Virus record (IMG/VR): IMGVR_UViG_3300045117_000110
Span: 1 to 21,727 of that record
Reading direction: 5' to 3' (one strand)
Length of the DNA: 21,727 bases
DNA from: a virus
Positions within the stretch are counted from its first letter, which is position 1. Every line of letters starts with the position of its first letter. The notes beneath the pieces were generated by a model. The model did no database searches and was not told where the DNA came from. It was given only the letters and a program-made list of their open reading frames with translations. The translations under genes were made by a program, and so were the position numbers. Below, in pieces: positions 1 through 21,727 of the stretch.

Positions 1-164
1 AAGATTATGAACCGGAAGTAATTGAAGATTGTTTAGACTTAAATAGCGATCAACTACTAGCAGCTTTATATGGAGCGGTGCAAAAATTACAGCAAAAGGT
101 GGAAGTGTTAGAAATAGCAAATCAGCAATTAACGGAAAGAATAGAAAAACTAGAAATGTTATAA
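1..164 (+). CDS. C-terminal end of an unidentified coiled-coil protein (partial)
   Basis: The reading frame is open from the left edge of the window (first full codon at base 3) to a TAA at 162-164, giving about 53 residues. The visible tail is a heptad-like helix rich in Leu, Gln, Glu and Lys, ending in RIEKLEML, so a short coiled coil is likely. Similar tails occur on phage chaperone or fibre proteins and on some portal-region proteins, but nothing here decides between them. Its place just upstream of the protease and capsid genes suggests a virion or head-assembly gene. The start lies outside the window. Confidence 0.6.
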   Translation, partial: DYEPEVIEDCLDLNSDQLLAALYGAVQKLQQKVEVLEIANQQLTERIEKLEML

Positions 165-186
165 TTAACAAGCACGTCGTTAGGAG

Positions 187-381
187 GTGATTATTACGGA
201 AACAACTAACAAAGTTGAGCCACAAAAAAAGTATACGGCAAAAGAATTTGCAGCCTCCTATCAAAAACTATGTGAGGAGTACGGTTTTAGAATTGTAGTC
301 TCGCCCGCCTTTGCTAGTACAAACCACGGAACTTTCGAGGTTGTACTTCAATACACTATTGGCGAGTTACCAAAACAATAG
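187..381 (+). CDS. Small phage protein of unknown function
   Basis: About 62-64 residues, with a Lys-rich start, a helix near KEFAASYQKLCEEYG and a following beta-type segment. I do not recognise a named family. The ribosome site AGGAGGTGA (182-190) overlaps the first possible GTG codon (187), so GTG cannot be the real start. The best-placed codons behind the ribosome site are ATT at 193 or ACG at 196, which would make this a non-ATG start. It lies 22 bases after the previous stop and before a 119-base leader in front of the protease. Coding potential is good because the frame is closed, ribosome-site-led and in the same orientation as its neighbours. Confidence 0.6.
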   Translation: MIITETTNKVEPQKKYTAKEFAASYQKLCEEYGFRIVVSPAFASTNHGTFEVVLQYTIGELPKQ

Positions 382-390
382 CGATTGCTC

Positions 391-420
391 TTGACAATTG
401 TTTGTGCTTGGTAGTACTTT
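391..420 (+). promoter_or_regulatory. Candidate promoter ahead of the protease-capsid genes
   Basis: A perfect TTGACA at 391-396 is followed after 18 bases by TACTTT (415-420), a poor -10 box with only three consensus positions. It lies in a gene-free stretch and faces the head genes, so position favours it, but the -10 match is weak. Confidence 0.3.
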
Positions 421-490
421 TAAGTAAAGAACGTACTAGCCTTATTTAGAAGGCTTAGAACCGTTGCAACTTGGATTAGTTGCGGCGGTT
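412..490 (+). promoter_or_regulatory. Three consecutive hairpins in the protease gene leader
   Basis: The gene-free stretch 382-500 holds three inverted repeats. TAGTAC 412-417 pairs with GTACTA 433-438. AGCCTT 438-443 pairs with AAGGCT 450-455. The largest is AACCG/GCAAC (459-463, 466-470) pairing with GTTGC/CGGTT (479-483, 486-490), two 5-bp helices around a 2x2 internal loop. The last ends 10 bases before the ATG at 501 and is followed by an A/T-rich stretch (ATTTTAATTT). It could be a terminator, an RNA-processing site or a translation-control leader. The protease start has no obvious ribosome site. Confidence 0.5.
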
Positions 491-500
491 ATTTTAATTT

Positions 501-1622
501 ATGGAACCTTTTGAGTTTAATAGATTCATACAAATTAGTAAGGTTGACCCCGATCAGCATATGGTATATGGCTATGCTTCTACTCCCCAATTAGACTCAC
601 AGGGGGAAAAAGTGGACTTGGAAGCGTTAGAACGCGCTTTGCCAGAATATCTAAAGTTTCCGACTATCAGAGAAATGCATCAGCCAAAGGCTATTGGAAC
701 TACCAAGTCTACATCTATAAAAGACGAGGGTTTATATATCGGTGCCAAAATAGTTGATAAAGATGCTTGGGAGAAGGTAAAGGAAGGCGTATATCGTGGG
801 TTTAGTATTGGTGGAAAAATTGTTAATAAAGTTAAAGACACCATTACCGACTTAAGACTTAGTGAAATTAGTTTAGTAGATGTTCCAGCCAATCGTGGGG
901 CGGTAATAACGCTTTATAAAGCTAGTGAGGATACTTTAGAAGCGTCCTTTCATAGGATGATGAAACGAGAGGAGGTGAGGTTTGAAGTGGAAAAAGGAAG
1001 AAAAAGCAAAGTAGTCGAAGAGAACGTGGTAGAGCCGGTAGCGGCTGTTGCTGAAGAGGCTAAAGTTACTCCCGAAACTCCTGAAGTGGTTACAGAACCA
1101 GTTGAAGCACCAGTTGTGGAAACACCAACTGAAGCGCCAGCTGAAGCACCTGTTGAGACACCCGTAGAAACGCCAGTGGAAACACCGGTAGTTGAAGCGC
1201 CTGTTGAGACGCCTGCGGAACCTGTAGCCGAACCTGCCGCTAGCGCGGAGGTTAAGGAGGTAGCGGAGAGGACTTTAGACCTCGAAAAACGTTTAGACAA
1301 ATTAAGTGGAAAAGTAGAAGAAAGCGCTAGCATCGCTAAAGCAATGACACTCTTAGGTAAAGTAGTTTCTACTTTAGAGAAACTAGAGGAAAGATTGTCA
1401 AAGGTGGAAGCAACGCCAGCGGCGACTAAGACAAAAGCGTCTTTTCTAGTTGGCAAAACTCTCGGCGGAGACGATGGCGCTGATAAGGATGCGTTATCGA
1501 AAGCTAAGTCCGAGCTGGATGCGCTAGTCAAGATCCGTGAGCAAGACCCTGATAGGTACGCTCGCGAAGGCATGAGTACAAAGGCTCTTGATTTATTGGC
1601 ATTAGTTAAGAAACTTAGTTAA
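501..1622 (+). CDS. Prohead serine protease (XkdF-like) fused to a scaffold-like C-terminal domain
   Basis: 373 residues. Residues 1-150 look like the XkdF/prohead protease family, which matures the capsid by cutting scaffold and capsid precursors. Candidate catalytic residues are His60 (REMHQPKAIG), Ser102 (YRGFSIGGK) and an acidic residue in SEISLVDVPAN (Glu122 or Asp127). Residues about 165-250 are a low-complexity linker rich in Glu, Ala, Pro, Val and Thr (repeats of VETPVETP type). Residues about 255-373 are helical and coiled-coil-like, as in scaffolding proteins. An in-frame GTG at 987 (codon 163) follows an internal ribosome site, GAGGAGGTGAGG, which would make a separate scaffold-only product, as phage lambda C/Nu3 does. 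The family assignment is by motif and position directly before the capsid gene. Confidence 0.85.
   Translation: MEPFEFNRFIQISKVDPDQHMVYGYASTPQLDSQGEKVDLEALERALPEYLKFPTIREMHQPKAIGTTKSTSIKDEGLYIGAKIVDKDAWEKVKEGVYRGFSIGGKIVNKVKDTITDLRLSEISLVDVPANRGAVITLYKASEDTLEASFHRMMKREEVRFEVEKGRKSKVVEENVVEPVAAVAEEAKVTPETPEVVTEPVEAPVVETPTEAPAEAPVETPVETPVETPVVEAPVETPAEPVAEPAASAEVKEVAERTLDLEKRLDKLSGKVEESASIAKAMTLLGKVVSTLEKLEERLSKVEATPAATKTKASFLVGKTLGGDDGADKDALSKAKSELDALVKIREQDPDRYAREGMSTKALDLLALVKKLS
969..989 (+). promoter_or_regulatory. Internal ribosome binding site and GTG start for a scaffold-only product
   Basis: A strong AGAGGAGGTGA lies inside the protease gene. The in-frame GTG at 987-989 sits about 11 bases after GGAGG, exactly at the junction between the protease domain and the low-complexity/coiled-coil half. 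The spacing is somewhat long. A 211-residue product would result. Confidence 0.5.
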
Positions 1623-1657
1623 TTAGTTTCTTATTTTTAAAGGAGGTGAAAAAATCT

Positions 1658-2686
1658 ATGGATATTAGTGAGATTCAAAAAGGTCTTTTAGCTGATACTG
1701 CGTTTTTAGAGCAGTTCAAAAGCGAGATTTTTTCAAAGGCCGCTGAAGTTAAAACAACCTACACGTTTAGTCCTGATAGCCGCTCGGTATTCTCTCCAGA
1801 GAACCTAGAGGCGGAGGTTAAACTGTTGGTTCCAACCGACGCTCCTTTGAGAAATAGGCTACCTCGTACCGTTGGTCGTGGTGAGGCGTCTGCTTGGAAG
1901 AAATTGACGAGTAAACTTCACTCGACTAGTGGTATGGCGGGTATTGGTACCAACACGGCGATTGTTTTTGCCGATGCTGGAGCTCCCAATGAAACCACAC
2001 AAACCTACTCCGTGACTAGCGCTGCCTACAAATTGCTAGGACGTAAAGTTGAGGTTGGTGGCTTAGCATTAGCTGCTTCAAGAGGCGGTTCGACGGAAGA
2101 CATGTATGAACACCGCAAGCGCATTAAGATGTACGAGGTAATGCTAGGAGAAGAAGAACTAATTTTTGGCGGAGACATTGACAATTCTGCTTTGCAGTTT
2201 GACGGTCTTGGCCAGCAAATTACAACTAACTCTGGTAATGCCGCACTCTTAACCGCTTCTGGAATTGGTGTTTATTGTCAGACTCTATTTAAGGAAGGCG
2301 CTTCTCCGACCGTGCTTGTCGCGAATGCTCGCCAAACCCGTGCTTTAGCGGATGAATTGCAAGGTAGTGGGTCTATTCAGCGAATAATTGTGGACAATCA
2401 GGGTAATGGTATTGGTGGAGTTAGAATGAGTAAGATCATTAACCCGATTGACGGTACAATGATCGACATTTTGACTAGCCGCTACTGCGGAGGTAATGCT
2501 TTCTTATTGACAGAACGCTCTCCAGCTGGTGAGGTGTGGATCGATATGCAAGACTTGATTCCAATGAGTCGAGTTGATGTTCCGTCTAGTAACTTTAGCT
2601 ATATTAGCTTCGTATTGGAGGCCACCGTATTACGAGTTATTGGTGAGCCATTCCAATATATGATTGGAGGGAACGCCCTAGCATAG
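1658..2686 (+). CDS. Major capsid protein (HK97-fold type)
   Basis: 342 residues from the ATG at 1658, which is preceded by AAAGGAGGTGA at a suitable distance; an upstream in-frame GTG lies inside that ribosome site and is rejected as a start. The protein has a short helical N-terminal segment (about residues 1-30) that may be cut away by the protease, then a region like phage major capsid proteins (LLVPTDAPLRNRLPRTVG; YKLLGRKVEVGG). The C-terminal part has typical capsid-like strands (EATVLRVIGEPFQYMIGG). Position directly after the protease/scaffold gene supports the role: it would form the icosahedral shell. A strong stem-loop follows the stop. Confidence 0.85.
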   Translation: MDISEIQKGLLADTAFLEQFKSEIFSKAAEVKTTYTFSPDSRSVFSPENLEAEVKLLVPTDAPLRNRLPRTVGRGEASAWKKLTSKLHSTSGMAGIGTNTAIVFADAGAPNETTQTYSVTSAAYKLLGRKVEVGGLALAASRGGSTEDMYEHRKRIKMYEVMLGEEELIFGGDIDNSALQFDGLGQQITTNSGNAALLTASGIGVYCQTLFKEGASPTVLVANARQTRALADELQGSGSIQRIIVDNQGNGIGGVRMSKIINPIDGTMIDILTSRYCGGNAFLLTERSPAGEVWIDMQDLIPMSRVDVPSSNFSYISFVLEATVLRVIGEPFQYMIGGNALA

Positions 2687-2743
2687 GCTTGTTGTTAAGA
2701 AGACTGACGCAATTGGTCTTCTTAACGCAATTGCGTAACAAGC
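2687..2743 (+). promoter_or_regulatory. Branched hairpin element after the capsid gene
   Basis: Immediately after the capsid stop, GCTTGTT (2687-2693) pairs with AACAAGC (2737-2743) and encloses two more elements. One is an 11-bp stem, GTTAAGAAGAC (2694-2704) with GTCTTCTTAAC (2716-2726). The other is the 12-base palindrome ACGCAATTGCGT (2725-2736), whose core is also repeated in the loop of the 11-bp stem. This can fold as a three-way junction. It lacks a U-run, so it is a poor intrinsic terminator; RNA stabilisation or RNase III processing between capsid and connector messages is plausible. Confidence 0.65.
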
Positions 2744-2747
2744 AACT

Positions 2748-3383
2748 ATGAATTATGTTAGTACTGCAACATTTAAGGAATATTACCCAGAAGTGGACGT
2801 TAGTCGTTTTAGTGACGCCACACTTAGCGGTATAATTACCCAGGCTTCGGCAAGGGTTGACTCCTTTGTTGAGTATACATTTGATGTCGAGAACGTAGTT
2901 GACGAAAAAAGCGACGGTTATGTTAATTCAATAGGCGATATAGTTATTTTTCCTAGAAAACGTCCTATAAATTCCGTTAGCGCTATATCTATAGTTAAAG
3001 GTACCTTTGATACCGCCGTTAGTTTAACTAGCGGAGGGGAAAACCTATACGACATACCAACTACTAAGGATAGGATAGTTATCCCTGGGGACTCTTTAAC
3101 GCTTAACGCGGTGTCTATTTTGGATACTCAAGCCCTTCGGACAAACCAATTCTTTACTAAAATAAGTTACAACGCAGGCTATACAACGATACCAAGTGAC
3201 GTACAACAGGCGACAATGCTTTATGCCTTGGATATACTATCCCGCCGAAATAACCTCTCTGGGGCCACGTCAGTGAGTCAGGGGGGCATTTCAATAACTT
3301 ACTCCGATAACAAGGGTCGTAGCGACTTTGTGAAGGACGCGGAGGAGCTCTTGGCAGGCTACGTTCGCTCCTCTGGCTTTTAA
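2748..3383 (+). CDS. Head-tail connector (adaptor) protein
   Basis: 211 residues. The N-terminal half (FKEYYPEVD...LSGIITQASARVDSFVEYTFD) is helical, and the C-terminal half ends in helices (DVQQATMLYALDILSRRNN), the pattern of the gp6/gp15-type head-completion adaptors that dock under the portal. Position immediately after the capsid gene and before the neck genes supports this. The start lies 4 bases after the branched hairpin and has no visible ribosome site. The stop TAA shares its last A with the ATG of the next gene, so translation is probably coupled. Confidence 0.65.
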   Translation: MNYVSTATFKEYYPEVDVSRFSDATLSGIITQASARVDSFVEYTFDVENVVDEKSDGYVNSIGDIVIFPRKRPINSVSAISIVKGTFDTAVSLTSGGENLYDIPTTKDRIVIPGDSLTLNAVSILDTQALRTNQFFTKISYNAGYTTIPSDVQQATMLYALDILSRRNNLSGATSVSQGGISITYSDNKGRSDFVKDAEELLAGYVRSSGF

Positions 3384-3727
3384 TGATTCCAATTGTAACG
3401 CACACGGCTACATTTAAGAGGTTAACTAACGACGTTGGTGATAGTGATAAGGAAACCTGGCAGGACGTGTCGGGACTAATTGGTATTAGTTGTAACGTGC
3501 AGCCGGCTAGCGCCAAACCGTCGGAAATAGCCACGGGAGTCTTTGATAAGAAACATATAATGTTTGTATCAACTACCTGTTCTGGTGTTAGAGAAGGGTA
3601 TAGAGTAACAATATCGGGACTTTATGACGGATCTTTGAACAATACACTAACCGTTGACGGTGTTGAGGACTGGAATACACCGCCATTGCCGCATTACCAG
3701 ATTACGCTTAGTGAAATAGAACAATGA
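3383..3727 (+). CDS. Head-tail joining (stopper) protein
   Basis: 114 residues, mostly beta: HTATFKRLTNDVGDSDKETW...GISCNVQPAS...YRVTISGLYDGSLNNTLTVDGVEDW. This matches the pattern of the SPP1 gp16/phage head-tail joining family, small beta-barrel proteins that close the neck after packaging. The start overlaps the previous stop (TAATG) and the end overlaps the next start (ATGA). Placement in the standard adaptor-stopper-gp10-terminator order is the strongest evidence. Confidence 0.65.
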   Translation: MIPIVTHTATFKRLTNDVGDSDKETWQDVSGLIGISCNVQPASAKPSEIATGVFDKKHIMFVSTTCSGVREGYRVTISGLYDGSLNNTLTVDGVEDWNTPPLPHYQITLSEIEQ

Positions 3728-4182
3728 TCACTGTTGGAGTAGTAGGATTTAAAGAATTTAGAAAAGCAATGAGTAACGTTGATAGTCAATTTTATTCTTT
3801 AGCCAAGCACTCCTTGACAAAAGCCACCGAGGAGATACACGGTAAGGCTACAGATAAAGCGCCCTTCGCGTTTGGCAAATTAAAGGGAAGTATTAGGCAG
3901 GGGGTTCGTGGCTTAAAGGCGGAAGTGGTAGCGGGTAGTAAATATGCTAGTTTTGTTGAGTATGGTACAAGGCCCCACTTCCCGCCCGTGGCCGCGCTTG
4001 AGCCTTGGGCGGCCCTAAAACTTGGGAGCGCTGGATTGGCTTATGCTGTGGCGAGAAAGATTGCTATAAGAGGTACTAAGGCCCAACCTTTTATGAGACC
4101 GGCCGTTGACGAGTCTTTGTCTAAGATAAGGAGTATATTTAAAGATTTACTAAACGACATGATTAAAATAATGAAAAGATAA
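3724..4182 (+). CDS. HK97 gp10-like tail completion protein
   Basis: 152 residues. The central segment APFAFGKLKGSIRQGV...VVAGSKYASFVEYGTRPH followed by AQPFMRPAVDES is the signature layout of the HK97 gp10 family, small head-tail/tail-completion proteins in siphophages. The ATGA overlap with the previous gene and the TAATG overlap with the next place it in a translationally coupled neck cluster. N-terminal helix (FKEFRKAMSNVDSQFYS) and C-terminal basic helix are also usual for the family. Confidence 0.8.
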   Translation: MITVGVVGFKEFRKAMSNVDSQFYSLAKHSLTKATEEIHGKATDKAPFAFGKLKGSIRQGVRGLKAEVVAGSKYASFVEYGTRPHFPPVAALEPWAALKLGSAGLAYAVARKIAIRGTKAQPFMRPAVDESLSKIRSIFKDLLNDMIKIMKR

Positions 4183-4616
4183 TGGCTACTAAAATTATAA
4201 ACATAAAAAACGCGATAAAAACCAAATTAGACGGCGTTAGCCATTTAAAGTATGTTTATACCTACGCTAACGGCTCTCCCGACGGGTTTCCTTGCGCGAC
4301 GATTACTAATAGTCAAATGCAAGGAGAGTTTGGTGACTTTAGCGCTACTAGCAAGCGAAATAAACGCACTTACGCGTTTAATGTTTCTATTTATGTGGAG
4401 CGAAATGAGGCTAGTTTTGGAGCTGAAAAGGCGGAAAGAGTAACCGATGAAGCATTGGACGAGATATTAACGGCGTTTGATATGGACACAACACTATCTG
4501 GAGTGGTTAAATGGGTGCAGGTAGTGGAAGGAGATTTAAGTTATGAGGATATGGGAAACATAGTTCGTACGGCTAACTTAACAATTAGCTGCATAGATAT
4601 GGTTGATTCTTTATAA
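4182..4616 (+). CDS. Tail terminator protein
   Basis: 144 residues, starting with a helix (IINIKNAIKTKLDGV) followed by alternating strands and a pattern of the type FNVSIYVERNEASFGAEKAERVTDEALDEIL, as in tail terminator/minor tail (gpU-like) proteins that cap the finished tail tube. It sits between the gp10-like protein and the tail tube protein, the usual place. The assignment rests mostly on order and size, since no catalytic motif exists in this family. Confidence 0.65.
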   Translation: MATKIINIKNAIKTKLDGVSHLKYVYTYANGSPDGFPCATITNSQMQGEFGDFSATSKRNKRTYAFNVSIYVERNEASFGAEKAERVTDEALDEILTAFDMDTTLSGVVKWVQVVEGDLSYEDMGNIVRTANLTISCIDMVDSL

Positions 4617-4628
4617 GGAGGTGAAAAC

Positions 4629-5609
4629 ATGTCAGTAGAAATTGGACGTCAAGGATATTTAGGATTTGCATTAGAAAGTGTAGCGGGGACGGCGGAGTCT
4701 GCCCCATCAGTGTTCCTACCTTTTACCGAGTGTAGTTTAGAAACTAAGCACGAGAAATTTAGTGATATTTCCGTTCGTGCTTCTAGGGTTAAAGATCACG
4801 ACTCCGTGAGTGGTAAGAAGTGGGGAGAGGGCGACGTGTCCCTATACTTAGATGCTACTAATTCTGGATATTTGATCAAACTAGCTTTCGGTAATGAGTC
4901 TAAAGCCGACTATCAAGCTAGCCCAAACGTTGACAATCACCAATTTTACATTACTACTTCTGGTAACGCGGCTAAGACGGCTACTATCTGGGAATATCAG
5001 GGAAGTGGTCCAACAGTACAACGATATGTTCGGACGGCTGCTAACAACCTAGAAATTGAGGTAGGAAATGAGGGGTTAGCAACGCTAAAAACTAGCTTAA
5101 TGGGTAGCGATTCAACAGGCGTAACTGCTCCAAGTTTAACTACAACTTCGGGGACTATCTTCGCTTGGACTGCAGCTACTGTAAGTTTTGGTGATACTGT
5201 CGAAGCGGCTCGCATAGCGAGCGCAACCAAAGTAACTAACTTTAAATTTACGCTTAATAATAACCTAGAAATGGTTTACGAGTTCAATTCCGCGACCGTT
5301 TCTCAAGTTTTATTGGGTGAGGCGGAAGTAACTGGCTCGTACACGTTATTTTTTGAAAATGACACGGAGCTAAGCGCTTATAAAAATAACACTAAGCGAG
5401 CAATGGTTATGACCTTAACAGGCGCCTCGGTTGGCGCGGCTACGGAGCAGTTAGAGATTTGTATCGATAGGATGTTCTTAGAGGATAAAAGCATAGATAC
5501 TGGCGCTAGTAACTTCTTCGCCATTACTGGTAACTACCGAGTTATTCAAGGAACAAATGGCGGATTTGTGACAGTAAACTTGCGTAATGCTAAGACTAGT
5601 GTGTATTAA
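4629..5609 (+). CDS. Major tail (tube) protein
   Basis: 326 residues with a very strong ribosome site (AAGGAGGTGAAAAC-ATG). The N-terminus has a long loop (GFALESVAGTAESAPSVFLPF), followed by beta-rich sequence (KWGEGDVSLYLDATNSGYLIKLAFG), as in the phage tail tube superfamily. It stacks as rings around the tape measure protein. The strong ribosome site fits a high-copy structural protein. A 10-bp hairpin follows the stop, separating it from the chaperone gene. Confidence 0.8.
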   Translation: MSVEIGRQGYLGFALESVAGTAESAPSVFLPFTECSLETKHEKFSDISVRASRVKDHDSVSGKKWGEGDVSLYLDATNSGYLIKLAFGNESKADYQASPNVDNHQFYITTSGNAAKTATIWEYQGSGPTVQRYVRTAANNLEIEVGNEGLATLKTSLMGSDSTGVTAPSLTTTSGTIFAWTAATVSFGDTVEAARIASATKVTNFKFTLNNNLEMVYEFNSATVSQVLLGEAEVTGSYTLFFENDTELSAYKNNTKRAMVMTLTGASVGAATEQLEICIDRMFLEDKSIDTGASNFFAITGNYRVIQGTNGGFVTVNLRNAKTSVY

Positions 5610-5616
5610 TAGTTAG

Positions 5617-5648
5617 TGGGGGTTAGTTTGCTGTAGTTCTAGCCCCCA
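5617..5648 (+). terminator. Stem-loop after the tail tube gene
   Basis: TGGGGGTTAG (5617-5626) pairs with CTAGCCCCCA (5639-5648), 10 bp including one G-U pair, with a 12-base loop. No U-run follows on the + strand, so it may attenuate or process rather than terminate. It matches the expected drop from abundant tail tube message to low-level chaperone message. Confidence 0.55.
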
Positions 5649-5664
5649 TTAACAAAAACTACTT

Positions 5665-6015
5665 ATGGATAATAAAAATATATTTAACTACCGGAAAGAA
5701 GTCTACCCCGAGGATAATGAACTATGGGTAGAACTCTATGACGACCTCTCTATTGGACAATGGGAGAGGATACTAGCAAAGATTGGAGACTTGAAGGACT
5801 CCGCTGATGCTAGGAAAAGCATGGAGGTAGCTTTGGATGTTCTGGCGGGGAGTATTAAAGATTGGAACTTTGCCGACAGTAACGGCGAGAAATTAGTAGT
5901 TAACGAAGATAATATTAAGCGCCTTCCCTCCAAGTTAGCCACTTGGTTGGTGACATTAGCAAACGACTTCTTCGTTAATAGGGATAGTAAAAAAAAAGAA
6001 TCGCCAAGCAGCTAA
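5665..6015 (+). CDS. Tail assembly chaperone, short (G-type) product
   Basis: 116 residues, ending SPSS at a TAA (6013-6015). It lies between the tail tube and tape measure genes, the invariant place of the tail assembly chaperones that hold the tape measure during tail polymerisation. It carries a run of nine A bases just before its end, with a stem-loop 7 bases later, allowing a -1 shift into a 66-codon extension. The start at 5665 has no clear ribosome site and lies 16 bases after a stem-loop. The frameshifted partner makes the assignment firm even though the sequence itself is not distinctive. Confidence 0.85.
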   Translation: MDNKNIFNYRKEVYPEDNELWVELYDDLSIGQWERILAKIGDLKDSADARKSMEVALDVLAGSIKDWNFADSNGEKLVVNEDNIKRLPSKLATWLVTLANDFFVNRDSKKKESPSS

Positions 6016-6026
6016 TTAGTTGCTTG
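5989..6026 (+). promoter_or_regulatory. Programmed -1 frameshift signal
   Basis: Nine A bases (5989-5997, read in frame 0 as AAA AAA AAA) allow a -1 slip. After a 7-base spacer (5998-6004), bases 6005-6026 form a 9-bp stem with a four-base AATT loop: CAAGCAGCT pairs with AGTTGCTTG, including one G-U pair. Slippery run, 7-base spacer and stable hairpin together are the classic arrangement for -1 frameshifting in phage tail chaperone genes. Confidence 0.85.
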
Positions 6027-6197
6027 AGTAATAAAAACGATTTACCGCCGGAGTATCTAAAAATGAAGTTTTGCGAGACTTATCATTTGAGTCCGCTAGA
6101 ATACGAAGTCTTACCAAGTAGTCTAGTAGAAGATTGGATGCAAATGAAAAGTATTGAGATACAATGGCAACAGACACAAGGGAACTCAAAGTTGTAA
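5997..6197 (+). CDS. Frameshift extension of the tail assembly chaperone (T-type part)
   Basis: Read in the -1 frame from the A run, the sequence stays open for 66 codons to a TAA at 6195-6197. The translated part (KNDLPPEYLKMKFCETYHLS ... EDWMQMKSIEIQWQQTQ) looks like the second half of siphophage G-T chaperones, with the usual helical ending. The full fused product from 5665 would be about 177 residues. It overlaps the start of the tape measure gene by 34 bases. No independent well-placed start is visible, supporting expression only by frameshift. Confidence 0.8.
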   Translation, partial: RIAKQLISCLSNKNDLPPEYLKMKFCETYHLSPLEYEVLPSSLVEDWMQMKSIEIQWQQTQGNSKL

Positions 6198-7657
6198 TAA
6201 ACCTCGACGATAATGTGACGGGCAAAATGCCAAACGTCACTGCTTCCATTTTCAAAGCAGAATTAGCTCTAGAGGGGTTAAGAGCGGCCGCAAATGCCGT
6301 TGTTTTTGGATTTAATAAACTAGCAGATGCTGGAAAGTGGGCGCTAGGTAATGCCGCTGCTTTGGAGCAAAACCGGATAGCCTTTGAAACAATGCTCGGC
6401 TCTGGGGAGGAAGCTGGAAAGATGCTTAAAAGTCTATCCGACTTTGCTCGTAAGACTCCTTTTGATTTACCACAAGTTGTAGAGGGTTCTAGAAGGTTAC
6501 TTGCTTACAATATCGCTGGGCAGGATATATTACCAACATTTAAGATGCTTGGTGACATTGCTTCTGGAGTCGGGACTGAAAAATTGCCACAACTTATTCT
6601 TGCTTTTGGTCAAGTAAAGGCGGCAACAAGATTAACAGGAATGGAGTTACGCCAATTTAGCGAAGCTGGTGTTCGTCTTCTTAAAGCATTATCTGATCAA
6701 GCTGGGATTTCTTCTAAGGAAATGGTAGAGAAGATTAGTGCTGGGGAGGTTAGCTTTCAGCAAGTTCAAGAGGCATTAGCGGGAATGACTAGTGAAGGTG
6801 GTATTTTCTTCAATTTAATGGAGAAGCAGGCTACCACTTATAGCGGAACTATCCAAAATTTAAAAGATAACTTTATCCGGTTAGGTAATACAATAATGGG
6901 CATTACCGAACAAGGAGAAATAGTCAAGGGGAGCTTTTTTGAGGCTCTTATAAACTTAGCCAAAGGGCTACTAAGTGCTGTTGACGGATTGAATGCTAGG
7001 TTTGGTGGAGCCGGTGGTCTTGGCGAAAGGCTAATGGCGATTGTTAACGTTTTTGTTGCGGAGGTTAAACCAGCATTTGATGAAATGATTGCAGCACTTC
7101 AACAAATGATAATAGAGTTAGGCGGCGCTGGATTAAACTGGGGAGAACTCGCCAAAATTCTTATTAAGGATGTGGCGCTATCTATTAAATTAGTATTCGA
7201 AGTACTAACAGTGCTATTCAAAACTATTGCCGCTAATAAAGACTTAATAATATCGATTGCTAATGCTTTTATAGAGGTAGCAAAGGCGGTTATAAAGGTT
7301 AAAGAAGCTATAGAGTCTCTTGGTAGTAAAATTTCGTCATTTGACTTTGAACGCTTTAATATGGCCAAGCAATTAGGAGCGATGAATGAACTACTATGGG
7401 GGCCAATGCCTAACAAACAGCATGGTGGTGTTATCCCAGGTTCGTTTAACCAAGTCGTTCCCGCTCTTTTGCACGGTGGTGAGCGAGTGATACCAAGAAC
7501 TGGCGTTGACGTTGGCGGGGGAAGTCCTAGTAGTGTTACAGTTAATTTTAATGGGCCTGTTGGTGTAAGAAGCGACGACGATTTAACAATGATAGTTAAG
7601 ATGGTGCAAAAGGCCATAAACAAAGAGAATTCGTTGGTGTATCAAGGAGCTTTATGA
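6164..7657 (+). CDS. Tape measure protein
   Basis: 497 residues. The N-terminal part (ALEQNRIAFETMLGSGEEAG; FARKTPFDLPQVVEGSRRLL; TRLTGMELRQFSEAGV) matches the conserved tape measure N-terminal domain. The middle holds long hydrophobic helices (about residues 285-400). The C-terminus has the common HGGVIPGSFNQVVPALLHGG ERVIPR motif. It sets tail length and is ejected ahead of the DNA. At roughly 0.15 nm per residue, a family rule of thumb, it implies a short tail of about 70-80 nm. The start overlaps the chaperone extension, and the stop overlaps the next ATG. Confidence 0.92.
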   Translation: MATDTRELKVVINLDDNVTGKMPNVTASIFKAELALEGLRAAANAVVFGFNKLADAGKWALGNAAALEQNRIAFETMLGSGEEAGKMLKSLSDFARKTPFDLPQVVEGSRRLLAYNIAGQDILPTFKMLGDIASGVGTEKLPQLILAFGQVKAATRLTGMELRQFSEAGVRLLKALSDQAGISSKEMVEKISAGEVSFQQVQEALAGMTSEGGIFFNLMEKQATTYSGTIQNLKDNFIRLGNTIMGITEQGEIVKGSFFEALINLAKGLLSAVDGLNARFGGAGGLGERLMAIVNVFVAEVKPAFDEMIAALQQMIIELGGAGLNWGELAKILIKDVALSIKLVFEVLTVLFKTIAANKDLIISIANAFIEVAKAVIKVKEAIESLGSKISSFDFERFNMAKQLGAMNELLWGPMPNKQHGGVIPGSFNQVVPALLHGGERVIPRTGVDVGGGSPSSVTVNFNGPVGVRSDDDLTMIVKMVQKAINKENSLVYQGAL

Positions 7658-8415
7658 ACTTTGGTGATTTAAATCTACAGGACTCTGTCATAATTACGGA
7701 AAGCGTGCAGTACCAAAGCATGGCTGAAAGAGATGTTTCCTTGGCTAATATCTCCCGCCGCCCTGGTGGTAAGTACTTATCGTCGGAGTTTGGCCCGAAG
7801 AAGATACTTATATCAGGAAGAATAATATCTCCTAGTGCTTCTGGAATGCAGGGAATACTAGATAATATTCATAGGTATTTAGCTTTAGAGGAACAAGCAT
7901 TAGTTATTGATAGTGGTAGGACATATACTGCTACCTGTACTAAAACGGAGATCCTAGAGAGACATTATACCCAAACATACCTACCTTTTGCATTTGAGTT
8001 TATTTGCGCCATGCCGTTTTCGGTAGGCGGGCAACTAACGGCTGGGTTTATCGTTCCCGCTGGTAGCGCTACAAAATCGTTATCAACTACAATTAGCGGA
8101 AGTGCTTTTTCCGAACCAGTAATAACATTAACCACTGCCGCTGGTGCTGGCAATCCTGGTATTAGTGCTTTTAGAATTGACCAAATTACTAAGGGAGAAT
8201 ACGTCACTTATTCTGGCATAATCTCTTTAGGAGGTTACGACGCGGTGTTTGATTACAAAAACTTTAATGTTACTTATAGCGGTGTATCACAAAACTATAT
8301 TGGTAGGTTCTCTCGCTGGGAAATTGGAAATAACGACTTTATTATAACCGTTTCTGGTGCTAACACCTATGGTGTAACTGGTAACATTACTTATTCGCCT
8401 AGGTACTTCTACTAA
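7654..8415 (+). CDS. Distal tail protein (Dit-like)
   Basis: 253 residues directly after the tape measure gene (ATGA overlap). The N-terminal domain (SMAERDVSLANISRRPGGKY; GPKKILISGRI; ILDNIHRYLALEEQALVIDS) is typical of the siphophage tail/Dit family that forms the hub ring connecting the tube to the tip. The C-terminal half is beta-rich and could be a galectin-like domain, as in long Dit proteins, or a simple jelly-roll; the sequence alone does not settle which. Confidence 0.8.
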   Translation: MNFGDLNLQDSVIITESVQYQSMAERDVSLANISRRPGGKYLSSEFGPKKILISGRIISPSASGMQGILDNIHRYLALEEQALVIDSGRTYTATCTKTEILERHYTQTYLPFAFEFICAMPFSVGGQLTAGFIVPAGSATKSLSTTISGSAFSEPVITLTTAAGAGNPGISAFRIDQITKGEYVTYSGIISLGGYDAVFDYKNFNVTYSGVSQNYIGRFSRWEIGNNDFIITVSGANTYGVTGNITYSPRYFY

Positions 8416-9638
8416 TGACTAAGAAAGAATATGTTTACAAGGTCTTTAATGTCTCCGACACCGTAGTAACCAGCTTAAACACTACCTGGCGAGATGAAGT
8501 TGTTAGCACCCCCATGTTCAAAGCAGTGCTTAATGGTTCCGATAGCGAACTAGTTGTAAGGCTTGCCCGCCCATTTGATGACTTTGGAGAAGACGATGAC
8601 GTGAAACTAAATAACAAAGTGGAGGCGTGGGTTTATGATAAGGAAGCTCCCGCGGGGACGTTACTTTACTCCGGATACATAATTGGATATTCAAATATTG
8701 TGAATGAGGAGAAAGAGTTTGTGGATGTAAGGGTTAGGGGTTACGGCCACTTATTATCAACTGGAATACTAAGAAATGGAAATAGTACTACCATTTCTTA
8801 CTATTCTAAAGACCCGTCCGTTATATTTAGAGACATTGTTAACAAGTTTGTTGATAGGGAGGGGCCATTCTTGGGGTATACGGCAGATAGTGTTGAAACA
8901 ACTGGCACAACCGTTACATACACATTTAATACCAATACCTATCGTGAGGCTCTTGACAAGGTTATTGAGTTAGCTCCCTCCGGATGGTATTGGCAAGTTA
9001 ATCCTAATGGTATTTTATCGTTTAAGGCCAAGACGGTAACAATTAACCATAGTTTTAGAATGGCTACGCACCTATCTAGTGTTTCCCCCGATAAGAACAT
9101 GGAGGACATGGTGAACGAGGTTTACTTTACTGGCGGGGAAACCGCTGGAGAAAACCTATTTATTAAGACTACTAGGCAGTCCTCTATTGACTCTTATGGT
9201 AGGAGAATAAAGAAAATAGTTGACGGAAGAGTAACGGTTGCCGCTACCGCTATCACAATGAGTACTAAGTTACTTGATGAGCGCTCCGCCCCAGAAAAGA
9301 GAGCAATAATATTGGTAGTAGATAGTAATGGCGGTGAAGACTTTGGCTACGATATTGAGTCTGTTAGTGTTGGCGACAACGTGGAGATTTTGGAATTGAC
9401 AGCGGGTGTTCCAGTAGTGTCTAATTGGGATAGCTTTGTGTGGGACACCGATGTGTGGGACTCCACCGTAGAGACAACTATAAACGATGTTTTGCAAATA
9501 ACGTCCCTGTCTTATGCTCCGGAGAGTTTAGAACTAACCACAACTACACGGCTACCAGAAATAAGCAAAAGAATTGAGGATATTAACCGAAACTTTGAAA
9601 GCTCCGTTTTAGTTAATAATCCTTCGGAAGCAAGTTAA
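8415..9638 (+). CDS. Tail-tip / baseplate hub protein (gp37- or Tal-like)
   Basis: 407 residues, beta-rich N-terminal half (NGSDSELVVRLARPFDDFGE; VEAWVYDKEAPAGTLLYSGY) with the pattern of hub proteins that sit at the tail tip, followed by a domain containing YREALDKVIELAPSGWYWQV, typical of the ReqiPepy6 gp37-like tail proteins. The last 40 residues are a helix (RLPEISKRIEDINRNFESS). Order tape measure-Dit-hub is standard. No peptidase or lysozyme motif is apparent, so cell-wall digestion by this protein is not supported. TAATG start overlap with the Dit gene. Confidence 0.72.
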   Translation: MTKKEYVYKVFNVSDTVVTSLNTTWRDEVVSTPMFKAVLNGSDSELVVRLARPFDDFGEDDDVKLNNKVEAWVYDKEAPAGTLLYSGYIIGYSNIVNEEKEFVDVRVRGYGHLLSTGILRNGNSTTISYYSKDPSVIFRDIVNKFVDREGPFLGYTADSVETTGTTVTYTFNTNTYREALDKVIELAPSGWYWQVNPNGILSFKAKTVTINHSFRMATHLSSVSPDKNMEDMVNEVYFTGGETAGENLFIKTTRQSSIDSYGRRIKKIVDGRVTVAATAITMSTKLLDERSAPEKRAIILVVDSNGGEDFGYDIESVSVGDNVEILELTAGVPVVSNWDSFVWDTDVWDSTVETTINDVLQITSLSYAPESLELTTTTRLPEISKRIEDINRNFESSVLVNNPSEAS

Positions 9639-9640
9639 AT

Positions 9641-10492
9641 ATGGCGACACTAACGACATTTTATCCGGCAACTAAGGCAAAATCTAGCGAGGTAAACGCT
9701 AATTTTAGCGCTTTGAATTCTGATATTACGACGTTGGACGGGCGTATTGGTACGCTAGAAAGTAGCGCAACTTCACAAGCTGGCTGGGTAACAGTAACGG
9801 ACACTTGGACGTATGCTAGTGCCGATGACCCGACATTCACTTTTACTATTAGTGGTGATAAAACGGCGGTACTTAGCGCCGGAATGAAGATAAAACTAAC
9901 CCAAACTTCCGCAAAGTACTTCATTATCACCAACGTTACTTACGGCGCTCCTAATACCACAGTAACAGTTTACGGCGGTACCGATTACGATTTAACAAAC
10001 GCAACGATAACGTCTCCTTACTACTCTACCGCTCGCGCACCGCAAGGGTTTCCTTTATCTCCTTCTAAGTGGACTGTTACCGTGTCCGACGCAAGCGACT
10101 ACTCCCAGGTGGCCCCGGCCTCTGGTACTTGGTACAATGCTACTAGTATTACTATTCCGATAGGTGACTGGCGAGCGTCTTATTCTTGCGTGCTTTATTG
10201 TGACGACGACAATACTGGTGGGTATGTTGGGGCAATTGGTCATACGACACTATCCACGGCTAATAATACCGAAAGCGACCCGACGTTTTCTGCCTATGAC
10301 CAAGCAAAGTATAGCGGTGTTAGTAACAATGCTTATTCTTCTAGTAGTGTTTATCGGTCTAGGCCACTAACTTTAACGGCTAAAGCTACTTACTATCTTA
10401 ATTACAAAACAAGCCAAGCTAACCAATATAGCGTTGCCATAAGGGGTAGTATAGCCACAACAATTATAGAGGCCGTTTGTACATACTTATGA
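9641..10492 (+). CDS. Tail fibre / receptor-binding protein
   Basis: 283 residues. The N-terminus, TTFYPATKAKSSEVNANFSA followed by LNSDITTLDGRIGTLES, is the short attachment region and coiled coil often seen at the start of phage fibre proteins. The rest is rich in Ser, Thr, Tyr and Asn, with alternating strands (TISGDKTAVLSAGMKIKLTQ), as in receptor-binding or fibre-tip domains. It comes after the hub gene and before the lysis-type genes. No ribosome site is evident, and only two bases separate it from the hub stop, so it is probably coupled. Confidence 0.7.
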   Translation: MATLTTFYPATKAKSSEVNANFSALNSDITTLDGRIGTLESSATSQAGWVTVTDTWTYASADDPTFTFTISGDKTAVLSAGMKIKLTQTSAKYFIITNVTYGAPNTTVTVYGGTDYDLTNATITSPYYSTARAPQGFPLSPSKWTVTVSDASDYSQVAPASGTWYNATSITIPIGDWRASYSCVLYCDDDNTGGYVGAIGHTTLSTANNTESDPTFSAYDQAKYSGVSNNAYSSSSVYRSRPLTLTAKATYYLNYKTSQANQYSVAIRGSIATTIIEAVCTYL

Positions 10493-10803
10493 AATCAGAC
10501 CCTTACTACGTTCTCCTAGAGAAATCACTAAAAGAAATGATTAAGGTAAACAAAGAATACCTAATAGCCACTAAGGCTACCCTTGATAGTGTCAACGACT
10601 TAATGCATAGAGACCGAGCTGGTCACGCCGCTCACTTCCAAGCTACCATTGACGGCTTTGCTACAGTTATTCAAGGTATTGAAAGTAGCAACAAAGTCAC
10701 ACAACTATTAGTAAAACTAGCAATGGTGTCGGTAGTGATAGCGGGCTTGTCGTTTGGCGTTAAAGAAACGGGTATCGACTCGTTACTTAAAGGGCTTATA
10801 TGA
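10489..10803 (+). CDS. Small protein with one C-terminal membrane segment
   Basis: 104 residues from the ATG at 10489, which overlaps the fibre stop (ATGA); an upstream TTG start is possible but less likely. An amphipathic helical region (residues 1-70, LLEKSLKEMIKVNKEYLIA) is followed by one hydrophobic segment (LLVKLAMVSVVIAGLSFGV, about 78-96). This layout resembles hemolysin/XhlA-type phage membrane proteins that work with holins. Its neighbour is a three-segment membrane protein, so the pair may form the membrane part of the lysis system. Function is inferred. Confidence 0.65.
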   Translation: MKSDPYYVLLEKSLKEMIKVNKEYLIATKATLDSVNDLMHRDRAGHAAHFQATIDGFATVIQGIESSNKVTQLLVKLAMVSVVIAGLSFGVKETGIDSLLKGLI

Positions 10804-11096
10804 GCGTAAACGATGCTATTTATGGAGCGGCGACAACCGGATTCTTCTTTAACGGTTTTATTCATTTACTCTTAGCTGTATCTTATATTCGTGGCTACCT
10901 AAAGAACAAAGGCACCTGGCCGATATTCTGGCTATCAGCGGTTTGGGCCTCCTCGACGGTGATGTTACTTTCTTGCGCTATCTTGTATAGCTTTAGAGTG
11001 TTTAATGCGCCGTTTGAAATAGTAGTGGTTTTGTGCAATACTCTAGTAGCAATTGCTTCACTAGGACTGTTAAGAGTTACAGTTAGCAATTGTTGA
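10800..11096 (+). CDS. Three-segment membrane protein, possible holin
   Basis: 98 residues with three hydrophobic segments: near residues 8-30 (GFFFNGFIHLLLAVSYI), 40-65 (IFWLSAVWASSTVMLLSCAI) and 73-94 (IVVVLCNTLVAIASLGLLRV). It overlaps the previous gene by ATGA and precedes the endolysin gene, so a holin is a reasonable guess. Its last 14 bases overlap the tail of the convergent HNH gene. A second small hydrophobic protein follows the endolysin at 12438, so which one is the holin is unresolved. Confidence 0.6.
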   Translation: MSVNDAIYGAATTGFFFNGFIHLLLAVSYIRGYLKNKGTWPIFWLSAVWASSTVMLLSCAILYSFRVFNAPFEIVVVLCNTLVAIASLGLLRVTVSNC

Positions 11097-11589
11097 AAGT
11101 ATGCGTTTGCTTGGAATGGCCAGTGTGTGGCCGATGAATAACAACGTGTTCTGCTCTGCTGACAACAACAAGGTTTTCAATTCTATTATCGAGGCCGTTT
11201 CCGTTTATGTGGTGTACTATCTCCGTTGGTTTCAGGTATCTACCAAGTTTCTTTTCCATTACAAGTCTATGCTCTGCAACCTTATTGTGTCTAGCGTATG
11301 GATGTGTTGGTTGGTAAATAAAAATGTGCCCATTATGAATAACAAGTCCTGTTTTCCAGCTTGGATGCTTTTCTGGATGTTTGGAAATATATCTAAAATG
11401 GCATTTGCGGGAACAGAAAGAAAGTTTTCCAAGGTTATGGCTTTTGTAGCGGAAAAACTGTTTACCACAGTTAGCACAGTTAAAAACGCCTTTTCTAGAC
11501 ACGTCGTAACAACTACGACCACAAAACCTGGCCTTTTGAGATGGCGGAGCATTAAATTCTATTCCACACAACTCGCACTTATATAACAC
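11083..11589 (-). CDS. Free-standing HNH homing endonuclease with zinc fingers
   Basis: 168 residues on the strand opposite to the surrounding late genes. Two Cys4-type zinc modules lie at the N-terminus (Cys5/8/23/27 and Cys38/41/59/63). Then comes an HNH core of the HNH_3 kind: EHRLVMEKKLGR (His107), VHHINGNGLDNRIENL (His126, His127, Asn129, Asn131) and His148. It cuts DNA and usually spreads itself into related genomes. The GTG start sits just 6 bases after a strong promoter, so the message appears leaderless; no ribosome site is seen. It separates a membrane protein gene from the endolysin and overlaps the former by 14 bases. It may be related to the group I intron 1.8 kb away. Confidence 0.9.
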   Translation of the reverse strand: MLYKCELCGIEFNAPPSQKARFCGRSCYDVSRKGVFNCANCGKQFFRYKSHNLGKLSFCSRKCHFRYISKHPEKHPSWKTGLVIHNGHIFIYQPTHPYARHNKVAEHRLVMEKKLGRYLKPTEIVHHINGNGLDNRIENLVVVSRAEHVVIHRPHTGHSKQTHTFNNC

Positions 11590-11595
11590 ATATGT

Positions 11596-11624
11596 AGTAT
11601 ATAGGTGTTAGTGTGTGGAGTCAA
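11596..11624 (-). promoter_or_regulatory. Promoter for the HNH gene (leaderless transcript)
   Basis: Read on the - strand: TTGACT (11619-11624), a 17-base spacer, TATACT (11596-11601). The GTG of the HNH gene begins 6 bases later, so transcription would start at or within a base or two of the start codon. The -35 box lies just ahead of the divergent endolysin start. Confidence 0.7.
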
Positions 11625-11627
11625 TAA

Positions 11628-12401
11628 GTGACTGTTCAAGAATTTTTCAATAAGTATGTTGGCAAGCATTTAGACGTGGATGGTGTGTTTTCCGCGCAAT
11701 GCGTTGACCTTTTTAAGCAATTCAACAAAGAGGTTGTAAATGCCCCTAACGTAAACGGAAACGCCGTTGACTATTGGACTACCTTCCCTACTAATTACTA
11801 CAAGAAAATAGCAAACACCGCTTCAAACTATCCCCAAATAGGTGACGTCATAATATGGGGAAAAACTGTTGGTCCCTATGGTCATATCGCAGTATGCAAG
11901 GAAGCCGACCCTAACAAATTCGTTTCATTTGACCAAAACTGGAACGTACAAATTGACGGTACTGGTGTTTGTGAGTTTATTACTCACACCTATTGGGGAG
12001 TTTTAGGGTGGCTTAGACCAAACTCTTTGCCACAGCCGCAGGGAGGTGGTAACGAAGTGAATTACCAGCCGCAAATTGACGAACTTACTAAAGACTTAAG
12101 AAATGTGGAGAAGTTGCAGGGTACTATCGCCAAGTCCCTGGAGGCTTTGGACATAGCCAAAAATGAGGATATAACTAAAATGGGCGGTGAGTTATTGCTA
12201 AAGTTGTCCGAAAATAGCTCTAGGATAGACAAGAACTTGGCCGAACTTCAAGAGCTTATTTACCGCCGTATTGACACTAAAATTGAGGAGGTCTACAAAA
12301 GTCTTTCCGACGGCGAGAATATTGTAGTTCCGCCACAAAATGGCAACGGTTTAGGACAATTTCTAATTAAGTTGCTAGATAAGGTAAAAATTAGTGCTTA
12401 G
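11628..12401 (+). CDS. Endolysin with N-terminal CHAP domain
   Basis: 257 residues. The N-terminal CHAP amidase/peptidase domain (about residues 1-130) cuts peptidoglycan peptides; candidate catalytic residues are Cys25 (SAQCVDLFK), His86 (GPYGHIAV) and Asn104 (FDQNWN). After a Pro/Gln/Gly linker (about 132-142) comes a long helical coiled-coil region (KDLRNVEKLQGTIAKSLEAL ...) in place of a recognisable cell-wall binding repeat. The start is a GTG at 11628 with GGAG 7 bases upstream. It releases progeny at lysis together with the small membrane proteins nearby. Confidence 0.88.
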   Translation: MTVQEFFNKYVGKHLDVDGVFSAQCVDLFKQFNKEVVNAPNVNGNAVDYWTTFPTNYYKKIANTASNYPQIGDVIIWGKTVGPYGHIAVCKEADPNKFVSFDQNWNVQIDGTGVCEFITHTYWGVLGWLRPNSLPQPQGGGNEVNYQPQIDELTKDLRNVEKLQGTIAKSLEALDIAKNEDITKMGGELLLKLSENSSRIDKNLAELQELIYRRIDTKIEEVYKSLSDGENIVVPPQNGNGLGQFLIKLLDKVKISA

Positions 12402-12437
12402 CATTCTAGTAGTTAGTAAGGAAGTAGGTGATAAAGA

Positions 12438-12650
12438 ATGGCATTAAAACTCAATGATATCAGCAAAGTTTCTCTAGCTACTGCCTCTGGAGCGTCCGTA
12501 GCGACTGGTATTTTGGCTATTAGTAATGGTGACACGGTTAATGGAATTATCTTAATTGCTGTAGCGGTAGGGCTAGAGGTATTACGGGAAGTCCTAAAGC
12601 AAAAGTTTGGAGTAGAAATTAAAGCCGTCAAACCTAAAAAAAAGACTTAG
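12438..12650 (+). CDS. Small hydrophobic protein, possible holin
   Basis: 70 residues with an AGGTGATAAAGA ribosome leader. Two hydrophobic stretches, near residues 11-29 (SLATASGASVATGILAIS) and 34-53 (NGIILIAVAVGLEVLREV), are followed by a basic tail (KAVKPKKKT), the layout of small phage holins. It directly follows the endolysin gene, which supports a lysis role. The alternative holin candidate lies at 10800-11096. Confidence 0.6.
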   Translation: MALKLNDISKVSLATASGASVATGILAISNGDTVNGIILIAVAVGLEVLREVLKQKFGVEIKAVKPKKKT

Positions 12651-12662
12651 GTGTCTTGAGGT

Positions 12663-12720
12663 GCTTGTAGGTTATTAAGAGAGCTTACAAGCCCCAAGTA
12701 GGCACGCAAGTTGGGCCTAC
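12663..12720 (+). promoter_or_regulatory. Tandem hairpins before the metallophosphoesterase gene
   Basis: GCTTGTA (12663-12669) pairs with TACAAGC (12686-12692). GTAGGC (12698-12703) pairs with GCCTAC (12715-12720). The stretch lies between the small hydrophobic protein and the metallophosphoesterase ribosome site. No U-run follows, so processing or regulation is more likely than termination. Confidence 0.45.
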
Positions 12721-12741
12721 AAATCTAATTGGGAGGTAGGG

Positions 12742-13828
12742 ATGACAAAGAAAAACGTGCTTGAGGGGTCTTCTCTTCACGCACTGTTAGCAGAAGTGAG
12801 AGCTCGTGGCTACTTCTCTTTCAAGCAACCGTTGAGGCAAGGGTCGAAGATTGTCGTTGATACCTCTCGGTGGGGTGGCGATAGTTTTTCCTTCGCCGTT
12901 GTTAGCGACACCCACTGCGGGTCGCTGTACTTTCAACGGACAGCTTTGGAAGAGTTTTACTCTGTGGCAGGGGACAGGGGTATTCAGCTAATTCTCCACG
13001 CTGGAGACCTCTGTGACGGCACAAGCTCCATGCACGCCGGAATGGAGTTTGAACTAGCGGTCCACGGGGCAGACCAAATGGTTGCGTATGCCAAAGACAT
13101 CTACCCCTACCGTCGGGGAATTGTCACGAAGGTTATCAGTGGTAATCACGACGCCGCATTTTGGAAAGAGTCTGGAACAAACATCGTCCAACGTATCTGT
13201 GACCAACGTCGCGATATGGAGTACTTGGGCGACACCCTTGCTTTCGTCCAAATTGGTGCTATCCGAATTGCGCTAATGCACGGAAGTGGGAATGTGGCTT
13301 ATGCTCGAAGCTATCGGTTACAGAAAATTATCGAGCAACTAGCTCCTGAGAATAAGCCGAACTTTCTGTTCCTCGGACATAAAATTAAATGTGTCCTTAC
13401 CTAGTAATAGGTAATAAAAAACCTTACTATATCGGTGGAACTCCTTAAAGGACAATACCGAGGCAACCTGCGAAAGCAGAGAGCCCGTAACGACTAAATG
13501 TAAGGCTCTGTACTTTGACAGAAGAAGCTACAGATGAAGTTATAGTCTGGTCTGTACGGTAACGTATAGAGGTGGCAGAAATGACCACCCGCCCTTGTGG
13601 TTATAAAGTAACAGTACGTACCACGTGCCGGCAACAATTCCAGGATACCGCAATGTCGAGGGGATCCAAATGCCGTGCTTTCAGGCCCAGACTCCTTTCC
13701 TGGCCAGCAAGGGGTTGTTTCCGTTTATCGCCGGGATAATTGTAACCGTTACTCCTGACGAGAACGGGTTAGCGTCCGTCAATTACGAATGGGTGCCGTT
13801 TTACAAAGTTCGTAAACGAGACATTTGA
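12742..13828 (+). CDS. Metallophosphoesterase, split by a group I intron
   Basis: Two exons, 12742-13380 and 13619-13828, join to give 282 residues. Calcineurin-type phosphoesterase motifs are in order: SDTH (Asp56, His58), HAGD (Asp89), GNHD (Asn135, His136), LMHG (His180) and GHYH (Gly212-His215). The last motif exists only after splicing: exon 1 ends after His213 and exon 2 resumes at Tyr214-His215. Unspliced reading stops 8 codons into the intron. It hydrolyses phosphodiester or phosphomonoester bonds with two metals; the target is unknown. The ribosome site GGGAGGTAGGG precedes the ATG. Base and codon use (more Leu CTG/CTC, Ile ATC, Arg CGT) differs from the structural genes, suggesting a different origin. 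Confidence 0.9.
13381..13618 (+). ncRNA. Group I self-splicing intron (238 nt, no internal ORF)
   Basis: Exon 1 ends in GGACAT and the guide GTGTCC (13391-13396) pairs with it, giving the conserved U-G wobble at the 5' splice site. The intron ends in G (13618). Expected helices are all present. P2 is 13397-13403 with 13408-13414, GUAA loop. P3 is CCTTAC 13422-13427 with GTAAGG 13500-13505. P4-like is TCGGT/ACCGA. P5-like is TCCT/AGGA. P6 is CTGC-GAAA-GCAG. P7 is GACTA 13492-13496 with TAGTC 13543-13547. P8-like is TCTG/CAGA. P9 helices are capped by GTAA and by GGTGG/CCACC. No endonuclease gene lies inside. Confidence 0.93.
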
Positions 13829-13841
13829 AAGGAGAGAACAC

Positions 13842-14045
13842 GTGTGCCAAGAAGTGCAGCAAGTCTTTCAAAGCGCGCTAGAGAGCGTTAAACAATTCTT
13901 GCAAAAGAACGAGTTTAATTGCGCTAGTGTTGTTTTGGAGGGCGTGGAGAGGCTACGAAAGGCGTACCCCGAAGACTGGGCGGTGGTCCTGAACACCTTC
14001 CCACCGTTTGTACGGCACTATGTTAGAAGCCGCAAACCCCACTAG
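13842..14045 (+). CDS. Small protein of unknown function
   Basis: 67 residues from a GTG at 13842, with AAAGGAGAG upstream. It is mostly helical (VFQSALESVKQFLQKNEF; SVVLEGVERLRKAY) and ends in a basic tail (RHYVRSRKPH). No family is recognised. It lies 13 bases after the metallophosphoesterase stop and shares its GC-richer codon use, so the two probably belong to one transcription unit and arrived together. Confidence 0.6.
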   Translation: MCQEVQQVFQSALESVKQFLQKNEFNCASVVLEGVERLRKAYPEDWAVVLNTFPPFVRHYVRSRKPH

Positions 14046-14060
14046 GAGGTACTAGGTACT

Positions 14061-14294
14061 ATGGCGTACATAGTGGTCTTCCTGATGAGCCTGGTTGAGT
14101 GGCTACTAGCGACAAGTCGTATTTGCGCTATTCAAAGGGGAGATCGACTCAAAGCGGCGGGAATTGTGTTTATGGAGGAGGTTTTGGGATTCCTTGTTTT
14201 GTACATTGCAGTTACCGAACAAAACCTCCTCCTAATTCTTTGCTCGGCTTTAGGAGGCGCAATAGGCTTGTTGGTGTCGATGGGACGAAAATAG
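14061..14294 (+). CDS. Small membrane protein (three hydrophobic segments)
   Basis: 77 residues with AGGAGG upstream. Hydrophobic segments near residues 2-20, 31-50 and 54-72 are separated by a short basic loop (CAIQRGDRLKAA). Small phage membrane proteins with the pattern VEWLLATSR..A..RG occur in other phages, but I know no function. It closes the late + strand unit, and its stop codon lies inside the 5' arm of the terminator stem. Confidence 0.65.
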   Translation: MAYIVVFLMSLVEWLLATSRICAIQRGDRLKAAGIVFMEEVLGFLVLYIAVTEQNLLLILCSALGGAIGLLVSMGRK

Positions 14295-14322
14295 CCCTAA
14301 TTCTTTCAAGACTTGGGGCTAT
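14291..14322. terminator. Bidirectional terminator at the late/early convergence
   Basis: ATAGCCC (14291-14297) pairs with GGGCTAT (14316-14322). A T-rich run (ACTTTTTG) follows on the + strand, and a run of T follows on the - strand. The stop codon of the + membrane protein lies in one arm, and the stop of the - strand HNH gene lies in the loop. This is a very compact meeting point of two opposing operons. Confidence 0.8.
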
Positions 14323-14653
14323 ACTTTTTGATAACTTCTTTAATAAATAACTCCGTACACTTCCCCGACATATCTTTAAATTGCCTTAAATAGGCCCACC
14401 TTTTAGGAAACTTCTCTTGGAACCACATCATTCCTTTAGCTGGGTCGTGGTGCATTAGTCGCCAATGGCAGGACCAACATAAGCAAACGGCGTTGTTTTT
14501 GTCCCACCTAAGTAATGTGTGTCTTCGGCTTAGAATATGAGCGCAATTTAAGTTATCTTTAGACTTACAAATTAAACAATGTCCGTCTCGCTTTCGGATA
14601 TGAGAGCTAAAAAGAATATCGGCTTTTTTCTTTAATTTACTTTTTTCTTTCAT
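14306..14653 (-). CDS. NinG-like HNH zinc protein
   Basis: 115 residues. A basic N-terminal helix is followed by a CxxC pair (Cys26, Cys29), CAH (Cys37, His39), SRRHTLLRWDKNNAVCLCWSC and HWRLMHHDP, the layout of lambda NinG and related HNH nucleases with treble-clef zinc sites. NinG-type proteins act in phage recombination; a homing role is the other possibility. Its start overlaps the end of the upstream small zinc protein by 17 bases, so the two are probably translated together. It is the last gene of the - strand unit. Confidence 0.75.
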   Translation of the reverse strand: MKEKSKLKKKADILFSSHIRKRDGHCLICKSKDNLNCAHILSRRHTLLRWDKNNAVCLCWSCHWRLMHHDPAKGMMWFQEKFPKRWAYLRQFKDMSGKCTELFIKEVIKKYSPKS

Positions 14654-14807
14654 TTGGTAACCCCCAGCCCCAATTCTTTAATTTGGGCCGGCCTATTTTA
14701 GTTGTTTTTCCTTGTCTACGGCACGTTACACAACGGTCAATATGTGAAGGCTTTGGGCCACCACAAATTGGGCATTCATTATCGTCTTTGTTAAACGGTA
14801 GTACCAT
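14637..14807 (-). CDS. Small zinc-ribbon protein
   Basis: 56 residues from the ATG at 14805-14807, preceded by AAAGGGGG as ribosome site. It has two Cys pairs, ECPICGG (Cys12, Cys15) and RCVTCR (Cys26, Cys29), a rubredoxin-like zinc ribbon, then a basic tail with GRPKLKNWGWG. It overlaps the NinG-like gene by 17 bases. A role in binding nucleic acid alongside that nuclease is inferred only from position and the fold type. Confidence 0.7.
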   Translation of the reverse strand: MVLPFNKDDNECPICGGPKPSHIDRCVTCRRQGKTTKIGRPKLKNWGWGLPNERKK

Positions 14808-14815
14808 ATCCCCCT

Positions 14816-15109
14816 TTAGCTATAGACTAAACCATCGCCAGAGACAAAAGTATCGCCGGAGACTCGAGCCTTTCCATAAATTGAAGTGTTTCCAGAAATT
14901 AAGGCGTTTCCAGATACTGAAGCATTGCCTAAAATCGAAGCATTTTCAAAGACCCAAGCATCACCAGCGTGACTTAAATTACTCTCCTTCTCTATAAAGC
15001 CACCCCTATCTCCGCTTTTTACATAACCGAAATCACGCAAAGCCTCTATTCTATGAAGAATTACTCCATAATATTCTTTTGTTTCTTCCGTTAACTTGTA
15101 TTTTTTCAT
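14816..15109 (-). CDS. Left-handed beta-helix type repeat protein
   Basis: 97 residues. After an N-terminal segment common in phage proteins (LTEETKEYYGVILHRIEALR; GDRGGFIEKESNLSHAGDAW), the rest is a hexapeptide-like repeat: ASILGNASVSGNALISGNTS and so on, predicted to form a left-handed beta helix as in bactofilin- and acyltransferase-like proteins. Short phage proteins with this pattern are common and mostly uncharacterised. Its leader contains structured RNA A; the GGAGG lies 12 bases before the ATG, a long spacing. Confidence 0.7.
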   Translation of the reverse strand: MKKYKLTEETKEYYGVILHRIEALRDFGYVKSGDRGGFIEKESNLSHAGDAWVFENASILGNASVSGNALISGNTSIYGKARVSGDTFVSGDGLVYS

Positions 15110-15137
15110 CTAATAGATTCGCCTCCTTATCAAACTT

Positions 15138-15325
15138 AGTTCGGGGGCGTGGATTTGTGTAGGAATTACCTACCTGTCACCACGCACTATTTGCGGCTTA
15201 GCCTATGGATTAGGAAACACCGCCAGGACTTCCACCTACGTATATCTCGGACTACTTTAAACTCCAAACGAGTAAGTTTCCAACTTCGTAGTCCAAAGTG
15301 TTTACCTCTTCCACCACCCCAAACT
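15138..15325 (-). ncRNA. Structured tRNA-like RNA element A (leader of the beta-helix gene)
   Basis: Read on the - strand, AGTTTGGGG (15317-15325) pairs with CCCCGAACT (15138-15146), 9 bp. Two bases (TG) follow the first strand, then a D-arm-like hairpin GTG-GAAGAGGTAAA-CAC. At the 3' side GCGTGG (15180-15185) pairs with CCACGC (15147-15152), stacking directly on the closing stem as a T-arm stacks on an acceptor stem; its loop holds a GTAGG/CCTAC hairpin and ends CAAAT. A central GGACTAC/GTAGTCC stem replaces the anticodon arm. A second copy (element B) keeps all of the outer parts. No known RNA family is recognised. Confidence 0.65.
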
Positions 15326-15332
15326 GAAGTCG

Positions 15333-15404
15333 TTAGTCTTTGGTTTCACAAGTTTTCTTTAGTAGTTTTTCCAACCAGTCTTTTAAGTTAATGTTGTTAG
15401 TCAT
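15333..15404 (-). CDS. Tiny 23-residue protein with strong ribosome site
   Basis: The frame starts at an ATG (15402-15404) preceded by GAGGAGG at an 8-base spacing and overlaps the stop of the upstream gene (ATGACTAA). The peptide begins MTNNINLKDWLEKLLKKT and forms an amphipathic helix ending in charged residues. It ends 8 bases before element A. The ribosome site argues for real translation; it could be a leader peptide that affects the RNA downstream. No family known. Confidence 0.45.
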   Translation of the reverse strand: MTNNINLKDWLEKLLKKTCETKD

Positions 15405-15573
15405 CGGTCAGCCTCCTCGATTCATCTAAGCGACCTCCTATTCTAAGAAGGCCGCATTTTTTGCAGACAAAATACGCATGTTTATGTAAAAAGATATTTC
15501 TCTCATAGTGAGAAAAAACAAACTTATGCTGCCCCACGCATTCCCGATCTTTTAAGTTAGTTTCTTTTTTCAT
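15397..15573 (-). CDS. Small Cys-rich protein of unknown function
   Basis: 58 residues from the ATG at 15571-15573, with AGGAGGTG ahead. It contains one CxxC (FVCKKCGLLRIGG) and further Cys and His residues (CVGQHK, FSHYER, HKHAYF), suggesting a small metal-binding fold. The C-terminus is charged (DESRRLTDD). It lies in the row of short, ribosome-site-led - strand genes and is probably an early accessory protein. Confidence 0.6.
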   Translation of the reverse strand: MKKETNLKDRECVGQHKFVFSHYERNIFLHKHAYFVCKKCGLLRIGGRLDESRRLTDD

Positions 15574-15610
15574 AATAAACACCTCCTATTTTTCTAGTAA
15601 CTACTAGACC

Positions 15611-15850
15611 TCATAGCCCTCGAAGCGTCTCGTTAATTGCGTTTAATCTAGTCTTAATGTCTTCTAGTTTTTGAATAAGGCCTTGGATAAAAATGTAGGG
15701 CGGAAAATCGGCAGTAAGTTCTACAACAGGCATGCTACTACTACCGAAAAGTTTGCCCTCAATCTTACTAATAACAACGTCAATATCTTCTAAACGGCTA
15801 GTCAAAGTTGGTTTCGACTCCTCTTTTTCTTTGTTTATGGTTTCTTTCAT
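15611..15850 (-). CDS. Small helical protein of unknown function
   Basis: 79 residues from the ATG behind AAAGGAGGTGAAAATA. Two helical regions (LTSRLEDIDVVISKIEGKLF and LIQKLEDIKTRLNAINETL), separated by a Ser/Pro-rich loop, have heptad-like hydrophobic spacing, so a hairpin or coiled-coil dimer is likely. No family is recognised. The leader spacing and sequence are nearly the same as those of the other early genes here. Confidence 0.65.
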   Translation of the reverse strand: MKETINKEKEESKPTLTSRLEDIDVVISKIEGKLFGSSSMPVVELTADFPPYIFIQGLIQKLEDIKTRLNAINETLRGL

Positions 15851-15927
15851 TATTTTCACCTCCTTTAACTAATAAGCCCACTAGTTGCGGGAGCAATTAT
15901 TTTCTACTCCTTTCGGCTCAATCTTGA

Positions 15928-16113
15928 TTAGCAAGCTTGGCTACCTTCTTTGAGAAACTCAGCTACTAGCTTTAAAACAGCACTCTCTGTTTGGTTAGGA
16001 TGGTTTTCGGCCCCATTCTCTTTTTCTACTTCAACAGTCCAGACTATTTTGCTCCCTTTAGTATAATCGTTTTCGTCTGCCGCTGTGATGTAATTAGATA
16101 TTTTAATTGTCAT
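15928..16113 (-). CDS. Small protein of unknown function behind RNA element B
   Basis: 61 residues from the ATG at 16111-16113, with TAAAGGAGGTGTTAATA ahead. The N-terminal part is beta-like (TIKISNYITAADENDYTKGS; IVWTVEVEKENG) and the end is a short helix (AVLKLVAEFLKEGSQAC). No family is recognised. It is the first gene after element B, and its leader (TAAGTTTGGTAGTTAAAGG) continues directly from the 3' strand of that RNA. Confidence 0.65.
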   Translation of the reverse strand: MTIKISNYITAADENDYTKGSKIVWTVEVEKENGAENHPNQTESAVLKLVAEFLKEGSQAC

Positions 16114-16142
16114 TATTAACACCTCCTTTAACTACCAAACTT

Positions 16143-16326
16143 AGTTCGGGGGCGTGGATTTGACGAGTTGCCACCGTCATTAACTCTACGCATTACGCTA
16201 AAAGAGTCCGCCTTAACAGCCTACTCGTATAGTCACCACGCATAGCCAGACTTTGTACCCACATATTACCTAGGACTATTGCTGGCCTCTGGTTCATAGT
16301 GTCTACCTCTTCCACCACCCCGAACT
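16143..16326 (-). ncRNA. Structured tRNA-like RNA element B
   Basis: Second copy of element A. Read on the - strand, AGTTCGGGG (16318-16326) pairs with CCCCGAACT (16143-16151); element A has T at the fifth base, giving a G-U in place of this G-C pair, consistent with a conserved stem. The TG linker and GTG-GAAGAGGTAGA-CAC hairpin are conserved, and GCGTGG (16236-16241) pairs with CCACGC (16152-16157). The middle differs from A in sequence but still forms stems (GCCAG/CTGGC or ATAGTC/GACTAT; ACGAGT/ACTCGT). The D-arm-like part resembles tRNA-Leu, but there is no normal anticodon arm and no CCA end. Confidence 0.65.
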
Positions 16327-16388
16327 AAATTTGTTAGTCCTTTCGCCGCTTCCATAACAATTATTTCGGGAGGTGTGGACTAGCCAAA

Positions 16389-17075
16389 CTATTTCCCGTG
16401 GTAAACGAGATCGTCGATATATTCAACCTCTTTATCCCACGCCCCCAAAATATAAAACCAGTTTCCGAAAGGAGATCCAGCAATCAAAATAGGGTCTTTC
16501 TTTTGCTCCTTTCCCCCGTCGTCAATGATCAGACCCACGCAAGGTTCGTCATCCCGCACCTTGGCGTAAGTCTTAGCGTATTTCTCAAGTTCCTCAATAC
16601 CCTCCATTGGCACGTTTTTGTAATAACTAGCGAAGTCTGCCCAACGTAACTTATACTTAGTGCAAAGTTCATCAATTTTCGAGCTGGTGGTAATCGCCCA
16701 CTTAAATAGATCCTTTACTTGACTATATTTCTGTCGGGCCTTAAGAAAGGCCAAAGCTATCTTCTCGTCCTTCTGTGGAACCGACTCGCCTAAATAATCA
16801 TTTAGGACTTGCATTCTCTTTCGGACGACCTCTATTTGACGTTTCAAATCGGTTAAATCCATTTTTGGTTCTTCAGTGATTATTTCCTCAAAGACTTCGA
16901 CTGGTTTCTTCACTATTCTAGAATCAGAACTCTCCTTTTGAGTGGTTGTTACTCCGATTGAATCTACTCTAATATATTCGCCCACACTAAAGGAGGTACT
17001 CATACCCCAACCGCTACGATAAGAGTGTCTAGAGGTTTTCTTTAGTTTTTTAAGTAAGTTTGTTAAAGGTTTCAT
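16389..17075 (-). CDS. Unidentified early protein, 228 residues
   Basis: Basic N-terminus with Ser/Arg (KKTSRHSYRSGWGMSTSFSV), a linker rich in Glu and Val (about 50-72), a coiled-coil-like helix (DLKRQIEVVRKRMQVLNDYL) and a C-terminal beta/alpha part that ends SPFGNWFYILGAWDKEVEYI. The C-terminal motif PILIAGSPFGNWFYILGAWD looks conserved but I cannot name the family. The ribosome region is GGGAGCGGGAGCGGCGAGAT. It follows a 53-residue membrane protein gene and precedes element B. Confidence 0.65.
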   Translation of the reverse strand: MKPLTNLLKKLKKTSRHSYRSGWGMSTSFSVGEYIRVDSIGVTTTQKESSDSRIVKKPVEVFEEIITEEPKMDLTDLKRQIEVVRKRMQVLNDYLGESVPQKDEKIALAFLKARQKYSQVKDLFKWAITTSSKIDELCTKYKLRWADFASYYKNVPMEGIEELEKYAKTYAKVRDDEPCVGLIIDDGGKEQKKDPILIAGSPFGNWFYILGAWDKEVEYIDDLVYHGK

Positions 17076-17137
17076 ATCTCGCCGCTCCCGCTCCCAACCA
17101 CCAAGCTGTCCTCAAGTGGTGGCGGGGAGTCGAAGCG

Positions 17138-17299
17138 CTAAATAGAGGCTAGAATCCTAGCCAAAATCAGGCCCGATAAAAATAAACACACTCCAATAAG
17201 TACTCCGATACTAACTAAAGCCACCGTGGCGACTCTAGCCAAGTCCTCTCCAATTTTATCCTTATACTCTTTTCCATTTAAACGGTTAGGTTTTTTCAT
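17138..17299 (-). CDS. Small single-pass membrane protein
   Basis: 53 residues (ATG at 17297-17299, TAG at 17138-17140). Basic N-terminus (MKKPNRLNGKEYKDKIGEDL) followed by a long hydrophobic stretch from about residue 21 (VATVALVSIGVLIGVCLFLS GLILARILASI). It starts 10 bases after the stop of the lysozyme-like gene, without a clear ribosome site, so it may be translated by coupling. The pairing with a membrane-anchored lytic enzyme suggests a partner role in the envelope, which is inference only. Confidence 0.6.
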   Translation of the reverse strand: MKKPNRLNGKEYKDKIGEDLARVATVALVSIGVLIGVCLFLSGLILARILASI

Positions 17300-17309
17300 A
17301 ATTTAATGT

Positions 17310-17957
17310 TTAGCAACTAGCTAGGTACTTTTGGTATGTTTTGTTTTTGAAGGCTCCCCAAGCTTTCCAAGAACCCCAGCTTTCCCTGATAGTCTTAGCG
17401 AAGTTGATGTTATTTTCAGGTACGCAAAGCCAAACTTCCTTTTCGTCCCAGGTAGTGCCTGGGACTTTCTTGGCGTGGGCATATAGGTTGACTTGGTATA
17501 AACCAATTGAAAAGTCTAGTCCGGTTTTATTCTTGGCACAGCCGGCCGTGCGGTAACCTTCGGCTAACGCTACAGCTTTAGCTAGACACTTCTCGTCAGG
17601 AAAAGCGGTAAAAATTAAATAGTCAAGGTAATTACTATTCCAGTTGTCTATTGACGTGGATACTAATGCCTCTGTAGCGAACTGTAGTGAGCTAGGTGAG
17701 GTGTTTTTAGCGGGAGCGGCACTTTCCCCCGCTTGTGGAATGAAACGCTTCTCAATGCGTATAGGGGCGTTTAAACGTACTTCGATAGGAAAGCTCCAAA
17801 TTAAACGGTTTTCGTCAAACCAAAGGCTTATACCAATAGCTCCATAGGTTACTCCGCAAACTATTACCGCTAATAGTCCAACTAGAAAAAACGCTTTTTT
17901 GTTACTAAACTTGTTGGCTAGGTTTTGTCTTGTTTTGGCTAGGTTAATTGGATACAT
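17310..17957 (-). CDS. Membrane-anchored lysozyme-like (lytic transglycosylase-type) protein
   Basis: 215 residues from the ATG at 17955-17957, which overlaps the end of the previous gene by 14 bases; an upstream in-frame GTG is possible but less likely. One membrane segment (about residues 21-46, AFFLVGLLAVIVCGVTYGAI) is followed by a linker and a C-terminal lysozyme-like domain. Candidate catalytic Glu133 is in ALAEGYRTAG, and SIGLYQVN (150-157) matches the SxGLxQVN motif of transglycosylases. It would cut glycan strands outside the membrane. A second cell-wall enzyme in the early region, apart from the late CHAP endolysin, is unusual. Confidence 0.75.
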   Translation of the reverse strand: MYPINLAKTRQNLANKFSNKKAFFLVGLLAVIVCGVTYGAIGISLWFDENRLIWSFPIEVRLNAPIRIEKRFIPQAGESAAPAKNTSPSSLQFATEALVSTSIDNWNSNYLDYLIFTAFPDEKCLAKAVALAEGYRTAGCAKNKTGLDFSIGLYQVNLYAHAKKVPGTTWDEKEVWLCVPENNINFAKTIRESWGSWKAWGAFKNKTYQKYLASC

Positions 17958-18171
17958 AAGGTTTATATTCGTTAGGTAGTTGGAATGTATAGCTTTTACC
18001 GCAACCATTTACTAATACGGTGTGCGTGCCAGTTATGGTAGTAACGTAGGCGTTAGTCTTATGTTTGTAGACTCCAGCCTTCCAGTTAGCTTTAGCGGCT
18101 CGGCTTAGTTTCTCCGCCGTTATTACCTTGTTGGTATTAAAGATAATGTCTAGTAAGCCGTAGTGTTTCAT
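17944..18171 (-). CDS. Small protein of unknown function, first gene of a leaderless unit
   Basis: 75 residues (LLDIIFNTNKVITAEKLSRA at the start; then a beta-rich half with VTTITGTHTVLVNGCGKSYT). No family recognised. The ATG comes 9 bases after the -10 box of a strong promoter, so its message would have almost no 5' leader and no ribosome site. It overlaps the lysozyme-like gene by 14 bases, so both come from the same message. Confidence 0.6.
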   Translation of the reverse strand: MKHYGLLDIIFNTNKVITAEKLSRAAKANWKAGVYKHKTNAYVTTITGTHTVLVNGCGKSYTFQLPNEYKPYVSN

Positions 18172-18180
18172 ATTATCTAT

Positions 18181-18209
18181 AGTATATCATAACATAGATA
18201 ACTTGTCAA
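18181..18209 (-). promoter_or_regulatory. Strong promoter for the lysozyme-like unit
   Basis: Read on the - strand: TTGACA (18204-18209), 17-base spacer, TATACT (18181-18186) with TG one base upstream (extended -10). The ATG of the next gene begins 9 bases after the -10 box. Transcription would start at about 18173-18175, leaving 2-4 bases of leader. Confidence 0.82.
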
Positions 18210-18220
18210 GTATCAAATTC

Positions 18221-18472
18221 TTAGGAGAAAAACGCTTCCCGCATGGTTGTTCTTATCATTTTAGACACTCCCCGAGTTCCCGCTACCTTCTTGAAGTCTT
18301 GAAGAGTAGGTTTAATACCATACTTTCGGCAAATTGTTTGGCGGATAAGTTCCGCTGCCGACACGCCTTTAATGAGCGCCAAGGAGCGGACATTCAACCA
18401 CGGTTGTTTGCCTATTAAAAAGGTTGTAGAAGTGTCGGAAAGTTTTATTCTTACCGTTATAAAGTTTTTCAT
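18221..18472 (-). CDS. Small basic protein, possible DNA-binding
   Basis: 83 residues. Starts with a beta-like segment (ITVRIKLSDTSTTFLIG), followed by helices (LNVRSLALIKGVSAAELIRQ TICRKYGI) in the spacing of small ribbon-helix-helix or related DNA-binding domains, and a basic C-terminus (SKMIRTTMREAFFS). The DNA-binding idea is inference. A GCCGCC/GGCGGC hairpin lies just before its start, in the gap after the SSB-like gene, and a promoter follows its stop. Confidence 0.6.
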   Translation of the reverse strand: MKNFITVRIKLSDTSTTFLIGKQPWLNVRSLALIKGVSAAELIRQTICRKYGIKPTLQDFKKVAGTRGVSKMIRTTMREAFFS

Positions 18473-18509
18473 AGCTCACGGCCGCCCCCGTTTAAGAGGC
18501 GGCAGTCAA

Positions 18510-19055
18510 CTAGAAAGGAATTTCGGTACTTTTAACGTCTTCCTTTCCTTCTATGTGGTTAGCGTCTTCGGTAGAGACGTCGCTTGGAAAGTCAATATCC
18601 TTCTTCGGCATACAACTATTCCTCTCGCCGTCGCTTAGAGACTTTAAGTTATTAGAAAGTTCGGGCGATAAAACGCTAGTAATGTTACTATTAGTCCTAC
18701 CGTCGACAGTTGTTTGTTTGACAACTATTTGAACTTTAGCCTTAATTAGTGAATTAATGTCAAAGTCTCCAATTATCGGTTCTTGAATTATGGCATTAAC
18801 GAACTCGTAGAGCTTACTAGCCTGTCCGCCGTTGGCTCCCGAGTAGTAGGTATCGTTTACAAAGTGAACAATTTTCTTTGCTCTAGCCCTTTCGTCAAGA
18901 ATACCCATATAGACGTAGTATTTGTTTTTTAGGCCGTATTTAGTTTGCAAACCTCGCTTGTATTGAATATCAACTATTTCGGCAGTGTATACGCCTTGCG
19001 GCAATGCCTCAAATTTAGGTTCGTCTCTTAAAATTGCGTGTTCACGTTCAACCAT
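18510..19055 (-). CDS. SSB-like single-stranded DNA binding protein
   Basis: 181 residues from the ATG at 19053-19055 behind TAAAGGAGGTGAACACA. The N-terminal two-thirds (residues about 10-120) are beta-rich (LPQGVYTAEIVDIQYKRGLQ; NKYYVYMGILDER), as in OB-fold or DUF669-type phage ssDNA-binding proteins. The C-terminal third is polar and acidic and ends STEIPF, close to the DDIPF-type tip with which SSBs recruit replication and repair proteins. It likely protects single-stranded DNA in phage replication or recombination. The assignment rests on the tip motif, acidic tail and size. Confidence 0.65.
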   Translation of the reverse strand: MVEREHAILRDEPKFEALPQGVYTAEIVDIQYKRGLQTKYGLKNKYYVYMGILDERARAKKIVHFVNDTYYSGANGGQASKLYEFVNAIIQEPIIGDFDINSLIKAKVQIVVKQTTVDGRTNSNITSVLSPELSNNLKSLSDGERNSCMPKKDIDFPSDVSTEDANHIEGKEDVKSTEIPF

Positions 19056-19064
19056 TGTGTTCAC

Positions 19065-19125
19065 CTCCTTTAACTACTAAACTTAGCCCCACATCGTAGC
19101 TTCCAACCTTAGTTAGAAGCTAGGT
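19065..19125 (-). promoter_or_regulatory. Hairpin leader of the SSB-like gene
   Basis: Read on the - strand, TAGCTTC (19116-19122) pairs with GAAGCTA (19097-19103) around a 12-base loop. The downstream part (TAAGTTTAGTAGTTAAAGG) is nearly identical to the sequence after RNA element B, although the main element is not repeated here. A shared translation-leader cassette is likely. Confidence 0.5.
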
Positions 19126-19281
19126 CTAGGGTTGAATCTTATTATGTATTCCTGCTCCCGCTACTACTCCTTTCACGGCTCTTGCAAAAGCTCTTGCTAC
19201 GGCTCTGGCTCCAACCCCCGCTCCTGCTCCTACTCCAGCTAAAGCTCCTGCTCCAACCCCCGCCCCCGCTCGTACTCCCAA
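19126..19281 (-). CDS. Gly/Ala-rich small protein in a second frame
   Basis: 51 codons from a TTG at 19279-19281, preceded by TGAGGTGGG about 7 bases upstream. It overlaps the Ser/Arg-rich frame almost completely. The peptide is Gly, Ala and Val with a few Arg (GVGAGALAGVGAGAGVGARA, then VARAFARAVKGVVAGAG), compatible with a membrane-active helix. Third codon positions are mostly A/T as in neighbouring genes, which favours this frame. It may instead be the continuation of the ATG-led frame by a frameshift at the G-runs. Confidence 0.4.
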   Translation of the reverse strand: MGVRAGAGVGAGALAGVGAGAGVGARAVARAFARAVKGVVAGAGIHNKIQP

Positions 19282-19321
19282 TCGGCACCCACCTCAAAGT
19301 ATTTATATTAGCTCCTATCAT
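19142..19321 (-). CDS. Ser/Arg-rich small protein, ATG-led frame
   Basis: 59 residues from the ATG at 19319-19321, behind a strong AAAGGAGGTGGAAATA leader. The first part (MIGANINTLRWVPIGSTSGG) looks like a normal protein start, but after a Gly run the rest is a repeat of Ser, Arg and Trp (WSRSRSGGWSQSRSKS), unlike any neighbour. Because the overlapping frame has more natural codon use, the first 20 codons may belong to that frame through a +1 shift near the two G-runs (positions about 19257-19268), or a base is wrong in the sequence. Confidence 0.45.
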   Translation of the reverse strand: MIGANINTLRWVPIGSTSGGGGWSRSFSWSRSRSGGWSQSRSKSFCKSRERSSSGSRNT

Positions 19322-19335
19322 TATTTCCACCTCCT

Positions 19336-19491
19336 TTACCACCTATAACCTTTGTATTCTTGGTTATAATGACTAAGGTAGTTGTTTTCTTCTCGGCGCC
19401 AACTAGCTTCTTTATCTCGCAAGTCTTCCTCCCACGAGTCGTCCGTAGAAACATTGACTTTCTTAGGTTTAACTTTGGTTATTTTCTTCAT
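19336..19491 (-). CDS. Small charged protein of unknown function
   Basis: 51 residues (ATG at 19489-19491, TAA at 19336-19338). Lys-rich start (MKKITKVKPKKVNVS), then an acidic segment (TDDSWEEDLRDKEASW) and an aromatic end (NYLSHYNQEYKGYRW). The stop TAA forms the start of the next gene's ribosome site (TAAAGGAGG), so the two are tightly linked. It starts 4 bases after the previous stop. No family recognised. Confidence 0.6.
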   Translation of the reverse strand: MKKITKVKPKKVNVSTDDSWEEDLRDKEASWRREENNYLSHYNQEYKGYRW

Positions 19492-19495
19492 ATAG

Positions 19496-19687
19496 TTAAA
19501 ATAATAGTCCTCTTTCGTTTAACTTTCCAAAATTAGACATAGGGGCCGTTAGTCGTTTGTCGGCTTCGTGGTACTTGGTGATAGCGAAGTCTACGCACCG
19601 TACCCAACATTGATAATGGCTTATCTTACCTTCGGCGTAGTCTCGGCAAAAGCGTTTGACTTTTTTGTATCTAATTAAGCGTGTCAT
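19496..19687 (-). CDS. Small basic protein directly behind the tmRNA-like RNA
   Basis: 63 residues from the ATG at 19685-19687 (MTRLIRYKKVKRFCRDYAEG). A longer in-frame start would read through the RNA element, so it is rejected. The N-terminus is strongly basic; a helical middle (YQCWVRCVDFAITKYHEADK) follows. There is no ribosome site: the ATG lies 6 bases after the 3' end of the tRNA-like domain. If that domain is cut out by RNA-processing enzymes, the message would begin almost at the start codon. Function unknown. Confidence 0.55.
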   Translation of the reverse strand: MTRLIRYKKVKRFCRDYAEGKISHYQCWVRCVDFAITKYHEADKRLTAPMSNFGKLNERGLLF

Positions 19688-19693
19688 AGTTGA

Positions 19694-19749
19694 TGGAGGT
19701 GGCGAGAATCGGACTCGCGTCCTAAGGTTAGTCAAATCCGTTCACCCCC
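19694..19749 (-). ncRNA. tmRNA acceptor-domain-like RNA (no mRNA part)
   Basis: Read on the - strand, GGGGGTG (19743-19749) pairs with CACCTCC at the 3' end (19695-19701), 7 bp including one G-U, followed by an A at 19694. After the first strand comes AACGGATTTGAC, close to the tmRNA signature CGGATTCGAC. The 3' half has GGAC, a 5-bp T-arm (GCGAG/CTCGC) and loop TCCGATT, close to tmRNA's TTCGATT. Only about eight bases (TAACCTTA) stand where tmRNA has its whole message part. No CCA is encoded (TCA follows). A promoter lies about 85 bases upstream. Confidence 0.65.
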
Positions 19750-19826
19750 AAGTTGCTAGATAAGCTCTAGCGGGCTTGTCCCGTTAGGTAGCTGTAAAAG
19801 GACTAAGCCTAAGCTAAACCTAACTA
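19750..19826 (-). ncRNA. Structured 5' part of the transcript carrying the tmRNA-like domain
   Basis: Between the promoter and the tRNA-like domain, the - strand can fold into GTTAGGT/ACCTAAC (enclosing about 28 bases), CGGG/CCCG with a 5-base loop and GCTAG/CTAGC with a 7-base loop. The last is the size of an anticodon arm but lacks U at loop position 2. No open frame with a ribosome site is present. Confidence 0.45.
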
Positions 19827-19832
19827 GGATAT

Positions 19833-19861
19833 ATCATAACATATTGGGGATAGTTTGTCAA
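19833..19861 (-). promoter_or_regulatory. Promoter for the tmRNA-like RNA and the genes behind it
   Basis: Read on the - strand: TTGACA (19856-19861), 17-base spacer, TATGAT (19833-19838), with TG one base before the -10 box. Transcription should start near 19826. Its -10 region shares the 14-base sequence TATGTTATGATATA with the promoter at 18181-18209. Confidence 0.78.
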
Positions 19862-19868
19862 TACCCCT

Positions 19869-20393
19869 TTATCTTTGGAGTAACATGGCTTCTCGTAGTG
19901 AATCCATGAGAACTTTTACAGGAATGGGGATGTTGGAGGTGGTATACCCGTTGTTAATAGCTAACTTCCTACCAAATCTCAATAGCCATTCGGCCCAGTT
20001 TTCAACCCACGTCTTTTGTAGCAGCAAGAAGGGAAGGAAGTAAACTTTGTGGCTGGGCATGACAGCATAAGCAATATAGTCGGTATATTTATCTCTTCCT
20101 AACCAGCCAACTTTCTTAGTTTCAAAGTTAGAATATTCTTCTAGGAGAATGTCGCCATAATCTACCCGCCGCTTCTTTTCGTCAACATAAACAATATTGT
20201 CGTTTTCAAATATTAGCTCCTTGTCTATTCCTAGTCGTTGTTTAGCCAGTTCCGTTACCGTTCTTATCTCTTTTAAATGAGGAAACGCCTTAAAGTAAGC
20301 GTCGTTTATACTGCGGTCAAAATTTCCTTCTAAAGAATAAACAAGGTCAACATTAAAGTCGTTTTTTCTAGTAACTATCAAGTTGGTCTCCAT
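19869..20393 (-). CDS. Probable PD-(D/E)xK nuclease partner of the methyltransferase
   Basis: 174 residues, start ATG 20391-20393, overlapping the end of the methyltransferase gene by 26 bases. The centre has a beta-type segment and an acidic pattern (VDYGDILLEEYSNFETKKVG): Asp81, then Glu91-Thr-Lys93, compatible with a PD-(D/E)xK active site. The helical end (KVYFLPFLLLQKTWVENWAE) resembles uncharacterised phage proteins. The overlap with an adenine methyltransferase suggests a restriction-like or DNA-repair pair. The nuclease call is by motif only; it may be a non-catalytic partner. Confidence 0.5.
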   Translation of the reverse strand: METNLIVTRKNDFNVDLVYSLEGNFDRSINDAYFKAFPHLKEIRTVTELAKQRLGIDKELIFENDNIVYVDEKKRRVDYGDILLEEYSNFETKKVGWLGRDKYTDYIAYAVMPSHKVYFLPFLLLQKTWVENWAEWLLRFGRKLAINNGYTTSNIPIPVKVLMDSLREAMLLQR

Positions 20394-21213
20394 AAACTGT
20401 CCAAAGAGGACTAAACTGGTGTCGAGAAAAGAGTTCTAGGTATTTTCTATTCGGGAACCACTTTTCTAGCCATTCGTAAATGATTTGTGGCTTTCGGGAA
20501 TGTTTTGTCTTCTTTTCGGAGTAGACAGAGGGAATTCGGAGAGATTCCTCCGGCGGACTAAATGGGCCTTTAATGGCAACTAATAATAGCTCGTGTTGCC
20601 CTCTAAACCAATAACCCATTCCTAAAGACTGCTTATCCCATACCATGTTGGACTTATATTCAAATCCCCAGGCTTTTATAACTTCTAGGGCTTCTTGGAG
20701 CTTGGGGGCGGTGGTCCATAAATATAAAACAGCATTTTCTGCAGCTGGTACCTTCATTTCGCAAATATCTTGCAGACTTAGTGTTTGATATTTGTTCTCT
20801 ATGTCGTCGGCGGAGTCTTTGCTAAATTCATATCGCCATGGCGGATCAGCATAGATTACGTCGTATTCTCCTTTAGGTAGTTCTAGCGTGATTTTGTTTT
20901 CGGGGGCGGCGGGGAGGTATTTGGTAATTAATTTGTTCCAAGTTATATTCTTTCCTTCTGGTACTTTGTCTAGTTCGGGGTACTTATCGTAGGCTTGCAG
21001 TGCGTACCACAGTGTCCGCTCAGAAGTGTTTAAGGTTACTGCAAGGTCCTGCAGTAACTTTGTGCTGAAGTTACTATCCTCTCTTAGTCTCTTTCCTAGG
21101 CTCCAATAGCCCTCTACTAGCGCCCACCGAGAAGTAAAAACCGCCTCCGTAATTATGTCTTTACAGTCTTCTATTAAGTTTTGGTACCAGTCTTGAGTAA
21201 TGAGTTCATTCAT
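20368..21213 (-). CDS. MT-A70 family DNA adenine methyltransferase
   Basis: 281 residues. Residues 1-95 are helical with a helix-turn-helix-like part (LLQDLAVTLNTSERTLWYAL), as in the DUF1016-type N-terminus often joined to this family. The catalytic part has DVIYADPPWRYEF (DPPW at 123-126), the N6-adenine methyltransferase motif, followed by VPAAENAVLYLWTTAPKLQE and HELLLVAIKGPFSP, typical of MT-A70. It methylates adenine in DNA, either to protect the phage from host restriction or to work with the overlapping nuclease-like gene. The start at 21211-21213 has no clear ribosome site; a complex inverted repeat lies just upstream. Confidence 0.88.
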   Translation of the reverse strand: MNELITQDWYQNLIEDCKDIITEAVFTSRWALVEGYWSLGKRLREDSNFSTKLLQDLAVTLNTSERTLWYALQAYDKYPELDKVPEGKNITWNKLITKYLPAAPENKITLELPKGEYDVIYADPPWRYEFSKDSADDIENKYQTLSLQDICEMKVPAAENAVLYLWTTAPKLQEALEVIKAWGFEYKSNMVWDKQSLGMGYWFRGQHELLLVAIKGPFSPPEESLRIPSVYSEKKTKHSRKPQIIYEWLEKWFPNRKYLELFSRHQFSPLWTVYGDQLDSY

Positions 21214-21218
21214 AAAAC

Positions 21219-21267
21219 AAAGCGCTGGGAATTGTTGCCAAAACCCAGCGTTTTATTTGCAACAATT
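21219..21267 (-). promoter_or_regulatory. Interlocked inverted repeats before the methyltransferase gene
   Basis: AAAGCGCTGGG (21219-21229) pairs with CCCAGCGTTTT (21244-21254), 11 bp including one G-U. AATTGTTGC (21230-21238), which lies in the loop of that stem, pairs with GCAACAATT (21259-21267). The two stems cross, so they form either a pseudoknot or two alternative folds. It ends 6 bases before the start codon and could be a switch or a self-binding site of the methyltransferase. Confidence 0.6.
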
Positions 21268-21298
21268 TTTCGGGGGTAAAGATGTCAAACTAATTGTA

Positions 21299-21445
21299 TT
21301 ATACACTTTTTTCATTATTTGTAAAGACTTCCGTCGAAGTAACACTCTTAAGTTTTTCCTTTAAGAAAAGGATGGCCTTCTTATCTCCTCTCTTGTAGGC
21401 TTGAGCTAGTGCTTTAAGTATTTGGGTTGGCGTTTGTGGTTCCAT
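21299..21445 (-). CDS. Possible small protein, 48 residues
   Basis: ATG at 21443-21445, TAA at 21299-21301. The peptide begins MEPQTPTQILKALAQAYKRG and continues as a Lys-rich helix (DKKAILFLKEKLKSV). No clear ribosome site, so confidence is low. It fits the otherwise empty gap between its neighbours and is on the same strand. Confidence 0.45.
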   Translation of the reverse strand: MEPQTPTQILKALAQAYKRGDKKAILFLKEKLKSVTSTEVFTNNEKSV

Positions 21446-21495
21446 ACTTAACTTCTGCTGTCAACGGGCCGTCCATTGTCAGGCTAATTATAGGA

Positions 21496-21726
21496 CTATA
21501 TACTTTGTTGAGTAATAAAGTTATTATAGTAATACTCTTTGGTTTTCTTAAATGACTCCGTGTCCCAAATAGCTACTTCCCACTCATTCACATTTCCATT
21601 CCATTGCTTAACTAAGGTAAACCTACCTACTTCTTTAGAAGAATACTTTGGCAAGGACTCCGGAAAGAAGGTTTCAAGTAAGAACTCGTGCCTTTTTTGA
21701 CTTGCGCCCCGTTTTTCATTTCTCAT
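21496..21726 (-). CDS. Unidentified protein at the window edge
   Basis: 76 residues from an ATG at 21724-21726, one base from the end of the window, so the true start may lie further upstream. Basic N-terminus (MRNEKRGASQKRHEFLLETF), then a beta-type part with aromatic residues (GRFTLVKQWNGNVNEWEVAI). The end is YYYNNFITQQSI. It may be a small DNA- or protein-binding protein; no family recognised. Confidence 0.55.
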   Translation of the reverse strand: MRNEKRGASQKRHEFLLETFFPESLPKYSSKEVGRFTLVKQWNGNVNEWEVAIWDTESFKKTKEYYYNNFITQQSI

Positions 21727-21727
21727 A

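What the first reader, a model, noticed from the sequence alone, without database searches (positions are those of the whole stretch)
13381..13618. Group I intron splits the catalytic GHxH motif of a phage metallophosphoesterase
Joining bases 13380 and 13619 restores LGHYHVPA, the metal-binding motif, exactly. The intron has a guide sequence pairing with GGACAT including the conserved U-G at the splice site, ends in G, and shows helices P2, P3, P7 and P9. At 238 nt with no internal nuclease it is close to minimal. Group I introns often sit in the most conserved part of an essential gene; metallophosphoesterase is, to my knowledge, not a usual host gene, which suggests that this enzyme matters to the phage.
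Basis: partly seen in the sequence, partly recalled or inferred. Interest (0 to 1): 0.75.

Follow-up and report, generated by a model that had tools for sequence, protein, structure and literature searches.

The report
Small self-splicing intron splits phage phosphoesterase
A 238-base self-splicing RNA (a group I intron without its own nuclease) interrupts a phage phosphoesterase gene inside its metal-binding site; it belongs to a family of small introns that sit in several different phage genes, so the intron is real and its kind is known, but this host gene appears to be new.

Summary
Rfam RF00028 hits 13371-13569 (66.7 bits, E 3.5e-15). Excising 13381-13618 restores GHYH and a 282-aa calcineurin-like phosphoesterase with all metal ligands; 24 distant relatives carry the motif uninterrupted.

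These introns are small (about 200-250 nt) and ORF-less, in major tail protein, major head protein and other genes. Mycobacteriophage BAKA's 265-nt tail-gene intron, whose splicing was shown by RT-PCR (Pope 2013), aligns with them. A covariance model built from 14 relatives without the window finds it end to end, beginning exactly at 13381 (150.7 bits). The 3' end GUAACAG-NNN-G also matches. Guide and exon covary between sites, so one intron lineage has been retargeted.

The UAA of the L2 GUAA loop is in frame with the 5' exon at all 8 P2-bearing insertion sites; in the window it is the middle of three tandem in-frame stops. This fits the known rule that a stop keeps ribosomes out of the intron core.

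Verdict: a well-supported group I intron in an apparently unreported host gene. Splicing was not tested experimentally, and the enzyme's importance to the phage is not shown.

The parts
12742..13380 (+). 5' exon of the metallophosphoesterase gene (213 codons, ends in GGA CAT = Gly-His)
13381..13618 (+). group I intron, 238 nt, no ORF; last base G13618
   Evidence: RF00028; family model R1 starts at 13381; reading frame
13619..13828 (+). 3' exon (TAC CAC = Tyr-His, then 67 codons and the stop)
13375..13396 (+). P1: exon GGACAU with guide GUGUCC (13391-13396), U.G at the splice site
13397..13414 (+). P2 hairpin UUACCUA-GUAA-UAGGUAA
13402..13410 (+). three tandem stops UAG UAA UAG in frame with the 5' exon; the middle UAA belongs to the L2 GUAA loop
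13422..13505 (+). P3 (13422-13427 with 13500-13505), enclosing P4, P5, P6 and P6a (13432-13485)
13492..13547 (+). P7 (13492-13496 with 13543-13547), the expected guanosine site
   Evidence: conserved, no variation
13507..13534 (+). P8 (13507-13512 with 13529-13534)
13551..13570 (+). P9 hairpin, eight pairs with a GUAA loop
13571..13589 (+). P9.1 hairpin with the family's conserved CAGAAAUG tip
11083..11589 (-). free-standing HNH endonuclease gene, antisense to the late genes; possible but unproven helper in intron movement
   Evidence: PF13392; 29% identical to an HNH inside a group I intron in L102

Best explanation
13381-13618 is an ORF-less group I intron, most likely active. The RNA folds into P1-P9.1, binds a guanosine at P7, is cut after U13380 and joins U13380 to U13619, so making the mRNA of a 282-aa metallophosphoesterase whose GH-YH metal site is otherwise broken (the unspliced reading ends ...GHKIKCVLT and lacks His215). 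It belongs to a phage intron family found at nine or more positions in several genes, each time with a guide matching the local exon. In unspliced mRNA a ribosome coming from the 5' exon meets in-frame stops in P2/L2 and halts before the core, which should let the core fold. Shown: sequence, structure, homology, junction, frame. Inferred: splicing in the cell, the ribosome role, the route of spread.
For: RF00028 E 3.5e-15. Independent family model without the window: 150.7 bits, E 1e-40, full length, starts at 13381. Covariation: 39 of 64 pairs change on both sides, 0 of 500 shuffles as good, slid controls far lower. Exact restoration of GHYH; relatives uninterrupted with the nine metal-ligand positions kept. 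Guide/exon covariation between sites. Natural uninterrupted versions confirm the junction rule at two family sites. BAKA intron, RT-PCR-proven, aligns along its length. L2 UAA in frame in 62 of 62 P2-bearing relatives, in BAKA and in the window.
Against: No RNA evidence for this phage. No close uninterrupted relative of this very gene (best 40% identity). P10 looks weak: the P1 loop AAAAUUAAAU offers about two pairs to the 3' exon UACC. P2 and P8 differ from the family's usual sequence.
Confidence: 0.93

Rival explanations
1. A decayed group I intron: the fold is still visible but splicing is lost, leaving a truncated 220-aa protein or a pseudogene.
For: The unspliced 220-aa reading still matches Pfam Metallophos (42.8 bits). 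P10 looks weak.
Against: Core, P1, P7 and both splice sites are intact and the 3' exon is open to a normal end. The truncated form lacks His215, kept in all relatives that reach it.
Confidence: 0.05
2. The intron is as described, but it moves by trans homing: the free-standing HNH enzyme of this phage (11083-11589) cuts uninterrupted alleles and the intron is copied in by repair.
For: The HNH is related to one encoded inside a group I intron of another phage. Homing helped by free-standing nucleases has been reported in T4 (reference list of PMC3073962).
Against: The gene is 1.8 kb away and antisense; no homologue was found in the other contigs of the intron family held here. Allelic homing alone does not explain new sites with changed guides.
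Confidence: 0.25
3. The intron reached this gene by reverse splicing into an unrelated mRNA through its guide, followed by reverse transcription and recombination.
For: Same core with different guides at unrelated genes; none of the core-matched members contains a nuclease.
Against: No reverse transcriptase was seen in the window's ORFs. The guide here (GUGUCC) differs from the family's common GCCC, so a direct donor is not identified.
Confidence: 0.35
4. Not an intron: a programmed frameshift, a recoding element or an assembly error.
For: None found.
Against: In-frame stops and the group I fold; the insert is a homologue of 65 other introns.
Confidence: 0.01

Closest known systems
Mycobacteriophage BAKA/Optimus tail-gene intron, 265 nt, ORF-less (Pope et al. 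2013, PMC3706429)
   Same: Alignable over its length (about 60% identical to the window intron), GUAA loop in L2 and CAGAAAUG in P9.1 shared, no nuclease, phase 0, L2 UAA in frame. Splicing shown by RT-PCR in that paper.
   Different: Host gene is a minor tail protein; longer P8; different guide.
ORF-less introns in major tail and major head protein genes of IMG/VR phages (65 contigs found here)
   Same: P4-P6 core matches the window exactly at the pattern's fixed positions; same layout and 3' end.
   Different: Guides mostly GCCC against GGGU exons; P2 and P8 sequences differ from the window's.
Group I introns of T4, SPO1, Twort and Bastille-type phages
   Same: Same ribozyme class and splice-site rules; group I introns generally have an in-frame stop soon after the 5' splice site (PMC3073962).
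   Different: Mostly in nucleotide or DNA metabolism genes (PMC11878797) and often with a homing endonuclease; this one is in a metallophosphoesterase and has none.

Membership tests
Group I catalytic intron (RF00028) | Covariance model score over the curated threshold | tested here: met
   66.7 bits against 50
Group I catalytic intron (RF00028) | P1 with exon, U.G at the 5' splice site | tested here: met
   GGACAU/GUGUCC
Group I catalytic intron (RF00028) | P3-P7 pseudoknotted core with P4-P6 and P8 | tested here: met
   P7 and P4 invariant, P3 and P8 covary
Group I catalytic intron (RF00028) | Terminal G at the 3' splice site | tested here: met
   G13618, in register with the relatives' GUAACAG-NNN-G
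Group I catalytic intron (RF00028) | Guanosine-initiated splicing | not testable with these tools
   needs RNA
Group I structural subgroup (IA, IB, IC) | Subgroup-specific peripheral elements | tested here: inconclusive
   No P7.1/P7.2 insertion between P7 and P3, which speaks against IA; no subgroup models were available
BAKA-type ORF-less phage intron family | Full-length match to a model built from the other members | tested here: met
   150.7 bits, positions 1-236 of 236
BAKA-type ORF-less phage intron family | L2 GUAA loop with UAA in frame with the 5' exon | tested here: met
   +24 in the window
Mobile intron with its own homing endonuclease | Endonuclease ORF inside the intron | tested here: not met
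   238 nt, no ORF
Calcineurin-like metallophosphoesterase (PF00149/PF12850) | Pfam score and metal ligands DxH, GD, GNHD, H, GHxH | tested here: met
   only the spliced form has both histidines of GHxH

The most novel reading that the evidence does not exclude
One lineage of nuclease-free group I introns spreads among unrelated phage genes with rewritten guides (reverse splicing or helper nucleases) and carries a built-in stop: the UAA of its L2 loop has to be in frame with the exon. P2-bearing members would then be limited to matching reading phases and to P1-loop lengths in steps of three, with the ribosome parked over P1-P2 as part of the splicing mechanism.
Probability: 0.25. Interest if true: 0.65.

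Novelty: new member of a known kind. Interest (0 to 1): 0.4.

Why it matters
It adds a host gene (metallophosphoesterase) to a list dominated by nucleotide and DNA metabolism and a few virion genes, and it ties scattered phage introns into one lineage whose guide was rewritten at each site. That gives a natural data set for two open questions: how nuclease-free group I introns reach new genes, and whether a stop codon placed in L2 couples splicing to translation.

Tried and rejected
A single-protein scan of viral contigs found nothing because the patterns picked were not the conserved ones; an alignment with a haloarchaeal virus homologue solved this. A tandem copy in L025 whose match stops at residue 212 looked like a second intron, but it is an uninterrupted fusion with a degenerate first copy and no group I hit. 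The 15-nt pattern CGACTAAATGTAAGG gave only chance matches. Weak RF00028 hits in two relatives (L027, L028) are far below threshold. Plasmids gave no gene match and one weak intron match. A PDB sequence search gave no metallophosphoesterase, only weak unrelated hits. No phosphoesterase relative was found in the other intron-bearing contigs. The paper by Sandegren and Sjoberg on translation-dependent splicing is not held, so the review PMC3073962 was used.

Full report
Observation. The window is a 21.7-kb IMG/VR virus record with SU10-type capsid, tail tube, tape measure and CHAP endolysin genes. At 13381-13618 Rfam's group I intron model matches with 66.7 bits, E 3.5e-15. Joining 13380 to 13619 gives LFLGHYHVPA in phase 0; of thirteen shifted junctions only the stated one restores GHYH. 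The spliced 282-aa protein matches Metallophos_2 and Metallophos in Pfam and phrog_7339, a 'DNA repair exonuclease' family.

Uninterrupted relatives. Twenty-two viral contigs, a Bacillales MAG and the haloarchaeal virus BLv36 encode relatives at 28-40% identity that align across the junction without interruption. All keep the nine metal-ligand positions, both histidines of GHxH included. None of their records has a group I intron over threshold, and the family model finds none in their loci. The intron is therefore best read as an insertion in this lineage; the unspliced reading, ending ...GHKIKCVLT, lacks His215.

Structure. Pairings read from the sequence: P1 13375-13380/13391-13396 with the U.G at the splice site; P2 13397-13414; P3 13422-13427/13500-13505; P4, P5, P6 and P6a within 13432-13485; P7 13492-13496/13543-13547; P8 13507-13512/13529-13534; P9 13551-13570; P9.1 13571-13589. 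On an 18-sequence alignment made by sequence alone (MAFFT), 39 of 64 pairs change on both sides in at least one member and 86.5% of cells pair; 0 of 500 shuffles reach this, and sliding the partners gives 27-42%. The structure was read from the window sequence, which favours it somewhat over the slid versions. P7 and P4 do not vary, so for them there is conservation but no covariation; P9.2 is weak.

A family of introns. A scan with a P3'/P7 pattern led to introns sharing stretches of the P4-P6 core at 94-98% identity. A pattern from that core found 65 contigs. All are small and ORF-less. Their host genes, from joined reading frames and PHROGs, are: major tail protein (49 contigs, TAMG^D); a phrog_13692 gene of unknown function at ITG^NLTV, YMG^IQWPV and one further site in L063; major head protein at PAG^TDS and RTISG^YENV; two unassigned genes in L155/L166 and L197; and the window's phosphoesterase. 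Uninterrupted sequence confirms the predicted junction at two sites: L063 reads DYMGIQWPV and L159 reads RTISGYENV. A covariance model built from 14 members without the window finds it over the full model length, starting exactly at 13381, with 150.7 bits. Its last few bases are out of register there; the 3' end rests on the reading frame and on GUAACAG-NNN-G in the relatives.

Retargeting. Guide and exon change together: CAGGU/GCCUG in L177, CGGGU/GCCCG in L178, CCGGU/GCCGG in L159, GGGU/GCCC in the tail genes, GGACAU/GUGUCC in the window. The same core with a rewritten guide in unrelated genes means that copies have moved and adapted. The route is not shown. No core-matched member contains a nuclease. 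The window has a free-standing HNH gene related to an HNH encoded inside a group I intron in L102, which leaves trans homing open; reverse splicing is the other route.

Stop codon in L2. In 62 of 62 P2-bearing relatives the UAA of the L2 GUAA loop is in frame with the 5' exon. So it is in BAKA (+30), in the second L063 intron and in the window (+24), where UAG stops flank it on both sides. Offsets from the splice site are 24, 27, 30 or 33. That makes eight distinct P2-bearing sites; the three introns without a recognisable P2 (L155, L166, L197) are in another phase. At one chance in three per site the agreement has a probability near 1 in 6500. But sites may share a preference for GGU glycine codons, and those in one gene may not be independent, so this is suggestive only. 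That group I introns have an in-frame stop just after the 5' splice site, and that translation of the upstream exon helps splicing, is established (PMC3073962). A fixed position of the stop in the L2 loop across insertion sites was not described in the papers I read.

Known or new. The closest member with experimental support is the BAKA/Optimus tail-gene intron (Pope 2013, PMC3706429), spliced in infected cells and alignable with the family. Phage introns in virion genes are thus known. Searches for group I introns hosted by a metallophosphoesterase gene found none, and a 2025 study says that most split phage genes serve nucleotide and DNA metabolism (PMC11878797). Only open-licence papers were searched. 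Hence: new member of a known kind, in an apparently new host gene.

Limits. No RNA data; a single metagenomic contig; host unknown; subgroup not assigned; the pattern scan counts only exact core matches, so the family is probably larger than 65 contigs. Importance of the phosphoesterase to the phage was not tested.

Noticed in passing
window 19691-19749, - strand: A 59-nt tmRNA-like element (RF00023, 55.6 bits, over threshold) holds both ends of tmRNA, that is the acceptor and T-arm domain, with four bases in place of the whole tag-coding part; ARAGORN does not call it and an exact-pattern scan of viral contigs found no second copy. It also overlaps an ORF. Could be an att-site relic or a headless tmRNA.
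   Followed up: partly
L008, L012, L017, L020, L021, L023, about 5001-5690: Phosphoesterase relatives in these viral contigs read UGA in frame many times, in several cases at the conserved glycine of GHxH, as expected for genetic code 25 (UGA = Gly) phages.
   Followed up: partly
IMGVR_UViG_3300050821_006485 (G030) and IMGVR_UViG_3300020579_000008 (G029; L155, L228): Two related phage records hold five and four group I introns at RF00028 level, three of them within about 1.4 kb.
   Followed up: partly
L063 519-756 and 913-1149, - strand: Two family introns in one gene, separated by a mid exon of about 160 nt.
   Followed up: partly
window 14306-14653, - strand: Small antisense HNH-like ORF related to NinG/Rap junction endonucleases (phrog_5034), 0.5 kb downstream of the phosphoesterase gene.
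   Followed up: no
L025 3651-5816: A Bacillales MAG encodes a 721-aa protein made of two phosphoesterase domains, the first apparently degenerate in its metal ligands.
   Followed up: partly
window 501-1619 and 4629-5606: The window's head and tail tube proteins are distantly related to those in the contigs whose phrog_13692 gene carries the same intron family, so donor and recipient phages may be kin.
   Followed up: partly

Follow-up and report, generated by a model that had tools for sequence, protein, structure and literature searches.

The window (the whole stretch of DNA analyzed here) is a 21.7-kb viral record that carries head, tail, tape measure, and endolysin genes. A second record, G001, is identical to it over 10.9 kb and adds terminase and portal genes leftwards. 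The terminase has relatives among Thermus phage proteins at about 31% identity, and no phage match was found for the major head protein. A group I intron (13371–13569, plus strand; Rfam, 66.7 bits) appears to split a gene resembling a metallophosphoesterase/DNA repair exonuclease, with the open reading frame (ORF) at 12742–13404 ending inside the intron, and an HNH endonuclease ORF (Pfam HNH_3; 11083–11589, minus strand) lies on the strand opposite to the structural genes. Toward the right end, a small ORF (19142–19342, minus strand) encodes Ser-Arg-rich repeats over a low-complexity, C/T-rich stretch. The feature considered here lies nearby, on the minus strand at 19691–19749. In the close viral relatives of the window, this element is either missing or the sequence ends before the region, and the near-identical record G001 also stops short of it; the form in the window is known from one metagenomic record.

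Anatomy of the compact element

The element, carried by a tailed phage, is a complete tmRNA tRNA-like domain (TLD) from which the message and the pseudoknots are absent. Read 5' to 3', it begins with GGGGGTG, the 5' half of the acceptor stem (19743–19749), followed by the linker AAC (19742–19740) and a D-loop box, GGATTTGAC (19739–19731), that nearly matches the tmRNA GGNTTCGAC box. At the position of the message stands TAACCTTA (19730–19723), then GGAC (19722–19719) and the T-arm (19702–19718), made of GCGAG (19718–19714), the loop TCCGATT (19713–19707), and CTCGC (19706–19702). The 3' half of the acceptor stem, CACCTCC (19695–19701), A73 (19694), and TCA at the CCA position (19693–19691) complete the RNA, which is 59 nt long, or 56 nt before the CCA. 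All seven acceptor pairs and all five T-stem pairs can form, and the former include G3.U70, the alanine identity pair. In an ordinary tmRNA, the message part is about 300 bases. Here, eight bases separate the GAC and GGAC boxes, with no tag frame carrying a resume codon and stop, and no pseudoknots; message and pseudoknots are replaced by a P2 remnant at 19722–19731 in which C-T-A pairs with T-A-G (C-G, T-A, and A-T; 3 bp) around the four-base loop ACCT. The preliminary description had read the stretch as a tmRNA acceptor domain with about eight bases in place of the message, and both points are borne out.

Covariance models agree with this assignment. The Rfam tmRNA model, RF00023, matched the element at 55.6 bits (E = 1.4e-19; gathering threshold 47), with an alignment running over model positions 1–374 and the middle deleted. 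A model built from the other viruses only scored it at 55.8 bits (E = 2e-10), while recognizable tRNAs reached at most about 32 bits in the same search. ARAGORN, which had been proposed along with Rfam as a check, called neither a tRNA nor a tmRNA. The order of the two ends, 5' before 3', speaks against a circularly permuted or two-piece tmRNA, and this reading was rejected. The preliminary description had also raised the possibility of a full message part elsewhere in the phage, and none was found; neither the window nor the overlapping record, which together form an incomplete genome, holds another tmRNA match or a message part. When the RNA was folded without constraints, an alternative structure came out 1.3 kcal/mol lower than the canonical one (−19.3 versus −18.0 kcal/mol).

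Promoter, leader, and downstream reading frame

By its match to the consensus, a sigma-70-type promoter is predicted at 19833–19861 on the minus strand, with TTGACA (19861–19856), a 17-nt spacer, and a TG-extended −10 box, TATGAT (19838–19833). It agrees with the consensus at 11 of 12 bases and is the best such site within 1.4 kb. Judged by the distance from the −10 box, transcription would start near 19826, which places G1 77 nt downstream and agrees with the preliminary description. This would leave a putative 5' leader (19750–19826), also examined by folding, that RNase P would remove. We considered whether UAGUC followed by a short frame in the leader (LLQLPNGTSPLELI, then a stop) might serve as a tag, and rejected this; the frame lies outside the mature RNA and does not look like a tag. 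No terminator-like site was found in 19000–20400; the RNA would therefore have to be processed out of a longer transcript. After TCA come ACT and then the ATG (19687) of a small ORF of 63 amino acids (19496–19687, minus strand) that has no family match. This start, which had been noticed before, lies 6 bases past A73 and 3 past TCA; no Shine-Dalgarno sequence was seen ahead of it, and small ORFs continue downstream on the same strand.

A family of compact TLDs in viruses

To find relatives, viral contigs were scanned for a tmRNA D-loop box and a T-arm lying 2–32 bases apart, with G3.U70 not demanded; a stricter initial pattern had given zero matches. The scan returned 55 stretches, of which 47 have 7/7 acceptor pairs and 5/5 T-stem pairs. 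The remaining eight have five acceptor pairs or fewer, and there are no intermediates; L018, L022, L035, L051, L061, and L064 were rejected because the acceptor is unpaired, and L028 and L029 reach only 5/7. The 47 loci represent 28 distinct sequences. G3.U70 is present at every one of them, and in all 25 of the sequences compared (25/25), where A73 is likewise kept, as would be expected if charging matters.

Other parts of the structure vary in a manner that preserves pairing. Acceptor positions 4–7 and the T-stem change with compensation across the family, and at the position of the message there is a P2 stem, mostly of 5–7 pairs, that varies freely yet remains paired and covaries. Among 11 sequences, 94.9% of pair cells were standard, compared with 47–57% when the partners were slid, and cells changed on both sides in the acceptor, T-stem, and P2 numbered 42, compared with 12.7 in shuffles. 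Of the 16 loci tested directly with RF00023, 15 scored above threshold for the compact form, and L063 came to 46.3 bits against 47. ARAGORN misses the whole class.

On the sequences compared, the window TLD is the smallest member of a diverse, widespread phage family. No other true member has so few bases between the GAC and GGAC boxes: the window element has eight, the next two have 18 and 19, and the others range over 18–32 nt. Its P2 of 3 bp is also much shorter than that of all relatives, most of which have 5–7 bp. As read from these comparisons, this P2 may represent either an extreme of minimization or the onset of decay, and the much-shortened stem together with the slightly favored alternative fold means that the window copy could be decayed. 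At the other end of the range, longer-loop family members of 94–112 nt exist, and the TLDs of L142 and L147, with loops of 60 bases, are intermediate between compact and full tmRNAs. One record, L162 (IMGVR_UViG_3300038314_000673), carries two different compact TLDs, at 5394–5470 and 8940–9015, 3.5 kb apart. A viral contig that also bears a TLD, L031, has a Pistol ribozyme match (5883–5946, plus strand; 59.4 bits).

Hosts, isolated phages, and genomic neighbors

For the most part, the compact form is restricted to viruses. When 257 Gb of bacterial and archaeal genome sequence was searched in a comparable way, 65 matching loci (66 stretches) came up, of which two pass (L131 and L135). Each of these two assemblies also has an ordinary full-length, tagged ssrA as well as smpB, and the compact copies differ from the ssrA of their own assembly in the acceptor stem and P2.

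Cultured phages are represented as well. In the Streptomyces phages BRock, LuckySocke, GiJojo, and pSt2308, the TLD sits in a tRNA cluster, either unannotated or under a hypothetical protein; in GiJojo, the hypothetical protein gp44 (L154, 1499–1741) has its start over the TLD and was probably called in error. These four genomes, deposited as complete at 112–115 kb, have the compact TLD only and no full-length tmRNA. Streptomyces phage Alone3 probably carries a compact TLD as a fifth isolate. Matches in Mycobacteriophages Milly and Mufasa lie directly ahead of an integrase and were discounted as probable tRNA-like stretches of att sites. No SmpB gene was found in any of the 30 viral records searched (0/30), including the four Streptomyces phages. 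Because none of these records encodes it, host SmpB must be used. The genes next to the TLD vary, including the terminase small subunit, ribonucleotide reductase, replication genes, tRNA clusters, and integrases, and no neighbor is common to the whole family.

Discussion

TLD-only phage tmRNAs are a kind already known, and what is new here is the widespread family together with its smallest member. The precedent is Mycobacterium phage DS6A, which has a TLD-only tmRNA (Mao et al. 2009, as cited in PMC4131195 and PMC11915505). According to the same papers, an RNA similar to the DS6A TLD, whether alanine-chargeable or not, strongly inhibits tmRNA in E. coli, perhaps by titrating SmpB. Compared with DS6A by description, the window element is likewise an intact, phage-borne TLD in standard order with no coding part, and is set off by its very small size and a P2 remnant of just 3 bp. 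Among 97,179 curated tmRNAs, nine of standard form lack a coding part, with DS6A as the named phage case (PMC11915505), and the literature searched did not turn up any account of message-free tmRNAs as a broad phage family.

Comparison with other systems helps to place the element. It shares with the standard tmRNA (RF00023) the acceptor with G3.U70, A73, the D-loop box without a D stem, and the T-arm, but the standard RNA is about 350 nt, with pseudoknots, a resume codon, and a tag, none of which is present in the 59 nt of the window RNA. A tRNA-Ala has a D stem and an anticodon arm, and the element has neither. The message has also been lost in the plastid tmRNAs of Mallomonadaceae, which are about 65 bp and lack a CDS, and in CDS-less mitochondrial tmRNAs; both are organellar, and the latter are mostly circularly permuted, whereas the window element keeps the standard order (PMC11915505). 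Full-length or two-piece tmRNAs of Streptomyces phages and of the OM43 phage Melnitz are phage-encoded too, but they keep the tag frame and could act as tmRNAs, unlike the window element (PMC9004378).

The function that we favor, with some reserve, is that of an alanine-chargeable decoy that would occupy host SmpB and dampen trans-translation during infection. In such a scheme, the RNA would be transcribed from the promoter at 19861–19833, RNase P together with trimming at the 3' end would release the TLD, and the host would add CCA. Host alanyl-tRNA synthetase (AlaRS) would then charge the TLD with alanine, and host SmpB (and EF-Tu) would bind the charged RNA. The full-length tmRNA of the host would then face a competitor for SmpB, and perhaps for empty A sites as well. 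Consequently, the tagging of proteins from broken mRNAs would fall during infection. The phage may gain by having its own proteins shielded from tagging, or by having ribosomes freed for other fates. The acceptor, D-loop, and T-arm parts are those used by AlaRS and SmpB, and a decoy fits in that these parts are kept, the parts needed for tagging are missing, and SmpB is not supplied by the phages. A decoy for SmpB, AlaRS, or RNase P had been put forward in the preliminary description as something new; the SmpB version is the best-supported function, but the novelty does not stand, given what PMC4131195 and PMC11915505 relate of DS6A and of tmRNA inhibition by a similar RNA.

A stripped-down form of rescue is a much less likely explanation. 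Here, the alanine-charged TLD with host SmpB would enter a stalled ribosome, take the peptide, and free the ribosome with the protein untagged. The presence of G3.U70 and A73 in every compared member agrees with this, yet a non-chargeable version is also reported as inhibitory. The RNA has neither a resume codon nor a stop, and no way is known in which translation could end in their absence. Untagged rescue would parallel what has been suggested for mitochondrial tmRNAs without a tag frame, and CDS-less mitochondrial tmRNAs do co-occur with SmpB (PMC11915505). However, the sole experiment on an RNA of this type, as recounted in PMC4131195 and PMC11915505, gave inhibition.

It is improbable that the TLD serves as a processing element, at which tRNA enzymes would cut to yield a near-leaderless downstream mRNA and separate the genes of an operon. 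The position of the window ATG, 3–6 bases past the 3' end of the TLD, would suit such a role, as would the L012 group, where the terminase small-subunit gene flanks the TLD on one side and, on the other, the next gene begins 12 nt downstream of it. This arrangement, suggested in the preliminary description as a signal for a near-leaderless mRNA, is not family-wide, as other members sit in tRNA clusters, are spaced differently from the gene that follows, or have no close downstream gene. In addition, a processing element would require neither the tmRNA D-loop box nor an invariant G3.U70.

We give a similarly low likelihood to a functionless remnant, which would be either a host ssrA that has lost its middle or a copy of ssrA made at an integration site, the latter having been named in the preliminary description as a competing account. 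Integrases commonly target ssrA, the TLDs of L055 and L062 have integrase genes close by, one is apparent in L041, and the P2 stem in the window is almost lost. Against this, no integrase was found among the scanned proteins of the window or the overlapping record, and many family members adjoin terminase, ribonucleotide reductase, or tRNA genes. An integration-site copy is disfavored since it would carry the 3' end only; in the window, both halves of the TLD are present and perfectly paired, and compensatory changes run across the relatives; a remnant of either kind is already disfavored. Least probable is a decoy or donor for a target other than SmpB (alanyl-tRNA synthetase, RNase P, or a tRNA-attacking defense enzyme), for which the conserved acceptor identity elements would speak, but all members have a tmRNA-specific D-loop box that AlaRS does not require, although this box, being demanded by the search pattern, is weak evidence for SmpB.

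We propose, tentatively and with less confidence than the decoy itself, that phages commonly use message-free tmRNAs, with many unrelated tailed phages having acquired or evolved them against trans-translation; the window would then be the smallest natural version, in which P2 is almost dispensable. Trans-translation is almost universal in bacteria. A limited pattern scan adds at least 28 distinct viral message-free tmRNAs, with covariation and a kept alanine identity, and some of them sit in cultured Streptomyces phages. The family supplies natural candidate ligands of SmpB, and it moves the DS6A type from a curiosity to a testable claim, namely that phages commonly suppress ribosome rescue.
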